Shown here: positions 1 to 64,000 of the stretch, piece by piece
Layout: each line of letters starts with the position of its first letter
Numbering within the stretch: position 1 is the stretch's first letter
Assembly (NCBI RefSeq): GCF_001077535.1
Contig: NZ_CP011968.1
Span: 1,736,001 to 1,800,000 of the forward strand
From: Clostridioides difficile ATCC 9689 = DSM 1296
GTDB lineage: Bacteria; Bacillota; Clostridia; Peptostreptococcales; Peptostreptococcaceae
DNA length: 64,000 nucleotides
Direction: 5' to 3'
Made by a program: the position numbers and the translations under genes
The notes under the pieces: generated by a model
Told to the model about the DNA's origin: nothing
What the model saw: only the letters and a program-made list of their open reading frames with translations
Database searches by the model: none

Positions 1-33
1 ACACCTTTAGTAATGGTTCTTAATTTAGGTTAA
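1..33 (+). CDS. kdpB: Potassium-transporting ATPase subunit B, C-terminal tail (partial)
   Basis: An open frame from base 1 ends at a TAA at 31-33, giving ten residues (TPLVMVLNLG). It lies 18 bases before kdpC, where kdpB ends in the standard kdpABC operon. The tail itself is too short to identify, so the call rests on position. Confidence 0.55.
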   Translation, partial: TPLVMVLNLG

Positions 34-51
34 TAAATGGAGGATATAAAA

Positions 52-678
52 ATGAAAACATTAAAGCCAGCATTACTTGTAAGTATTGTATTGTTAGTTG
101 TTTGTGGACTTGTATATCCACTTGTTTTGACAGGTGTAAGTCAAGTTGCATTTAAAGATAAAGCCAATGGAAGTATGATAGAAGTAAATGGTGTAAAAGT
201 AGGTTCAGAACTTATTGGTCAAAGCTTTACAGATGCGAGATTCTTTAAGGGAAGAGTATCATCAGTAAACTATAATACTTATACAAAAGAAGATTTAGTA
301 CCAGATAAAGATGGAAATACATCTTATGGAGGTGTATCATCAGGGTCTTTTAATTATGGAGCTACAAATCCAGAACTTCATGATAGAGTACAAAAAGATA
401 TAGAAAAGTTTTTAAAGGATAATCCAACTGTCAAAAGAGAGGATATACCAACAGATTTACTTACAGCATCAGGTTCAGGACTTGACCCTAATATAAGTCC
501 AGCCTCTGCAAAAATTCAGATACCAGCTATAGCAAAAGCGTCTGGAATATCAGAAAGTAAATTACAAAAAATTGTAGATGATAATACTTCCAAAAAACTT
601 TTTGGAGTTTTAGGTGAAGATAGAGTTAATGTATTAAAAGTTAATGTAGAGGTCGCAAAAATATTAGGTCTTATATAG
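52..678 (+). CDS. kdpC: Potassium-transporting ATPase KdpC subunit
   Basis: KdpC is the small single-pass subunit of the KdpFABC high-affinity K+ pump and stabilises the KdpA-KdpB complex. The 208-aa product has one N-terminal membrane segment (about residues 5-25), a family-typical extracytoplasmic domain with GQSFTDARFFKGR and YGATNPELHDR, and the SPASAKIQIP region. I start at the ATG at 52 because GGAGG at 39-43 is spaced for it; the in-frame ATG at 37 overlaps that site. The gene closely follows the kdpB tail, so it ends the kdp operon. A terminator follows at 743. Confidence 0.95.
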   Translation: MKTLKPALLVSIVLLVVCGLVYPLVLTGVSQVAFKDKANGSMIEVNGVKVGSELIGQSFTDARFFKGRVSSVNYNTYTKEDLVPDKDGNTSYGGVSSGSFNYGATNPELHDRVQKDIEKFLKDNPTVKREDIPTDLLTASGSGLDPNISPASAKIQIPAIAKASGISESKLQKIVDDNTSKKLFGVLGEDRVNVLKVNVEVAKILGLI

Positions 679-742
679 TATTTTGTGGAATTTTAGCAAC
701 AAAATATTACTCAAGATTTAATTTAAAGGTTAAATTTTAAAG

Positions 743-773
743 AGTGAAAATCGATAATGATTTTCACTTTTTT
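743..773 (+). terminator. Rho-independent terminator after kdpC
   Basis: A 10-bp perfect stem (743-752 with 759-768), a six-base loop and a T run at 768-773. It ends the kdp operon before the cysK promoter. Confidence 0.85.
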
Positions 774-832
774 ATTTGAATATTACTAATATTTGGAATA
801 AAGTGATTGTAAGTATAAAATCCAAAAAAAGG

Positions 833-861
833 TTGCATTATCAAAATGATAATACTATAAT
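833..861 (+). promoter_or_regulatory. Promoter of cysK-cysE
   Basis: TTGCAT at 833-838, a 17-base spacer and TATAAT at 856-861 form a good sigma-A promoter. Transcription would start near 868, giving a leader of about 47 bases. The spacer contains the first palindrome of the pair described next. Confidence 0.75.
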
Positions 862-887
862 ATATTTATCGTTATCAATTTGATAAT
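837..887 (+). promoter_or_regulatory. Paired operator-like palindromes over the cysK promoter
   Basis: Two palindromes share the arms TTATCA/TGATAA with a three-base centre: 837-853 (17 bp, perfect, centre AAA), between -35 and -10, and 872-886 (centre ATT), just after the predicted start. Their centres are 34 bases apart, about three helical turns. The placement is that of a repressor, presumably responding to cysteine or sulfur status. The arm order is opposite to a canonical Fur box (TGATAAT-N-ATTATCA), so I do not assign it to Fur. Confidence 0.6.
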
Positions 888-914
888 AGATTTGGACATA
901 TAGGAGGAAATAGT

Positions 915-1823
915 ATGTTATATAATAACGCATTAGAGTTGATAGGAAACACACCTGTAGTAAGGCTGAATAATTTAGGCTGTACTAATGGGTGTTCTAA
1001 CATATATGTAAAATTAGAAAAAGTAAATCCAGCAGGAAGTATAAAAGATAGAGCTGTTTATGAAATGTTAGAGGGCTTAGAGCAAAGAGGAGAATTAAAA
1101 AAGGGAGATGTACTAGTTGAAGCAACTAGTGGAAATACTGGTATTGCATTATCTATGATAGGAAAATTAAAAGGATATGAAGTAGTAATCGTAATGCCCG
1201 AAACAATGAGCGTTGAGAGAAGAGATTTAATGAAGGCTTATGGAGCAAATTTGGTGCTTACAGATGGTAAAGCTGGAATGGCAGGTTCCATAGAAAAAGC
1301 AAATGAACTTTTAAAAGAAAATCCAAACTATAAAAGCTTAAAACAATTTGAAAATAAAGATAATCCAAATGCACATTATAAAACAACAGCAGTTGAAATT
1401 ATGAATGATGTCAAAGATTTAGATATATTCGTATGTGGAGTTGGAACAGGTGGTACTTTAATAGGAACTGCAAGATATTTAAAAGAACAAAATCCAAATA
1501 TAAGAGTAATTGCACTTGAACCAAAAAAATCTCCAGCTATATCAGAAAACAAGACTGGACCTCATAAAATACAAGGAATAGGTGCTAACTTTGTTCCTGA
1601 AAATTATGATTCTAGTGTAGTTGATGAAGTAATATTAGTAGATGATGAAGATGCATTTGATACAGTTAAATTACTTGCAGCAAAAGAGGGAATTTTAGTA
1701 GGGATATCTTCTGGAGCAAATATATTTGGTGCTATAGAGATGGCAAAAAAGTATCCAGATAAAAAGATAGTTACAGTAGCTCCAGATGGAGTTGATAAGT
1801 ATATGTCTATGGGAATATTTTAA
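915..1823 (+). CDS. cysK: Cysteine synthase (O-acetylserine sulfhydrylase)
   Basis: A PLP enzyme that makes L-cysteine from O-acetyl-L-serine and sulfide in the cytoplasm. At 302 aa it matches the CysK/CysM length. Visible motifs are the PLP lysine K44 in [10 protein letters not shown], the substrate loop TSGNTG, the PLP-phosphate loop GTGGT, and GISSGAN near the C-terminus. AGGAGG at 902-907 sets the ATG at 915. The acetyltransferase that makes its substrate (cysE) begins 26 bases downstream, so the two form an operon under a palindrome-covered promoter. Confidence 0.95.
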
Positions 1824-1849
1824 TAATTTTATTTGAGGGAGTGAATACT

Positions 1850-2440
1850 TTGTTTAAGAAAATAAATAAAGATATTGAATATATAATGAAGAATGATCCA
1901 GCAGCTAGGTCTAAGATAGAAGTTTTTTTACTTTATCCATCAGTTCATGCAATGATAATGCATAGGATGGCTCATGCTCTTTATAAGAAGAAGAAGCTTT
2001 TTACAGCAAGATTAATATCCCAGATATCCAGATTTATGACTGGCATAGAAATACATCCTGGTGCTAAAATGGGGGAAGGTATATTGATAGACCATGGAAT
2101 GGGTGTTGTAATTGGAGAGACAGCGGAAGTAGGTAATAGGGTGACAATATATCAAGGAGCTACTTTAGGAGCTACAGGAAAAGATACTGGAAAGAGACAT
2201 CCAACTGTTGGTGATGATGTATTAATTGGTGCTGGAACAAAAATACTAGGACCTTTAAATATAGGTTCAAATTCAAAAATTGGTGCAAATTCTGTTGTTG
2301 TTAAGGATGTACCTAATGGTGCAACAGTTGTTGGTATACCAGCAAAAATAGTAAAAATAAGAAACCTAGAACCTGTAAAAAAGAATAAAAAAGAAGTGTC
2401 CTATGAGTATGATGAATTAGATAATGTATATTATATATAG
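1850..2440 (+). CDS. cysE: Serine O-acetyltransferase
   Basis: Acetylates L-serine with acetyl-CoA to give O-acetylserine for CysK. The 196-aa product has the short N-terminal helical domain and the left-handed beta-helix of hexapeptide repeats ([36 protein letters not shown]). It ends in GIPAKIV, with catalytic histidines in DHGMG and the [10 protein letters not shown] region. I chose the TTG at 1850, ten bases after GAGGG (1835-1839); the in-frame GTG at 1841 is almost on top of that site. It is co-transcribed with cysK. Confidence 0.93.
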
Positions 2441-2599
2441 GATTTATATAACTATAAAATAAACTTTATAAAAATTATTTTAAAAGGTATTTTTTTCAAA
2501 TTTGAGGACATAATAAAAAAGAACTGAATGTTACAGTTTTGGTTCATCAATCTTTGATAAATAAGATTTTAAATTTGTAGCGTCTAGGAGGATTTTATT

Positions 2600-2788
2600 A
2601 TGAAAGCAAATGTTAATCAAGATACTTGTATAGGTTGTGGATTATGTCCATCAATATGTCCAGAAGTATTTGATATGAAGGATGATGGGAAATCACATGT
2701 TATAGTTGATGAAGTACCAAGTGATGCTGAAGAATCAGCAGCAGAAGCTAGAGAAAGCTGTCCAGTTGATGCAATAGATGTGCATTAA
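2600..2788 (+). CDS. Single-cluster [4Fe-4S] ferredoxin
   Basis: A 62-aa soluble electron carrier. Cys10, Cys13 and Cys16 in CIGCGLC plus Cys54 in SCPVDAI are the expected ligands of one [4Fe-4S] cluster; Cys20 is an extra cysteine. The arrangement resembles Thermotoga-type monocluster ferredoxins rather than the 2[4Fe-4S] clostridial type, because the second CxxCxxCxxxCP motif is missing. The middle and C-terminus are acidic. TAGGAGG precedes the ATG at 2600. The gene appears monocistronic and ends in a terminator shared with map. Confidence 0.92.
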   Translation: MKANVNQDTCIGCGLCPSICPEVFDMKDDGKSHVIVDEVPSDAEESAAEARESCPVDAIDVH

Positions 2789-2795
2789 TAAAATA

Positions 2796-2836
2796 AATGC
2801 CTATAAAAATTGAATTTTCAATTTTTATAGGCATTT
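2796..2836. terminator. Bidirectional terminator between ferredoxin and map
   Basis: Near-perfect stem of about 19 bp, AAATGCCTATAAAAATTGA against its complement, between convergent genes. A and T runs flank it, so it can serve both strands. Confidence 0.85.
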
Positions 2837-2841
2837 GTCTT

Positions 2842-3711
2842 TTATTCAGTTAGTATTTCAACACCTGTTTCTGTAACTAAAACCATACATTCCCATTGAG
2901 CAGATAATTTACCATCTTTTGTATAAATAGTCCAATTATTTTCTTCATCAACAAAAATTTCGTGAGTTCCTTCATTTACCATAGGTTCTATTGTGAATAT
3001 CATCCCAGGAACCAATAGCATCTCAGTCCCTTTTTTAGATACATAACTTACAAAAGGGTCTTCATGAAAGCTTAATCCAACTCCATGACCACCTATTTCT
3101 CTAACAACAGAGTATCCATTTTTCTTTGCATAAGAGTTGATAGCATCACCTATATCTCCTAAAAATCCCCATGGTTTGGCAACTTCAAGACCTTTTTGGA
3201 CACATTCCTTTGTAACTTGAACTAATTTTTTTGCATTTTCATTAACATTACCTATCATAAACATTCTTGAAGCATCTGAATAGTATCCATTAAAAATAGT
3301 AGAAACATCTACATTTATAATATCTCCATCTTTTAAGATAATGTCCTTACTTGGAATACCATGACAAACTTCATTATTTACTGATGTACATACACTTTTA
3401 GGAAATCCATTATAGTCTAGTGGAGCAGGGATAGCTCCATTTTGTAGTGTAAAGTCATGAACCAACTTATTTATATCTTCTGTAGACATTCCAATTTCGA
3501 TTTTATCTGAAATATAATCCAAAATTTTTGTGTTTATTACAGCACTTTTTTTTATTTCCTCAATTTGACTTTCATTTTTTATAATATCATGAGTTGGTAC
3601 AATATGACCTAACTTAGCAAATGAATCTATTTTATTATCCATATCCATATGACATTTTTTATATTTTTTAGTACTTCCACACCAACAGCTATCATTTCTA
3701 TTTAACTTCAT
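2842..3711 (-). CDS. map: Methionine aminopeptidase type I with N-terminal SEC-C zinc motif
   Basis: Removes the initiator Met from nascent proteins. The 289-aa product begins with a SEC-C motif (CWCGSTKKYKKCH, residues 9-21), a zinc-binding tag that in related long-form MetAPs is thought to help ribosome docking. The catalytic domain shows the two-metal ligands of M24A enzymes: Asp in NVDVS and YYSDASR, His in GGHGVGLSFHEDP, Glu in FTIEPM and QWECM. AAGGATG precedes the ATG at 3711. It is likely a second MetAP beside a housekeeping copy at a ribosomal locus outside this window. Confidence 0.93.
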   Translation of the reverse strand: MKLNRNDSCWCGSTKKYKKCHMDMDNKIDSFAKLGHIVPTHDIIKNESQIEEIKKSAVINTKILDYISDKIEIGMSTEDINKLVHDFTLQNGAIPAPLDYNGFPKSVCTSVNNEVCHGIPSKDIILKDGDIINVDVSTIFNGYYSDASRMFMIGNVNENAKKLVQVTKECVQKGLEVAKPWGFLGDIGDAINSYAKKNGYSVVREIGGHGVGLSFHEDPFVSYVSKKGTEMLLVPGMIFTIEPMVNEGTHEIFVDEENNWTIYTKDGKLSAQWECMVLVTETGVEILTE

Positions 3712-3907
3712 AACTTTTCATCCTTCTTTTATTATTTATTTAAATTATGGGTTACATAAACTATTTTAAAACATAACCATTATAAATATTATAACATAAA
3801 TACTAAGAAATCCTTTATAGATAGTGATTTATTCAAAGTATAAATTATTATATGGTTATTGTTGATGAAAAGAGGATAGTTAAATGTATTATTGGATATT
3901 AGCGCAC

Positions 3908-5152
3908 TTAATAGTTTAGTTCAAGTTTTTCAAGAAAATCATATGTTAGAGGACAATTTTCCTTTAAAGTATTTTTTGAATCTTCATCAAGATAATAATG
4001 TACAAATGATTCTGCAAAAAATTCTTCTATAAACTTGCTTATATATGCATGTGCAACTTGCTTAGGGTCATAAAGCTTATATCTTTCCTGAGCAAATACT
4101 TCCATAAATTCTTCAGAATTTGATTTTTTATTTAAAACATTTTTATCTATAGCATGTGCAGTTTCATGTAATTCTAAATTTTTTGATGAATGTACATTTG
4201 CATAGCTAGGATTACTATAACCTATTTTAGCCACTATAGAATTATTTCTATATATACCAGGTACATCTTTCCAAGTCTTGCCTGATCTTACCCAACATGG
4301 AGGTAATTGATATTTTAAATCACTAAATTCTGGTTCATCAGTTAGATTTGAATTTATTAATTTTATTTTTATATCCTTTTCTTTAAGTGTCTGTAAATAT
4401 TTAATATTTATTTTTGCAAGTCTGCTTTTCATATTTTCAACTTCATCTTTATCATAATTCAAGTCATCAGGAAGTATAAGCATTTGTTCAATTATATCTA
4501 TACTACTGTCTTTTATATTTTCAGATTCTTCATCAAATTTATATTGAAGAGTATTATTTTCATAGATAGTTATATTTGTATTATTTTCTATAGAATAAGA
4601 GTGAATATCCTCTAAATCTAAAATATTCATTTGTTGTAAAATATGTTTTGTTTCGCCACTCCATACTACTAAAGAAAGTGAATTAAAATTAATTAGTGGA
4701 TTTTCTTTTGCTTTTATATCATTGCTTATATCTACATCAAATACATATTCAATTGAGTCTTCTATGTTAAGACTATCTGTATTCTTTTTAATATATAAAT
4801 ACGCTTGTTTTAAGTCTATATAAATCTCACCTAAAGATTCGTCATAAAATTCTGATAAATTATTAGTAAAGAGTTCTTCACTTAAAAGTTCATTTTTATC
4901 AGTTATACTTTCAATTAAAATATTAATTTCTTTTATCATATCGTAAATACTTATTTTTCTATTTGCTTTTTCACTAGATACATTGCATGGCGCAAGAGCA
5001 ATGCAATAAAAATCTTTTTCTTTTTTATAAAAGGCTTTAAGTGATTTTGATAAAAGTGTAAAGTCTACACCTATCTGTAAGTTGACCTTAAGTGAGTCAT
5101 TTTGTAATAATTCAGTATTATTTCTTTTAGCTGTATTTAAATTGTTTTCCAT
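3908..5152 (-). CDS. Lethal-factor/PPEP-like zinc metallopeptidase, no signal peptide
   Basis: A 414-aa protein whose last ~90 residues look like the anthrax lethal-factor C-terminal (ATLF, M34) fold. It has HETAH at 329-333, then Y370 and E377 in the stretch AYISKFIEEFFAES. The Tyr-to-Glu spacing of seven equals that of Y178/E185 in the secreted Pro-Pro endopeptidase PPEP-1. The ~325 residues before it are acidic, Asn/Glu/Ile-rich and unrecognised. There is no signal peptide or membrane segment, so a cytoplasmic location is inferred. AGGGGGC at about 5160-5166 best fits the second ATG (5152); the one at 5158 is too close. Substrate unknown. Confidence 0.75.
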   Translation of the reverse strand: MENNLNTAKRNNTELLQNDSLKVNLQIGVDFTLLSKSLKAFYKKEKDFYCIALAPCNVSSEKANRKISIYDMIKEINILIESITDKNELLSEELFTNNLSEFYDESLGEIYIDLKQAYLYIKKNTDSLNIEDSIEYVFDVDISNDIKAKENPLINFNSLSLVVWSGETKHILQQMNILDLEDIHSYSIENNTNITIYENNTLQYKFDEESENIKDSSIDIIEQMLILPDDLNYDKDEVENMKSRLAKINIKYLQTLKEKDIKIKLINSNLTDEPEFSDLKYQLPPCWVRSGKTWKDVPGIYRNNSIVAKIGYSNPSYANVHSSKNLELHETAHAIDKNVLNKKSNSEEFMEVFAQERYKLYDPKQVAHAYISKFIEEFFAESFVHYYLDEDSKNTLKENCPLTYDFLEKLELNY

Positions 5153-5159
5153 AATCATT

Positions 5160-5442
5160 GCCCCCTTTTTATTAGGGTATCATAATTTTTTTATATGTGT
5201 CAATTTGTTTTTTTGAAAATTATAATTTTTTTGAAAATTTTATTTTTTATAATTTGTGAATTTTTTATTATAGAAATAAATATGTTATTATTATGTCAAA
5301 ATTTAGCATTAGATTCATGTAGAGTATGTTTTATACATATATTATAATTAATTCTTTGAAGATTGCATATTCAAAATACACACCATTTTTTTTAATTCTA
5401 TAATATAATATTTATATATTTAATGTTAGGATGTGATTTAAG
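5160..5442. other. AT-rich divergent intergenic region
   Basis: About 280 bases of very AT-rich DNA between the divergent metalloprotease and GIY-YIG genes. It must hold both promoters, but several equally weak TATAAT-like boxes prevent a choice. I see no convincing hairpin or repeat. Confidence 0.5.
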
Positions 5443-5754
5443 GTGTATTTTACATATATTATAAGATGTAAAGATGATTCTCTATACACTGGATATACCA
5501 GTAATATAGTTAGAAGAATGAATGAACATAAGTTAGGAATTAATTCAAAATACACAAGAGCAAAGGGATTTGAAAAACTAGAAGTTTATTTTGTGACCAA
5601 CACAAAAAGCAATGCTATGAAGTTAGAATACTATATAAAAAAATTAACTAGAAATAAAAAATTGTCTATAATAAAAAACCCAAGTATACTTATAAATTTA
5701 ATTGATAATAAAGAAGATTATATTATTGGTAAGAAAATAGAACAATTAACATAA
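5443..5754 (+). CDS. GIY-YIG domain protein (UPF0213/YhbQ-like)
   Basis: A 103-aa protein consisting only of a GIY-YIG nuclease fold: YIIRCKDDSLYTGYTSN at the start (Y-Y pair with catalytic-type Tyr), then RRMNEHKLG and the conserved Glu in KLEYYIKKL. Stand-alone proteins of this family are small and of unsettled role, with DNA repair suggested. The start is a GTG at 5443 preceded by TTAGGA, a modest ribosome site. It reads toward the thiamine operon but is separated from it by a promoter. Confidence 0.85.
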   Translation: MYFTYIIRCKDDSLYTGYTSNIVRRMNEHKLGINSKYTRAKGFEKLEVYFVTNTKSNAMKLEYYIKKLTRNKKLSIIKNPSILINLIDNKEDYIIGKKIEQLT

Positions 5755-5797
5755 ATATTTATAGTAACATTATAATGGGTGCATATGGTGTAAAAAC

Positions 5798-5825
5798 TTG
5801 ACAATAAATACTATTGTAATATAAT
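5798..5825 (+). promoter_or_regulatory. Promoter of the thi operon
   Basis: TTGACA (5798-5803), 16-base spacer, TATAAT (5820-5825): a near-consensus sigma-A promoter. Transcription would start near 5832, about 20 bases before the TPP aptamer. Confidence 0.8.
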
Positions 5826-5849
5826 GAAGTTATAAATATAGTAAATTAA

Positions 5850-5930
5850 AATAGCTAGGGGAGCCAAGAGCTGAGAGGTATACCGACCCTTACACCTGAT
5901 CTGGATAATACCAGCGTAGGAAAGCTTAGT
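5850..5930 (+). ncRNA. TPP riboswitch aptamer (THI element)
   Basis: It has the diagnostic conserved THI blocks in order: GGGGAGCC, GCTGAGAGG, ACCCTTACACCTGATCTGG, ATAATACCAGCGTAGGAA. The last part of P1 (AGCTTAG, 5923-5929) is complementary to CTAAGCT at 5970-5976, the 5' arm of the downstream terminator. Aptamer closure would therefore free the terminator when TPP is bound, switching off thiD-thiM-thiE. Confidence 0.96.
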
Positions 5931-5971
5931 AAAAATTCAAGTATGTATTATTTGTGATATATGCTATTTCT

Positions 5972-6002
5972 AAGCTATACCTATTGTAGGTATAGCTTTT
6001 TT
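5972..6002 (+). terminator. Riboswitch-controlled terminator before thiD
   Basis: A 12-bp stem (5972-5983 with 5987-5998), three-base loop and U run. It lies between the TPP aptamer and thiD, and its 5' arm overlaps the antiterminator partner CTAAGCT. Confidence 0.9.
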
Positions 6003-6038
6003 AATTAAGTTATTTAAATTAAACTTTAGGAGGCAACA

Positions 6039-6833
6039 ATGAGTAATTATAAAATACCAACACTTACAATAGCCGGCTCTGATTCATCTGGAGGAGCTGG
6101 GATTCAGGCTGATTTGAAAACGTTTAGTGCAATTGGTACTTATGGTATGAGTGTAATAACAGCTATAACAGCACAGAATACTAAAGGAGTTTTTGCTGTA
6201 GAGGATTTAAATAAGAAAATAATAAAAAAACAAATAGAGGCAGTCTTTGAAGATATACCTCCAAGAGCTGTAAAAATAGGAATGGTTTCAAGTCCTGAGA
6301 TTATACTTGAAATAGTTGAGAATCTAAAGAAATACAATCCAAAATATTTGGTTGTGGACCCAGTAATGATATCTAAAAGTGGATATTATCTATTAAAGCC
6401 AGAGGCAAAAGAAAACTTAATTAAGTATTTGATACCACTTGCATACATAATTACACCAAATATACCAGAGGCAGAAGAAATAACAGGAATAAAAATACAT
6501 AATGTAGATGATATGAAGAGAGTAGGAGAAGAAATACTACAACTTGGACCTAAATTTGTACTTATGAAAGGAGGTCATTTAGATGGAGAAGCAGTGGATA
6601 TTTTAGTTGGTAAAAATATATTTAAAGTTTATAAAAGTGAAAGAATTGATAAAAAAAATACACATGGAACAGGGTGCACATTATCTTCTGCAATAACATC
6701 TTATCTAGCATTAGGATATGAAATAACAGAAGCAGTAAATCTAAGTAAAATCTATATAACAGAAGCAATAAAAAGAAGTTTTGATATAGGTCATGGAGTA
6801 GGACCAGTACATCATTTTTATAAATTTGAGTAA
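6039..6833 (+). CDS. thiD: Hydroxymethylpyrimidine/phosphomethylpyrimidine kinase
   Basis: Phosphorylates HMP and HMP-P to HMP-PP, the pyrimidine half of thiamine. The 264-aa ribokinase-fold product has TIAGSDSSGGAGIQAD at the N-terminus (HMP and phosphate binding), VVDPVMISKSG in the middle, and the anion-hole motif NTHGTGCTLSSAI with its catalytic Cys region near residue 213. AGGAGG precedes the ATG. It is first in thiD-thiM-thiE, downstream of the TPP switch. No thiC or thiG is present here, so this operon alone does salvage and coupling. Confidence 0.95.
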   Translation: MSNYKIPTLTIAGSDSSGGAGIQADLKTFSAIGTYGMSVITAITAQNTKGVFAVEDLNKKIIKKQIEAVFEDIPPRAVKIGMVSSPEIILEIVENLKKYNPKYLVVDPVMISKSGYYLLKPEAKENLIKYLIPLAYIITPNIPEAEEITGIKIHNVDDMKRVGEEILQLGPKFVLMKGGHLDGEAVDILVGKNIFKVYKSERIDKKNTHGTGCTLSSAITSYLALGYEITEAVNLSKIYITEAIKRSFDIGHGVGPVHHFYKFE

Positions 6834-6856
6834 TAAAAAAATATTGGAGGTAAAAT

Positions 6857-7645
6857 ATGTATAATTTAATTAAAGATGTAAAAAAATTAAATCCATTGGT
6901 AATTCATTATACTAATAATGTAACTATAAATTATTGTGCTAATGTAACTTTAGCTGTAGGAGCAAGTCCTCTTATGAGTTTTTCATATGAGGAAGTAGAA
7001 GAAATGGTAAGTGTAGCAAACTCTGTAGTAATAAATATAGGAACTATGAACTCAAATATGTTGGATTTATTCCTATTAGCTGGAAAAGCAGCAAATAAGT
7101 ACAATAAACCTGTTGTTTTGGACCCAGTTGGAGTATTTGCAAGCAAAGCGAGAGCAGAACTTACAAGTAGACTTTTAAATGAAGTCAAATTTAGTGTTGT
7201 TAAAGGGAATGTATCAGAAATAAAGTTTATAGGTGGCTTTAATGTAAAGGGTAAAGGTGTAGATTCATTTGATGAAGAAGAAGATTCTACTGAGATAATA
7301 AGAAAGATTGCTGAAAAGCTTGAATGTGTAGTTGTAGCAACTGGAAAAATAGATATAATAACTAATGGTAAAGGTACATATAAAATAAACAATGGAACTG
7401 ATAAATTAAAAGGAATTACAGGAACTGGATGTATGACTGCTAGCTTGATTGCAAGTTTTATGGCTGTTACTGAGAATATATTAGAAGCAGCAACAATGGG
7501 TGTTCTTACAATGTCTTTAAGTGGGGAATTAGCTAATTTAAATAATCCACCAATAGGTACATTTAAAGAAAATCTTATGAATGCTATTTATCAAATGGAT
7601 ATAGATACTTTAAGTAAAAATTCTAATATTGAATTTTTAAATTAA
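6857..7645 (+). CDS. thiM: Hydroxyethylthiazole kinase
   Basis: Phosphorylates 4-methyl-5-hydroxyethylthiazole to give the thiazole-phosphate partner for ThiE. At 262 aa it matches the family. Visible are the N-terminal PLVIHYTNNVTINYCAN motif, VVLDPVGVFASK, VVKGNVSEI, and the ribokinase-type anion hole GITGTGCMTAS near residue 190. GGAGG lies before the ATG, 23 bases after thiD. With ThiD and ThiE it completes a salvage route from pyrimidine and thiazole precursors. Confidence 0.95.
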   Translation: MYNLIKDVKKLNPLVIHYTNNVTINYCANVTLAVGASPLMSFSYEEVEEMVSVANSVVINIGTMNSNMLDLFLLAGKAANKYNKPVVLDPVGVFASKARAELTSRLLNEVKFSVVKGNVSEIKFIGGFNVKGKGVDSFDEEEDSTEIIRKIAEKLECVVVATGKIDIITNGKGTYKINNGTDKLKGITGTGCMTASLIASFMAVTENILEAATMGVLTMSLSGELANLNNPPIGTFKENLMNAIYQMDIDTLSKNSNIEFLN

Positions 7646-7667
7646 TAAAGAGTAAGGGAGACTTAAA

Positions 7668-8300
7668 ATGATTGATAAAGAATCTTTAAAAAAATGTTTA
7701 AAGTTGTATTTAGTAACTGACTCTGAAATGCTTAAAGGTAGAGACTTTTATAAATGTCTTGAAGATGCAATATCTTCTGGAATAACAACTGTACAACTTA
7801 GAGAAAAAAATGCTTCTGGAAGAGAGTTTTTAAGAAAAGCTATGAAACTTAGAGAAATAACTAAAAGATATGGTGTTAAGTTTATAATAAATGATAGAGT
7901 GGATATAGCACTTATTTGTGATGCAGATGGAGTACATGTAGGACAGAGTGACATTGATGTTAGAGAGGTTAGAAAGCTTATAGGAAACAATAAAATTCTA
8001 GGAGTATCAGCAAGAACTTTAGAAGAAGCTATTTGTGCAAAAAATGATGGCGCAGACTATTTAGGTGTAGGGTCTATATTCACAACATCTACTAAATTAG
8101 ATGCAAAATCAGCTTCGTTTGAAACTGTTAAAGAAATTAAAGAAAAAGTAGACATGCCATTTGTACTAATTGGAGGTATAAATTTAGACAATATAGATAA
8201 ACTTAAATGTTTAGAAAGTGACGGGTATGCTATAATATCAGCTATATTAAAAGCTGAAGATATCTCTAAAGAAGTGGAAAAGTGGACATTAAAAATATAA
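7668..8300 (+). CDS. thiE: Thiamine-phosphate synthase
   Basis: Joins HMP-PP and thiazole phosphate to form thiamine phosphate. The 210-aa TIM barrel shows LYLVTDSEML at strand 1, TTVQLREKNASGREF for pyrophosphate binding, INDRVDIA, DGVHVGQSD, GVSARTLEEA, YLGVGSIFTTSTK and VLIGGINLDNI for phosphate binding. It follows thiM by 22 bases with GGGAG as ribosome site, and is the last gene of the riboswitch-controlled operon. Confidence 0.95.
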   Translation: MIDKESLKKCLKLYLVTDSEMLKGRDFYKCLEDAISSGITTVQLREKNASGREFLRKAMKLREITKRYGVKFIINDRVDIALICDADGVHVGQSDIDVREVRKLIGNNKILGVSARTLEEAICAKNDGADYLGVGSIFTTSTKLDAKSASFETVKEIKEKVDMPFVLIGGINLDNIDKLKCLESDGYAIISAILKAEDISKEVEKWTLKI

Positions 8301-8438
8301 AATTGGCTCTGGTAGTGAAAAAAATGGAAAAATTTGATATAATCTAAGAGTAAAATTTAAGCAATTATAAATGATAAACTTTTCTACATATACTTTTTAA
8401 TCAAGATATATGTAGATTTGGTTAAAAAGGAGCTATAA

Positions 8439-8741
8439 ATGATTAGGATATTGTTAGTGTGTGTTGGAGGCATGTCTTCTACCCTATTGGTAAATAAAAT
8501 GGAGAAGGATGCAAAAAAAAGAAATATAGACTGTAAAATATGGGCAGTTGGAGAAGGAGATATAAAATCGGAGCTTGATAACTTTGATATTTTACTTCTT
8601 GGACCACAACTTAGATTTATGCTTGATGACGTAAAGTCTATAGTTGGAGATAGAGCTCCAGTATCTATAATAGATATGGTAAACTATGGCACTTGTAATG
8701 GTCATGCTGTGTTAAATTCGGTTTTAGAAATATTAAAATAA
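8439..8741 (+). CDS. Orphan PTS EIIB component (lactose/cellobiose type)
   Basis: A 100-aa protein with the EIIB fold of the lactose/cellobiose PTS family. Cys8 in LLVCVGGMSSTLLVNKM is at the position of the phosphorylated cysteine in the C-x-x-GMSTS loop, and the DILLLGPQLRF and CNG segments are typical. No IIA or IIC gene is next to it, so it either serves a distant transporter or has a regulatory role. An inverted repeat, CTACATATA/TATATGTAG, lies in its leader (about 8385-8413) without a T run. Confidence 0.85.
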   Translation: MIRILLVCVGGMSSTLLVNKMEKDAKKRNIDCKIWAVGEGDIKSELDNFDILLLGPQLRFMLDDVKSIVGDRAPVSIIDMVNYGTCNGHAVLNSVLEILK

Positions 8742-8786
8742 ATAATAAAAGTGGATTCTATATAATAGAGTCCATTTTTATTATTT
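8742..8786. terminator. Bidirectional terminator, EIIB gene versus DrrB-like permease
   Basis: Long imperfect stem AATAATAAAAGTGGATTCTA against TAGAGTCCATTTTTATTATT between convergent genes, with T-rich flanks on both strands. Confidence 0.75.
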
Positions 8787-8806
8787 GTTATTAATAGGCT
8801 TAAAAC

Positions 8807-9556
8807 TTAGCTTACCATTTCTTTTTTTAATCTCCACATAGCAAGTGAAAAACTTGAACAGCACAATATTAAAAATAGTAGGATAAAAGGCAGTATATCT
8901 CCAATAAGAATAGTCTCACCAAATATTAAGCTACGTAAAGCGTTAATAACATGGGTAAATGGATTGAGCATCACTGCTACTTTTAATCCTCCAGATAAAC
9001 TTTCTATAGGGAAAAGAGCTGAACTTAAAAAGAAAATAGGAAGTACAATTGCAGTCATAATTGTTTCATAAACTATTTCATTTGGCAATAATAAACTTAT
9101 AGAATAAGCTAGACTTGATAAAAAGAAGGCTGTCATAAATATCAGTACTATCATAAGTAGGATTCCACCAATGCCAGATTCTATCCTTACTGAGAAGAAT
9201 ATACTTACTATACACAAAATAGTTACTTCTATGAAAGAAACTAAGATAGCTTCTAATAATTGACCAAGGACGATTGAATACCTGCTGATAGGTGCAATTA
9301 AGACTCTATAGAAACTTCCACTGTTCTTCATTATAAAGTTTATAATACCACCACTACTACAAGAAGAAAACACAACCAGTACAATGATACCTGGTAGTAT
9401 AAAAGCAGTATAATTATTGATATTTATATTATTCATAGTTTGGTTTGCAATAGAACTATAAAGCACAAGCCAAAGAAAAGGTTGTAATATAGTAACTACA
9501 AATGAGATTGGATTTTTAAAACGCCACTTCATACTACGCCATAAGATATTTAACAT
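8807..9556 (-). CDS. ABC-2 type permease (DrrB-like)
   Basis: A 249-aa membrane protein with about six membrane segments and the ABC-2 pattern: an N-terminal RSMKWRFKNPISF amphipathic start, and LPIFFLSSALFPIESL before the last two segments. It pairs with the DrrA-like ATPase immediately upstream, whose stop overlaps this start by seven bases. I chose the ATG at 9556, eight bases after AGGAGG; an ATG at 9562 is too close to that site. The pair probably exports a drug-like or lipid compound. Substrate not predictable. Confidence 0.88.
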   Translation of the reverse strand: MLNILWRSMKWRFKNPISFVVTILQPFLWLVLYSSIANQTMNNININNYTAFILPGIIVLVVFSSCSSGGIINFIMKNSGSFYRVLIAPISRYSIVLGQLLEAILVSFIEVTILCIVSIFFSVRIESGIGGILLMIVLIFMTAFFLSSLAYSISLLLPNEIVYETIMTAIVLPIFFLSSALFPIESLSGGLKVAVMLNPFTHVINALRSLIFGETILIGDILPFILLFLILCCSSFSLAMWRLKKEMVS

Positions 9557-10512
9557 TCCCATTCCTCCTTTAAGCTTTTTTTAGAACTTGTAAGTGCTAA
9601 AAATACATCTTCGAGACTTGGCTCTACAATTTCTATTGCATCAAATTCTATATCATGTTCTAAAAGCCATTTATTTATTAAAGTAAAAGCAGTTCTACTA
9701 TCGTTTACACTTATAAAAATTGAATTTTCTCGTACGCTCATAAACTTTACTAAACCAGTACTTTTAATTGAATCTTTATATTTTTTTATATCTTCAGTAT
9801 TATGAAAAGTTATACGTAGTATATTTTGTCTAATGTAACTACGTAAACTTGATGGTGTTCCTTGTGCTAAATCCTTTCCATTCTTCATAATACAAATATT
9901 ATCACTCAATTGTTCAGCTTCTTCAAGATAATGAGTAGTTAGAAATATAGTTGTGCCATACTCATCTCTAATTTTTAATAACATATCCCACATAGATTTT
10001 CTTGAATCGACATCCATACCAACAGTTGGTTCATCTAAAAATAGGATTTTAGGAGATGATACCATATTCATAGCTATGTCCAATCTACGTTTTACACCCC
10101 CTGAATATGATGAAGTAGGATATTTTAAGTAACTAGATAAGTCAAACTTATCAATTAAAGAGTCTATTCTTTGTTTTGCAATCTGTGGTTCTACTTTATA
10201 CATTTTACTTTGAAATACCATATTTTCCATAAGGGATAAATGTTCATCAATAGAGATTTGCTGTGCTACACAAGCAATTTGAGTACGTATCCAAGAAGAA
10301 TTATCTACTAAATCTTTTCCAAACATTTTTACATTTCCAGATGTAGGTTTGTAAAAGGTAGTCAAAATATTTATAAGAGAAGATTTACCAGCACCATTAG
10401 GACCAAGTAAAGAAAAAATTTCTCCAGCATTTACATTAAAGCTTAGACCATTTAAAGCTTTCACACCATTTTTATATTCTTTTACTAAATTGTCTATTTC
10501 AATCGCTAACAT
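9550..10512 (-). CDS. ABC transporter ATPase (DrrA-like, with C-terminal extension)
   Basis: A 320-aa ATP-binding subunit. Walker A GPNGAGKS is at 37-44, then a Q-loop (CVAQQ), signature YSGGVKRR, Walker B ILFLDEPTVGMD and the switch His in TTHYLEEAEQL. About 90 residues follow the nucleotide domain, as in DrrA/CcmA-type exporters. GAGGAGG precedes the ATG at 10512. It is the middle gene of a three-gene minus-strand operon (GyrI-like protein, ATPase, permease) with almost no spacing. Confidence 0.93.
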   Translation of the reverse strand: MLAIEIDNLVKEYKNGVKALNGLSFNVNAGEIFSLLGPNGAGKSSLINILTTFYKPTSGNVKMFGKDLVDNSSWIRTQIACVAQQISIDEHLSLMENMVFQSKMYKVEPQIAKQRIDSLIDKFDLSSYLKYPTSSYSGGVKRRLDIAMNMVSSPKILFLDEPTVGMDVDSRKSMWDMLLKIRDEYGTTIFLTTHYLEEAEQLSDNICIMKNGKDLAQGTPSSLRSYIRQNILRITFHNTEDIKKYKDSIKSTGLVKFMSVRENSIFISVNDSRTAFTLINKWLLEHDIEFDAIEIVEPSLEDVFLALTSSKKSLKEEWEC

Positions 10513-10515
10513 ATA

Positions 10516-10974
10516 TTATTCCTCCTCTTTAAGTGGAAATATTATCTCTGTAATATAGTTATCTGGGTTTCCTTTTATCAACATACCTGGTCCTTTAATA
10601 AATACTTCTCTCCAAGGAGTTTGTATTTTTATATTATTTTCATGAATATATTTAAATATCATTTCATACGTTTTTGGCAAATTACTATAAGAGCCTGTGT
10701 GAGTAAAAAATAAAGCTTTTGTTTTAGGAAATTCTTTTGTAGTTATACCCATACGATTTGGAGTTTCAGCAGTTGGAACACATAATTCCATTTCTGCAAC
10801 ACCAGTTTTTTGGTCAACATCATAGTAGCAAAAGAATGGTGCACCGTTAGACTTTCCTTTTATAGCTTTAAATACATTTGGAAAATACTTTGTTGCCTCA
10901 GTCATAGGTCCATTATAACGCATGGTAGCCACTGTGACTGATTCGATATTTTTGATTTCAATTTTGCAATTCAT
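10516..10974 (-). CDS. GyrI-like small-molecule binding domain protein
   Basis: A 152-aa protein that is a stand-alone GyrI-like (AraC effector-binding/SOUL-related) domain. Clues are the N-terminal IESVTVATMRYNGPM, the central CYYDVDQKTGVAEMELCVP and the C-terminal TPWREVFIKGPG with I(T)EIIFPL. Such domains bind hydrophobic or cationic drugs. It leads the DrrAB-like operon and has no DNA-binding domain, so it may sequester or sense the exported compound. TAGGAGG precedes the ATG. Confidence 0.82.
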   Translation of the reverse strand: MNCKIEIKNIESVTVATMRYNGPMTEATKYFPNVFKAIKGKSNGAPFFCYYDVDQKTGVAEMELCVPTAETPNRMGITTKEFPKTKALFFTHTGSYSNLPKTYEMIFKYIHENNIKIQTPWREVFIKGPGMLIKGNPDNYITEIIFPLKEEE

Positions 10975-11205
10975 TTGTTTACCTCCTAATGTGTGTTCAT
11001 ATTCTTACTAGATTTTTAAGCATTAATACATATAAGATTTTGATTAGTTGAAAACATATAATCTTATCTCGTTTGCTTGTTTTCAAGTCTAACATAACAT
11101 AAAATATATATCCTCTCATTTGATGCTCCATTTTGTAAAGTTATTATTTAAGCTTTACTTTAGATTTTTTAGCAAATTAAAATAAAGCAATTTATAAAAT
11201 AAGTA

Positions 11206-11235
11206 TTTACAAATTAAGTGTATTAATCGTATAAT
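11206..11235 (+). promoter_or_regulatory. Promoter of the YtrA-like ABC operon
   Basis: TTTACA (11206-11211), 18-base spacer and TATAAT (11230-11235). The -10 box lies inside the first operator palindrome. Confidence 0.65.
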
Positions 11236-11314
11236 ACACTTAATAGGATACTAGATAAAGTCTGAAATAAAGGCGTATTTTTTTAAAGTAAGTGTACTAT
11301 CGTATTAATACACT
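11217..11314 (+). promoter_or_regulatory. Two GntR/YtrA operator palindromes
   Basis: Two 24-bp dyads with the same half-sites: 11217-11240 (AGTGTATTA, six bases, TAATACACT; perfect) and 11291-11314 (AGTGTACTA, six bases, TAATACACT; one mismatch). The first covers the -10 region; the second ends just before the ribosome site of the GntR gene. The layout indicates autoregulation by the encoded GntR repressor, possibly by looping between sites 74 bases apart. Confidence 0.75.
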
Positions 11315-11329
11315 AGAATAGGAGGAATC

Positions 11330-11686
11330 ATGAATTTTGAATTAGATAATACAACTCCCATTTATTTGCAAATAGTAAAGTATATAAAGAGACAAATAGT
11401 AACAGGAGAGTTGAAACCAGGAGAGACAATACCATCAAGAAGAGAAATGGCACTTAATCTAAAAGTAAACTTAAATACAGTTCAAAGAGCATATAAGGAG
11501 ATGGGTGATATGAATATAATAAATACTTTTAAAAATTATCAAAGCAGTGTAACAGTTGATGAAAATATATTAAAAAATTTAAAATTAGAGCTTATAAATG
11601 AATCACTATCTGTTTTTATAGAAGATATGAAAGCAATAAATGTTAGCAAAGAAGAAGTTTTAAAAATAATAGAAGATAAGTATTAG
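11330..11686 (+). CDS. GntR-family regulator, YtrA subfamily
   Basis: A 118-aa repressor. Residues 1-75 are the winged helix (PIYLQIVKYIKRQIVTGELKPG, SRREMALNLKVNLNTVQRAY). The remaining ~40 residues are the short helical dimerisation tail of the YtrA group, which has no ligand-binding domain. AGGAGG precedes the ATG at 11330. It is the first gene of an ABC operon, the usual YtrA layout in which the regulator controls its own transporter; the members are often induced by cell-wall-active compounds. Confidence 0.92.
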   Translation: MNFELDNTTPIYLQIVKYIKRQIVTGELKPGETIPSRREMALNLKVNLNTVQRAYKEMGDMNIINTFKNYQSSVTVDENILKNLKLELINESLSVFIEDMKAINVSKEEVLKIIEDKY

Positions 11687-11757
11687 TTTTTTAACAAATA
11701 GAAAACTTAGTTTAGAAAGTTTATTTATAAGCATATTGGATGTGGAGGATAGTAAAT

Positions 11758-12474
11758 ATGATAGAAATAAAGAATGTCAGCAAAACATATAAAAGGATGC
11801 AAGGGCTTAAAATAAGAAAGATAGAAGCTTTAAAAAATGTAAGTTTTAATATAGAAAAGGGAAAAATAACTGCATTACTTGGTATAAATGGTGTTGGTAA
11901 ATCAACCATGTTAAAAGCAATAGCAGGACTTATAAACATTGATAGTGGAGAAATTCGTATAGATGGAGAAAAAATAAATGAAAAAGTATACAATAAATTG
12001 GCTTTTGTTCCAGATGTACAATCTCACTTTAGCAATACAACAATAAAAGAAACATTTGAATTTATGGAAATTTTTTATTCAAAGTGGAATAAAGAAAAAT
12101 CAAAAGAAATGATGGACATATTTAAATTGGATGAAGATGAAATAATTGATAACTTGTCAAAAGGAAACATTGCAAGAGTAAAATTAATACTTGGATTTTG
12201 CCAAGACCCAGAGTACATACTTCTTGATGAACCATTTACAGGAATTGATTTGTTTAAGAGGGAAGAGTTTATAGGAGTAATAGCGCAATATATGGAGGAA
12301 AATCAAGCCATTATCATAACTACTCATGAGATAGTAGAGATAGAAAGTTTAGTTGATGAGGTTGTAATTCTTGATGAAGGGCAGATTATAACTTCATTTA
12401 ATGCAGAAGAATTAAGAGAAAGAGAAGGTAAATCTATATTAGATAAGATGAGGGAGGTATATAAGAATGAATAA
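11758..12474 (+). CDS. ABC transporter ATPase (YtrB-like)
   Basis: A 238-aa ATP-binding subunit with Walker A GINGVGKS, a modified signature (LSKGNIARVKL instead of LSGGQ), Walker B YILLDEPFTGID and switch His in TTHEI. I chose the ATG at 11758, nine bases after GGAGG (11744-11748), over an upstream in-frame ATG at 11740 that overlaps the site. It follows the GntR gene and overlaps the start of the next permease by eight bases. It is the only ATPase in the operon, so it presumably drives both permeases. Confidence 0.92.
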   Translation: MIEIKNVSKTYKRMQGLKIRKIEALKNVSFNIEKGKITALLGINGVGKSTMLKAIAGLINIDSGEIRIDGEKINEKVYNKLAFVPDVQSHFSNTTIKETFEFMEIFYSKWNKEKSKEMMDIFKLDEDEIIDNLSKGNIARVKLILGFCQDPEYILLDEPFTGIDLFKREEFIGVIAQYMEENQAIIITTHEIVEIESLVDEVVILDEGQIITSFNAEELREREGKSILDKMREVYKNE

Positions 12475-13291
12475 ACTTCTATATCTAATAAATGTAGATT
12501 TGAGAAGAAGCAATAAGTTTTATATAGCTTATATATCATTTTTTTCATTAATTACACTTAGTTTAAATTTATTCGAAATTAATAAATTTAAAAATTCTAA
12601 ATTTATTATGAACTTAGCAATAGAAGATTTTGGAGGTATATTTTATGGACTAGGGATACTTAGTAATCTTGGTTTTATCCAAAGTATATTGTTCTTTGGG
12701 ATATTGGGACTTTTTATATACTATATTTTTATGTGGAAAAGAGAGTTCTTTTCAAATAATCAAAGTATTTATACACTTATGATGTTACCTCAAAATAAGT
12801 TTAAGATTTGTATATCTAAATCAATAGCCTTGATAACAATGATATATGGTTTTTTGATAAGTCAGACAGCAACATTATTTATATGTAAATATATATTTAA
12901 TTTCATTTTTAGAAATATGCCTATAATCAATATGAACTTTGCCAAAGATTTATATTATTTAAACTTGAAGAGTATACCAATTGATTTTATCTCTTTTATG
13001 GCTATTTATGTATTTTTACTACTTATAGCTATTTCTATTGTAAATTGCTGTATATTATTTATCTTTTCCTATATAAATAAATTTTATGTAATTTTAATCA
13101 CTTTGCTGATTATAGCAGGCTTATATTTTTCAACAATATATATAAATATAATCACTTTATTTAGAAAATATTATAATCTTATAGGATTTCAATTTAACAA
13201 TTTAGTAGCAGGGTTATTAAGTTTTTTAATTATAATGTTTATTCTAAATGGAATATCTTATTTGCTAATTAAAAAGAAAGTATCTCTTTAA
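12467..13291 (+). CDS. ABC transporter permease, first of a paralogous pair
   Basis: A 274-aa membrane protein with about six membrane segments. The sequence FFSNNQSIYTLMMLPQNKFKICISK between segments 2 and 3 is closely matched in the second permease of the operon (GRSKSIYTLIMLPKNRINIYISK), so the two arose by duplication. It overlaps the ATPase gene by eight bases, which suggests translational coupling. No substrate can be read from sequence. Confidence 0.85.
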   Translation: MNKLLYLINVDLRRSNKFYIAYISFFSLITLSLNLFEINKFKNSKFIMNLAIEDFGGIFYGLGILSNLGFIQSILFFGILGLFIYYIFMWKREFFSNNQSIYTLMMLPQNKFKICISKSIALITMIYGFLISQTATLFICKYIFNFIFRNMPIINMNFAKDLYYLNLKSIPIDFISFMAIYVFLLLIAISIVNCCILFIFSYINKFYVILITLLIIAGLYFSTIYINIITLFRKYYNLIGFQFNNLVAGLLSFLIIMFILNGISYLLIKKKVSL

Positions 13292-13302
13292 GGAGGGGTG
13301 GT

Positions 13303-14502
13303 ATGAAATTAAAATCTAAAATATCTATATTTATTATATTTTTGACTTTAGCAATATATTTTAGTATAGGTTTATTAAATAATGAAGATAATTTAAAGAT
13401 AAAAACTATAAAAGGTGACTCTAATGAATTAGACCATATAAACATAAATTTTGGATATGCTTTGAATGGATATATAAATTCATATTATACAATAAATGGA
13501 AGTAACAAAACCAAAAAGACTGAATTAATAAAACTACAAAAGGATAGTAAGAACACAAATAATTTAATTGATGTATCTAGTGGTTCAGATTTAATTGCTC
13601 ATGTTGGATTTGAAATGAATGAGGAGTCAAAAGATATAAACTTTGTGATAGATGAGAAAAAAGAAGATTTAGAAAAAGGTGTATTTCCATCAGAAGGTAG
13701 TGATAAAGAAATTGAATATGAAAAATTAGATATGAATAATTTTACAAGGACAAGATATAAAGTAGATAAAAGTACAGATGATTATTATGCAAAGATACTA
13801 GCATCAAAAAGATATAAAAAATACTTATATGTATCTGTACTTTATGCTACAAGTGATTCATCAGAAAATAACAAAGAATATTCAAGTACTATAGATATAA
13901 TAAAAATTAATCCAGAAAATAAAAAAATCAAGACTATAAAAAGTATAAATTTAAGTAATTATTTTTCCGAAAAATACCAAAACATAGAGAACATAGGTGT
14001 AAGTTATGCTAGCAAATATGAGGATAAGATGTATATTTTAGTAAATGTACTAAATACAAACATAGGTGATAATAGTAATTCTAAATTTCATTTACTTGAG
14101 TATAATCTTGAAGAAAATAAGGAAAGCATAATGGAATTAAAAACTGATAGCAAAATGGCTTTAGCAAAAGCAAAGTTAGAAGCTAATAAATTATATATGG
14201 TAATGTCGAATGATTATGATAATAGTTCAATTACAGAGTTAAATTTACTTACCTATAATATATTAGATAAAAGCTTAGATGAAGATAAATATGTTTTAGA
14301 TAATAGAGAAAAAAGAGGAATTAGAAGTATTGAAATTGATTCAAATAAAATCGTTGCATATACATCAAGGCTAAACTCTATATTATCTTGGGATGATAAA
14401 TTTATGCTATATATAATAAATAAAAATTCTAAGGAAATTGTATATGAAGGAGAATTACAATTTAACAGTTCAAATAGTATGTTAGAATTTGAAATAAAGT
14501 AG
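13303..14502 (+). CDS. Membrane-anchored extracellular protein, ABC-operon associated (first copy)
   Basis: A 399-aa protein with one N-terminal membrane segment (about residues 7-25) and no lipobox Cys, followed by a Lys/Asn/Ser-rich extracellular part. The order IKTIKGDSNELDHININFGYALNGYI after the anchor resembles VKTLKGNVKDIGRVSVVYT in the second copy (15334). A beta-propeller-like fold is possible from the repeating 'SKRYKKYLYVSV...KIDIKI' pattern, but this is only an impression. AGGAGG precedes the ATG. It is probably a transporter accessory or sensor. Confidence 0.7.
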   Translation: MKLKSKISIFIIFLTLAIYFSIGLLNNEDNLKIKTIKGDSNELDHININFGYALNGYINSYYTINGSNKTKKTELIKLQKDSKNTNNLIDVSSGSDLIAHVGFEMNEESKDINFVIDEKKEDLEKGVFPSEGSDKEIEYEKLDMNNFTRTRYKVDKSTDDYYAKILASKRYKKYLYVSVLYATSDSSENNKEYSSTIDIIKINPENKKIKTIKSINLSNYFSEKYQNIENIGVSYASKYEDKMYILVNVLNTNIGDNSNSKFHLLEYNLEENKESIMELKTDSKMALAKAKLEANKLYMVMSNDYDNSSITELNLLTYNILDKSLDEDKYVLDNREKRGIRSIEIDSNKIVAYTSRLNSILSWDDKFMLYIINKNSKEIVYEGELQFNSSNSMLEFEIK

Positions 14503-14510
14503 GTGAGTTG

Positions 14511-15323
14511 ATGAAAGATTTAATAAGATTATTCGAATTTGAATTAAAAAGAAATATAAAGAATTATATATTTATAATAATTTGTTGTTGTTCTTTTGTA
14601 ATTTTAAACATAGTAAAAAATTTAAATGACTATAATTACATAATAGAAAATGCAGTTAAAAGTGAACAGTTAACAAAAATCGGAAATACGATAGAAACGG
14701 TAAATGTTACAGGTTTCTCAAGCTTTAGAAATATAATGGGTTCTACAGAATCGTGGTTTATGTTTGGTATAATTGCATGTATTTGCTATGCTTTTTTTAT
14801 TTGGTATAGAGACTTTAATGGTAGAAGTAAATCTATATATACACTTATAATGCTACCTAAAAATAGAATCAATATTTATATATCTAAATTATTAAATATA
14901 TTATTTCTAGTGTATAGCTATACAGTAGTACTTACAATATCTTTGTTTATTGCAAGTAAGTTGTTGCCTAGACATATGCTTGGTAATGTCACAAACTATG
15001 GTTTTGTACAAGAAACAATATATGAGTTAAAAATGTTACTTCCATATAGCTTTGAAATACTATTTGTAGAGTATATATTTTTATTGATAGGATTTGTATC
15101 TGTAGTATTTACATCAATTCTTATAAATAAATCTATTTATAAAGTAAGCACTTTAATAAGTTTTCTATTTTTAGTTATAGAAATTTTAGTGTTTATAATT
15201 TCTATAGAATTTATTATACCTTACGAATACAGTGATGTATTTACTGTTCTATATTCAAGTATAAACATATTTGTATGTAGTCTTATATCTAATAAACTTT
15301 TGAAGCAAAAGATTGACTTTTAG
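14511..15323 (+). CDS. ABC transporter permease, second of a paralogous pair
   Basis: A 270-aa membrane protein with about six membrane segments, paralogous to the permease at 12467 through the SIYTLIMLPKNRINIYISKLL region. The start is the ATG at 14511 after TAGGTGAG; a TTG three bases upstream is possible. It sits eight bases after the first extracellular-protein gene and is followed by the second, so the operon repeats a permease/extracellular-protein unit. Confidence 0.83.
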   Translation: MKDLIRLFEFELKRNIKNYIFIIICCCSFVILNIVKNLNDYNYIIENAVKSEQLTKIGNTIETVNVTGFSSFRNIMGSTESWFMFGIIACICYAFFIWYRDFNGRSKSIYTLIMLPKNRINIYISKLLNILFLVYSYTVVLTISLFIASKLLPRHMLGNVTNYGFVQETIYELKMLLPYSFEILFVEYIFLLIGFVSVVFTSILINKSIYKVSTLISFLFLVIEILVFIISIEFIIPYEYSDVFTVLYSSINIFVCSLISNKLLKQKIDF

Positions 15324-15333
15324 GAGGGATATT

Positions 15334-16602
15334 ATGAAAGCAAAAAATATAGGAAAATATACAATATGTTTTATAATAGTATGTTTTTTAATGATTACTA
15401 TGACCTTAATATTGAGTTATTTTAATAAGGATAAACTATCTGTAAAAACTTTAAAAGGCAATGTAAAAGATATAGGGAGAGTAAGTGTAGTATATACACC
15501 TGATATAAGCAAATTTTCTTATGAGGAGGTAATTATAAGTAAAAATGGAGTAAGAAATAATACAAACCCAAAATCAAGAATTAGAAATGATTATTTAAAT
15601 ATTGACAAAAAATACAGTGACTTTGTTAATGATAAAGGAAAAGAATTTATATATAAAGATGATTTGAATATAGGAGAAGCGTATACCTCTGTTAAGTCTG
15701 ATTTAGTACAAGGAATGAATGCTTTAAATGATTGTATAAAGGTTTCAAATAAAAATTTAAAAAGTGGGGTAGAAGAAAATTTTGATATTAATTTAAATAA
15801 GTCTGATTTTAAAGAAAATAGTTGGAAAACCTTATTTAACAAAATATATAAAGGTAATTTATATATGGTAATTAGTGAAACTAATATTTCAGGTTCTAAA
15901 GTCAATAATATTTGTATATTAAAGATAGATATAAAAAATAAGTCTTATAAATTATTAAATAGATTTAATTTAGGATTACAGAATGGAGAACAACAAAATA
16001 TCAATGAAATTAAATTTTCTATTGGAAGTAAATTATACTTAGAAATAGTAAATAATAAAAGTAAAAATGGATATATTGAAGGACATGATAGTTACTCTAA
16101 CTTTATTATATATGATATAGAAGATAACACTTTTAATATAAGTAATAAATTTATGGATAATCTAAACAAAGAAAAGAATGCAAATCCAAAGGAGATTGGC
16201 TTATTAAGTAAAACTAAGCTAGATTATATGGTAAAAAATAATAAATTGAATCTTATAGTTACGGATATGAGTAATTCCATAACTAATCTTGTTTATGATA
16301 TTAATTCTAATGAGATTAAATTAGAAGATTATGAGATACTTGATTTAAAAGTAGATTATAATGAAGCATCATCTGGAGTTAGGAAAGTTAAGCTACTGGA
16401 TGATAAGATATATTCTATTTCAGGTATTAAGAACAGTATATCAGGAGAATTAAAAGGATTTAAAGGGGTTGTTGATGTAGTCGGAACTAAGCCAGTAAAA
16501 TTTCAAGTATTTGATATGAAACTTAAAAAGAATATTTATGAAGCTGAGCTAATAAATGGAGATATAAGTTTACAAGAAAAGTTATTTTTTGTTGCAAATT
16601 AA
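15334..16602 (+). CDS. Membrane-anchored extracellular protein, ABC-operon associated (second copy)
   Basis: A 422-aa protein with an N-terminal membrane anchor (about residues 9-28) and a Lys/Asn-rich outer domain, similar in layout to the 399-aa protein two genes upstream. The ATG at 15334 follows AGGAGG (15322-15327); the frame is open further upstream into the permease gene, but that lacks a ribosome site. It is the last gene of the GntR-controlled operon. Function unknown; a ligand-binding or sensing role beside the transporter is inferred. Confidence 0.7.
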   Translation: MKAKNIGKYTICFIIVCFLMITMTLILSYFNKDKLSVKTLKGNVKDIGRVSVVYTPDISKFSYEEVIISKNGVRNNTNPKSRIRNDYLNIDKKYSDFVNDKGKEFIYKDDLNIGEAYTSVKSDLVQGMNALNDCIKVSNKNLKSGVEENFDINLNKSDFKENSWKTLFNKIYKGNLYMVISETNISGSKVNNICILKIDIKNKSYKLLNRFNLGLQNGEQQNINEIKFSIGSKLYLEIVNNKSKNGYIEGHDSYSNFIIYDIEDNTFNISNKFMDNLNKEKNANPKEIGLLSKTKLDYMVKNNKLNLIVTDMSNSITNLVYDINSNEIKLEDYEILDLKVDYNEASSGVRKVKLLDDKIYSISGIKNSISGELKGFKGVVDVVGTKPVKFQVFDMKLKKNIYEAELINGDISLQEKLFFVAN

Positions 16603-16662
16603 GTGTTAGAATTAATTTTAGAACTTTAAACTTTTATATGTATCACAGATAAGTATAAGTAA

Positions 16663-16784
16663 GGGAGTGTCTCAAAATAAACTTTTTAGCTCATGAGACA
16701 CTTTTTTTATATGAAATCAAATATATTTTCATTGTTTAGATTTATTTTGATAATGAAAAAAAGATTATCTTTATTTTAAGAAAG
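16663..16784 (+). repeat. MITE-like dispersed repeat, copy 1 (degenerate right end)
   Basis: About 120 bases starting GGGAGTGTCTCAAAAT, closely similar to 29225-29338. The shared parts are the start, the internal hairpin (CTTTTTAG loop), an ATGAAATCAAATATATTTTCATT-like middle and AATGAAAAA near the end. The right terminal repeat is decayed here (TTATTTTAAG against CATTTTGAGAC in copy 2). No coding capacity. Confidence 0.55.
16666..16708 (+). terminator. Terminator hairpin after the YtrA-like operon
   Basis: AGTGTCTCA (16666-16674) pairs with TGAGACACT (16694-16702), followed by seven T's. It lies inside the MITE-like repeat and probably terminates the GntR/ABC operon. Confidence 0.75.
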
Positions 16785-16967
16785 ACATTTATTTATAATT
16801 ATATACAAAAATATTTTTTAATGTTTTTGTGTATAATTATAACAATTTAATTTATATTAATGCACTTAAATTTGAAATAGAATGCTTATAGTGGTAAAAT
16901 TAATTATTAGAATATTAGAAATAATAAATAAATAATACATTGTACTTAAAAGGGGGAGAAATTTAAG

Positions 16968-18149
16968 ATGAACAAAAAATATATTAAAGCAGGGAATTTA
17001 ATTGATGGAACCGGAAATAGTATTATGCAAAATAAGGGTATAATTATTGATGGAGATACTATAGTTGAAATTGAAGATATAAGAGATGATTTAAATGGAT
17101 ATGATGTGTACGATTACTTAGATAAAACTGTTATGCCAGGCATTATGAATTGTCATGTTCACTTGACAATGGAGCCAGTTGGAAATCCAAAGATATATTA
17201 TGATAATGTATCAGATGTAGAGCTTGTAGTAAATACGATAAAACAACTTGATGCTTATTTGGATTCAGGAGTAACATATATTAGAAGCTTAGGTTGTCCC
17301 AAATATGTGGATGTACAACTTAAAAATCTTATAGACAAAGGGTCTATAGATGGTCCTGGTATAGTTACTTCAGGTCCAGTTATATGTATGACAGGAGGGC
17401 ATGGATATTATTTTGGTATTGAAAGTGATGGAGTGGATGAATGTAGAAAATCAGCCAGAACAGTTTTAAAAAATGGAGTAGATTGTGTAAAGATAATGGC
17501 AACTGGAGGTGTAACAACTGATGGAGTTGAGCCAGGGTCACCACAATTAACTTTGGAGGAAATGAAGGCTGCTGTAGATGAAGCTATAAAAGCAGGTAAA
17601 ATAACTGCCACACATGCACAAGGAAGAACTGGTATAAAAAATGCAGTGCTTGCAGGAATTACTTCTATAGAACATGGTGTTTATTTAGATGATGAAATAA
17701 TTGATTTGATGCTTGAAAGAGGAACTTACTTAGTTCCAACTGTGGCTGCACCATATTTTATTCTAAATGCAGGAAAAGAAAGTGGAATAACTGAAGCTAC
17801 TCTTAGAAAGTGTGAGATTGTTGCCATTCCACACAAAGAGTCATTCCTAAAAGCATATAAAAAAGGAATTAAAATTGCAGTTGGTTCTGATGCAGGAACT
17901 TCTTATAATGAACATGGAAAAACATATTATGAAATGAAACTAATGTCAGATTATGGTATGGATAATATGGATATAATAGTTGCTGCTACAAAAACAGCAT
18001 CTGAACTTTTAAGAATTGATAAAAATTATGGAACTCTAGAAAAAGGAAAGAAAGCAGATGTTATAGTTGTAAATGGAAATCCAGTAGAGAATATAGACGT
18101 ACTTGCAGATGTGTTAGCAGTATTTAAACTTGGTAAAAAAGTTAGATAA
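16968..18149 (+). CDS. Metal-dependent amidohydrolase (imidazolonepropionase/prolidase-like)
   Basis: A 393-aa cytoplasmic hydrolase of the amidohydrolase superfamily. The metal-site motifs are in order: HVHLTMEP after the first barrel strand, Lys in CVKIMATGGV, His in ATHAQGR and SIEHGVYLDDE, and Asp in AVGSDAGTSYNEHG. The C-terminal strand KKADVIVVNGNPVENI is typical of this group, which includes Xaa-Pro dipeptidases and related cyclic-amide hydrolases; the substrate cannot be named. AAGGGGG precedes the ATG. It is monocistronic, with a strong terminator after it. Confidence 0.9.
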   Translation: MNKKYIKAGNLIDGTGNSIMQNKGIIIDGDTIVEIEDIRDDLNGYDVYDYLDKTVMPGIMNCHVHLTMEPVGNPKIYYDNVSDVELVVNTIKQLDAYLDSGVTYIRSLGCPKYVDVQLKNLIDKGSIDGPGIVTSGPVICMTGGHGYYFGIESDGVDECRKSARTVLKNGVDCVKIMATGGVTTDGVEPGSPQLTLEEMKAAVDEAIKAGKITATHAQGRTGIKNAVLAGITSIEHGVYLDDEIIDLMLERGTYLVPTVAAPYFILNAGKESGITEATLRKCEIVAIPHKESFLKAYKKGIKIAVGSDAGTSYNEHGKTYYEMKLMSDYGMDNMDIIVAATKTASELLRIDKNYGTLEKGKKADVIVVNGNPVENIDVLADVLAVFKLGKKVR

Positions 18150-18162
18150 ATAGTATAAAAAT

Positions 18163-18212
18163 AAAAAAGAGTGTCTAAAGAAATTTTTAAATAATTATAG
18201 ACACTCTTTTTT
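18163..18212. terminator. Terminator after the amidohydrolase gene
   Basis: 15-bp perfect stem AAAAAAGAGTGTCTA (18163-18177) with its complement (18198-18212), ending in T's. The symmetric A/T flanks let it also serve cotA on the other strand. Confidence 0.85.
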
Positions 18213-18290
18213 ATTAGTAATAATTAAATCTTTTATACTTTAGAAAATAGATTCTATTTTATATTTAGATATAACTCTTTAAAATCATTC

Positions 18291-19208
18291 TTATGCAATA
18301 TAATCTATAGAATCTACACATACAAAGTATATTCTTGAATCATTAGAATTTCCAAGTACTATAACATCATTTTTCTTACCTAGAACTTCAACACCAGTTA
18401 GAACCAAACTACCAGCTACTACAGTAACTTGATTATTTATATTTGACATATAAAGATTATCTAGGATACCTTTATTACAACAGCAATCATCACAATCGCA
18501 GTTACAATTACATTCTTTGTAATGTTTTTTATCAAGATAGTAACCTAAAGATGCTATGAAATCTTCATAATCTGCAGGTGTAATATCAAATGCAACAGCT
18601 TTAAGATTACACAATGATGCTAAATCTACGTTTGCTAATGGAGTAGATGCAGCAAGTATAAAATCAATTATAGCAGCAAGTATTGCATCTAATATAGCCC
18701 CAAGGTCTATCGTAGGAGGAATAACTGCATCAATAAGTGCAATTAATTCAGCTACTCCTGGTATAGTTCCTATAGTATTAATTAATCCCTCAAGAGTTAA
18801 AGGGACTGGAATAGGATAAGATACTCTACCAGCTATATCTATTAAATCACAGTTACAAGCAGAAAATCTTTCAAAAGTACCATCAAGTCCAGATAAATTA
18901 TCTTTTGGAGGAGCTGAAAGATCTATACCTACCAAATTAGCACCTACTATAAAGAAATCTGAGATAAAAGCAAATTGATTAAAGTTTACAAAAGGTCTTA
19001 GAGCATCATATCTTAGAAGTTCTAAGGCCTCTCTCATACTTTTTTTACAACAACATTGTTTTATTTTAGGTTCTTTATATTTATTTGGATAATTATAGTA
19101 TCTATCAGCTACTTGATAATTTTCATAGTATCTTTCATTTGTATTTGGATAATCTTCCTCATATTCTTGTGTAAATCTAAAGTCCTCTCTACATTTATTA
19201 TTTTCCAC
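18291..19208 (-). CDS. cotA: Spore coat protein CotA
   Basis: A 305-aa protein I recognise as the C. difficile outer coat protein CotA, needed for normal spore surface structure. It has a Tyr/Asn/Glu-rich N-terminus, a Cys cluster (CCCKKS, about residue 53), a hydrophobic Ala/Ile/Leu-rich centre, and a second Cys cluster (ECNCNCDCDDCCCNK, about 234-248) that could form disulfides or bind metal. I place the start at the GTG at 19208, eight bases after AGGAG; an in-frame GTG at 19217 is on top of that site. A mother-cell sigma factor is expected, but I could not confirm a sigma-K promoter. Confidence 0.85.
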   Translation of the reverse strand: MENNKCREDFRFTQEYEEDYPNTNERYYENYQVADRYYNYPNKYKEPKIKQCCCKKSMREALELLRYDALRPFVNFNQFAFISDFFIVGANLVGIDLSAPPKDNLSGLDGTFERFSACNCDLIDIAGRVSYPIPVPLTLEGLINTIGTIPGVAELIALIDAVIPPTIDLGAILDAILAAIIDFILAASTPLANVDLASLCNLKAVAFDITPADYEDFIASLGYYLDKKHYKECNCNCDCDDCCCNKGILDNLYMSNINNQVTVVAGSLVLTGVEVLGKKNDVIVLGNSNDSRIYFVCVDSIDYIA

Positions 19209-19241
19209 TAAATACACTCCTTTTATATTTTAATTTAAATG

Positions 19242-19265
19242 TATAGATAATTAAGCTTATCTATA
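19242..19265 (-). promoter_or_regulatory. Dyad upstream of cotA
   Basis: Perfect 9-bp inverted repeat TATAGATAA (19242-19250), six-base spacer, TTATCTATA (19257-19265), about 35 bases before the cotA start. It could be an operator or a leader hairpin. Confidence 0.45.
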
Positions 19266-19460
19266 TAGTAATATTATATTTATAATGTAAAAAAATGTTA
19301 CAAAAGATATTATAAACAAATAAAAAATAATAATTTGTCAGATAAACTTGTAAATTTTTATGAATAATCCATTCTAAAACAAAAAACTGTGTATAAAAAA
19401 GGTTTATATGTTATATTTATATAAATATAACATATGAACGAGAAAGGAGTGGTTTGATAA

Positions 19461-20255
19461 ATGATTGAGGTAGATAAATTGTGTAAGTCTTTTACAAGGG
19501 TTGTAAAAGATGATAAGAATAAAAGTTCAATAAGAAAGCTAAAGAAAGTAAAAACTAAAAAAGAAGAATTTTTTGCTGTAAATAATGTTTCATTTAAAGT
19601 TATGGAAGGTGAAATTGTTGGAATATTAGGTCCAAATGGTGCAGGAAAGACTACATTACTTAGAATGTTAGGTGGCATATTAACACCAACATCAGGAAGT
19701 ATAAATATTTCTGGATATGATTATTCAATAGATAGAAATTCAGCAAAAAAAGAAATAGGTTATCTCTCTGGAAATACAAAACTATATGGAAGGCTTTCTC
19801 CGAGAGAACTTCTAACAACTTTTGCAAGTCTATATGAGATGTCAAAAGAAGATATAGAAGAATCAATTGAAAATATTGTAAAAATAATGGATATGAGTGA
19901 ATTTATAGATAATAGAATTGAAAATCTATCAACTGGTCAGACTCAAAGAACATCTATAGCTCGTTGTTTAATACATTCTCCAAAAGTATATATTTTTGAT
20001 GAGCCAACACTAGGTCTGGATGTTTTAAGTAGTGCATCTATTATAGATTTTATGAAGAATGAAAAACTAAGGGGAAAAACTGTTCTTTACTCAACTCATT
20101 ATATGGAAGAAGCAGAAACTTTATGTGACAAGATTTTTATGATTCACAATGGGAAAATAATTGCATCAGGAACACCACAGAGTTTAAAAGAGGAATCTGG
20201 AGTAAATAATTTGAGAGATGTATTCATAGAACTTGCCAGAAAGGAGGACATTTAA
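19461..20255 (+). CDS. ABC transporter ATPase (NatA-like)
   Basis: A 264-aa ATP-binding subunit with Walker A GPNGAGKT, signature LSTGQTQRTS, Walker B VYIFDEPTLGLD and switch His in STHYMEEAETL. A Lys-rich insertion (about residues 18-38, KDDKNKSSIRKLKKVKTKKE) separates the first two strands, as in some NatA proteins. AAAGGAG precedes the ATG at 19461. The stop abuts the next gene directly. It forms a sodium- or drug-type exporter with the 686-aa permease. Confidence 0.92.
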   Translation: MIEVDKLCKSFTRVVKDDKNKSSIRKLKKVKTKKEEFFAVNNVSFKVMEGEIVGILGPNGAGKTTLLRMLGGILTPTSGSINISGYDYSIDRNSAKKEIGYLSGNTKLYGRLSPRELLTTFASLYEMSKEDIEESIENIVKIMDMSEFIDNRIENLSTGQTQRTSIARCLIHSPKVYIFDEPTLGLDVLSSASIIDFMKNEKLRGKTVLYSTHYMEEAETLCDKIFMIHNGKIIASGTPQSLKEESGVNNLRDVFIELARKEDI

Positions 20256-22316
20256 ATGAGAAGTAAGATTGTAAAATACATATTTAAAAAAGAAATGTTA
20301 GACATATTGAGAGATAAAAAGACTTTATTTATGATGATTGTTGTGCCACTTCTTTTATATCCTTTACTTATGTTATTAATGATTCAAGTAATGAATATGT
20401 CTGCAAGTAGTATGAATAGTAAGGACATTAATATAGCTTTTAATAATAAACCTAATAAGGTTTTAGTATCCATGATTGAAGATGATAATTTAGAAAAAGA
20501 TACTAAAAATACTTCAAATGATAAAGGCAAAATAAGAGTGTTAGATGTAGATAACTATAAAAAGTCATTAGAAGAAAATAAAATTGATGCTTATATAAAG
20601 ATGGAAGAAAAAAAATCATCTATAAATTATCAAATATATATAAATTCTTCTCAAGAAAATTCTTCTAATGCACTAAAAAGAATTGAAACTGTTTTGGATA
20701 AATATAAAAGATTTACCATAGAAAAAACTTTATCTGAAAAAGGATTAGATGTACAAGCTACTTTAGAACCAATAACATATAGCACTGTAGATGTTGCAAA
20801 GACGGAAGAAGTGGCAGGATACTTTTTAGGTCAGATACTTCCATTTATATTAATAATAGGAGTTTTACTAGGTTCAATATATCCAGCAATAGATGTTATG
20901 GCTGGAGAAAAGGAAAGAGGTACATTAGAAACATTATTTACACTCCCAATATCAAACTTAGAACTGGTTATGGGAAAATATATGGCAGTTTCTCTTAGTG
21001 CAATAGTAACAGCAATTTTAAACATTTTATCTATGGGACTGACTATGGCATTTATTTTAGTTAGTGGAGGTATTAGTAGCCAATTTGGTTTTGGAAACTT
21101 TAATTATGGAGATTTAGTCTTACCAATTATAACTACTTTAATTTGCATATGTCTTTTTTCAATGGTAGTTTCAGCAATAAGTATGTGTGTATGTTCATTA
21201 GCAAAAAGTTTTAAAGATGCTCAAAACTACATAACACCTCTTATGTTAATTATTATGATACCATCATATGTTTCTATGATACCAAATATAGTATTAGATA
21301 GAGTAACAGCTGTAATACCTGTAGTAAATATATCTTTACTTATAAAAAGTGTATTATCTTTTAAAAGCGATTTAAATTTAATAGCCTTAGTTTTAGCATC
21401 AAATGTAGCCTTTGTTATATTGGCAATCATACTACTGTCTAAGATGTTCAATTCTGAGGAAATACTTTTTGGTAATAGTAAGAGTTTCTCTTTCTTAGAG
21501 AAAAGAAGTAATATAAAAAAAGGGTCTATACCAACTGTAAGTGATGGTGTTATTTTATATGCAGTAGGATTAATTCTATTGATTTATGTTGGTTCTTTAG
21601 TTCAAATTAAATTTGGTATGGCAGGTATTATAATGACACAATTCATGATAATTTCTTTACCATTATTATTTGCATACTATATTAAAGCTGATTTTAAAGA
21701 GGTATTTAGCTTGACAGTTCCTAAATTAAAGCATGTGTTTGGGAGCATTGTTCTTTGGATTGGTGGATACATACTTATTATGATTATAACACAGCTAATT
21801 TTATTCTTATTTCCTCAAAATATGGAAGTTGCTGAAAGTTTAAATAAGGCTCTTTTTATCAAAGATAGTGTTTTACTGAATTTACTAGCAATAGCTTTAT
21901 TACCAGCTATATGTGAAGAAATGTTTTTTAGGGGATTTATATTTTCTTCATTTAGTAAATCAAAAGATAAAAATAAGTCTATCAAGCTAGCTATAATATG
22001 CAGTGGGGTACTATTTGGTATTATGCATATGGATTTTATTAGAATAATTCCAACATCAATATTAGGTATTATATTTGCATATAGTGTGTATAAATCTGGT
22101 TCAATATTTGTATCAATATTATTGCATTTTTTAAATAATAGTGTAGCAGTTGTGTTAAATCATTATACAACTGGAAATATAACCAACTTATATAAATTTG
22201 TTGAAGTTGATTTTTCGAACTTAAATGTACTTAAATTTGCCTTAATTCTTCTAATAAGTCTTATATTAATTATGTTAGGATTAAGAGTTTTAGATAGAAA
22301 GTCTTTAAGAAATTAA
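20256..22316 (+). CDS. NatB-like ABC permease fused to a CPBP (CAAX-type) intramembrane protease
   Basis: A 686-aa membrane protein of two parts. Residues 1-400 are an ABC-2/NatB permease with a large outer loop between membrane segments 1 and 2 (about 40-185) and VMAGEKERGTLETLFTLPIS. Residues 430-686 are a CPBP domain with the EExxxR motif at E554-R559, HMDF about 30 residues later, and HFLNNS. These match the glutamic-type protease sites of Rce1-like enzymes. It starts on the base after the NatA stop, with AAAGGAGG as ribosome site. Whether the protease part acts on a transported peptide is unknown. Confidence 0.9.
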   Translation: MRSKIVKYIFKKEMLDILRDKKTLFMMIVVPLLLYPLLMLLMIQVMNMSASSMNSKDINIAFNNKPNKVLVSMIEDDNLEKDTKNTSNDKGKIRVLDVDNYKKSLEENKIDAYIKMEEKKSSINYQIYINSSQENSSNALKRIETVLDKYKRFTIEKTLSEKGLDVQATLEPITYSTVDVAKTEEVAGYFLGQILPFILIIGVLLGSIYPAIDVMAGEKERGTLETLFTLPISNLELVMGKYMAVSLSAIVTAILNILSMGLTMAFILVSGGISSQFGFGNFNYGDLVLPIITTLICICLFSMVVSAISMCVCSLAKSFKDAQNYITPLMLIIMIPSYVSMIPNIVLDRVTAVIPVVNISLLIKSVLSFKSDLNLIALVLASNVAFVILAIILLSKMFNSEEILFGNSKSFSFLEKRSNIKKGSIPTVSDGVILYAVGLILLIYVGSLVQIKFGMAGIIMTQFMIISLPLLFAYYIKADFKEVFSLTVPKLKHVFGSIVLWIGGYILIMIITQLILFLFPQNMEVAESLNKALFIKDSVLLNLLAIALLPAICEEMFFRGFIFSSFSKSKDKNKSIKLAIICSGVLFGIMHMDFIRIIPTSILGIIFAYSVYKSGSIFVSILLHFLNNSVAVVLNHYTTGNITNLYKFVEVDFSNLNVLKFALILLISLILIMLGLRVLDRKSLRN

Positions 22317-22350
22317 GTATAAAGTTATTATATAGATTAAAATATTAATA

Positions 22351-22399
22351 AGCACTAAAGTATATGGATATATCTTGTATATAAAAATACTTTAGTGCT
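22351..22399 (+). terminator. Terminator after the NatB-CPBP gene
   Basis: 13-bp stem AGCACTAAAGTAT (22351-22363) with ATACTTTAGTGCT (22387-22399), followed by ATTTTAT. Confidence 0.8.
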
Positions 22400-22422
22400 A
22401 TTTTATATATTTTAATTATATG

Positions 22423-22482
22423 AATTATTTATCGTTTCATTTATGTAATGAAAATGTTATATAAATGAAACAATAAATAATT
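22423..22482. repeat. 22-nt inverted repeat hairpin
   Basis: Arms 22423-22444 and 22461-22482 pair with a single mismatch around a 16-base loop, followed by TTTTTATTTT. It is probably a second terminator, insulating pdcB from the upstream operon. Confidence 0.65.
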
Positions 22483-22671
22483 TTTATTTTAGAAATTTAT
22501 ATTTAAATAATCAAGTTGAAAGTGAGATACTAAAAAAATTAATTTAGGAATTATTTGATTTATTCATTTATAAAAATTAATTACTGATTTGTCGAAACCA
22601 TTGTAATAAGAAAAAAATGAAAAAATAAAGTGTGAATATGTTGCAAATACTGTATTTTAATAAAAAGTAGT

Positions 22672-22934
22672 CATTTCTTGTAAAATGGATAGTTTTGAAA
22701 AGAAAATATTAAAATTATAATATAAAAATAAAATTTTTCAGACAATTTAAACAAAAATAATCACCTTTTAATAAATAATTATATGCCAAAATAATCCAAT
22801 TTATTTTCTATTATACCTATATGAAATATATAAATCAATAGTTAAGACAATGAATATGCTACATTCTATAATTATAGTAGCAGAAAATTTTACAAAATTA
22901 AAGTAGATATAAACTATCCATTTTACAAGAAATG
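22672..22934. promoter_or_regulatory. Invertible promoter element (phase switch) upstream of pdcB
   Basis: Perfect 24-bp inverted repeats, 22672-22695 (starting CATTTCTTGTAAAATGG) and 22911-22934, flank 215 bases of AT-rich DNA 64 bases before pdcB. This is the layout of a conservative site-specific recombination switch. I recall that the corresponding C. difficile element upstream of this phosphodiesterase was reported to invert and to control pdcB in an on/off manner, with RecV-type tyrosine recombinases acting on such sites. No recombinase gene is in this window. Confidence 0.9.
22844..22872 (+). promoter_or_regulatory. Candidate promoter inside the invertible element
   Basis: AAGACA (22844-22849), 17-base spacer, TATAAT (22867-22872), pointing toward pdcB in the orientation given here. 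The -35 box is weak. If it is the active promoter, this sequence shows the ON orientation. Confidence 0.45.
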
Positions 22935-22997
22935 GAAACTTTTGAGATGTACTTATTTGCTAATAAAATAGAGGTGTTTTAATGGGAGGAAATTTTT

Positions 22998-24542
22998 ATG
23001 AGGAATTTACAAAAAAAATTGATGTTTTTTTTATTTATTTGTATAATTTTACAAATTACATACACAACACCAGTCTATTCTTTATGCAAACTCTATAAAA
23101 ACAACTCCATAAATAACTTTGAGTCTATTGTGTCTAATAATCAGCTTATTAGCAAACATGCAATACAAATAATACTTATTATGGCTATAATATGTGTAAT
23201 ACTTATATTCTATATAATATATGATAAATTAAATTTTAAAATTAAATTGCAAAGGATAGCATATACAGATAATCTTACAGGAGCAAATACTATAGATAAA
23301 TTTGTAATTGATGCTAACAAAATACTATGTAAAAATACTCAAGTAAAGTATGCTTTATTATATATAGATATTGATAAATTTAAATATATAAATGATTTAT
23401 TTGGATATGAAGTTGGGAATGAAATTTTGCGTAATTTAACAAAGATTATTAAGAGTAATATATTTGAAGAGGAAATGTTTGCAAGAATATCTGCGGATAA
23501 TTTTATTATAATTATGAAATATATAGAAGAAGAAGATATAACAAAGAGGTTAAAAACTATATTTGAAGAATTAGACTTGTTTAATAATAATCAAGAAGAA
23601 AAATATAAGTTAGTTTTAAGTTGTGGAATCTATTTTATACTTCCAGAAGATAGAGATATCAACTCAATCATAGATAGGGCTAATATACCTCATAAAATGG
23701 CAAAGGGAGGACATAAAAGTTCATATGCATTTTATGATAATAAGATTCATGACCAAGAGATAAAAGAAAAAGAGATGGAAAATACAATGTTTTCAAGTCT
23801 AGAAAATAAAGAATTTATTATATACTTACAACCTAAGATAGAACTTAATACAGGAGAGATACAAGGTTCAGAAGCACTTGTTAGGTGGAAACGTCCTGAT
23901 AAAGGGCTAATACCTCCAAATGAATTTATCCCATTTTTTGAAAGAAACGGTTTTGTTATAAATTTAGATTTATATGTGCTTGAAGAAGTATGTATATACC
24001 TTAGAAAATGGATTGATGCAGGAATAAATCCAGTTACTGTTTCAGTTAATGTTTCAAGGATACATTTATATTGCAATAATTTTATAGAAACATACAAAAA
24101 TATAATTGATAAATACAATATACCTGCAAAGTATATAGAACTTGAATTAACGGAGAGTATCATATTTGATAATTTTGATATTTTAATTGATATAATGAAT
24201 AATTTAAAAAAAATAGGATTTTTAATATCTATGGATGATTTTGGTTCAGGGTACTCATCATTAAATATGTTAAAAGAAATTCCTATGGATATCTTAAAAC
24301 TTGACCAAAAATTTATTATGGAAACTTATAATAGTAAAAGAAGCAAAATAATTGTTACTAAAGTAATAGAAATGGCAAAAGAGTTGGGTATGAAAGTCAT
24401 ATCAGAAGGAGTTGAGACAGAAGAACAGTTTAAACTTTTAAAAGAAGTAAAGTGTGATATGGCACAAGGATATTTGTTTGGAAAGCCAATGCCAATTGAA
24501 GAATTTGAACATTTAATTGTATCCAACTTGATAAGAGGGTAA
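22998..24542 (+). CDS. pdcB: Phase-variable c-di-GMP phosphodiesterase with degenerate GGDEF and intact EAL domain
   Basis: A 514-aa membrane protein that should hydrolyse c-di-GMP. Residues 1-75 contain two hydrophobic segments (about 7-24 and 55-75). The GGDEF domain (about 90-250) has SADNF at 165-169 in place of GGDEF, so it should not make c-di-GMP but may bind GTP. The EAL domain (about 265-505) keeps EALVR at 292-296, ELTES, the MDDFGSGYSSL loop and EGVETEEQ, all needed for catalysis. GGGAGGA precedes the ATG at 22998. Low c-di-GMP favours motility and toxin synthesis in this species. Confidence 0.93.
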   Translation: MRNLQKKLMFFLFICIILQITYTTPVYSLCKLYKNNSINNFESIVSNNQLISKHAIQIILIMAIICVILIFYIIYDKLNFKIKLQRIAYTDNLTGANTIDKFVIDANKILCKNTQVKYALLYIDIDKFKYINDLFGYEVGNEILRNLTKIIKSNIFEEEMFARISADNFIIIMKYIEEEDITKRLKTIFEELDLFNNNQEEKYKLVLSCGIYFILPEDRDINSIIDRANIPHKMAKGGHKSSYAFYDNKIHDQEIKEKEMENTMFSSLENKEFIIYLQPKIELNTGEIQGSEALVRWKRPDKGLIPPNEFIPFFERNGFVINLDLYVLEEVCIYLRKWIDAGINPVTVSVNVSRIHLYCNNFIETYKNIIDKYNIPAKYIELELTESIIFDNFDILIDIMNNLKKIGFLISMDDFGSGYSSLNMLKEIPMDILKLDQKFIMETYNSKRSKIIVTKVIEMAKELGMKVISEGVETEEQFKLLKEVKCDMAQGYLFGKPMPIEEFEHLIVSNLIRG

Positions 24543-24644
24543 TTAATCTGTAATATAAAGAATTTAATAAATTGTGTTAAAAATGGACTCTAATGTAGTG
24601 TTCATTTTTTTTGTAAAATTTTTTATACTTTTACTAAAAAGTAA

Positions 24645-24673
24645 TTGACATATACTTTGTATTATTATATTAT
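24645..24673 (+). promoter_or_regulatory. Promoter of the second GntR/ABC operon
   Basis: TTGACA (24645-24650), 17-base spacer, TATTAT (24668-24673). The -10 box lies in the palindrome at 24662-24705. Confidence 0.8.
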
Positions 24674-24705
24674 TGTATTAACAACTTAATACAATAATAT
24701 AATAA
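24662..24705 (+). promoter_or_regulatory. Large operator palindrome of the second GntR gene
   Basis: A perfect 20-bp inverted repeat (24662-24681 and 24686-24705) with the four-base centre CAAC; the core is TTGTATTAA-CAAC-TTAATACAA. It covers the -10 box and runs to the ribosome site. It is very likely the binding site of the GntR protein encoded directly after it. Confidence 0.8.
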
Positions 24706-24717
24706 GGAGGCATGAAC

Positions 24718-25086
24718 ATGGAATGGGAACTTGATAATAACAAACCTATATATATACAATTAGTAGAACATTTAAAGTTAAAAATAATTTCAGGGGAAAT
24801 TAAAATAGGATCTAAATTAGAAACAGTGAGAGCACTAGCAGAAGATGCGGAAGTTAATCCAAATACAATGCAAAAGGCTCTAACAGAACTTGAAAGACAA
24901 GGTTTAGTTTATAGTCAGAGAACTAAAGGAAGATTTGTAACAGATGATAAGGAAAAAATAAAAGCTATGAAAGAGGAAATAGCTAATGTGGAGATAAATA
25001 CATTAAAAGTAACCTTAGAAAAGCTTGGATATGATAGAGATGAAATGCTAAAACTTATTACAGAAAATCTGAAAGGAGAATTATAA
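24718..25086 (+). CDS. GntR-family regulator, YtrA subfamily (second)
   Basis: A 122-aa repressor with a winged helix (residues 1-72: PIYIQLVEHLKLKIISGEIKIG, VRALAEDAEVNPNTMQKAL) and a short helical tail. It is related to the GntR protein at 11330, but its operator differs in spacing. I start at the ATG at 24718, seven bases after AAGGAGG; the ATG at 24712 is one base from that site. It heads the ATPase-permease pair that follows. Confidence 0.92.
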   Translation: MEWELDNNKPIYIQLVEHLKLKIISGEIKIGSKLETVRALAEDAEVNPNTMQKALTELERQGLVYSQRTKGRFVTDDKEKIKAMKEEIANVEINTLKVTLEKLGYDRDEMLKLITENLKGEL

Positions 25087-25087
25087 A

Positions 25088-25813
25088 ATGGATAAAAATA
25101 TAAGCAATGTTTCTCAAGATGGAATAGTTGAATTTAAAGGTGTAAACAAGAGTTATGGAACTAAGAATGTTTTAAAAAATATTGATTTAAATATACCAAA
25201 GGGAAAAATAGTCGGGCTGTTAGGACCTAATGGAAGTGGCAAAAGTACAATGATTAAGCTAATGAATGGATTATTACAGCCTGATAATGGTGAAATTATG
25301 ATAAATGGAATGAAACCATCCATAGATACTAAAAAAATAGTTTCATATTTACCAGAAAGAACTTATTTAAATGATTGGATGAAGGTATCAGATTTACTTA
25401 AGTTTTTCTATGATTTTTATAGTGATTTTGATGTTAGAAGAGCAAATGAGATGATTAAAAGCTTAGATATTGATGTAAATGAAAAGCTAAAGACAATGTC
25501 TAAAGGAACTAAAGAAAAAGTTCAACTTATTTTAGTAATGTCAAGAAATGCGAGCATATATATATTGGATGAACCTATAGGTGGTGTTGACCCAGCTGCA
25601 AGGTCATATATACTTAAGACTATATTAAAAAATTATTCTGAAGATAGTACTTTACTGATTGCTACCCACTTAATAAGTGAAATAGAAAACATATGTGATG
25701 AGATAATATTCATATCAAAAGGAGAAATAGTGTTACAAGGAGACGTTGAAGCAATAAGAGAAGAAAAAGGAAAATCTATAGATGCATTATTTAGGGAGGA
25801 ATTTAAATGTTAG
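25088..25813 (+). CDS. ABC transporter ATPase
   Basis: A 241-aa ATP-binding subunit with Walker A GPNGSGKS, a variant signature (MSKGTKEKVQL), Walker B IYILDEPIGGVD and switch His in ATHLISEIENI. The variant signature and overall look match the YtrB/BcrA-like ATPases that accompany YtrA regulators. AAAGGAG precedes the ATG two bases after the GntR stop. The end overlaps the permease gene by seven bases, so the three are co-translated. Confidence 0.92.
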   Translation: MDKNISNVSQDGIVEFKGVNKSYGTKNVLKNIDLNIPKGKIVGLLGPNGSGKSTMIKLMNGLLQPDNGEIMINGMKPSIDTKKIVSYLPERTYLNDWMKVSDLLKFFYDFYSDFDVRRANEMIKSLDIDVNEKLKTMSKGTKEKVQLILVMSRNASIYILDEPIGGVDPAARSYILKTILKNYSEDSTLLIATHLISEIENICDEIIFISKGEIVLQGDVEAIREEKGKSIDALFREEFKC

Positions 25814-26571
25814 GTAAATTATTAAAATATGAGTTAAAAGCAAGTGGAAGAATATTTATACCGTTATATATAGCCATATTGATAGTAGCTGTATTTAATG
25901 GAATATTTATGAATACAAATATACTTCAGGTACAGGGAATAGGAATACTAGTATTAACAAGTCTTTTTATGGCATTAGGAGTTTTAACTATTGTAGTTAC
26001 AATTCAAAGGTTTAGAAAAAATCTTTTGGGGGATGAAGGTTATTTAATGTTTACTCTTCCTGTTAGCACTAGTTCACTTATATTATCTAAATGTATAACA
26101 GCACTTATATACGCTGTACTTAGTTTTATAGTTGCAGTATTCACTTTTGGAGTTCTTATGCTTTTTGGTACTTCTGGAATTTTACTACCTGAAATTTTAG
26201 ATTTGTTTAACACTAGTTTTAAATGGATTTCTGAAAACTTTTTAGATATTTTATTATTAGTAGTAGTAATGTTTATTTCATATTCATCATTTATTTTGTT
26301 ATTATATACATCAATCTCAATGGGACAATTGCCAAAATTCAATAAACATAGAAACATAGTGGCATTTGCTTCTTTTATAGCTATAAATATAGTAATATCA
26401 ATTGTTGGAGATGCAGTTGGAAGCATCTTACCAAATGAAGATACAAATATGGTATATCATCTTTATCAGAGTCCTAGTTTTATGCTTGCAATACTTGGTA
26501 GTCTTGTAGTTGCAATAGCGTTATTTTTCGCTACAAAATTTATATTAGATAAAAAATTAAATTTAGAATAA
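25807..26571 (+). CDS. ABC transporter permease
   Basis: A 254-aa membrane protein with six predicted membrane segments. The stretch VTIQRFRKNLLGDEGYLMFTLPVSTSSLILSK between segments 2 and 3 is the same kind of 'YL(M)(L/T)LP' element seen in the permeases of the first GntR operon, which makes it a distant relative. AGGGAGG inside the ATPase gene serves as ribosome site. Probably an export or defence role against membrane-active compounds; no direct evidence. Confidence 0.85.
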   Translation: MLGKLLKYELKASGRIFIPLYIAILIVAVFNGIFMNTNILQVQGIGILVLTSLFMALGVLTIVVTIQRFRKNLLGDEGYLMFTLPVSTSSLILSKCITALIYAVLSFIVAVFTFGVLMLFGTSGILLPEILDLFNTSFKWISENFLDILLLVVVMFISYSSFILLLYTSISMGQLPKFNKHRNIVAFASFIAINIVISIVGDAVGSILPNEDTNMVYHLYQSPSFMLAILGSLVVAIALFFATKFILDKKLNLE

Positions 26572-26584
26572 ATGTTTTTATATG

Positions 26585-26618
26585 GAGCTATCTTTTGAGT
26601 AATGTTAAAAGATGGCTC
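26585..26618 (+). terminator. Terminator after the second GntR/ABC operon
   Basis: Stem GAGCTATCTTTT (26585-26596) with AAAAGATGGCTC (26607-26618), one G-T pair, followed by TTATTATTT. Confidence 0.7.
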
Positions 26619-26792
26619 TTATTATTTATGTAGTTAATTCATGTATATAATATGAATAGTGTTTTATTTCTAGTTAAATATATACATATGTTGTATAATG
26701 ATATTGCGTGTAAAAATTTGTAAGAATAACTATACACTTTATATAAGTTATATCAAGAAAATTTAAAAATATATGGATTTGAGGGAGAAGAT

Positions 26793-28043
26793 ATGAAAAG
26801 TTATACAAAGGCTAAGTGGAGTGTTTGGGGTATAATTACATTTTCATTTGTTTTAGTATTATTTTTAAGGATGTCAACTGCTGTTGTTTCAGACAATTTA
26901 GCAAATGAGTTAGGTTTTAATTCTATACAAATTTCAAATATAGCATCCTTTTGCCTATATGCATATGCATTTATGCAAATACCTGCAGGAATTTTGATTG
27001 ATAAATATGGAGCAAGAAAAATTAGCAGTCTTGGAATAATAATGGCAAGTTTAGGGTCAATTTTATTTGGTTTGATTCAAAGTATAGAATTAGCATATAT
27101 TTCTCGTGTAATTGTAGGGGCAGGAACATCAGTAATATTACTTTGTATTTTAAAAATTCAAGGGAGATGGTTTAATAAGTCAGAATTTGCTTCTGCAACA
27201 GCTAAATTTTCATTTGTAGGAAATTTAGGTGGAGTTCTTGCTACTTTTCCACTTGTGTTTTTGTCTGAACTTGTTGGTTGGAGAAATTCATTTTTATTAA
27301 TCGGTATAATTGGTGTTGTAATTGGATGTTTTATGTATATTATTGTTAGAGATACACCAAAAGAGTATGGATTCAATGTAGATACTGAACCCTATGAAAA
27401 GTCAGAGAAGGTTAATATTGTTGATGGTATTAAGTCTGTTATAAAGAACAAATCAACATGGTATAATTCAATGATAATGTTCTCTTTTGTTGGTCTTACA
27501 AGTGCATTTATAAGCTTGTGGGGAGTAAGATACATAATGGACGTTTATGGTGTGAGTAAGAGTTTTTCTGCGTTTATAGTATCATTTTTTACATATGGAT
27601 TTATATTTGGTTCAATAATTATGGATTTTGTATTTGCTAAAATAAGGTCTAGCAAATTTAATATAATAAAATTTGGAGCAATGATAGATTTGTTTATATG
27701 GATTGTAATTGTAGTTGTATACCAGGTAAAACCACCAATTATAGTTTTACCAATATCATTCTTTATTATGGGATGTATAGTTATGTCACATCTACAGGTT
27801 TTTAATGATACCAAGTATAAAAATAAAGAAATTTATTCTGGACTGGCAACTAGTGTTATTAATACTTTTGAATTTATAGGAAGTGGAATTATTAATTTGA
27901 TTATAGCTATCTCTTTACAAGTAAATTCATATAATATAGTTGATGGATATAAAAAAGGTTTTGTAGTATTTATAGTACTAAGTATTATAACTATAGTATC
28001 ATCTCATATAGGGGTAAAAAATGATGATTTTAAGGCTATATAG
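26793..28043 (+). CDS. Major facilitator superfamily transporter
   Basis: A 416-aa transporter with twelve hydrophobic segments. The MFS motif A-like loop GILIDKYGARKIS follows segment 2, and a central loop of about 25 residues (RDTPKEYGFNVDTEPYEKSEK) separates the two halves. The RDTPKEYGFN element is common in the anion/organic-anion and hexuronate-type MFS groups, but the substrate is not fixed. GAGGGAG precedes the ATG. Monocistronic. Confidence 0.85.
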   Translation: MKSYTKAKWSVWGIITFSFVLVLFLRMSTAVVSDNLANELGFNSIQISNIASFCLYAYAFMQIPAGILIDKYGARKISSLGIIMASLGSILFGLIQSIELAYISRVIVGAGTSVILLCILKIQGRWFNKSEFASATAKFSFVGNLGGVLATFPLVFLSELVGWRNSFLLIGIIGVVIGCFMYIIVRDTPKEYGFNVDTEPYEKSEKVNIVDGIKSVIKNKSTWYNSMIMFSFVGLTSAFISLWGVRYIMDVYGVSKSFSAFIVSFFTYGFIFGSIIMDFVFAKIRSSKFNIIKFGAMIDLFIWIVIVVVYQVKPPIIVLPISFFIMGCIVMSHLQVFNDTKYKNKEIYSGLATSVINTFEFIGSGIINLIIAISLQVNSYNIVDGYKKGFVVFIVLSIITIVSSHIGVKNDDFKAI

Positions 28044-28138
28044 TGTTTTATTAATAGTTTAATTTAGTATTATATTTTGCATATATATAACAAATAGTTT
28101 GCATTTTCCTAATATGTATAATTGGAATATAAATCTTG

Positions 28139-28167
28139 TTTACTATGTACAAATGGTATTGTATTAT
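28139..28167 (+). promoter_or_regulatory. Possible promoter of the MscS gene
   Basis: TTTACT (28139-28144), 17-base spacer, TATTAT (28162-28167), 67 bases before the ATG. Moderate match. Confidence 0.45.
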
Positions 28168-28233
28168 ATTAAATAGAAAATAAGAACTTTAAACTATAAT
28201 ATTGGTTCTAAAATATAAGGTAAGGAGTTTTTT

Positions 28234-29118
28234 ATGGATACGACGAAAATAGATGATATAAGCAAGTTAGATTTAAATAATTTAGATATTAATAAGATGG
28301 ATATGGGAGGTATAATGGAAAGTCTGCTAGAATGGGCTACTACAAGCGGAGTAAAACTTATAATAGGCATACTTATACTTTCTATTGGATTTAAAATAAT
28401 AAAAAAATTTGTAAACCATGTTATGTTATTACTTAGTAAAAGAGATATTGATTTAACTTTAAGAAAGTTTTTAAAGTCTCTTCTTTTGAGTGTACTTAAA
28501 GTTGCCGTTATAATCATTGTTCTGGAATATTGGGGAATGAGTTTGTCCAGTTTTGCTGCTGTGATAGCATCAGCAGGGGTAGCAATAGGTTTGGCTTTAC
28601 AAGGTAGTCTATCAAATTTTGCTGGAGGATTTATTATACTATTGATTAGACCTTTTAAAGTAGGAGATTACGTAGAAGCAGCAGGTCATGGAGGAACGGT
28701 TGAACAAATAGGTCTTTTTTATACACAATTGGTTACTCCAGATAATAAACAGATACTTATACCTAATGGTTCTGTATCAAATGATAGTCTAATAAACTAT
28801 TCAGCAAAGAATACTAGACGAGTTGATTTGACTTTTAGTGTAGGGTATGAAGATGATATACTACATGTTAGAAGAGTACTTAAAGATATTGTTAATAATC
28901 ATAAATTAATAATAAATGAACCAGAACCATTTATAGGAGTAGTAGAACATGGAGATAATGCTATTAAATTTGCAACTAGAGTTTGGTGCAAGACAGAAGA
29001 TTATTGGACAATTTATCTTGATTTACTAGAAGAGGTTAAAGTTAAGTTTGACGAAGAAGGAATTACGATTCCATATCCTAAAATGGATTTAACGGTAAAA
29101 GAATTAAACAAAATTTAA
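28234..29118 (+). CDS. Small-conductance mechanosensitive channel (MscS family)
   Basis: A 294-aa channel that opens on membrane tension to release solutes after osmotic downshock. After an acidic N-terminus (DDISKLDLNNLDINKMD), three membrane segments lead to the pore helix AVIASAGVAIGLALQGSLSNFAGG with the usual Gly/Ala packing. The beta-domain motif RPFKVGDYVE and the LIPNGSVSN segment follow. The length is that of E. coli MscS. TAAGGAG precedes the ATG. The MITE-like repeat downstream carries its likely terminator. Confidence 0.94.
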   Translation: MDTTKIDDISKLDLNNLDINKMDMGGIMESLLEWATTSGVKLIIGILILSIGFKIIKKFVNHVMLLLSKRDIDLTLRKFLKSLLLSVLKVAVIIIVLEYWGMSLSSFAAVIASAGVAIGLALQGSLSNFAGGFIILLIRPFKVGDYVEAAGHGGTVEQIGLFYTQLVTPDNKQILIPNGSVSNDSLINYSAKNTRRVDLTFSVGYEDDILHVRRVLKDIVNNHKLIINEPEPFIGVVEHGDNAIKFATRVWCKTEDYWTIYLDLLEEVKVKFDEEGITIPYPKMDLTVKELNKI

Positions 29119-29224
29119 TTTTTTAATATAGTGTTTAAATTTAAGAATATCATATAGATATACTTATAAGGTTTGTAAAAAATTAATAAGTACTGTTATT
29201 TTGTAAGTAAAAATATAAAAAAAT

Positions 29225-29338
29225 GGGAGTGTCTCAAAATGAACTTTTTAGTTCATGAGGCACTCTTTTTGTACGAAATAAAATATATTTTTATTATTTC
29301 AACAATGAAAAAGAGGCTTGTTTCCATTTTGAGACAGT
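29225..29338 (+). repeat. MITE-like dispersed repeat, copy 2 (intact ends)
   Basis: About 114 bases with terminal inverted repeats: GAGTGTCTCAAAATGAA at the left and TTCCATTTTGAGACAGT at the right, about 14 of 17 positions complementary. It is homologous to 16663-16784. There is no coding capacity, and I found no clear target-site duplication. The left half folds into a hairpin (29227-29265) with T's after it. Confidence 0.6.
29227..29270 (+). terminator. Terminator hairpin within repeat copy 2
   Basis: GAGTGTCTCA...TGAAC pairs with GTTCA-TGAGGCACTC (three-base bulge), followed by TTTTT. Likely end of the mscS transcript. Confidence 0.65.
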
Positions 29339-29479
29339 ATAATTTTTATGTAACTTTAATTTTAGTAAATATAAAGTTTTAAAATTGATAAAATAGGAGG
29401 AATTTTTAATATAAAAGGGTAAATAAAGGGTTTAGAGGGCATAATATAGAATAAATTAATATATTTAAGGAGGGTTTTT

Positions 29480-30097
29480 ATGTGTAAAAAAACGTATTTA
29501 TTAGTGGTAAGTATGCTTATAGCGGGTTTATTAACTGCATGTAGTGGGAGTCCAACTAAGGATTCAGGACAAGCACAAGATAATACAAAAAAGGAGGCAA
29601 ATGCATCAAATAACGCTTTAAAAGATGAAAAAAATAATGAAAATTTAATGGAACAAGATTTTAAAGTGCCATACACAGATGCAATAAACATATTTAAAGA
29701 TAAATATAAGGATGCTGATATAGTAGATTTAAGTCTTGAGAGAGATTTAAATAAATTTGTTTATACTGTGGAAGGTGTAGATGATAATAATGAATATAAG
29801 ATGAAAATTGATGCTAATACAAAAGATGTATTAGAAGATAAAACAGAAAAGTTGGATTCAGAAGATTTAAATGGAGTTGCTAGAAAAGAAAAATTAGATT
29901 TAAATGACATAATGACACCTCAACAAGCTATGGAAATTGCATTAAAAGAACAAAATGGAATAGTTAAAGAATGGAGTTTAGACAAAGATTTAGATGTTAC
30001 TTTTTATAAAATAAGAATAGATAAAGATAAAAATGAATATGACATAAAAGTAGATTCTAAAAAGGGAACTGTATTGAAGGTAGAAAAAGAAGATTAG
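29480..30097 (+). CDS. PepSY-domain lipoprotein
   Basis: A 205-aa lipoprotein with a type II signal peptide: MCKKTYLLVVSMLIAGLLTAC, lipobox LTAC with Cys21 lipidated. An acidic, Lys/Asn/Asp-rich linker (22-60) leads to two PepSY repeats, about 63-115 (YTDAINIFKDKYKDADIVDL...YKMKIDANTKDVLED) and about 133-204 (MTPQQAMEIALKEQNGIVKEWSL...YDIKVDSKKGTVLKVE). PepSY proteins often restrain proteases or bind cell-wall components; the partner here is unknown. AAGGAGG precedes the ATG. Confidence 0.9.
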   Translation: MCKKTYLLVVSMLIAGLLTACSGSPTKDSGQAQDNTKKEANASNNALKDEKNNENLMEQDFKVPYTDAINIFKDKYKDADIVDLSLERDLNKFVYTVEGVDDNNEYKMKIDANTKDVLEDKTEKLDSEDLNGVARKEKLDLNDIMTPQQAMEIALKEQNGIVKEWSLDKDLDVTFYKIRIDKDKNEYDIKVDSKKGTVLKVEKED

Positions 30098-30204
30098 AAG
30101 ATTTAAACTATCTTTAAAATAATTTCTTTTTTGAATAAATTTTGTTTAAAATATAACAAGCAGGGTATAAAGAGACTAAATAACTATTTTAGGAGGAGTA
30201 CGGT

Positions 30205-32736
30205 ATGTCATTGAAATCACTAAAAATAAAAGAAAATTTATATTGGGTAGGTTCGCTTGACCCTGATTTAAGAGTATTTGACATAATTATGTATACACCT
30301 TATGGAACTACTTATAATTCATATGTATTAAAAGGAACAGAAAAAACAGTTTTATTTGAGACAGTTAAAGATAAGCATTTTGACAATTATATTGAAAGAT
30401 TAAATGATTTAAATATAGATTTTGAAAAAATAGACTATATTGTTGTAAGTCATACTGAACCAGACCATGCAGGAAGCGTTGAAAAGCTTTTGGATTTAGC
30501 TAAAAATGCAAAAGTAGTAGCTTCAGAAACAGCAATTAAATATCTTAAGGAAATCGTAAACAAAGACTTTGAATATGTTGCAGTTACAGATGGAGATACA
30601 TTATCAATTGGGGACAAAACTTTAGAATTTTTCTCTGTACCTATGCTTCATTGGCCAGATACCATATACACATATATAAAAGAGGATAAAACTCTTGTAA
30701 CATGTGATTCATTTGGTAGTCACTATAGTAATGATAAGATAGTAAATACACTTGATGAAAATGAAGAAAAGGATTACTTGGATGCTTTAAGATACTATTA
30801 TGATTGTATAATGGGTCCATTTAAACCATCTATGGTAACTGCTATAGAAAAGATAAAAGATTTAGATATAGATACTGTATGTCCAGGTCATGGTCCAGTA
30901 TTAACTGAAAATCCTAGAAAAATTATAGACCTTTATTACAACTGGAGTGTAAATGAACAAATAAAGTTAGAAAAAGAAGTTACAATTTGTTATGTTTCTG
31001 CACATGGATATACAAAGATTATGGCAGAAGCTATAAAAGCATATATTGAAAAAAATAGCAACTATAAAGTAAATTTATTTGATGTAATAGAGCATAAGCA
31101 AGAAGATATTTTGGCAAAAATAGCAGTATCACAAGGTGTATTATTTGGAACACCAACAATATTAGGAGATGCGTTAAAGCCTATATGGGATATATTAATA
31201 TCGTTAAACCCAGTTCTTCATGGTGGAAAAGTTGCTTCAGTATTTGGTTCATATGGATGGAGTGGAGAAGGTATAGAAAATGCTATGGAGAGAATAAGTC
31301 AGCTTAGAATGACAGCAGTAAAACCTTTTGCTGTTAACTTTAAACCATCAAATGAAGAGATTGATAAATTACATTCTTATACAGGTAAATTCCTAGATAA
31401 GTTAAATTCTACTTTTGGAAGTAAAAAGAAAACTAAGAAATTTAAATGTGTAATTTGTAATGAAGTTTTTGAAGGTGATAGTGCTCCTAGTGTATGCCCT
31501 GTATGTGGAGCTAAGGAAGACCAATTTATAGAAGTTGAAGAAGATGAAGTTACTTTTAGAAAAGATACTGATGAATATTTCGTAATAGTAGGAAATGGAG
31601 CAGCTGGTTTTTATGCAGCAGATGCTATAAGAAAAAGAAATAAAACTTGTAAGATAACTATGATTTCTAATGAAGATGAGTTGACTTACTATAGACCTGC
31701 ACTTTCTGATGGTATAAATGAAGAACTTGGTTCAGATTTCTACATGGAAGATAAAGATTGGTATGATAAAAATAATATAGTAGTAATATTAGGAACGAAT
31801 GTAGATAAATTAGATGAAGTGAATAAAACTATTATAGTGAATGATGGAGCTATTAAATTTGATAAGCTTGTAATAGCTACAGGAAGTAGAAACTTTATAC
31901 CACCAATTAAGGGTCATGATTTAGAAAATGTGTTTACTCTTAGAAATATAAAAGATTTATATAGTGTAAAAGAAGCACTAGAAAAATCTAAGAAAGTTGT
32001 AGTGATTGGTGGCGGTTTATTGGGACTTGAAGCTGCATGGGAATTTAGACTAAAAGGATTAGAAGTAGTAGTAGTTGAAGCCATGGATAGCATACTATCA
32101 AAACAACTTGATAAAGAAGGTAGTAAAATATTAGAACAATGTGTAAGAGATACAGGAATAGATGTAAGATTGGGTGTAGCAGTTGATGGTATTGAAGGTG
32201 ATGGAAAAGCTCAAAAAGTTGTATTTAAAGATGGAGATAGTGTTGACTGTGATATGGTAGTATTTTCAATTGGTGTAAGAGCAAACACTCAAATGGTTCA
32301 GGATACATCTGTAAAAATTGATAGAGGTATTGTTGTAGATAAGACATTACAGACAAATATTAAAGATATATATGCTTGTGGAGATGTTGCACAAGTGGGA
32401 AATATTAGTTTAGCAATATGGCCATCTTCAGTAGAAATGGGAAAAATAGCAGGGGCAAATGCAAGTGGAGATAATTTGACATTTGAAAGTGAAGTATATC
32501 CAGTTTCATTAGATGCAATGAATGTAAAAGTATTTAGTATTGGTAATATACAAAATTTTGATAAAGAAATTTCATCAAAAGATGAAGGTCAAAGAATATA
32601 TAAAAAATTATTTATGAAAGATGGTTCATTAGTTGGAGCTATACTTATAAATGATTTAAGCTGTACTGTTAAATTGATAAGATTAATATCTGAAAAAGGT
32701 GATTTTGAGGATATTATGAAGGCTGATATACTATAA
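30205..32736 (+). CDS. fdpF: Four-domain flavodiiron protein (FDP-rubredoxin-NAD(P)H oxidoreductase fusion)
   Basis: An 843-aa soluble enzyme that should reduce O2 to water with NAD(P)H. Domains in order: a metallo-beta-lactamase-like diiron site (1-250; HTEPDH at 83-88, then HWPDT, CDSFGSH, CPGHGP), flavodoxin (about 258-400), rubredoxin (about 415-450; CVIC and CPVCG), and an FAD/NAD oxidoreductase (about 460-843; GNGAAG and GGGLLG dinucleotide folds, ending in YACGDVAQ). The electron path NADH to FAD to rubredoxin to FMN to diiron is held in one chain. I recall it as FdpF of C. difficile, needed for low-O2 tolerance. AGGAGG precedes the ATG. Confidence 0.95.
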   Translation: MSLKSLKIKENLYWVGSLDPDLRVFDIIMYTPYGTTYNSYVLKGTEKTVLFETVKDKHFDNYIERLNDLNIDFEKIDYIVVSHTEPDHAGSVEKLLDLAKNAKVVASETAIKYLKEIVNKDFEYVAVTDGDTLSIGDKTLEFFSVPMLHWPDTIYTYIKEDKTLVTCDSFGSHYSNDKIVNTLDENEEKDYLDALRYYYDCIMGPFKPSMVTAIEKIKDLDIDTVCPGHGPVLTENPRKIIDLYYNWSVNEQIKLEKEVTICYVSAHGYTKIMAEAIKAYIEKNSNYKVNLFDVIEHKQEDILAKIAVSQGVLFGTPTILGDALKPIWDILISLNPVLHGGKVASVFGSYGWSGEGIENAMERISQLRMTAVKPFAVNFKPSNEEIDKLHSYTGKFLDKLNSTFGSKKKTKKFKCVICNEVFEGDSAPSVCPVCGAKEDQFIEVEEDEVTFRKDTDEYFVIVGNGAAGFYAADAIRKRNKTCKITMISNEDELTYYRPALSDGINEELGSDFYMEDKDWYDKNNIVVILGTNVDKLDEVNKTIIVNDGAIKFDKLVIATGSRNFIPPIKGHDLENVFTLRNIKDLYSVKEALEKSKKVVVIGGGLLGLEAAWEFRLKGLEVVVVEAMDSILSKQLDKEGSKILEQCVRDTGIDVRLGVAVDGIEGDGKAQKVVFKDGDSVDCDMVVFSIGVRANTQMVQDTSVKIDRGIVVDKTLQTNIKDIYACGDVAQVGNISLAIWPSSVEMGKIAGANASGDNLTFESEVYPVSLDAMNVKVFSIGNIQNFDKEISSKDEGQRIYKKLFMKDGSLVGAILINDLSCTVKLIRLISEKGDFEDIMKADIL

Positions 32737-32753
32737 TTTAAATACATTAAAAT

Positions 32754-32815
32754 AAAAAGGAGTTGTCTCAAAATTGATTTTTTTCTAATCAAATTTTAAA
32801 TTCAACTCCTTTTTT
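32754..32815 (+). terminator. Terminator after fdpF
   Basis: AAAAAGGAGTTG (32754-32765) pairs with CAACTCCTTTTT (32803-32814); an inner GATT/AATC stem is also possible. T run at the end. The GTTGTCTCAAAAT start resembles the MITE-like repeats, but the rest does not. Confidence 0.8.
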
Positions 32816-33169
32816 GAATTTTTATATAAAATAACATGGAAATTTTAGTAATGTCTGTGGTTACATACATAGGTTTAATTATTTTTTATATGGATTGTCT
32901 CTGGTATAATAAATTGAATTGTGTTTGACTGATAGATATTTTTATTGAAAGTTAATACCTGTTATGCGATAATAAGGACGTGTTAGGGGAGTTTTTATAA
33001 TAACAATTAATCTCAGTTTTTGTGTTCCAATGGTAGCATCAACACATTCTGATGTAGTAGTTCTTTTCTTATAAAAATTAGTTACAAATATGCTTGTAAT
33101 TATTTGATATGTAAATTTACCAATATTATAAATGATGACCTCGATAATAAGGAGAGTGAAAAATAATCT
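32816..33169 (+). other. vanR upstream region
   Basis: 354 bases without a gene. A dyad TTACAA-ATATGC-TTGTAA lies at 33082-33099. Its left half could act as a -35 box with TGATAT at 33105-33110 as a weak -10, which would put an operator on the vanRS promoter. AAGGAGAG precedes vanR. The base composition is less extreme than in the neighbouring spacers. Confidence 0.45.
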
Positions 33170-33871
33170 ATGAACGAAAATATTTTGATTGTGGATGATG
33201 AAAAAGAAATAGCAGATTTAATTGAAGTATATTTAAAAAATGAAGGTTTTACAGTATACAAGTTTTATACAGGTAAGGAAGCTCTAGAATGTATTGAATC
33301 TAAAAATTTGGATATGGCTATTTTAGATATTATGCTTCCTGATATTGATGGATTTCATATTTGCCAGAAAATTCGAGAAAAATACTATTATCCTATCATT
33401 ATGTTAACAGCTAAAATTGAAGATATAGACAAGATAATGGGTTTAACCATAGGTGCTGATGATTATATAACAAAGCCATTTAACCCTTTGGAAGTTGTTG
33501 CAAGAGTAAAGACACAATTAAGAAGATATATGCGATATAATAATTCTTATGAACAACAGTCGATAATTGTTAATGAGTATGATATTAAAGGATTGATTAT
33601 CAATAAAGAAACACATAAATGTAGTTTATTTGGGAAAGAAGTAGCATTAACACCGATTGAATTTTCTATTCTTTGGTATTTATGTGAACATCAAGGAAAA
33701 GTGGTTCCTTCTGAAGAATTGTTTGAAGCTGTATGGGGAGAAAAATATCTTGATAATAATAACACAGTTATGGCTCATATAGGGCGATTACGTGAAAAAA
33801 TTCATGAACCTTCTAAAAACCCGAAATTTATAAAAACTGTATGGGGAGTAGGTTATACAATTGAAAAGTAA
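33170..33871 (+). CDS. vanR: Response regulator VanR of the vanG-type cluster
   Basis: A 233-aa OmpR/PhoB-type regulator. The receiver domain has acidic residues DD at 9-10, phosphorylation site D53 in AILDIMLPD, T80 and K102; the C-terminal winged helix (about 135-233) ends in WGVGYTIEK. It should activate the vanG operon when phosphorylated by VanS. Residue 115 is Thr (ARVKTQLRRY), the form I recall as wild type; T115A was reported in strains with constitutive expression and raised vancomycin MIC. Its Arg codons include CGA and CGT, unlike the AGA-only neighbours. Confidence 0.95.
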   Translation: MNENILIVDDEKEIADLIEVYLKNEGFTVYKFYTGKEALECIESKNLDMAILDIMLPDIDGFHICQKIREKYYYPIIMLTAKIEDIDKIMGLTIGADDYITKPFNPLEVVARVKTQLRRYMRYNNSYEQQSIIVNEYDIKGLIINKETHKCSLFGKEVALTPIEFSILWYLCEHQGKVVPSEELFEAVWGEKYLDNNNTVMAHIGRLREKIHEPSKNPKFIKTVWGVGYTIEK

Positions 33872-35003
33872 AAATATTAAAGTCAATCCTGACTTTACTC
33901 AAGTGAGAAATAAAATTTTTATGAGAACAGCTTTAATGGCATTTATAGCCATTATTTTCATATGGATTTTATATTCTTTTATATTGTATGGTAAGTTTTC
34001 TATCTGGATAGTATCATTTTTTGAAAATGCTTTTCGTATGGAATATAAAGCTGCATTGAATTTATATCAGCAGATTTTCCGTAATAGCATGGAGCTCTTC
34101 ATGATACTAGCTATGGTGATTGTGTTTTTTATAATATTCCGTGTTTATTTAAATTGGTTTACAAAATATTTTAGTGAAATAAATCAAGGTATTGACTCTC
34201 TTATCAAAGAAGATGTTGGAGAAGTGGCTTTATCTCCAGAGTTATTGGCAATAGAAAAGAAAATAAACTCAATTAAACATATACTTGAACAACGTAAATT
34301 TGAGACACAAATGGCAGAACAACGTAAGAATGAACTTATTGTTTATCTTGCACATGATTTAAAAACACCACTTACATCAGTTATAGGGTATCTGACACTA
34401 CTTCGAGATGAAAGTCAGATTTCTGAAGAACTGCGAAAAAAATATTTATCTATTTCGTTGGATAAGGCAGAGCGTCTTGAAGATTTAATTAATGAATTCT
34501 TTGAAATTACAAGGTTTAATTTATCAAATATATCACTTGAATACAGTACAGTAAGCTTAACTCGTATGCTTGAACAACTAACATATGAGTTTAAACCTAC
34601 TTTGATGAGTAAGAATTTAAAATATACACTGAATGTTACACCAAATATGATGATAAGGTGTGATGTTAATAAAATGCAACGTGTATTTGATAACTTATTA
34701 CGAAATGCTGTTTATTATAGTTTTGAAGATACTACTATTGAAATAACAGCTGTACAGGAGGATGATTATATAAAGCTTAAATTTATGAATCATAGCAATA
34801 CGATTCCAGAGGAAAAACTTGAGCGTATTTTTGAACAATTTTACAGGTTGGATACATCTCGTAATTCAAACAGTGGTAGAGCTGGGTTGGGACTTGCTAT
34901 AGCTAAAGAAATAGTGGAGCTTCATAACGGGACAATAACAGCTCATAGCGAGAACAATATAATTACCTTTAAGGTTATTATTCCGATTGTAGGAAATTTG
35001 TAA
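33861..35003 (+). CDS. vanS: Sensor histidine kinase VanS of the vanG-type cluster
   Basis: A 380-aa membrane kinase that senses glycopeptide action. There are two membrane segments (about 22-43 and 78-98) with a short outer loop of ~35 residues between them. The dimerisation helix has the phospho-acceptor H165 in LAHDLKTPLTSVIGYL, and the ATPase domain has N- and G-boxes (FDNLLRNAVYYS, GRAGLGLAIAKEIVELHNG). The start is a TTG at 33861 that overlaps vanR by 11 bases, with GGGGAGTAGG upstream. The short sensor loop matches VanB/VanG-type VanS proteins rather than large-domain sensors. Confidence 0.94.
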   Translation: MKSKNIKVNPDFTQVRNKIFMRTALMAFIAIIFIWILYSFILYGKFSIWIVSFFENAFRMEYKAALNLYQQIFRNSMELFMILAMVIVFFIIFRVYLNWFTKYFSEINQGIDSLIKEDVGEVALSPELLAIEKKINSIKHILEQRKFETQMAEQRKNELIVYLAHDLKTPLTSVIGYLTLLRDESQISEELRKKYLSISLDKAERLEDLINEFFEITRFNLSNISLEYSTVSLTRMLEQLTYEFKPTLMSKNLKYTLNVTPNMMIRCDVNKMQRVFDNLLRNAVYYSFEDTTIEITAVQEDDYIKLKFMNHSNTIPEEKLERIFEQFYRLDTSRNSNSGRAGLGLAIAKEIVELHNGTITAHSENNIITFKVIIPIVGNL

Positions 35004-35052
35004 GAATTTAAGTATAAAAAAATAGGAAATTCTTTAGGATAAATAAATAAAG

Positions 35053-35101
35053 AGCACTCTTGTTATTGATATAATTACTGTATCAAAACAAGAGTGCTTT
35101 T
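35053..35101 (+). terminator. Hairpin A: likely terminator of vanRS
   Basis: AGCACTCTTGTT (35053-35064) pairs with AACAAGAGTGCT (35087-35098), followed by TTT. The 22-base loop is part of the longer repeat that forms hairpin B. Confidence 0.65.
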
Positions 35102-35126
35102 ATTTTGATACAGTAATTATATCAAT
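35065..35126 (+). repeat. Hairpin B: 24-bp perfect inverted repeat overlapping hairpin A
   Basis: 35065-35088 (starting ATTGATATAATTACTG) is exactly complementary to 35103-35126, with 14 bases between. Its left arm is the loop of hairpin A and its loop contains the 3' arm of hairpin A, so the RNA can form one or the other but not both. Confidence 0.75.
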
Positions 35127-35263
35127 AGAAAAATGTGAAAATATATTATGTGGAACAGATGCAATTGTAAGTGAAGGTTGATTGGATTTGAAATAGAAAA
35201 AGTATTTTAACATGTTTCTGTAGATTGTATAAAAATAAATAAATCAACAAAGGAGAATCAAAG

Positions 35264-36364
35264 ATGAATAATAAAAAAATTGCAGTTATATTTGGTGGAA
35301 ACTCAACAGAATATGATGTATCATTACAATCAGCTTTTGCAGTACTTGAGAATTTGAATACGGAAAAATATGATATTATACCAATTGGAATTACAAGGGA
35401 GGGTAATTGGTATCATTATATTGGAGATTATAATAATATCCAGAATAACACTTGGTTTGAAAGGGATACTGATATAATTCCAGTTATTGTTTCGCAGAAC
35501 CGTGTCAAAAATGGTATTATTGAATTTTTAATTCCTGATGCTGTTTCTCAGAATCATATTCCAAATAGTGCTATTGAATCATGTGAAAATGATATTAAAT
35601 ACACTAAACTTGATTTTGTGTTTCCTGTATTGCATGGAAAAAATGGAGAAGATGGAACAGTGCAGGGGTTATTTGAATTGGCAGGTATACAGGTTATTGG
35701 ATGTGGTACTCTTTCTTCAGCATTATGTATGGACAAAGACAAATCACATAAACTTGTTCATTCAGAAGGTATTAAAGTACCAAAATCAATATTACTAAAA
35801 TACTCAGATAAATTTAATGTGGCTGAACTGTCAAAAGACTTAACTTATCCATTATTTATAAAACCTGTGCGTGCAGGTTCATCATTTGGTATTAGTAAAA
35901 TTTATAAAAAAGAAGAGTTACAAGTAGCAGTAGACTTGGCTTTTGAACATGATAATGAAGTAATAATTGAGGAAAATATTGATGGTTTTGAGGTAGGGTG
36001 TGCAGTTTTAGGAAACAATGACTTACTTGTTGGAAGAGTAGATGAAATAGAATTGTCAAAAGGATTTTTTGATTATACAGAAAAATATACATTGAAAAGT
36101 TCAAAAATTCATATGCCAGCTAGAATTGATTTGGATTGTGAGAAAAGAATACAAGAGACAGCAAAAATTATTTATAGAACTCTTGGATGTTCTGGATTTG
36201 CTAGAGTAGATATGTTTTTAACTCCATCTGGTGAAATTATTTTTAATGAAGTCAATACAATTCCTGGCTTTACTTCTCATAGTCGTTATCCAAATATGAT
36301 GAAAGGTATTGGACTGTCTTTTGAAGAAATATTGGACAAGATAATTGAGGTGTACATAAAATGA
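35264..36364 (+). CDS. vanG: D-alanine--D-serine ligase VanG
   Basis: A 366-aa ATP-grasp ligase that joins D-Ala and D-Ser, giving peptidoglycan precursors with lower vancomycin affinity. The N-terminal FGGNSTEYDVSLQSA holds the E16 and S20 region of Ddl enzymes. The central part has PLFIKPVRAGSSFGISK and VIIEENIDGFEVG for ATP binding. The C-terminal FARVDMF and EVNTIPGFTSHSRYP carry the Mg2+ ligands and the omega-loop. VanG rather than VanA type is inferred from partner genes (vanXY, vanT) and recall of this locus. It overlaps vanXY by four bases (ATGA). Confidence 0.95.
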   Translation: MNNKKIAVIFGGNSTEYDVSLQSAFAVLENLNTEKYDIIPIGITREGNWYHYIGDYNNIQNNTWFERDTDIIPVIVSQNRVKNGIIEFLIPDAVSQNHIPNSAIESCENDIKYTKLDFVFPVLHGKNGEDGTVQGLFELAGIQVIGCGTLSSALCMDKDKSHKLVHSEGIKVPKSILLKYSDKFNVAELSKDLTYPLFIKPVRAGSSFGISKIYKKEELQVAVDLAFEHDNEVIIEENIDGFEVGCAVLGNNDLLVGRVDEIELSKGFFDYTEKYTLKSSKIHMPARIDLDCEKRIQETAKIIYRTLGCSGFARVDMFLTPSGEIIFNEVNTIPGFTSHSRYPNMMKGIGLSFEEILDKIIEVYIK

Positions 36365-37167
36365 TGAATAATATTTTATTAGATAAAAATAAAGAAGATA
36401 AAATGACAAATACTATCTTATTGACTAAAGATAAAGTTTATGATGGGAATCTAATTCTAGTAAATGCTTTTTTACCAGTTAAAACATCTGAAGATATAGA
36501 TTTAATTCCTGTAGATACAAGGTTTCCAAGTATTCTTATGAAACGTGAAGCTACAAACATTTTACAAAATATTTTAAAAAGTATATGTGGAATAAATGAA
36601 ATAGTACCTGTAAGTGGATATCGTACTGCAGAGGAACAACAAGATATATATTCAAGTTCTCTGCGTGACAATGGAAAAGACTTTACTAAAAAGTTTGTAG
36701 CACTTCCAAATCACAGTGAACATCAGACAGGGCTTGCTATTGATTTAGGGTTAAAGAAAGAAGTTATAGATTTTATCTGCCCTGAATTTCCTTATAATGG
36801 TATTTGTAATGAGTTTCGTAAGGCAGCACTACATTATGGTTTTATAGAGCGTTATCAGTGTAAAAAAGAAGAAATAACAGGAATATCTCAAGAACCATGG
36901 CATTTTCGTTATGTGGGATATCCGCATTCTGAGATTATCAATAAAATGAATCTCGCTCTTGAAGAATATATAGAATATATTAAGAGATTTTCGTATACAA
37001 ATTGTTTAAAAATAGAAGATAAAGAAAAAATTATAGAAATCTTTTATGTGCCTATTCATACTAAAGAAGAAGTGAGAATCTCTATACCTGAACAATGTGT
37101 ATATCAAATATCGGGTAACAATAAGGATGGTTTTATTGTGACATTTTGGAGAAATAGAAAGGACTAA
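36361..37167 (+). CDS. vanXY: Bifunctional D,D-dipeptidase/D,D-carboxypeptidase VanXY
   Basis: A 268-aa M15-family zinc peptidase that removes D-Ala-D-Ala dipeptide and the terminal D-Ala of normal precursors, so that D-Ser precursors prevail. The zinc site is visible: SEHQTGLAIDLG (His and Asp of SxHxxGxAxD) and EPWHFRYVG (catalytic Glu and third ligand His). There is no signal peptide, fitting the cytoplasmic VanXY type. Start at the ATG at 36361, overlapping the vanG stop, with GAGG upstream; an internal ATG (MTNTILL) at 36403 is an alternative. Residues after about 215 are an extension beyond the peptidase core. Confidence 0.93.
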   Translation: MMNNILLDKNKEDKMTNTILLTKDKVYDGNLILVNAFLPVKTSEDIDLIPVDTRFPSILMKREATNILQNILKSICGINEIVPVSGYRTAEEQQDIYSSSLRDNGKDFTKKFVALPNHSEHQTGLAIDLGLKKEVIDFICPEFPYNGICNEFRKAALHYGFIERYQCKKEEITGISQEPWHFRYVGYPHSEIINKMNLALEEYIEYIKRFSYTNCLKIEDKEKIIEIFYVPIHTKEEVRISIPEQCVYQISGNNKDGFIVTFWRNRKD

Positions 37168-37184
37168 GAAATGGAGGAACAAGA

Positions 37185-39323
37185 ATGATTAGGAATAAAT
37201 CTTATGCAGGGCTTGATTATTTTAGGATTATAGCTGCATTACTTATAATTGCAATTCATACATCTCCATTATTATCATATAGTAAAATGGCTGACTTTGT
37301 GTTAACTAGTATAATTGCTCGTATTGCTGTGCCATTCTTTTTTATGCTATCAGGCTTTTTTCTAATTTCAACATATAATTATAATTGTAATAAACTGAAA
37401 TCTTTTCTAAAAAATGTATTATTTATTTACGGGATAGCTATTGTAATTTATATTCCCTTAAATATTTACACTGGATATTTTTCCATGAATAATTTAGTGC
37501 CCAATATTATTAAGGACATTGTATTTGATGGGACTTTATATCATTTATGGTATCTTCCTGCATCAATTATTGGTGCAAGTATTGCATACTTTCTTGTAAA
37601 AAAACTAGGTTTAAAGTACTCACTAGTAATCACTATTGTTATTTATGTAATTGGTATGTTTGGTGATAGTTATTATGGTTTTTTAGAAAAAATACCACTA
37701 TTAAAGAATTTATATGGGTATATTTTTGAAGTATCAGATTATACACGAAATGGCATATTTTTTGCACCTGTATTTTTCATACTTGGTGGAATAATATCTA
37801 ATAAATCTAATTATATGTCAACTAAAAATAGCTTGATTGGATTTCTTATATCATTCTTACTTATGTTATGTGAGGGAATGTTTTTACATAAACTAGGGGT
37901 ACAGCGTCATGATAGCATGTATATTATGTTATTGCCATGTATGTATTTCTTATTTACAGCCTTAACATTTTTGAAAGGTTCTCGAGCTAGGTTATTGCGA
38001 ACATCATCATTAATTATTTATATTATACATCCTATGATGATTGTTGTTATTCGTATGTTTTCTAAAATATTCGGAATACAAACTGTCTTGGTTGACAATA
38101 GCCTTATTCATTATATAGTGGTAAGTATAGCATCTTTTATAGCTTCTATAATTATTATATTGATTCTTAAACCTCTAAAAAAAGACTTGAAAGGAGAACA
38201 TAAGGTAAATACCAATAGAGCTTGGATTGAAATTGATTTAAATAATTTGGAACATAATGTAAAGATGATACAAAAAGCTATGCCAGAAGATTGTGAATTG
38301 ATGGCAGTTGTAAAAGCTAATGCCTATGGTCATAGTGCTTTTGAAGTAGCGACTTGTGCAAACCAAATAGGTGTAAAAGCATTTGCAGTAGCAACAATAG
38401 ATGAGGGGATTGATTTACGTCGATATGGAATACTAGGAGAAATATTGATTCTTGGATATACTAACCCAATAAGGGCAAAGGAACTTCATAAATACAATCT
38501 TACACAGAGTGTTATTGACCTTAATCATGCTATCTCTTTAAACAAACAGAAATACAACATAAAATCACACATTAAAATTGATACAGGTATGCACAGACTG
38601 GGTTTTGATGTTAATGATGTGAGGTCAATTTTAAAGGCATTTAAATTAAAATACTTAGATATATGTGGCATATTTACACACTTGTGTGTTTCAGATAGTC
38701 TGAAAGATGAAGATGTAGACTTTACAAATAAACAAATTGAATGTTTTTATAAGTTAATTGATTTTCTGTTAAAAAAAGGTGTAAAAATTCCTAAAGTACA
38801 TATTCAAAGTAGTTATGGTTTTTTTAATTATCCCAATCTTAAGTGTAATTATGTAAGAATTGGAATTGCATTATACGGGATATTAAGTTCTCCAAATGAT
38901 ACGACTAAATTGCAACTTGATTTACGACCTGTTTTATCCTTAAAATCACAAGTAATTCTTATTAGAAAAATACAAAAAGATGATAGTTTTGGATATGGAA
39001 GAGTCTTTATTGCAAGCAGAGATAGCGTAATTGCTATATTATCTATTGGCTATGCCGATGGTATACCTAGAAATTTATCCTGTGGAAAAAGTTACGTAAT
39101 AATAAATGGTTGTAGAGCAGCAATAGTGGGTCGAATTTGCATGGACCAACTTGCTGTTGATATTACAGATATACCTAATGTAGAAGTTGGTAATACGGCA
39201 ATAATAATAGGAAGAGATAATTTATCTGAATTATCTGCTTCTGAAGTTGCAAATAACTCATGTAGTATATCAAATGAATTATTGAGCAGAGTAGGAAGGA
39301 GGTTAAATGTTATAAAGAAGTAA
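37185..39323 (+). CDS. vanT: Membrane-bound serine racemase VanT
   Basis: A 712-aa two-domain protein that supplies D-Ser for VanG. Residues 1-335 form a membrane acyltransferase-3-like domain with about ten membrane segments (SYAGLDYFRIIAALLIIAIHTSPLL at the start), possibly taking up L-Ser. Residues 345-712 are an alanine-racemase-type PLP domain with Lys377 in VVKANAYGH, DTGMHRLGF, RIGIALYG, and the catalytic Tyr region in FGYGR. GGAGG precedes the ATG. It ends the vanG-vanXY-vanT operon; a strong terminator follows. Confidence 0.95.
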   Translation: MIRNKSYAGLDYFRIIAALLIIAIHTSPLLSYSKMADFVLTSIIARIAVPFFFMLSGFFLISTYNYNCNKLKSFLKNVLFIYGIAIVIYIPLNIYTGYFSMNNLVPNIIKDIVFDGTLYHLWYLPASIIGASIAYFLVKKLGLKYSLVITIVIYVIGMFGDSYYGFLEKIPLLKNLYGYIFEVSDYTRNGIFFAPVFFILGGIISNKSNYMSTKNSLIGFLISFLLMLCEGMFLHKLGVQRHDSMYIMLLPCMYFLFTALTFLKGSRARLLRTSSLIIYIIHPMMIVVIRMFSKIFGIQTVLVDNSLIHYIVVSIASFIASIIIILILKPLKKDLKGEHKVNTNRAWIEIDLNNLEHNVKMIQKAMPEDCELMAVVKANAYGHSAFEVATCANQIGVKAFAVATIDEGIDLRRYGILGEILILGYTNPIRAKELHKYNLTQSVIDLNHAISLNKQKYNIKSHIKIDTGMHRLGFDVNDVRSILKAFKLKYLDICGIFTHLCVSDSLKDEDVDFTNKQIECFYKLIDFLLKKGVKIPKVHIQSSYGFFNYPNLKCNYVRIGIALYGILSSPNDTTKLQLDLRPVLSLKSQVILIRKIQKDDSFGYGRVFIASRDSVIAILSIGYADGIPRNLSCGKSYVIINGCRAAIVGRICMDQLAVDITDIPNVEVGNTAIIIGRDNLSELSASEVANNSCSISNELLSRVGRRLNVIKK

Positions 39324-39440
39324 CTCAATTAAATAGTAATATTTGTTGTACTGTGTAATTTATTTTAATCTGACTAGACATTTTTAGTAATATTATGTCT
39401 AATATATATTTTTTATAACTTACATGACAATTTAAGCTAT

Positions 39441-39486
39441 AAAAAGGTGATGTTTCAGATTTTTATTTTGAAACATCACCTTTTTT
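39441..39486 (+). terminator. Terminator after the van cluster
   Basis: 17-bp stem AAAAAGGTGATGTTTCA (39441-39457) with its complement, then TTTTTT. It closes the vanG operon; the rest of the 313-base spacer to the DedA-like gene is AT-rich without other structure. Confidence 0.9.
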
Positions 39487-39636
39487 GTTATAATATATAA
39501 TAAAATAATTATACCTTAACTGTAAACTTATATAGATTATTTACTTTTTAATATTAGATTCATTTTTTGAGATTGGTATATAATAAACATATAGAGTATA
39601 TAATAATAGTTAAAGTTAAAAAAGGGGAAAAGCAAT

Positions 39637-40257
39637 ATGCAGTATATACAAGAATTACTTGATTTGACTCAAAATTATTGGGTGTTAGCCACAATAATCG
39701 GCTTATTAAGTGCATTTATAGAAAGCTTTATACCAGCCTTACCACTTGTTGCTATAGTTACAGCAAATGCTGCAATACAAGGATTATTTATTGGATGTTT
39801 GTTATCATGGATTGGCTCAGGACTTGGGACAACTTCATTATTCTTATTAATAAGCAGATTTAATGATAGTAAGCTTTTTAATAAGTTGAGAAATAGTAAA
39901 ACTGAAAAAGCAATAAGTTGGATGGATAAACAGGGATTTAAGTTATTATTTATAGCGTATGCCTGTCCATTTATGCCCGGTTGTTTAGTTACTATCGCAT
40001 CAGCTTTTGGTAAAAAAGATTTAAAAGATTTTGTGCCAGCAATGTTGGCAGGAAAATTTGTAATGTTTATAGTTATAAGTTACGTGGCAAGTGATATAGA
40101 AGGTTTTATAACAAGTCCTTTAAAGATAGCATCATTTATATTATTGGTGTTTTTGTCATGGAAGATTGGAAATAGAGTAAATAAAAATCTTGAAAATCAT
40201 AATTATGATTTCCATCATAAAAAACATCACAATGATAAAGATGATAAAATGATTTAG
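39637..40257 (+). CDS. DedA/TVP38-family membrane protein
   Basis: A 206-aa protein with about five hydrophobic segments in the SNARE-associated (VTT/DedA) pattern: the re-entrant motif IESFIPALPLVAIV, then GSGLGTTSLFLLISRF, and a second re-entrant part FIAYACPFMPGCLVTIASAFG. DedA proteins act in lipid-carrier (undecaprenyl phosphate) or phospholipid flipping and membrane homeostasis. The C-terminus is His/Asp/Lys-rich (HHKKHHNDKDD) and could bind metal. GGGG precedes the ATG. Being next to the van cluster is suggestive for a lipid-carrier role but may be chance. Confidence 0.83.
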   Translation: MQYIQELLDLTQNYWVLATIIGLLSAFIESFIPALPLVAIVTANAAIQGLFIGCLLSWIGSGLGTTSLFLLISRFNDSKLFNKLRNSKTEKAISWMDKQGFKLLFIAYACPFMPGCLVTIASAFGKKDLKDFVPAMLAGKFVMFIVISYVASDIEGFITSPLKIASFILLVFLSWKIGNRVNKNLENHNYDFHHKKHHNDKDDKMI

Positions 40258-40265
40258 CTTGTACG

Positions 40266-40326
40266 AAATAAAACGTATCTTAAAATTATTTAGTACTAAA
40301 TTATTTTAAGATACGTTTTATTTTTT
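40266..40326. terminator. Terminator between the DedA-like and YdjM-like genes
   Basis: 21-bp stem (40266-40286 with 40303-40323, core AAACGTATCTTAAAAT), flanked by A's and T's. It can serve the convergent pair. Confidence 0.85.
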
Positions 40327-40422
40327 GTATTAAGGTACAAAATTTTTAGTTCTTTTGTAAACTAAAATATATAAAACTTATTTATACTTAGTTCAAAATA
40401 TTGTTATTTATTTTTTCTACAA

Positions 40423-40959
40423 CTATAATAAAATATAAAATTGATATCCAATCAAAAAAATAACTATGAAATTTAATAGCTTAGATATGAATTTTTCTGT
40501 TTTTGAGTTAGTTTTTATAGGTAGTAAAGAAATGTTTATGGTAATGGGATAAAACAATTCAATACCTTCTTTAGTAATAAGGTCAAGACACAAGTGAGAT
40601 AGATATCCTATTATAAACCCACTGGACAAACATGAGAAAACTATATTATTGTTAGTGAAGATTGTCAGAGATTTAAAAAAACTATAAATAAGTAATAAGG
40701 CAATTAGACTGTGAGTAAACCCTCTATGTCTAAACCTACTTCCAAATAATTTGTATATTAACATAAATTTTTTACTTATGTAAGAACCTCTCATATCTAT
40801 ATCTGGAAATAAAGAACCTAAATATGCAAAATAAATATAAATTATAATTAATACTATTTTATATGCAATATCGTATTTAACTAGGTATAGATTGTTTATA
40901 AAGGGGAGTATCAAAAGTGCGAATATATAACCTCCCCTTTCATGTGTTTCTTTTATCAT
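40423..40959 (-). CDS. YdjM-like membrane-bound metal-dependent hydrolase (DUF457)
   Basis: A 178-aa membrane protein with four or five hydrophobic segments. The family motifs are visible: HERGG near the start, PDIDMRGS, FRHRGFTHSLIAL (metal-binding His) and GYLSHLCLDLITKEGIELFYP. The family is annotated as putative metal-dependent hydrolases and is often linked to LexA/SOS or phospholipid turnover, without proof. I start at the ATG at 40959, eight bases after AGGAGG; the frame stays open 33 bases further up. Confidence 0.85.
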   Translation of the reverse strand: MIKETHERGGYIFALLILPFINNLYLVKYDIAYKIVLIIIYIYFAYLGSLFPDIDMRGSYISKKFMLIYKLFGSRFRHRGFTHSLIALLLIYSFFKSLTIFTNNNIVFSCLSSGFIIGYLSHLCLDLITKEGIELFYPITINISLLPIKTNSKTEKFISKLLNFIVIFLIGYQFYILL

Positions 40960-41071
40960 ATAAAAATCCTCCTGAATCGTCACTATAAACATTATATTGG
41001 TAAATTTAGACTATCTTTTATTATATTATATAGCAAACATAAGTTTTTTTCAAAAGGATTTTAATATTTAA

Positions 41072-41776
41072 TTAATCTTGAGATTTTAAATTTTTGTAAT
41101 TTTCTAAAGCACCATTCCAATTTACTACATTAAACCAGTTGTCAATGTATTCATTTCTTCTATTTTGATATTTTAAATAGTAAGCATGCTCCCAAACATC
41201 AAGTCCTATTATAGGAGTTAGGTTTTTACTTACAGGGCTATCCTGATTTGGAGTAGTCATAATAGATAATTTCCCATCTTTAGTAGCTACAAGCCAAGCC
41301 CAACCAGAACCAAAGACATCTAAAGCAGATTTTTGGAACTCTTGCTTAAATTTTTCAAAAGAACCAAAGTCTCTATCAATAGCTTCTTTTAAAGATTCAG
41401 AAGGTATGGTTTTTTCTGGTGTCATTATATCAAAAAAGAATTTATGATTATAAGCTCCACCTGCATTATTTCTTACAGTTGTAGCAATATCTTTAGGTAA
41501 AGAATCTAAATTTTGCAATAATTCACATAAAGAATAATTATAAAGCTCAGGATATTTTTCAAGAGCAGCATTTAATTTATCAACATAAGCTTGATAATGC
41601 TTATCATGATGCAGTTTCATTGTTTCTTTATCTATATAAGGTTCAAGTGCATCATATGCATAAGGTAATGGTTTAACCTTAAATTTGTTATTTTCAGGTG
41701 TAAAAGCAAATGAAGTTATGCACTGTGAGATTATAAATAAAGACATAATAACTGGTATTAATATTTTTTTCTTCAT
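41072..41776 (-). CDS. sodA: Exported superoxide dismutase (Fe/Mn), spore-coat associated
   Basis: A 234-aa Fe/Mn superoxide dismutase converting superoxide to O2 and H2O2. It has an N-terminal signal peptide (about residues 1-24, KKKILIPVIMSLFIISQCITSFA), unusual for SodA. Metal ligands: His in LHHDKHYQAYV, His in YNHKFFFDI, and Asp and His in LDVWEHAYY. I recall it as the C. difficile SodA found in spore coats. The ATG at 41776 follows AGGAGG; three more codons are open upstream. An export role on spores or in the envelope is inferred. Confidence 0.93.
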   Translation of the reverse strand: MKKKILIPVIMSLFIISQCITSFAFTPENNKFKVKPLPYAYDALEPYIDKETMKLHHDKHYQAYVDKLNAALEKYPELYNYSLCELLQNLDSLPKDIATTVRNNAGGAYNHKFFFDIMTPEKTIPSESLKEAIDRDFGSFEKFKQEFQKSALDVFGSGWAWLVATKDGKLSIMTTPNQDSPVSKNLTPIIGLDVWEHAYYLKYQNRRNEYIDNWFNVVNWNGALENYKNLKSQD

Positions 41777-41948
41777 AAAAATCACCTCCTAATATAGTAT
41801 TTCTAGAAATAAAAAAAATATGAAATATTAACAGATAATTTATAAGAATTTAATAGCAATTTCATTTTAAATTGAATAAGTTTTAAAGCCAAAGACAAAA
41901 CTATGAAATATAGAATAAGACTAAAGGACAGAAAGGAATTTTGATTAT

Positions 41949-43823
41949 ATGGACGGCAATATTTCAATTTATTATAAAGGTGATATATCTAAAAAAGAAG
42001 ATATTAAATTTAAAATAAAAGAATCTGTAAATAATACAAGACTTTCTAGTAGAATAGAGTATAAGGATGAGGAAAAAACTTTTGATTTTGAAAGATTTAA
42101 TGTAATTGATGCTATTTATGGAAATAAACCATTTGAAAAAGATGGAAAAGTTATTGTTTTTAATGGAAATATATATAACTATCATGAAATAAAAGAAGAA
42201 TTAATTAAAAAAGGACACAATTTTACTACAAATGATGATATTGAAGTCTTATTGGCATCTTATATAGAATTTGGTAAGAATTGTGTACATAAGATTAAAG
42301 GAATGTTCAACTTTATAATCTATGATAGAGAAAATGAAAGTATATTTGGAGCAAGAGATTTATTTGGGATAAAACCACTCTATTATATAAATAAGGAAAA
42401 TGCAATAATTTTTTCCTCAGAGTATAAGTTTTTACTTGAATATATGAAAAATTTAAATATAAATGAAAGAAGCTTACAAAGTTATTTTTCATTTCAATAT
42501 GTACTTCCTGAAGATACTATGATACAAGGAATAAGGCTGATACCAGCAGGTCACTATTTTAGGGTAGAAAATGGTATACTATCTTTAAAGAGATATAATA
42601 AACTTGAGTTTAGAAGTAGTACAAAATTTTTTTATACTAAAAATCACTTAGGCAATAGAGATGTGAACGAGGATGATATAAGAAATATAGTAGTAGATTC
42701 AATAGTAACTCATATGGAAGAGGAGAAAGAAATTGGAACATTTTTGTCTGGTGGAATAGATTCATCTATTATAACTACTGTGGCTTCACAAATTAATCCA
42801 AATATAAAATCTTTTTCTGCAGGCTTTAGTGTCAAAGGATATAGTGAATTAGAAGTAGCAAAGAAAACAGCTGATAAGTTAGGTATAGAAAATATCCAGA
42901 TTAATATAACACAAGATGAATATATAAAATCATTACCGAATGTAATTTATTCTTTGGATGACCCTATAGCAGACCCTTCAGAAGTAGGTCTTTATTTCTT
43001 AATTAAAGAGGCAGGTAAACATGTTAAAGTAGCATTGTCTGGAGAAGGAGCAGATGAATTATTTGGAGGATATAATATATATAAAGAGTATAGTACTATG
43101 AAATCAGTTGTCAATTCACCTACTTATATTAAAAGTATATTAGGAAGAGTTTCAGAACTTATGCCAAACATAAAAGGAAGAAATTATCTTTATAGAGCTA
43201 CAACACCATTAGAAAAAAGATATATAGGAAATGCAAAAGTTTTTGAAAACAGCGAAGTAAAAAGATTCTTTTTTAAGTATAAGGAAAAGAATATATATGA
43301 ATACCTGTTGTCTAATTTGTATAGAGATGCACAAAAAAATAATTACGATTATATAAGTAAAATGCAACATATAGATGTGAATACATGGCTTCAAGGCGAT
43401 ATACTTCAAAAAATTAGCAAACTTTCTACAGCTGAGCAGGTTGAACTTAGAGTACCATTTTTATATAAAGATGTATTTGATGTAGCAAAAAATTTAAGAA
43501 TGGAGCAAAAAATAAATAAGAATAATACAAAAGTTTTACTTAGAGAGGCGTTTAGAGAAATAGTCCCAGAACATGTTGTTCAAAGGAAAAAATTAGGATT
43601 TCCAACTCCAATAAGAGTTTGGTTAAAAGATTCTCTAGGGGATATTGTAAAGGAAACTATTTATAATTCAAATGTAGATGAATTTATAGATAAAAAATAT
43701 GCAATAAAACTTTTAGATACGCATCTTAAAGGTCATAGAGATAATTCGAGAAAAATATGGACTATATTTACATTTTGTCTATGGCATCAATTATTTATTG
43801 AGCATAAAAATGTCGAGTATTAA
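41949..43823 (+). CDS. asnB: Asparagine synthetase B-like protein lacking the catalytic Cys1
   Basis: A 624-aa protein with the class II glutamine amidotransferase plus synthetase layout. The N-terminal domain (1-210) keeps NGNIYNYHE and ARDLFGIKPLYY, but begins Met-Asp-Gly where active enzymes begin Met-Cys-Gly. It therefore lacks the nucleophile and should not hydrolyse glutamine. The synthetase domain (about 230-600) has the ATP pyrophosphatase loop SGGIDSS, LDDPIADPS, SGEGADELFGGY and RKKLGFPTPIRVWL. It may use ammonia, or modify a peptide or sugar instead of free Asp. AAAGGA precedes the ATG. Confidence 0.88.
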   Translation: MDGNISIYYKGDISKKEDIKFKIKESVNNTRLSSRIEYKDEEKTFDFERFNVIDAIYGNKPFEKDGKVIVFNGNIYNYHEIKEELIKKGHNFTTNDDIEVLLASYIEFGKNCVHKIKGMFNFIIYDRENESIFGARDLFGIKPLYYINKENAIIFSSEYKFLLEYMKNLNINERSLQSYFSFQYVLPEDTMIQGIRLIPAGHYFRVENGILSLKRYNKLEFRSSTKFFYTKNHLGNRDVNEDDIRNIVVDSIVTHMEEEKEIGTFLSGGIDSSIITTVASQINPNIKSFSAGFSVKGYSELEVAKKTADKLGIENIQINITQDEYIKSLPNVIYSLDDPIADPSEVGLYFLIKEAGKHVKVALSGEGADELFGGYNIYKEYSTMKSVVNSPTYIKSILGRVSELMPNIKGRNYLYRATTPLEKRYIGNAKVFENSEVKRFFFKYKEKNIYEYLLSNLYRDAQKNNYDYISKMQHIDVNTWLQGDILQKISKLSTAEQVELRVPFLYKDVFDVAKNLRMEQKINKNNTKVLLREAFREIVPEHVVQRKKLGFPTPIRVWLKDSLGDIVKETIYNSNVDEFIDKKYAIKLLDTHLKGHRDNSRKIWTIFTFCLWHQLFIEHKNVEY

Positions 43824-43839
43824 TACTTTTTTCAATATT

Positions 43840-43881
43840 AATCAGAGGGCAAAAGCATGCAATGTTTTCACCCTCCTGATT
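43840..43881. terminator. Convergent terminator between asnB and the YceG-protease gene
   Basis: Imperfect stem AATCAG-AGGGCAAAA with GTTTTCACCCT-CTGATT, including one bulged base. It lies between converging genes. Confidence 0.7.
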
Positions 43882-43914
43882 ATTATGGAATAGGATAAGT
43901 AGAACTTTGATTGA

Positions 43915-45351
43915 TTAGTTTACTATCTCAATAAAATTATTGGCAAATATTTTGACAAGATTACTTTCAACAGCTAAATTTAAGTTTTGTCCATCATCAT
44001 ATCCAGCGGAAATCAATCCTAGTAAGTTTCCAAACATATCTAAAAGAGCTCCTCCTGAACTACCACTAGAGATTGGAGCTGTAAATTGTATCATTTGAAC
44101 CGTTTCAAAATCACGAAAAGCTGAAATAATTCCATCTGAAACTGTATTAAAAAGACCTAAAGGGCTTCCAATTGCAACTATTTTTTGACCTCTCACAGGT
44201 TTTTTACTGACTTTAACAGGTATTGGCTTGCATTTTCTATTAACCTTTATCACAGCTAAATCATAATCTGAATGGTATTTTATAATTTGGTAAGATGTAT
44301 AAACTTTATCATCATTTTCAAATCTAACTAAAAATGAATACCCATCATTGACTACATGAAGATTCGTAAGTATATAACCTTCATTATTTATTACTACTCC
44401 AGAACCGCTCTTAAACGGTTTATTTTCGTTATTGCACACAACAATCATAACAACAGAAGCTGATAACTTTGCAAGGTCTTCATAAGAAAGTTCTACTTCC
44501 TCATCTTGTACAATTTTTTTAGATGTTAGATTTGTGTTATTAAGTGTATTTTTAGAGTTAGGTTTATTCGTAGTAGGAGAAGTCTTATTGGTATTTTCAC
44601 TGTAATTTATATTTGTAATATGCCTTTCAAAAGGTATTTCTAATATATTTGGAGTCTTCCTAGAAAGTTCAAATAGAGTAGAAAATTTTGAACATTCAGG
44701 ATATAAATCAAGAATATCTTTATTTGGATTTATATATAAAATATCACACCCAAGTTGTGATAAAAAATATAAGAAAAAAAGTTCTTGCCTTTTAATATTT
44801 CCAAAGTATACTATCTTTGGTGAAATAGTAGTCTTCACCTTGTTATAAAATAATTTAGGTAGAAAATAGTCCATCCAACACAAAAGTTTAACTGCAAAGT
44901 TTTTGATGATAGAGGATGTACAATTTGGCATACTTGTGGAAAATAAATCTAAAGTATTTTTAAATACAATCTTTTTAGTCCAATTTAAGGTGTCATTTTC
45001 TATTTTACATGGAAAGTCGATATTATATAAATCCCAACTGTTAAACTTAGAACTATCATAAATATTAAAAATTTTAAGCATCTTATCTGTTTGTTCTTTG
45101 TCAAAATTTATTTTTAGATTGTTTAATCTAATATAGGGAATTGTAGGATTATTAAAAAAATAAGTATCTATATTTTTAATTTTTTCTATGTATTTATCAA
45201 TTGAATCATCAACACCTATATATCTTGTAAAGTAGACTTCTTTAATATATGAAGAACCCTTATTTTTATAGGTAGTATCAGATATAAATTCAATTAGAGG
45301 TTCAGTAGACTTTTTTATTGAAATCTTTAATGGTTTAATAGTACAAATCAT
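43915..45351 (-). CDS. YceG-like domain fused to a trypsin-like (HtrA-type) serine protease
   Basis: A 478-aa protein. Residues 1-245 resemble a stretch of the YceG-like protein encoded at 50426 (KIVYFGNIKRQELFFLYFLSQLGCDILYINPNKD here, KVIFYGDIKKHEVYLLLILYLAGFDVLYLNPNSK there), but shortened. An Asn/Thr/Ser/Lys-rich linker (about 250-280) follows. Residues 290-478 are a trypsin-fold protease with H332 (TNLHVV), D364 (DYDLAVI) and S432 (SGSSGGAL), plus the HtrA-type GSPLG strand. There is no PDZ domain, signal peptide or membrane anchor, so it is cytoplasmic. It faces away from the Ter operon across a shared 328-base control region. Confidence 0.85.
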   Translation of the reverse strand: MICTIKPLKISIKKSTEPLIEFISDTTYKNKGSSYIKEVYFTRYIGVDDSIDKYIEKIKNIDTYFFNNPTIPYIRLNNLKINFDKEQTDKMLKIFNIYDSSKFNSWDLYNIDFPCKIENDTLNWTKKIVFKNTLDLFSTSMPNCTSSIIKNFAVKLLCWMDYFLPKLFYNKVKTTISPKIVYFGNIKRQELFFLYFLSQLGCDILYINPNKDILDLYPECSKFSTLFELSRKTPNILEIPFERHITNINYSENTNKTSPTTNKPNSKNTLNNTNLTSKKIVQDEEVELSYEDLAKLSASVVMIVVCNNENKPFKSGSGVVINNEGYILTNLHVVNDGYSFLVRFENDDKVYTSYQIIKYHSDYDLAVIKVNRKCKPIPVKVSKKPVRGQKIVAIGSPLGLFNTVSDGIISAFRDFETVQMIQFTAPISSGSSGGALLDMFGNLLGLISAGYDDGQNLNLAVESNLVKIFANNFIEIVN

Positions 45352-45679
45352 ATTTTTTCTCCTATAATAAGATGATATAATCTATTATAAAACAACTTAA
45401 AACAATATAGTACAATAATTTTGTAGTTTCAAAATAAAATATGTACTTGTTTATATAAATGATATATAATTACATATTAAACATAGCTTTTATACATTTA
45501 ATAAAGTATGTAAAATCTATGTAAAAAGTAAGAAATATAAACATTTTTTTAATTATATTTTAAAAATATCAAGCAAGTTTTCTTCACAAATGAATAAAAA
45601 ATGTTATAATATGATTAAAGAAAAAGATAAATAATTAGCAAGATTTGTTTAGCTAAAATTAACAAGGGAGCGATAAATT
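45352..45679. other. Divergent control region of the Ter island
   Basis: 328 bases, very AT-rich, between the protease fusion (minus) and the first terD (plus). The plus-strand promoter is listed separately. No operator-quality palindrome stands out. Confidence 0.5.
45583..45610 (+). promoter_or_regulatory. Candidate promoter of the ter operon
   Basis: TTCACA (45583-45588), 16-base spacer, TATAAT (45605-45610), 70 bases before the first terD. AAGGGAGCG precedes the ATG. Confidence 0.55.
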
Positions 45680-46258
45680 ATGGGTATAACATTATCAAAA
45701 GGCCAAAAGGTTGATTTAACTAAAGGAAATCCAGGTCTTAAAAATATTTTAGTAGGTTTAGGATGGGATACTAACAAGTATGATGGTGGATTTGACTTTG
45801 ATTTAGATACAGCAGCATTTTTAACAGGAGCAAGTGGAAGTGTTACTAATGATGGAGATTTTGTATTTTACAACAATTTAAAACATACATCTGGAGCAGT
45901 TGAGCATCTAGGAGATAACAGAACTGGCGAAGGTGATGGAGATGATGAACAAATAGTTGTTGATTTATCTAAGATTCCTGGAGAAATAAGCAAGATTTCT
46001 TTTACTGTTACAATTCATGATGCAACAGAAAGAAGACAAAATTTTGGACAAGTAAGTAATTCTTATATAAGAATAGTAGATAAAGACACAAATGAAGAGT
46101 TAATAAAGTATGAATTAGGAGAAGATTTTAGTATAGAAACAGCTATAGTAGTAGCTGAAATATATAAGCACAATGGAGAATGGAAGTTTAATGCACTAGG
46201 TTCTGGCTTTGAAGGTGGTCTTGCTGCATTATGTGGAAACTTTGGAATAAACTTATAA
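45680..46258 (+). CDS. terD: TerD-family calcium-binding stress protein (1)
   Basis: A 192-aa TerD-domain protein. TerD domains are beta-sandwiches that bind two Ca2+ ions, and they form the core of tellurite/phage/colicin and general stress operons. Visible: [21 protein letters not shown], the acidic Ca2+ loop [10 protein letters not shown], the hallmark [13 protein letters not shown] (about 78-90), ERRQNFGQV and the terminal [14 protein letters not shown]. It is the first gene of the operon and about 65% identical by eye to the next gene. Confidence 0.94.
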
Positions 46259-46296
46259 TTTCAACTATAACAATAAACTAAAGGGGGATATTTTCC

Positions 46297-46875
46297 ATGG
46301 CTATAGTATTAAAAAAAGGACAAAAAATCGATTTAACTAAGGGAAATCCAGGTCTTAAAAATATAAAACTTGGACTAGGATGGGATACAAATTCATTTGA
46401 TAGTGGCTATGATTATGATTTAGATGTAAGTGTTTTCATGGTTGGAGAATCTCAAAGAGTTGAAAAAGATGAAGATTTTATATTCTACAATAACTTAAAA
46501 CATCCATCTGGAGCAGTTGAACACTTAGGTGATAATAGAACTGGTGAAGGTGATGGAGATGATGAGGAAATATTAGTGAATTTAGAGACAATGCCAAAGC
46601 ATATACAAAAGATAGCTGTAACAGTTACAATATATGAGGCTGCTGAAAGAAGACAAAATTTTGGACAAGTAAGCAACTCATATATAAGAGTATTAAATTC
46701 TGAAAATGATGAAGAAATATTAAGATATGACTTAGGTGAAGAATTTAGTATAGAAACTGCAATTACAGTATGTGAGATATATAAGTATAATGGAGAATGG
46801 AAGTTTAGTGCAGTTGGAGCAGGATTTGAAGGTGGCTTAGAAGCACTTTGTAGAAACTATGGCTTAAATGTTTAA
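46297..46875 (+). CDS. terD: TerD-family calcium-binding stress protein (2)
   Basis: A second 192-aa TerD-domain protein, a tandem duplicate of the one before. It has the same landmarks: [17 protein letters not shown], acidic loop [37 protein letters not shown] and [19 protein letters not shown] lies before the ATG at 46297, 38 bases after the first copy. The paralogues probably form mixed assemblies on the inner face of the membrane; that is inferred from other Ter systems. Confidence 0.94.
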
Positions 46876-46903
46876 TTTAAGCAATATAATATATTAAATA
46901 TAA

Positions 46904-46932
46904 ATAACCTATACAAATAATGTATAGGTTAT
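46904..46932 (+). other. Intra-operon hairpin between terD copies 2 and 3
   Basis: 12-bp stem ATAACCTATACA (46904-46915) with its complement (46921-46932) and loop AATAA. There is no T run, so RNA processing or partial attenuation is more likely than full termination. Confidence 0.5.
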
Positions 46933-46960
46933 ATTATATAAAATTTTGTGGAGGTTTAGT

Positions 46961-47590
46961 ATGTCGATTAATTTATCAAAAGGTGATAAAATAGATTTAA
47001 AAAAATCTAACCCAGGACTGAGTAACATACTTGTAGGTCTAGGATGGGACCCTGTGCAACAATCTGGAGGAGGTTTTTTTAAATCGTTATTTGGTGGAGG
47101 ACAAGCTGATATAGATTGTGATGCATCTGTATTTATGCTTAATCAAGAAGGTAAATTAAGTGGAATAAAAGATTTAATTTATTTTGGAAATCTAAAAAGT
47201 GCCTGTAAATCAGTTTTGCATACAGGAGACAATCTAACTGGTGAGGGTACAGGTGATGATGAACAAATCCTAGTTAATTTGGATAAAGTTCCATCAAATA
47301 TTCATAAATTATTGTTTGTAGTAAATATATACAATTGTGTAGATAGAAAACAACACTTTGGAATGATAGAAAATGCCTATATAAGAGTTGAAGACCAAGG
47401 TAATAAGAAAGAGATAGCAAAATACAATCTATCTGATAATTATTCTGAAAAAACTACTCTTATAGTAGGAGCTATATATAGAAAAGATGGAAGTTGGCAA
47501 TTTAAAGCAATTGGTGAAGGAACAAAAGATGCGGGTCTTAAAGAAGTAATGCAAAATTTAGACAGGATTGAGTGTGCATATGGAATTTAA
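46961..47590 (+). CDS. terD: TerD-family stress protein (3) with Gly/Phe-rich insertion
   Basis: A 209-aa divergent TerD-domain protein. It keeps SKGDKIDLKKSNPGLSN, GLGWDP, the acidic loop DIDCDASVFML and GDNLTGEGTGDDEQ. An insertion of about 18 residues (QQSGGGFFKSLFGGGQ) sits between GWD and the acidic loop, where the other two copies have about five residues. The FFKSLFGGG segment could be a short membrane-touching or interaction loop. The start is the ATG at 46961 after GGAGG; the open frame upstream has no ribosome site. It overlaps the ATPase gene by 11 bases. Confidence 0.92.
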   Translation: MSINLSKGDKIDLKKSNPGLSNILVGLGWDPVQQSGGGFFKSLFGGGQADIDCDASVFMLNQEGKLSGIKDLIYFGNLKSACKSVLHTGDNLTGEGTGDDEQILVNLDKVPSNIHKLLFVVNIYNCVDRKQHFGMIENAYIRVEDQGNKKEIAKYNLSDNYSEKTTLIVGAIYRKDGSWQFKAIGEGTKDAGLKEVMQNLDRIECAYGI

Positions 47591-50339
47591 TAATGATATC
47601 AAATATTATAATGTAGATAAAGAAGAAGTTACAAAAGACTTATCTGTTAATCCTGAAAAAGGTTTATCAGAATCAGAAGTCAAGACTAGAAGAGAAAAAT
47701 ATGGTTTGAATGAATTTACTCCAAAAGAAGAGGGTAGTTTTTGGGATGATTTAAAGGAAAGTTTAAGTGAACCAATGATAGTTATCTTGATTATTGCAGC
47801 AGTAGTAAGTGCAGTAATTGGGGAAACTCATGATGCAATAGGGATTGTAGGTGCTATAGCAATAGGTATAGCAATAGGTATGATTACAGAAGGTCGTTCT
47901 AAGAAAGCAGCAGAGGCTCTTTCTAAGTTGACTGAAAACATAGAAGTAAAAGTATTGAGAGATGGGGAAGTACATCAAATTTCTAAGAGTGAATTGGTAC
48001 CAGGTGATATAGTATATATTGAAACTGGTGACATGGTACCTGCTGATGGTAGACTTATAGAAAGTATAAACCTTAAAATTAGAGAAGATATGTTAACAGG
48101 AGAATCTGATGACGTATCTAAAAAGTGTGATGTAGTAGTTTCTATGGAAGAGATAGAATCTAAAGGAGCAGTAGTAGTACAGGAGCCAATACCTGCAAAA
48201 CAGATAAATATGGTGTTTGGTGGTACACTTGTAGCTTATGGTAGAGGAGCTCTAGTTGTAACTTCAATTGGAGATAATAGTGAAATGGGTAAAATTGCTC
48301 AAAACTTATCAGAAACAGATGAGCAAACTCCACTTCAGATAAAACTTGGAAATTTAGGTGGTTTGATAGCCAAAGTTTCTAGTGCAGTAGCAGGATTACT
48401 ATTTATATTTATGGTTTTCCAAATGATAAGTAAGAATGTATTAAATGTAGATATGTCTGGAATATTACCGTTTTTAGAATCAATAGACCCAGTTAAAACA
48501 GCATTTACAGTATGTGTTGCGTTGATAGTTGCAGCAGTGCCAGAAGGTCTTCCAACTATGATAAATATGACACTTGCAATAACAATGCAAAAAATGGCTA
48601 AAATAAATGCATTAGTTACCAAAAAAGAAGCTTGTGAAACGATAGGTTCTGTTTCTGTAATATGTTCAGATAAAACTGGTACATTAACTGAAAATAGAAT
48701 GACTGTAGAAGTTGCATATGTTGATGGCAGATATATTGAAAGTTCAGAAGAGGAAATAAATAGTTATTTTGAAGAAAACTGTATGATAAACTCTACAGCT
48801 GATGTAGAGCACAATGATGGTGATATTAAGTATTTAGGAAGTGCTACTGAATGTGCATTGCTTTTATATTACAAAAACGTAGATTATAGACAAGTTAGAA
48901 AAAATTCTAATATAGTAGCTCAAAATCCTTTTACTTCAGATTCAAAGAGAATGACTTCTGTTATAGGTCGAGATAATCATCATGTGCTATTATCAAAAGG
49001 AGCACCAGAAGTATTACTTGAATTATGTTCACATATTCAAAGAGGAAAAGACATAGTTCCATTAACTGAAAATATAAAACATGAGATTTTAGAAGAAATA
49101 AAGAAATTGCAAATAAAATCAATGAGAACTTTAGGGTTTGCATATAAAGAAATCTCACAAGCTGAAGAAGAAGCAGCAGTAACTGCTGAAAGTGATGCTA
49201 TGAATGTAAGTGCAATGGAAAACAATTTAGTATTTAGTGGTTTTGTTGGTATAAGAGACCCACTTAGAAAAGATGTTATAGAGTCTGTAAATACAGCAAA
49301 TAAAGCTGGTGTTTCTGTAAAAATGCTTACAGGAGATAATATAAATACAGCAAGAGCTATAGGTGAAGAGTTAGGCCTATTAAAAAATAATATGAGAGTG
49401 GTTGAAGCTTCATATATAGATACTTTAGATGATGAAGAATTAAAACAAGAGATACAAAGTATTTCAATCGTGGCAAGAAGTAAACCAGATAGTAAAATGA
49501 GAATAGTTTCAGCTCTGCAAAAGAGCGGAGATGTTGTTGCAGTAACAGGTGATGGTATAAATGATGCTCCAGCACTTTCAAAAGCAGATGTTGGTATAGC
49601 AATGGGTATATCTGGTACAGAGGTATCTAAAAACGCAGCAGACATAATTTTAACTGATGATAGTTTTAGTACCATTGTAAAAGGTATTAAATGGGGTAGA
49701 GGAATTTATGATAACTTCCAAAGATTCGTTCAATTCCAATTAACTGTAAATGTAATTGCATTTTTAGTGGCTATAATATCTCAAGTTATGGGACAAGAGA
49801 TGCCATTTACTACAATACAATTATTATGGGTAAACATCATTATGGATGGACCACCAGCACTAGCATTAGGTTTAGAGCCAGTTAGGGACCATGTGTTAAA
49901 CAGAAAACCTGTTGATAGAAAAGCCAATATAATTTCTAAGTCAATGGTGTATACAATAGTATTAAATGCATTTTATATAACAGCAATACTAATGTTACAA
50001 TCTACATTTAATTTCTTAGGAGTTGATGAAGCGCATAAGGGAACAGTAATGTTTGCGTTATTTGCTTTTAGTGCACTGTTTAATGCATTTAACTGTAGAG
50101 AGTTTAATGCAGATAGTATCTTCCCTAATTTTACACATAACAAATTAGCACTACAAATAATAGTGTTGACAGGAATTGCACAAGTAATATTTACTCAGCT
50201 ATTCCAAGATTTCTTTAACTCTGTAGCAATGGATTTTATGACATGGGTAAAAGTTTTATGTGTAGCAGCAAGTGTAATTGTGGTTAATGAAGTTGTAAAA
50301 TGTATAATAAGACTGGTAAAACCAAAAAAGACTGCTTAA
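47580..50339 (+). CDS. P-type Ca2+-transporting ATPase
   Basis: A 919-aa type II P-type ATPase of the SERCA/PMCA class, which should export Ca2+. Landmarks: an N-terminal cation-ATPase domain, TGES in the actuator domain (LTGESDDV), AVPEGLPTMI in membrane segment 4 (Ca2+ site), phosphorylated D364 in SDKTGT, KGAPEVLLE, TGDGINDAPAL, and about ten membrane segments. The ATG at 47580 is inside the end of terD3, so the genes are translationally coupled. In many Ter operons a TerC-type transporter occupies this position; here a Ca2+ pump sits with three Ca2+-binding TerD proteins. Confidence 0.94.
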   Translation: MEFNNDIKYYNVDKEEVTKDLSVNPEKGLSESEVKTRREKYGLNEFTPKEEGSFWDDLKESLSEPMIVILIIAAVVSAVIGETHDAIGIVGAIAIGIAIGMITEGRSKKAAEALSKLTENIEVKVLRDGEVHQISKSELVPGDIVYIETGDMVPADGRLIESINLKIREDMLTGESDDVSKKCDVVVSMEEIESKGAVVVQEPIPAKQINMVFGGTLVAYGRGALVVTSIGDNSEMGKIAQNLSETDEQTPLQIKLGNLGGLIAKVSSAVAGLLFIFMVFQMISKNVLNVDMSGILPFLESIDPVKTAFTVCVALIVAAVPEGLPTMINMTLAITMQKMAKINALVTKKEACETIGSVSVICSDKTGTLTENRMTVEVAYVDGRYIESSEEEINSYFEENCMINSTADVEHNDGDIKYLGSATECALLLYYKNVDYRQVRKNSNIVAQNPFTSDSKRMTSVIGRDNHHVLLSKGAPEVLLELCSHIQRGKDIVPLTENIKHEILEEIKKLQIKSMRTLGFAYKEISQAEEEAAVTAESDAMNVSAMENNLVFSGFVGIRDPLRKDVIESVNTANKAGVSVKMLTGDNINTARAIGEELGLLKNNMRVVEASYIDTLDDEELKQEIQSISIVARSKPDSKMRIVSALQKSGDVVAVTGDGINDAPALSKADVGIAMGISGTEVSKNAADIILTDDSFSTIVKGIKWGRGIYDNFQRFVQFQLTVNVIAFLVAIISQVMGQEMPFTTIQLLWVNIIMDGPPALALGLEPVRDHVLNRKPVDRKANIISKSMVYTIVLNAFYITAILMLQSTFNFLGVDEAHKGTVMFALFAFSALFNAFNCREFNADSIFPNFTHNKLALQIIVLTGIAQVIFTQLFQDFFNSVAMDFMTWVKVLCVAASVIVVNEVVKCIIRLVKPKKTA

Positions 50340-50363
50340 AACAAATTTTTTAGAAGAAAACAG

Positions 50364-50393
50364 ACTGACTCAAAATATGAATTTTGGGTCAGT
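50364..50393 (+). other. Hairpin between the Ca2+-ATPase and YceG genes
   Basis: 13-bp stem ACTGACTCAAAAT with ATTTTGGGTCAGT (one G-T pair), loop ATGA. No strong T run, so it is a weak terminator or processing site inside the island. Confidence 0.55.
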
Positions 50394-50425
50394 TCTGAAT
50401 AAACATTTAAATTGGGAGGATAGTT

Positions 50426-51988
50426 ATGGGTGACTCAAAGGTATTTGAAAAAATATTCTCCAGCCAATCAGATAGAGGAAATTACACTCCTTCAAAGGGA
50501 TATCTAAGTTATTTTATTTCGTATATTGGTTTAGAAGATGAAGTTTTGTACAATCTCGAGATATTTAAAACAAAACAAAATATTGATAGCAAAAAAGATA
50601 TTGCTTTATTTACTGATGTTATAGCAAATCCTAGTGATTTTGATATTATAAATTATTTTAAAAGTGGACTTCAAAAATATAGAACTAGCATGGAAGATGT
50701 AGATATAAATATTTTGGGATTTGAAGAGATTGATTATAAAATAAAGCAAGCAATGGATAGAGTGTTAAAAGAAGAGGAAAAAGAATTTACTAATGATAGA
50801 GTTAAACAAAATTTTATAGTGAAAATAATGGCATGGATAAAAATTTATATCGGTGCTTTAGATATAAATAAAAATGAAGCTCCAAAAGTAATATTTTATG
50901 GAGATATAAAAAAACATGAAGTTTATTTACTCTTAATATTATACTTGGCAGGTTTTGATGTTTTATATCTTAATCCAAATTCAAAGAGTAATATAGATAT
51001 TTTAAAATCAGAAAGATACAATATAGAGTTTGAAGAAGCCAACATAATAGAAGAAAAAATTTCTTTTGAAGAAAGGGTTATTTTAGGGGAAAAAATAGAT
51101 AAAAGTTCTGTAAAAAAAGCTTTTACTGTTGGGGCAGAAGCATCAAAGCGTATAAGTGAGGAATTGTTAAATGATGCAGGATTTATAAAACCTTGGCAAC
51201 TCCAAGATAGAAAAATAAAAAATCTACTTCTAAGTTCAACTGTTGATGAAATATCAATATACTGGAATCAACCACTTAAATTAAGACCAGGATTTAAGTT
51301 TAATGATGCTATTGTAGAAGCTCCAAATTTTCTTTCTAAGATTAATGGAATATATAACGATAAGAATGAATATATTAAGTTTTTAGATTTATTAAGAGAT
51401 TCGGAAAGTTCAACATTTATTGAATTTAATGGAGATGTAGATAGATTTTCAAAAGCTTTTACAAGAGAAGCTTTTAGTTTATCCTTTTTATTGGATTCAA
51501 AAGGTGCAATAGATAAAAACTCTGTTTTAAATAATAAAGATTATTCCATATCAACACTAGCATTGAATCAACAAATTATGATTTTAGAGAAAGTGGAAGA
51601 GTTGTTAGAAGGAAGTATGTTTTTGAATGGTTTAAGTGGAGAAGACAAGATAAAAGGTCTATTTACAGTACTTCACATGGATAAGAAATTTGTTCATATG
51701 ATGAACAATTTCGATTACTCACTTATAAACCCAAAATTGATTATATACATGTACAAGAGTATTGTATTTGATAAAGAAATAGTTTTTCTTATGCTTTTAC
51801 TTAGTAAGATTGGATTTGATATTATCATATTATGTCCAGGAGGAGAAAACAATATAGAGAATGTTATAAATAACCAATTGATTGATGTACACAGATTGGA
51901 TAAAATGGTATATGACCTTAAATTAAATTCGCTTGAAAATGATATACCTTTACTTAAAAAAATTTTTGGAAAGAGGAGACGATTTTAG
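50426..51988 (+). CDS. YceG-like Ter-system protein
   Basis: A 520-aa protein of the YceG family, found next to TelA/YceH in Bacillus stress operons (yceC-yceH). Recognisable stretches: ENEAPKVIFYGDIKKHEVYL with VLYLNPNSKS (repeated in the protease fusion at 43915) and a second half ending in MYKSIVFDKEIVFLMLLLSKIGFDIIILCPGG, which looks like an internal repeat of the same Rossmann-like unit. No catalytic site is evident. GGGAGGA precedes the ATG, and the telA-like gene follows with no gap. Confidence 0.87.
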   Translation: MGDSKVFEKIFSSQSDRGNYTPSKGYLSYFISYIGLEDEVLYNLEIFKTKQNIDSKKDIALFTDVIANPSDFDIINYFKSGLQKYRTSMEDVDINILGFEEIDYKIKQAMDRVLKEEEKEFTNDRVKQNFIVKIMAWIKIYIGALDINKNEAPKVIFYGDIKKHEVYLLLILYLAGFDVLYLNPNSKSNIDILKSERYNIEFEEANIIEEKISFEERVILGEKIDKSSVKKAFTVGAEASKRISEELLNDAGFIKPWQLQDRKIKNLLLSSTVDEISIYWNQPLKLRPGFKFNDAIVEAPNFLSKINGIYNDKNEYIKFLDLLRDSESSTFIEFNGDVDRFSKAFTREAFSLSFLLDSKGAIDKNSVLNNKDYSISTLALNQQIMILEKVEELLEGSMFLNGLSGEDKIKGLFTVLHMDKKFVHMMNNFDYSLINPKLIIYMYKSIVFDKEIVFLMLLLSKIGFDIIILCPGGENNIENVINNQLIDVHRLDKMVYDLKLNSLENDIPLLKKIFGKRRRF

Positions 51989-53125
51989 ATGGGGATAAAT
52001 ATAAATAGTTTTTCAAAAGATAAGAACTCTGTAGAGGTTACTGAGAATTTGCCTACAGCAGTTCAAGAAGAAAACTTCGATATAATGGAATATACAAATA
52101 ATAAAAAAAATGAACTGAGAAAGTCTAAGGAAGTTGAGGCATTGACATCTCTTATAGAAGTAGAAAATCCAGATACGATTTTACAGTTTGGTAGGAAAGC
52201 ATCTGAAGGAGTAGCAAGAGTTTCTGATAGCCTTTTAAATACAATAAAATTAAATAGAAATGAAGAAAATTCTAAAATGCTGGTTCATTTAACTAAAATA
52301 ATGGATAAGTTTGATTTAGACGATTTTCAAGAAACTAAGGAACCAAATTTCGTTCAAAAACTTTTCAAAAAAGCTAATAATGCCATTGAAATGATGTTTC
52401 AAAAGTATGAAACATTGGGAGGAGAAGTTGAGAAAATTCAAATTGAGCTTGAGCAATACGAAAGAGATATAGCACTTTCTAATAAGCAAATAGGTGCTAT
52501 GTTAAATGAAAACTTTGAGTTTTATAATGAACTTCAAAAATATATTGTTGCTGGAGAAATGGCAATAGAAGAAATGGATAATGAAATACTACCTTTCTTT
52601 AAACAAAAATCAGAGACTAGTGGAGATCAAATGGATGTTGTCAATTATCAAGAACTATTAAAAGTTTATGATATGTTAAATCAAAGAGTCTATGATTTAA
52701 GGATAGCAGAAAATATAGCTATCCAAACAATACCTATGCTTAGAGGTATGCAACATAATAATTATGGTTTAATTAGAAAAATAAATAGTGCATTTGTCGT
52801 AACTTTACCAGTATTTAAACAATGTTTATCTCAAGCTATATTACTTAAAAAGCAAGAATTACAAGCAAAATCTCTAAAAGCACTTGATGACAAAACTAAT
52901 GAATTATTGCTTAGAAATGCACAAAATGTAAGTACTCAAAGTGCACAAATAGCTAGAATGGCTGGAACAAGTTCTGTTCAAATAGAAACATTGGAAAAAA
53001 TGTACAATACTATCAAATCTGGTATAGATGAAACTATGAGAATAGAAGAAAACAATAGAGCTTTAATTAAGGATAATACAAAGAGATTGGAAGAATTAAA
53101 TACGACTATAATTTATAATAAGTAG
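51989..53125 (+). CDS. TelA/YceH-like toxic anion resistance protein
   Basis: A 378-aa, largely helical protein of the TelA family (KlaA/YaaN/YceH), found in tellurite-resistance and stress operons. Coiled-coil rich: EKIQIELEQYERDIALSNKQIGAM, YQELLKVYDMLNQRVYDLRIAENIAIQTIPMLRGMQ and the C-terminal EELNTTII part. Conserved family elements are the MLRGMQ..NYGLIRKINSAFVVTLPVFKQ region and AQNVSTQSAQIARMAG. The ATG follows the yceG stop by one base, with AGGAG upstream. Probably a scaffold; its role in tellurite resistance is not settled. Confidence 0.9.
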   Translation: MGININSFSKDKNSVEVTENLPTAVQEENFDIMEYTNNKKNELRKSKEVEALTSLIEVENPDTILQFGRKASEGVARVSDSLLNTIKLNRNEENSKMLVHLTKIMDKFDLDDFQETKEPNFVQKLFKKANNAIEMMFQKYETLGGEVEKIQIELEQYERDIALSNKQIGAMLNENFEFYNELQKYIVAGEMAIEEMDNEILPFFKQKSETSGDQMDVVNYQELLKVYDMLNQRVYDLRIAENIAIQTIPMLRGMQHNNYGLIRKINSAFVVTLPVFKQCLSQAILLKKQELQAKSLKALDDKTNELLLRNAQNVSTQSAQIARMAGTSSVQIETLEKMYNTIKSGIDETMRIEENNRALIKDNTKRLEELNTTIIYNK

Positions 53126-53188
53126 TATTATATTAAGGGCTAATTTGTATAAAGTTGGCCCTTTCTATGTATATGAGGAGGCTAGACA

Positions 53189-54265
53189 TTGAAATATTTC
53201 GATTATATCTGCAAAGATGATTTAGAGAGAATTTTTTTGAAGGAGCCAGAAGATTTTAGTGCTAAGACTGAAAAAGATGTGTTGAAATATGCACTGGGCG
53301 CTTTTTTATACGTTCCAGCTACTCAATATAATATGATTTATAAGAGTATTATAGGGGATGTTAAGGGAGTTAGACCATTAGCTATTTGTTTAGAAGATGC
53401 TGTTGGAGTAAATGGAGAGTTAGAGGCTATAGAGAATCTTAGATTAATTTTAAAAAATATTAGCAATGAAAGTATAACTAATAAAGATGGAATACCACTA
53501 ATTTTTGTAAGAATAAAAGATGTGGAGCAACTGTTGAGAATTAAAGAGATTATAATTAAAAATAGTCATTTTATAACAGGAATATTAATTCCTAAAGCAA
53601 ATTCGGAGTTAATTGAAAATTGTATAGAAGCTTTAGATTCTATGAATCTTCAAGATATGTATGTTATTCCGATAGTAGAGACAAAAGAATTTATATATAA
53701 TGAAAAAAAAGAACTTAGTTTTACTAATTTGTACAATGCTATTTTAAGACATAAGTCAAGAATATTAAGCATTAGAGTAGGCATAACTGATATATTAGGG
53801 ATGTATGGTATAAGGAGAGATAAAAACTTCTCTATATATAATAATTTGATTTGTTCTTCATTTATATTAGATATAATCACATATCTTCAAAGACCAGAGT
53901 TAGATATACCTATAAGTGGTGGAGTATCAGAATTTTTTGATATGACGAATAAGGATATAAGAAATAAGTATATAGAAGAAATATTATTGGATAAATATCA
54001 TGGATTAATTGGAAAGACCGTAATTCATCCAATGCAAATTCAAATTGTACAAGCGCTATCTACAGTATCATATGAAGATTTTGCTGATGCTTTGGATATA
54101 CTGGATAGTACAGACAGTAAGTATGGTGTGAGCAAGGGTGTATTAGGAGAGAGAATGAATGAAACAAATCCACATTTTTTATGGGCTAAAAAAACATTGA
54201 TTCTATCTAAAATATATGGTGTATTAAATAAAGGAGTAGACTATGAAGAATTGCTTAAATTTTAA
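53189..54265 (+). CDS. HpcH/HpaI-CitE-like TIM-barrel lyase of the Ter module
   Basis: A 358-aa protein of the C-C bond lyase (CitE/HpcH-like) TIM-barrel superfamily that accompanies Ter systems. Clues: FLYVPATQYNMIYKS at strand 1, LAICLEDAVGVN (acidic metal/CoA-site pair), IFVRIKD, IPIVETKEFI, SIRVGITDILGMYGIRRD and GKTVIHPMQIQIVQ, all in CitE order. The start is a TTG at 53189, seven bases after GAGGAGG. The next gene overlaps its end by 23 bases. In the proposed pathway it would make or cleave a C-C bond in a nucleoside-like metabolite; not shown experimentally as far as I know. Confidence 0.87.
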   Translation: MKYFDYICKDDLERIFLKEPEDFSAKTEKDVLKYALGAFLYVPATQYNMIYKSIIGDVKGVRPLAICLEDAVGVNGELEAIENLRLILKNISNESITNKDGIPLIFVRIKDVEQLLRIKEIIIKNSHFITGILIPKANSELIENCIEALDSMNLQDMYVIPIVETKEFIYNEKKELSFTNLYNAILRHKSRILSIRVGITDILGMYGIRRDKNFSIYNNLICSSFILDIITYLQRPELDIPISGGVSEFFDMTNKDIRNKYIEEILLDKYHGLIGKTVIHPMQIQIVQALSTVSYEDFADALDILDSTDSKYGVSKGVLGERMNETNPHFLWAKKTLILSKIYGVLNKGVDYEELLKF

Positions 54266-55481
54266 TTGTGAGATTGACATTATTGATAATCCATTGAATT
54301 TAGAACTAAATGATTTTTTAGACGTAGGAATAAGAAATAATAGCAAAAGACGTTTTTTGTTTATCTCAAAGAAACTCGGTAAACATTTAGCATGTAAGCC
54401 AAGTGAGATGGATAATTTGGGAAAATTAATGGCTACAATTTATAATGAAAAAAATAAGGAAGAATCAAATGGTACTGTTATAGCTTTTGCTGAAACTGGT
54501 ACAGCTGTTGGGCATAGTTTTTTTGATTACTTATGTGGAGATTATGAATTTATTCATACTACTAGAGAGCAGTTTGACGAGTTAGAAAATCTGGAATTTT
54601 TAGAGGAACATTCCCATGCAACAGACCAGAATTTATACTTTGGTATGCTTAACAACTTTAAATTTGGAGATGAGATAATATTGGTTGATGATGAGATTAC
54701 CACAGCCAATACATGCATGAATATAATTAGGAAAATTCAAAGCATTTATCCTAAAAAGAAATACACTATATGCTCAATACTCAATTGGGTAAGTGATGAA
54801 AATTTAAGTAAAGTTACTCGTTTAGAAAGAGAGCTAGATTGTAAGATAGATTTTGTATACTTATTTAAAGGAAACTTTAAATTTTATATAGATGAAGATA
54901 TTATTTCAAATTACAACGATAATTATAGTATTACTAAATTAGAGACTATTTCAAGTGATAAAGTAAATTTAGTAGTAAATCATATTTATGTTGATTTAGA
55001 AGATTATATTGGAAATAAGAAATATGTAAAATATACAGGAAGATTTGGAATTAATAGAAGAGAACAATTTAGATTAAAAGAAATCGTTAAGAGAGAAAGT
55101 AAAAAAATAACTATGGCCAGTAAAGAATCTTTAAAAAATGAAAAAGAAAAGATTCTATTTTTAGGTACTGAAGAATTTATGTATATACCTATGCTGTTTG
55201 CAAAAGAAAAAGAAAATAAATATGATATATACTATCATTCAACAACAAGAAGTCCAATTATTAATATTGATAAGAATAATTATCCTATTAAAAGTAAATT
55301 TATGCTAAAGAGTTTTTATAATATAGATATTCAAAATTATATTTACAATATAGATAAACATAATTTTTCTAAGTGTTATTTATTTGTAGAGCTGAATAAA
55401 AGTGAAAATTCTTATCTAGAATTTATTGATATAATTAAAAAAACAAGTATAAAAGAATTAACTATAGTATGTTGTAGCTAA
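54243..55481 (+). CDS. Phosphoribosyltransferase with C-terminal TRSP domain
   Basis: A 412-aa two-domain protein. The N-terminal half (about 30-230) is a phosphoribosyltransferase with the PRPP loop IILVDDEITTANT and the upstream TVIAFAETGTAVGHSF pyrophosphate region. The C-terminal half (about 275-412) carries the STTRSP motif (about residue 335) that names the TRSP domain of Ter-linked PRTases, preceded by GRFGINRREQF. It overlaps the lyase gene by 23 bases, with AAAGGAG as ribosome site. It probably attaches or removes a ribose-phosphate on a base-like compound. Confidence 0.87.
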   Translation: MKNCLNFNCEIDIIDNPLNLELNDFLDVGIRNNSKRRFLFISKKLGKHLACKPSEMDNLGKLMATIYNEKNKEESNGTVIAFAETGTAVGHSFFDYLCGDYEFIHTTREQFDELENLEFLEEHSHATDQNLYFGMLNNFKFGDEIILVDDEITTANTCMNIIRKIQSIYPKKKYTICSILNWVSDENLSKVTRLERELDCKIDFVYLFKGNFKFYIDEDIISNYNDNYSITKLETISSDKVNLVVNHIYVDLEDYIGNKKYVKYTGRFGINRREQFRLKEIVKRESKKITMASKESLKNEKEKILFLGTEEFMYIPMLFAKEKENKYDIYYHSTTRSPIINIDKNNYPIKSKFMLKSFYNIDIQNYIYNIDKHNFSKCYLFVELNKSENSYLEFIDIIKKTSIKELTIVCCS

Positions 55482-55534
55482 AGTGTTTTAACAGGATAAA
55501 ATATATCACGATTTTAAGATAGGAGTTGAGTCAT

Positions 55535-56623
55535 ATGAGAGATTTTAGCACGTATTCTAAAGATGATGTTATTTTTTTATTAAAAGATATATCAAATTTA
55601 ATTGAAGAAGAAGGAAATAAAGAAAGAGAATTAAAAATACAAAATGGTAGACATTATTCAGAAATGATACCAATAGAGTATGAAGTTAGTGAAGATTATC
55701 TGAATTTATATCATGAGAAACTAAGAGAAAATAAAGATAAACTTGCATTTTCTATAGGAGTTATGTGTGAAAAAATAATTAAAAAAAATGGAAATGATGT
55801 AGTACTAGTTTCACTTGCTAGAGCAGGAACACCTATTGGTATTTTGGCAAAAAGATATATAAGAAGCAAGTATAATATAAGTTTACCTCACTATACAATC
55901 TCTATAATAAGAGATAAGGGAATAGATATGAATGCAATTGAATATATAGTAAAGAATCATCCGAGCTCAAAAATTCAATTTTTAGATGGATGGACTGGTA
56001 AGGGAACTATATCAAAAGAACTTGAAAAAGCATGTGATGAACTTAATGTTAAATTTAAAAAATATTTTGACTCAACACTTGCTGTATTAGCTGACCCTGC
56101 TGGATATTCAGGACTTTATGGAATTAGAGAAGATTTCTTAATACCAAGTGCATGTTTAAATTCAACCGTTTCTGGTTTAGTAAGTAGAACTGTACTAAGA
56201 GAGGATTTAATTGGTAAAAATGACTTTCATGGAGCTAAGTTTTATAGACATTTAAAAGATAAAGATGAATCTATGAACTATATCAAAACTATAGAAGAAT
56301 GTTTTAAAAATCAATTTAAGAATATATCTGATGAAGTTGAAAACTGGGAAAGTGACATTATAACAAGAGATGGATACTTTGATGTTTTAAATATAAAAGA
56401 AAAGTATAACATAACAGATATTAACTTTATCAAACCAGGTGTAGGGGAAACGACAAGGGTTTTACTTAGAAGAGTTCCGTATAAGATTCTTGTTAAAGAC
56501 TTAAATGATAAATCTTTAGACCATATATTCATATTAGCTAAGGAGAAAAATGTTGAAGTTGAACAAATGGATTTAAAAGCCTATAAATGTTGTGGAATAA
56601 TAAAAAATATGAAAGATATTTAG
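55535..56623 (+). CDS. StiP-type PRTase-like protein with PELOTA domain
   Basis: A 362-aa protein of the family annotated either as cysteine protease StiP or as PRTase-fold enzyme plus PELOTA RNA-binding domain. Visible: VVLVSLARAGTPIGILAKRY (PRTase-like loop), LPHYTISIIRDKGID, FLDGWTGKGTISKEL, IPSACLNSTVSGLVSRTVL with the conserved Cys, and the C-terminal TTRVLLRRVPYKILVKD PELOTA part (about 295-362). The ATG at 55535 follows AGGAG by nine bases. The protease name is from databases; sequence does not prove it, and a glycosyl/phosphoribosyl transfer role fits the neighbours better. Confidence 0.86.
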   Translation: MRDFSTYSKDDVIFLLKDISNLIEEEGNKERELKIQNGRHYSEMIPIEYEVSEDYLNLYHEKLRENKDKLAFSIGVMCEKIIKKNGNDVVLVSLARAGTPIGILAKRYIRSKYNISLPHYTISIIRDKGIDMNAIEYIVKNHPSSKIQFLDGWTGKGTISKELEKACDELNVKFKKYFDSTLAVLADPAGYSGLYGIREDFLIPSACLNSTVSGLVSRTVLREDLIGKNDFHGAKFYRHLKDKDESMNYIKTIEECFKNQFKNISDEVENWESDIITRDGYFDVLNIKEKYNITDINFIKPGVGETTRVLLRRVPYKILVKDLNDKSLDHIFILAKEKNVEVEQMDLKAYKCCGIIKNMKDI

Positions 56624-56650
56624 GAAATATATTAGACAGGAGAATATTGA

Positions 56651-57442
56651 ATGATTGTTTTTTCAGATTTAGACAGGAGTATCATTTACTCCAATAAATT
56701 TTTAAATGCTGATAGTAAATATACTAATATAGAAATTTATAGGGAAAAAGAAATATCTTATATATCTTTAGATACTATAAATTTAATAAAGCAAATACAA
56801 TATTATGGTATGTTTATACCTACAACTACTAGAACAGTGGAGCAATTTAAGCGTATAGAATTTAATAAATATGGGATTTATTTTCCTTGGAGTATAACTT
56901 CAAATGGAGGAGTTATACTTAAAGATAATGAAATATTGAAATCATGGAGTGAAAAAATAGATAAACTAAAATCTGATTATGAGCCCATTGAAAGTATGAT
57001 TCATAAATTTAAAGACTATTTGAATGTAGATGGAATAACTAATTTTAAAGTTGCAGAAGATACATTTTTTTATATAGTTGTTGATTTATCAAGATTTAAT
57101 TTGGATTCAATCAAAGAATATACAAATATATTGGAATCAAAAAATTGGAAGTTTTATGTGAGTGGCAGAAAAATATATTTTATACCAAAAGAAATTTCAA
57201 AAGAAAATGCTATAAAATACTTGACTAAAGAATTAGGAATAGAATATTTTTATGCAGTTGGAGATTCTATTATGGACTATGGTATGCTTAATATCTCAAA
57301 TAAATCCTATGTATTGAAGCATGGTGATATAAATAAAAATGAAATAGAAAATTCATTTATATCAAGTTCTTTCAATGGAATGAGTGGAACTGAAGAGATA
57401 CTATCTAACATTTTAGACGAGAACTGCCTACTTAACATATAA
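56651..57442 (+). CDS. HAD-superfamily phosphatase of the Ter module
   Basis: A 263-aa haloacid-dehalogenase fold hydrolase, Cof/sucrose-phosphatase-like. The first motif is FSDLDRSII (D6 nucleophile and D8); the second TTTRTVEQF (Thr); a cap domain spans about 85-185; the last motif is AVGDSIMDYGML (GDxxxD). CAGGAG precedes the ATG. As the last gene of the four-gene module it likely dephosphorylates the phosphoribosylated product, in line with the proposed nucleoside-like end product. Confidence 0.88.
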   Translation: MIVFSDLDRSIIYSNKFLNADSKYTNIEIYREKEISYISLDTINLIKQIQYYGMFIPTTTRTVEQFKRIEFNKYGIYFPWSITSNGGVILKDNEILKSWSEKIDKLKSDYEPIESMIHKFKDYLNVDGITNFKVAEDTFFYIVVDLSRFNLDSIKEYTNILESKNWKFYVSGRKIYFIPKEISKENAIKYLTKELGIEYFYAVGDSIMDYGMLNISNKSYVLKHGDINKNEIENSFISSSFNGMSGTEEILSNILDENCLLNI

Positions 57443-57468
57443 TGACTGATATATAAATAATAAACTAG

Positions 57469-57524
57469 AAAAATCTGAAATAAATTATAGTAAAGTTTAT
57501 CATACTAATTTATTTCAGATTTTT
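57469..57524. terminator. Terminator closing the Ter island
   Basis: Perfect 19-bp stem, 57469-57487 (AAAAATCTGAAATAAATTA) with 57506-57524. Convergent to the XRE-cupin gene, so it works for both strands. Confidence 0.85.
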
Positions 57525-57556
57525 ATCAATTTATATTTAAGTAAGAACTCAATATG

Positions 57557-58111
57557 TTAAAATGAAGGTGGAGTCATTGCCCAGACTGAGATACATACCT
57601 CATCATCATAATTTTCATACACATGTGGTATAGTACTGTTAAAATAAAAACTATCTCCTTCCTCCAATAGATATTCCTTATTTCCAAGTGTTATCTTCAT
57701 TTTACCTTTTATTATATAGCCACATTCTTCTCCTTCGTGTGTCACAAATTCACTGTTTTTTTGTGTATGACCATCTAGCGTAACAAGTATAAATTCTATT
57801 TTTTTCCCAGATAAATTAGGAACAAGAAGTTCATAAAATTTTGTAGAATCATTAGTTACTATTTTTTTTCGATTATTTTTCTTTACTACTATATCAGAGT
57901 CTTCTCTTCCAATCTCTTCAAAAAAATAACCTATATTTATATCAAGAGCTTTTGATATTTTCCACATTGCTACAATAGATGGAACAACCATATTACGCTC
58001 AATTTGACTTATTAAGCCTGTACTTAAATCTGAATTTTTTGCTAAAGTAGAGATACTTATATTTTTAGATTTTCTAAGAGATCTAATTTTGCTTCCAACA
58101 TCTATATTCAT
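57557..58111 (-). CDS. XRE-family regulator with cupin sensor domain
   Basis: A 184-aa regulator. The helix-turn-helix (residues 5-60) shows GSKIRSLRKSKNISISTLAKNSDLSTGLISQIERN. A linker leads to a C-terminal cupin_2 domain (about 105-184) with HEGEECGYIIKGKMKITLG and EEGDSFYFNSTIPHVYEN, a small-molecule sensor pocket. I chose the ATG at 58111, eleven bases after GAGGGGGT; a TTG three codons up is too close. It is divergent from the DUF819 permease and probably controls it through the palindrome at 58245. Confidence 0.92.
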   Translation of the reverse strand: MNIDVGSKIRSLRKSKNISISTLAKNSDLSTGLISQIERNMVVPSIVAMWKISKALDINIGYFFEEIGREDSDIVVKKNNRKKIVTNDSTKFYELLVPNLSGKKIEFILVTLDGHTQKNSEFVTHEGEECGYIIKGKMKITLGNKEYLLEEGDSFYFNSTIPHVYENYDDEVCISVWAMTPPSF

Positions 58112-58209
58112 TAGATACAAACCCCCTCAGACATGATTATAACATATAATTTATAAAGATTAATAAAATAAAAAAAAAGTTTTACAATACAAGTATTTTT
58201 TATGCTATA

Positions 58210-58238
58210 TTGAATTTTCTGAAAAGATGCATTATAAT
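58210..58238 (+). promoter_or_regulatory. Promoter of the DUF819-dipeptidase operon
   Basis: TTGAAT (58210-58215), 17-base spacer, TATAAT (58233-58238). Start expected near 58245, exactly where the palindrome begins. Confidence 0.7.
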
Positions 58239-58244
58239 AGTATT

Positions 58245-58266
58245 AATATTCAATATATTGAATATT
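58245..58266 (+). promoter_or_regulatory. 22-bp perfect palindrome, probable XRE-cupin operator
   Basis: AATATTCAATA joined to TATTGAATATT without spacer, at the predicted transcription start. It would block the operon when bound. Confidence 0.65.
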
Positions 58267-58306
58267 GATAACGATATTTTAATTTAATGAAATGGAGGTA
58301 ATTAAG

Positions 58307-59509
58307 ATGAAGAGTTTTGTAAGTCCTGATAATATTTGGGTATTATGGGCAGTTGTAACTGGATGGGCAGCATTTAGTATTTATTTGGAACAAAAGTACA
58401 ATTGGGCATCAAAAGTGTCGGGAGCAATAATAGCTCTTGTAGGAGCAATGTTATTATCAAATCTAAATATTATACCAGTAGAGTCTGTTGTATATGACCA
58501 AGTATGGGGATATGTTGTTCCTTTAGCCATAGCTTTATTGTTATATCAATGTAACATTAAAAAGATATGGAAAGAAAGTGGAAGATTGCTCATTATATTT
58601 CTTGTAGGTTCTGTAGGAACTGTACTTGGAGCTATGATTGGATTTTTGGCATTAAAAAATGTAGTACCAGATTTAAATATTGTTGCAGCTATGATGACAG
58701 GTTCTTATATAGGTGGAAATGTAAACTTTGCTGCTATGTCAGGCGCGTTTGATGCGCCAGGAGAATTAGTATCAGCAACAGTTGTAGCAGATAATCTTTT
58801 AATGGCATTATATTTCTTTGTCTTAATAGCTATACCATCAATTGGATTTTTTAGAAAACATTTTAAACATCCACATGTAGATGAAATGGAAAGTATAGGT
58901 ATAACTGAAGGAGAAACAGTAGCAGCAAATTATTGGGGAAGAAAAGAAATATCTTTAAAAGATATAGCAATAGCCATTGGTAGTGCTTTTATAATTGTCG
59001 CAGTATCTGTAGAACTATCAACTTGGTTTAAAGCTATAATACCATTATCAAATCCTTTTTTAGCAATGTTAAATACTTTATTTGGAAATCAATATCTAAT
59101 AATAACTACTTTGACTATGTTGTTTGCCACATTTATGCCTAATTTCTTTGGTGATATAAAAGGAGCACAGGAATTGGGTACATTTTTAATATATATATTC
59201 TTTGTTGTAGTAGGTGTTCCTGCTTCAATAACATTAATAATTCAAAAATCACCATTACTACTTTTATACTGCGGAATAATGGTACTAATAAACATGCTAG
59301 TTACATTTATAGTTGCAAAAATATTTAAGTTTAGTTTAGAAGAAGCTATTCTTGCATCTAATGCAAATATTGGTGGTCCTACAACAGCAGCAGCTATGGC
59401 AATATCAAAAGGATGGTCTAAGCTAGTAGGGCCAATACTTATAGTTGGAACATTTGGATACATAGTCGGTAATTATTTTGGTCTTTTAGTAGGAAATATT
59501 TTGATATAA
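58307..59509 (+). CDS. DUF819 family integral membrane protein (putative permease)
   Basis: A 400-aa membrane protein with about eleven hydrophobic segments, matching the DUF819 (YjcL-like) family. Glycine-rich membrane motifs stand out: MMTGSYIGGNVNFAAMSGAF and its mirror near the end, LASNANIGGPTTAAAMAISKGW, which suggest an inverted-repeat transporter fold. The ATG at 58307 follows TGGAGG by eight bases; the upstream ATG at 58292 is part of that site. The dipeptidase gene follows, so it may take up a peptide or amino acid. No substrate is proven. Confidence 0.88.
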   Translation: MKSFVSPDNIWVLWAVVTGWAAFSIYLEQKYNWASKVSGAIIALVGAMLLSNLNIIPVESVVYDQVWGYVVPLAIALLLYQCNIKKIWKESGRLLIIFLVGSVGTVLGAMIGFLALKNVVPDLNIVAAMMTGSYIGGNVNFAAMSGAFDAPGELVSATVVADNLLMALYFFVLIAIPSIGFFRKHFKHPHVDEMESIGITEGETVAANYWGRKEISLKDIAIAIGSAFIIVAVSVELSTWFKAIIPLSNPFLAMLNTLFGNQYLIITTLTMLFATFMPNFFGDIKGAQELGTFLIYIFFVVVGVPASITLIIQKSPLLLLYCGIMVLINMLVTFIVAKIFKFSLEEAILASNANIGGPTTAAAMAISKGWSKLVGPILIVGTFGYIVGNYFGLLVGNILI

Positions 59510-59584
59510 TTTTACGTGAAAAAAAGTTGTTTTTTAGAAAGATTTTTATTTATTAGAAAGATTTTTATTTAATTGGAGGTTGTT

Positions 59585-60565
59585 ATGATTTTCGATGGAC
59601 ATTCAGATACTTGGGCAGATGTAACAATAAGAAGGCTTAACGGGGAAAAAGATGTATTTAGAAGAATCCATCTTGATAATTTTAAAAGAGCAAATATAGA
59701 AGGAGCTATTTTTGTAATATGGATAGACCCACCATATGATAAAGAGCCTGAAAAAAGAGTTAAACAAATTATAAGCTCTATAAAAGATGAAATTGAAGAT
59801 ATGAAAGATGTTGTAAACATAGTAAAAAAATATTCAGATATAGATAAAGGTATAAGTGAAAACAAAATAAATATTTTAATTGGTCTTGAAGGATTAAGCC
59901 ATATTGGAAGAAATATAGATTTACTAGATTATTTTTATAAAGAAGTTGGTGCAAGACATGCATCATTAACTTGGAATGAACAGAATGAACTTGCTACAGG
60001 ATGTTTAGGGGATGAAAATCGTGGTTTAACTGAAATAGGTAAAAAAGCAGTCAATAAAATGGAAAAATTGGGCATGATAGTAGATGTGTCACATTTAAAT
60101 GAAAAATCATTTTGGGATTTAATGTCTGTTGCAAGTAAGCCAGTTATAGCTTCTCATTCTAATGCTAGGAGTTTATGTGATGCTAAAAGAAATCTTACAG
60201 ATAATCAATTAAAAGAAATTTCAAATACAGGTGGATTAGTTGGAATAAATAGTTTTAGAGGATTTACTAATAGTAATCCTAAGAAGCAAGATTTAATACA
60301 TTTGGTTGACCATATAGACTATATGGTAAATCTTATAGGTATAGAACATGTATCTTTTGGTTTTGATTTTAGCGATTACTTAGGGAAAGAGACTATAGGT
60401 TCTTTTACTGGAAATGCTAGTGTGCCAAGTGTAGATGGTCTTGAAAGCACACATACAGCACAGAACATAGTAGTAGAGCTTGAAAATAGAGGTTATAAAA
60501 AGAAAGATATAGAGTTAATCTCTAGTGGTAATTTTTATAGGCTCTTTAAATATATACTAAAATAA
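59585..60565 (+). CDS. Membrane dipeptidase family (M19) peptidase
   Basis: A 326-aa zinc dipeptidase of the renal-dipeptidase family, cleaving dipeptides including ones with a C-terminal D-amino acid. The metal ligands are in order: DGHSDTWADV (His and Asp), GLEGLSHIGRN (bridging Glu), VDVSHLNEKSF (His), IASHSNARSLC (His) and FGFDFSDYLG (Asp). There is no signal peptide, so it acts in the cytoplasm. GGAGG lies at 59575-59579, six bases before the ATG at 59585. It is second in the DUF819 operon, consistent with import then cleavage. Confidence 0.93.
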   Translation: MIFDGHSDTWADVTIRRLNGEKDVFRRIHLDNFKRANIEGAIFVIWIDPPYDKEPEKRVKQIISSIKDEIEDMKDVVNIVKKYSDIDKGISENKINILIGLEGLSHIGRNIDLLDYFYKEVGARHASLTWNEQNELATGCLGDENRGLTEIGKKAVNKMEKLGMIVDVSHLNEKSFWDLMSVASKPVIASHSNARSLCDAKRNLTDNQLKEISNTGGLVGINSFRGFTNSNPKKQDLIHLVDHIDYMVNLIGIEHVSFGFDFSDYLGKETIGSFTGNASVPSVDGLESTHTAQNIVVELENRGYKKKDIELISSGNFYRLFKYILK

Positions 60566-60660
60566 TATAATAAAGAACTTAAATTTATAAAATAGTATAT
60601 TTATACAAATAATATCTACATATTTAAATTGGCGTTCATAATTTATTAAATTAAATTTTA

Positions 60661-60696
60661 ATGTTACTAGAAGTTTCAATTCTAGTAACATTTTTT
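60661..60696 (+). terminator. Terminator after the dipeptidase gene
   Basis: ATGTTACTAGAA (60661-60672) pairs with TTCTAGTAACAT (60679-60690), then TTTTTT. It separates the operon from the iron-transport operon. Confidence 0.85.
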
Positions 60697-60722
60697 ATGT
60701 TAAAAACAGATATAGATATGTA

Positions 60723-60779
60723 TTGACAATGATAATTATTATTGATAAACTATAAAAGTGAAAATGATAATAATTTTCA
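60723..60779 (+). promoter_or_regulatory. Promoter and two Fur boxes of the siderophore ABC operon
   Basis: TTGACA (60723-60728) with TAAACT (60746-60751) after 17 bases. Fur box 1 is TGATAAT-T-ATTATTG (60730-60744), 13 of 15 matches to TGATAAT-N-ATTATCA, between -35 and -10. Fur box 2 is TGATAAT-A-ATTTTCA (60765-60779), 14 of 15 matches, just after the start. Iron-loaded Fur should shut the operon off. Confidence 0.85.
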
Positions 60780-60812
60780 TTTTAATTAATAAAAGATTTT
60801 TAAGGAGGGAGA

Positions 60813-61766
60813 ATGAAGAAAAGGTATTTAGTCATAGGAATAATAATTTTGTCTTATTTTTCTTTATTTATAGGAGCTGAAGATATAAATATAATGCATA
60901 TATTTGCCAAAAATCAGCATAAACTTATGATATTTATCATGAGTAGAATACCAAGATTAATAAGTATATTGATTGCTGGTGTAGGAATGAGCATAGCAGG
61001 TCTTATAATGCAACAGATAAGTAAGAATAAATTTGTATCACCTACAACAGGTGCTACAATAGATGCAGCACAATTTGGGATAGTAATATGTATGCTTTTA
61101 GTACCAACTGCCTCTATTTTTACAAAGACAATAATAGCATTTGTATTTTCTCTTGTAGGGACTTTTACGTTTATGAAAATAATAGGGAAGTTACAATTTA
61201 AAAATATAATCTTTGTACCATTAGTAGGTATAATGTTTGGAAATATAATAGGTTCTATGACGGATTTTATCGCGTATAAATACGATTTGAGTCAAAATGT
61301 TAGTTCTTGGATGCAAGGTGACTTTTCTATGATACTTAAAGGAAATTATGAGATATTATATATCACAATACCCCTTATAATATTAGCATATATTTATGCA
61401 AATAAATTTACTGTTGTTGGTATGGGTATGGATTTTGCGACAAACTTAGGTCTTAGTTACAAAAGAATTGTCAATATAGGTCTGATAATAGTAGCACTTG
61501 TTACAGTATGTGTAGTCGTTACAGCTGGTAATATCCCTTTTATAGGTCTAATAGTTCCAAATATCGTATCCTTGTATATGGGTGATAATATAAGAGCAAA
61601 CATATGGTATACTGGTTTACTTGGAGCGATATTTGTACTTATATGTGATATTTTTGGAAGAATTATTATTTATCCATATGAAATATCTATAGGGCTTACA
61701 GTTGGAGTTATAGGAAGTATACTATTCCTTTATTTAATATTAAGGAGGAATGTAAATGAAGCTTAG
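60813..61766 (+). CDS. Iron-siderophore ABC transporter permease 1 (FecCD family, YclN-like)
   Basis: A 317-aa permease of the BtuC/FecCD family with about nine hydrophobic segments. Family signs: MSRIPRLISILIAGVGMSIAGLIMQQISKN near the start, then GNIPFIGLIVPNIVSLYMG, the cytoplasmic coupling helix. AAGGAGG precedes the ATG. With permease 2, the ATPase and the binding protein it has the order of the B. subtilis yclNOPQ (petrobactin) system. It is under two Fur boxes, so it should work when iron is scarce. The ligand may be petrobactin-like or another catecholate. Confidence 0.92.
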   Translation: MKKRYLVIGIIILSYFSLFIGAEDINIMHIFAKNQHKLMIFIMSRIPRLISILIAGVGMSIAGLIMQQISKNKFVSPTTGATIDAAQFGIVICMLLVPTASIFTKTIIAFVFSLVGTFTFMKIIGKLQFKNIIFVPLVGIMFGNIIGSMTDFIAYKYDLSQNVSSWMQGDFSMILKGNYEILYITIPLIILAYIYANKFTVVGMGMDFATNLGLSYKRIVNIGLIIVALVTVCVVVTAGNIPFIGLIVPNIVSLYMGDNIRANIWYTGLLGAIFVLICDIFGRIIIYPYEISIGLTVGVIGSILFLYLILRRNVNEA

Positions 61767-62712
61767 TCTCAATCAAAAAATTTACTTTGTAAGTATATTA
61801 CTATTCATATCAATAGCACTTTTTATAATTTATGGAATAGACATGAATCATTTAGAATATGCATTATCACAAAGAATACCAAAAATATTTGCTATGGTAT
61901 TAGGTGGAGGATGTATAGCATTTACTACTGTAGTGTTTCAAACAATTACAAACAATCAAATATTAACACCAAGTGTACTAGGTTTAGATTCATTGTATGT
62001 AATGATTCAAACTATAATAGTATTCATATTTGGTTCAAGCAGTAGTCTGATTATAAATGAAAATTATAATTTTATTATTAATGTAGCTATGATGATTGGA
62101 GCTTCATTGTTATTATATAAGATGTTATTTGAAAAAAATAAAAATAATATTTTCTTTTTAATCCTAGTAGGAATGATATTTGGAACCTTATTTAAAAGTG
62201 CAACAACATTTATTCAGGTAATGATAGACCCGAATGAATTTTTAGCTTTACAAACTAGTATAATGGCAAGTTTAAACAATATAAACACTAATGTATTGTT
62301 AATAGCATTTATAATAATTATTGCCATAATACCTTTTATATATGATGAAATAAAGTATTTAGATGTATTGTCGTTAGGTAAAGAACAAGCAATTAATTTA
62401 GGTGTAGATTTTGATAAAGCAGTTAAAAAAATGATAATATTAATAGCAATTTTAGTCTCAATATCAACAGCACTTATTGGACCTATGACATTTTTAGGAC
62501 TTTTACTTGCTAATATAACAAGAGAAATTTTTAAAACATATAAGCATACATACTTGATTTCGGGTTCTATGTTGATAGGGATGATTACATTGATAATAGG
62601 TCAATTTTTTATACAACATGTATTTAAGTTTGATACAACTTTAAGTGTAGTAATAAATTTTATAGGAGGAATTTACTTTATTCAATTACTATTAAAGGGG
62701 GCAAATAGATGA
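61756..62712 (+). CDS. Iron-siderophore ABC transporter permease 2 (FecCD family, YclO-like)
   Basis: A 318-aa FecCD-family permease with about nine membrane segments, the partner of the first permease in a heterodimer. Signs: LSQRIPKIFAMVLGGGCIAFTTVVFQTITNNQILTPSVLG, and ALIGPMTFLGLLLANITREIF as coupling helix. It overlaps permease 1 by 11 bases and the ATPase by four, with AAGGAGG inside the first gene. The tight coupling supports a fixed subunit ratio. Confidence 0.92.
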   Translation: MKLSLNQKIYFVSILLFISIALFIIYGIDMNHLEYALSQRIPKIFAMVLGGGCIAFTTVVFQTITNNQILTPSVLGLDSLYVMIQTIIVFIFGSSSSLIINENYNFIINVAMMIGASLLLYKMLFEKNKNNIFFLILVGMIFGTLFKSATTFIQVMIDPNEFLALQTSIMASLNNINTNVLLIAFIIIIAIIPFIYDEIKYLDVLSLGKEQAINLGVDFDKAVKKMIILIAILVSISTALIGPMTFLGLLLANITREIFKTYKHTYLISGSMLIGMITLIIGQFFIQHVFKFDTTLSVVINFIGGIYFIQLLLKGANR

Positions 62713-63464
62713 TAGAGATAAAAAATATATTTAAAAGATATAAGAATAAAAATGTTGTAGATGATGTCTCTTTTAGTATAGAAAAGGGAAAGATAACATC
62801 TTTTATAGGACCAAATGGAGCTGGAAAAAGTACAGTACTATCAATAGTTACAAGACTTATAGGAGGTGATGGTGGAGAAGTAATAATAGAAGGAAAAAGC
62901 TTGACTAATTATAGCAATAAAGAATTAGCAAAAAAAATAGCTATTCTTAAACAATCTAACAATATAACTTTAAAGCTTACAATAAGAGAATTAGTTGGAT
63001 TTGGAAGATTTCCATATAGTGAAGGTAATCTAACTAAAGAGGATGAAAATTATATTGATGAAGCAATAGAATATATGAAGTTGACTGATATACAACATAA
63101 GTATTTAGATGAATTGAGTGGAGGTCAAAGACAAAGAGCTTATATAGCAATGGTAATAGCTCAAGATACAGAGTACATATTACTTGATGAACCACTGAAC
63201 AATTTGGATATGAACCATTCCGTACAGATGATGAAGGTACTTAGAAGTCTTTGTGATGAGTTAGATAAGACTATAGTATTAGTAATGCATGATATAAATT
63301 TTGCATCATGTTATTCAGATAATATAGTTGCATTAAAAAATGGAAAAGTTGAAAAAGTAGGTCGTACAGATGAGATAGTAAATGAAAAAGTTTTAGAAGA
63401 TATTTATGAGATGAATTTTAACATTAAGAATATAAATGGAAATCGAATCTGTATTTATTTTTAA
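62709..63464 (+). CDS. Iron-siderophore ABC transporter ATPase (YclP-like)
   Basis: A 251-aa ATP-binding subunit of the FepC/FecE type. Walker A GPNGAGKS (about 34-41), Q-loop (ILKQSNNI), signature LSGGQRQRAYIA, Walker B YILLDEPLNNLD, switch His in VMHDINFAS. The start overlaps the permease 2 stop by four bases (ATGA), with AAAGGGGG upstream. Confidence 0.94.
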   Translation: MIEIKNIFKRYKNKNVVDDVSFSIEKGKITSFIGPNGAGKSTVLSIVTRLIGGDGGEVIIEGKSLTNYSNKELAKKIAILKQSNNITLKLTIRELVGFGRFPYSEGNLTKEDENYIDEAIEYMKLTDIQHKYLDELSGGQRQRAYIAMVIAQDTEYILLDEPLNNLDMNHSVQMMKVLRSLCDELDKTIVLVMHDINFASCYSDNIVALKNGKVEKVGRTDEIVNEKVLEDIYEMNFNIKNINGNRICIYF

Positions 63465-63555
63465 AATATTGTATATGAAAATAAACTTGCTATATAATTT
63501 TTTATAAAGTTTTTAAATTAAAATAAAGATTAATAGGAGAGAGGAAAATATTGAT

Positions 63556-64000
63556 ATGAATAAAAAAGCAGCAATAGTAGCAGCAGTAGCTATTATAGGA
63601 TTAGTGACAGTGTTTGCATTAGGTGGAAGTAAAAAGAATGAATCAAAAACATCAGAAAATTCAAATAATACCATAAAGATAACTCATAACTTGGGAGAAA
63701 CAGATGTAAAATTAAATCCTAAAAAAGTAGTAGTATTTGATTATTCGGCTTTAGATACAATGGATGCATTAGGTGTAGCTGAGAATTTAGTAGGACTTCC
63801 AAAAGCGAGTTTACCAGCATCTTTAGAAAAATATAAGGATGACAAGTATGCAGATTTAGGAGGATTAAAAGAACCAGATTTAGAAGGTATAAAGTCGGCA
63901 AATCCAGATTTAATTATAATAAATGGAAGACAAGAAGATTTTTATGAGCAATTGTCAAAAATAGCACCAACAATAAGTACAAGTAAAGATGATAAGAAGT
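63556..64000 (+). CDS. Iron-siderophore binding protein (YclQ-like), partial, no lipobox Cys
   Basis: The open frame runs from the ATG at 63556 off the end of the window (148 codons seen). The visible part is the N-lobe of a periplasmic-binding-protein-like siderophore receptor: ITHNLGETDVKLNPKKVVVFDYSALDTMDALG, YADLGGLKEPDLEGIKSANPDLIIINGRQ. The N-terminus is a hydrophobic segment (KAAIVAAVAIIGLVTVFAL) followed by GGSKK, where a lipoprotein would have a Cys. It may be held by an uncleaved anchor. GAGAGAGG precedes the ATG. It completes the yclNOPQ order. Confidence 0.88.
   Translation, partial: MNKKAAIVAAVAIIGLVTVFALGGSKKNESKTSENSNNTIKITHNLGETDVKLNPKKVVVFDYSALDTMDALGVAENLVGLPKASLPASLEKYKDDKYADLGGLKEPDLEGIKSANPDLIIINGRQEDFYEQLSKIAPTISTSKDDKK

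Follow-up and report, generated by a model that had tools for sequence, protein, structure and literature searches.

Within a 64-kb stretch of Clostridioides difficile DNA (the window; G000:C1:1736001-1800000 of a 4.15 Mb genome), a pair of long inverted repeats encloses a short segment in front of a gene with GGDEF and EAL domains. This arrangement raises the question of whether the segment inverts, which gene it would control if it does, and whether the orientation captured in this genome allows that gene to be transcribed.

Inverted repeats and inversion of the core

The original prediction placed two perfect 24-bp inverted repeats, 215 bases apart, before an EAL-domain gene, and both the coordinates (22672-22695 and 22911-22934) and the domains agree with this. 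Each repeat extends to an arm of 33 nt, the left at 22663-22695 on the plus strand and the right at 22911-22943 on the minus strand, and 30 of the 33 positions (91%) are paired; positions 7-9 are asymmetric, with AGT in the left arm versus TTC in the right. Between the arms lies a core of 215 bp (22696-22910), to which no strand is assigned. The right perfect 24-mer ends 63 bases 5' of the ATG at 22998, as close to the gene as had been predicted albeit one base short of the figure of 64 then given, and the right 33-nt arm ends 54 bases 5' of it. A chance origin of the repeat was rejected, given that 60 order-1 Markov windows of equal length contained no perfect inverted repeat longer than 16 bp, against the 24 perfect bp seen here. 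The same scan of the real window returned five pairs of at least 18 bp, of which the pair at the switch alone is long-looped; the other four have loops of 14-20 nt.

Comparison of the element in eight genomes of the genus (G000-G007, G000 being that of the window) identified both orientations of the core, each assembly reflecting one clone or a majority state and not a frequency of orientation. The core stands as in the window in G000, G003, G005 and G007, is inverted in three of the eight (G002, G004 and G006) and is present both ways in G001, which upholds the predicted layout of a DNA-inversion switch. In G001 the inverted form occupies the first 387 bases of contig C28, both flanks included, and is followed by 10 N; parts of the direct form are found on C28 (right end) and C29 (left end), and neither contig spans the whole of it. 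Contigs C59 and C60 of G003 overlap across the switch, C60 beginning inside the left arm, a pattern that would be expected at a fork in the assembly graph. The cores of the other genomes are 84-93% identical to that of the window, and the 33-nt arms are identical in seven of the eight, with G002 carrying the same single substitution in both arms. An alignment was made with one element from each genome (n = 8), omitting the direct parts of G001 and the second copy of G003. In it, the asymmetric bases on the outer side of each arm remain with their flank in every genome, which suggests that the point of exchange lies inside the 24-mer.

The downstream gene

The gene behind the switch (22998-24542, plus strand) follows a sequence that reads like a ribosome binding site (GGGAGG, 22984-22989, plus strand), has 514 codons and matches the Pfam families GGDEF (PF00990) and EAL (PF00563); no PAS match was found in its protein at an E-value of 0.001. 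By reading, SADNF stands in for the GGDEF motif and the EAL-type motifs EAL and DDFGSGYSS are retained; given this degenerate GGDEF domain and an EAL domain that looks intact, the product would be expected to be a c-di-GMP phosphodiesterase, and it is probably anchored in the membrane. The best protein matches in the seven other genomes of the genus are 87-92% identical over 507-512 of the 514 residues. A reading frame of 38 codons with its own AGAGGTG (22982-23095) overlaps the start of the gene in another frame and, by eye, is open in G003 too; it may be a leader peptide or due to chance.

The switch had been predicted to govern pdcB. The switch of that gene, Cdi2, is described as spanning 174 bp, with 19-bp repeats that are imperfect, and as lying 840 bp upstream of a PAS-GGDEF-EAL gene (PMC9286219); this identity is ruled out for the window by its 215-bp core, 33-nt arms, gap of 54 bp to the ATG and lack of a PAS match at the threshold used. 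The geometry of pdcB and Cdi2 is matched instead by another locus of the same genome, at about 0.928 Mb (L083), where a PAS-GGDEF-EAL gene is preceded by weak 19-bp arms (15 of 19 positions paired), the right one ending 833 bp upstream of the ATG. CDR20291_1514 of strain R20291 has been named pdcC and assigned a switch of its own, Cdi3 (PMC9286219), which was located upstream of this gene (PMC5903667), and the gene, as CDR1514, has also been listed as pdcC and described as phase-variable elsewhere (PMC12694794). On the evidence of their sequences, the gene at L083 fits pdcB and that of the window fits pdcC; orthology of the latter with CDR20291_1514 would rest on the domain make-up, the geometry of the switch and the exclusion of pdcB. 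The switch is one already published, Cdi3 upstream of pdcC; the prediction had likewise counted it among several known in C. difficile. Compared by description, and not base by base with R20291, the two elements are alike in being intergenic, upstream of a gene with a degenerate GGDEF and an EAL domain, and subject to inversion, and the element of the window would, like Cdi3, act as a promoter in one orientation; it lies within the range of 154-230 bp published for seven sites, and no difference between the two was found.

Promoters within the core

A scan of 22300-23100 found 11 promoter-like sites where 10.9 would be expected by chance and, given this count, promoter matches carry no weight by the scan alone. 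The case for one of them, on the minus strand, is instead built on conservation and homology. This site, TTGATT-N17-TATAAT (22838-22810, minus strand; a 10/12 match), faces away from pdcC in the orientation of the window. All 12 hexamer bases and 15 of the 17 spacer bases are invariant across the eight pdcC elements, and both hexamers are invariant in 13 sequences from three paralogous switches (two of the eight pdcC elements, six cmr copies and five copies of a third locus; the broken cmr copies of G001 and G002 were left out). Following inversion of the core it would be the ON promoter of pdcC, with a predicted start at 22803, 195 nt before the ATG. Just after this putative start lies a box of 22 bases, CCAAAATAATCCAATTTATTTT in plus-strand letters (22786-22807, minus strand), that is identical in all eight pdcC elements and mostly preserved in the paralogues. 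A second minus-strand promoter match (22741-22714) sits in a conserved block and could contribute to the transcription of pdcC.

Orientation of the switch

The state of the segment can be approached through the switch of cmrRST (Cdi6; L002 in this genome). When both are read with the gene on the same side, the pdcC and cmr cores align with a local score of 143; with one of them inverted the score is 29, and none of 300 shuffles exceeded 49. For the core of the third locus (L003) the score is 123, compared with 31 inverted and a shuffle maximum of 51. At all three loci TTGATT-N17-TATAAT faces away from the gene.

Three transcription start sites are reported for cmr (PMC8844915). TSS1 (-699) was mapped in every strain tested; TSS2 (-336) was confined to ON cells and has potential -10 and -35 sites ahead of it; TSS3 (-342), mapped in OFF cells, lacks such sites. 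At the cmr locus here, -699 falls 7 nt after TTGACA-17-TAGAAT, which indicates that the R20291 coordinates for cmr transfer to it. Position -336 falls 7 nt after TTGATT-17-TATAAT only if the segment is read inverted, and by eye there is no -10/-35 site at -342 in the present orientation. Given that -336 fits the inverted reading only, the cmr switch of this genome would be OFF and its ON promoter would be TTGATT-17-TATAAT; given that the homologous promoter at pdcC likewise faces away from its gene, the pdcC segment would be OFF by homology. This call agrees with the orientation data for R20291, in which the published orientation of the pdcC segment is OFF and its inverse is active, with a mapped start (PMC9286219). 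The window's copy of the switch is probably OFF, and its earlier reading as a phase-ON snapshot is most likely wrong, as the conserved promoter equivalent to that of cmr TSS2 points away from pdcC.

Related cassettes

The third cassette (L003:1416-1682; G000:C1 about 2215484-2215750) has arms of 26 and 28 nt, which were read from the sequence by eye and then located, and contains the same internal promoter. A response-regulator gene (PF00072, PF00486) follows 578 bases downstream, and the interval contains what looks like the degraded start of a cmrR gene. The cassette is present in five of the eight genomes (G000, G001, G003, G004 and G005), in all five in the same OFF-like orientation. This raises the possibility that the cassette may be an unreported switch before an OmpR-type response regulator gene.

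At the cmr switch, contig ends with mixed junctions were observed in G002 (L065, at the start of C109) and in G001 (L070 and L075, at the ends of C45), which suggests that both orientations were present in the sequenced populations of these two genomes.

The survey of 2018 treats the inverted repeats as unrelated apart from those of Cdi2 and Cdi5 (PMC5903667). In this genome the right arms of Cdi2 (pdcB) and Cdi3 (pdcC) agree in 18 of 20 bases. A loose motif for a shared recombinase site was without discrimination, with 959 matches (486 + 473) versus 837 (418 + 419) for the reversed control. A tighter motif, AGTTTCCATTTNTTNTAAAA, built from the right arms of pdcB and pdcC, which are its only two exact matches, gave 80 matches at up to three mismatches versus 72 for the control, and among the 30 of these 80 sites that were inspected an inverted partner (at least 16/20, within 100-320 bases) was found only at the pdcB and pdcC arms.

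Three points are possibly new: the paralogy of Cdi3 and Cdi6, the third cassette near 2.2155 Mb and the conserved box of 22 bases. The literature text searched, which was exclusive of figures, supplements and most subscription papers, mentioned neither this paralogy nor the third cassette, and there was no "Cdi8" among the matches listed. It is suggested, with the chances evenly balanced for and against, that Cdi3 and Cdi6 arose by duplication of a single ancestral promoter cassette in front of different regulators of c-di-GMP and surface behaviour, that the third copy may be an unreported switch and that the box may be a site for a shared regulator that coordinates the ON switches.

Recombinase and proposed mechanism

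Matches to the tyrosine (PF00589) and serine (PF00239) recombinase families number 16 and 3 in the genome and all lie outside the 64-kb window, within which there is none, so that a recombinase close by was rejected for both families. In 11 of the PF00589 matches the open frame is at least 190 aa long. For these two families and within the scope of the window, this bears out the earlier statement that no recombinase gene lies nearby; the wider claim of an invertible promoter switch for a c-di-GMP phosphodiesterase gene, served by a recombinase acting in trans, is likewise judged to be right. Elsewhere in the genome lies a gene for a small tyrosine recombinase of 190 aa (L085:666-1238, minus strand; PF00589 at 61.6 bits), which is a candidate for RecV and is put forward only as such. 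In R20291, RecV is described as essential for Cdi6 and as a partial requirement for Cdi3: a recV mutant retained both orientations of Cdi3, overexpression of RecV was without a shift, and additional recombinases were proposed by the authors (PMC5903667). Because both orientations persist in the mutant, a recV mutant alone is no clean test for Cdi3.

It is proposed that site-specific recombination between the arms would flip the 215-bp core, carried out by RecV in trans and probably by at least one further recombinase. With the core inverted relative to the window, TTGATT-N17-TATAAT would read through the right arm into pdcC, the phosphodiesterase would be made and c-di-GMP would be lowered; in the orientation of the window the promoter would point away from pdcC, giving an OFF snapshot. 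The repeats, both orientations, the homology to cmr and the conservation and direction of the promoter were computed here, and the inversion of Cdi3, promoter activity in one orientation with a mapped start and the partial dependence on RecV are taken from the literature on R20291; from these we infer that pdcC is transcribed from the homologous promoter, and hence that the segment is OFF. The account as a whole, of the pdcC switch Cdi3 with one conserved core promoter and an OFF copy in the window, is held with high confidence.

Alternative explanations

Two hairpins lie upstream of the switch. The first, GCACTAAAGTAT...ATACTTTAGTGC (22339-22411), is located 3' of the upstream ABC-type gene, of which it is likely the terminator (z -6.05 for 22335-22425). 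The second, an A-T-rich hairpin of 26 pairs (22424-22481), lies between the upstream gene and the switch (z -6.29 versus shuffles for 22400-22510) and is perhaps an insulator or terminator; over seven of the eight genomes 178 of 182 cells are paired and 6 of the 26 pairs are changed on both sides, G002, in which the hairpin is mostly missing, being excluded from this count. A simple scan found no terminator-like site in 22300-23100, where 0.0 were expected, and missed these two hairpins too. The sole Rfam match in the window is a TPP riboswitch (RF00059) at 5847-5939, with 64.5 bits.

Rather than acting mainly as an inverted promoter, the segment might, depending on its orientation, block or terminate read-through from upstream or give rise to antisense RNA against it. 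Action of this kind is one model for pdcB, and at cwpV the switch has been described as working through a terminator. The conserved promoter, in the OFF state, would fire towards the upstream gene, and at pdcB the OFF orientation silences a start that lies upstream (PMC9286219). Nevertheless, we judge this very improbable: first, the two stable hairpins between the upstream gene and the switch could limit read-through; second, the pdcC start was seen only in the active orientation (PMC9286219).

The switch as originally predicted, that of pdcB and ON through a promoter at 22844-22872, is considered very improbable. The match itself is present, given that AAGACA-17-TATAAT (plus strand) matches in 10 of 12 positions and faces the gene, and its -35-like hexamer is invariant (6/6) in the eight genomes. 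Its significance, however, did not hold: the number of promoter-like sites found is that expected by chance, the spacer is invariant in only 11 of 17 positions and the -10 in four of six, reading TATATA in G004 and G006. The good alignment with the cmr core covers 22698-22840 and does not reach this site, for which the paralogous switches show no counterpart when aligned, and the gene and geometry are those of pdcC and Cdi3, not of pdcB and Cdi2. Finally, a static repeat that has lost inversion in the strain of the window would suit the single copy in a single orientation in G000 but is scarcely credible, given that its arms equal those of relatives occurring in both orientations and that Cdi3 was 51.4% inverted in R20291 (PMC5903667).

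Relation to known switches

Returning to the reading preferred here, of Cdi3 upstream of pdcC in an OFF orientation, the element resembles Cdi6 in its homologous arms and core and in TTGATT-N17-TATAAT, whose position and direction with respect to the gene are those found at cmr; Cdi6 differs in the gene it precedes, in the further promoters and the c-di-GMP-II riboswitch upstream of cmr and in the reported essential role of RecV. Cdi2 resembles it in preceding a GGDEF-EAL phosphodiesterase gene and in its right arm, and is unlike it in length, arms, distance from the gene and locus, as set out above. In E. coli fimS the recombinase genes are adjacent, unlike those of the pdcC switch. By description, fimS is alike in being a short invertible promoter segment (PMC8844915).

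In summary, the value of the analysis lies in a correction: the gene under control is pdcC instead of pdcB, and the state seen in this genome is most likely OFF. The promoter assignment predicts the ON or OFF state of a genome from its sequence. The comparison also gives evidence that several switches of C. difficile are kindred cassettes that did not arise independently, a point relevant to the question of which arms are recognised by which recombinase.
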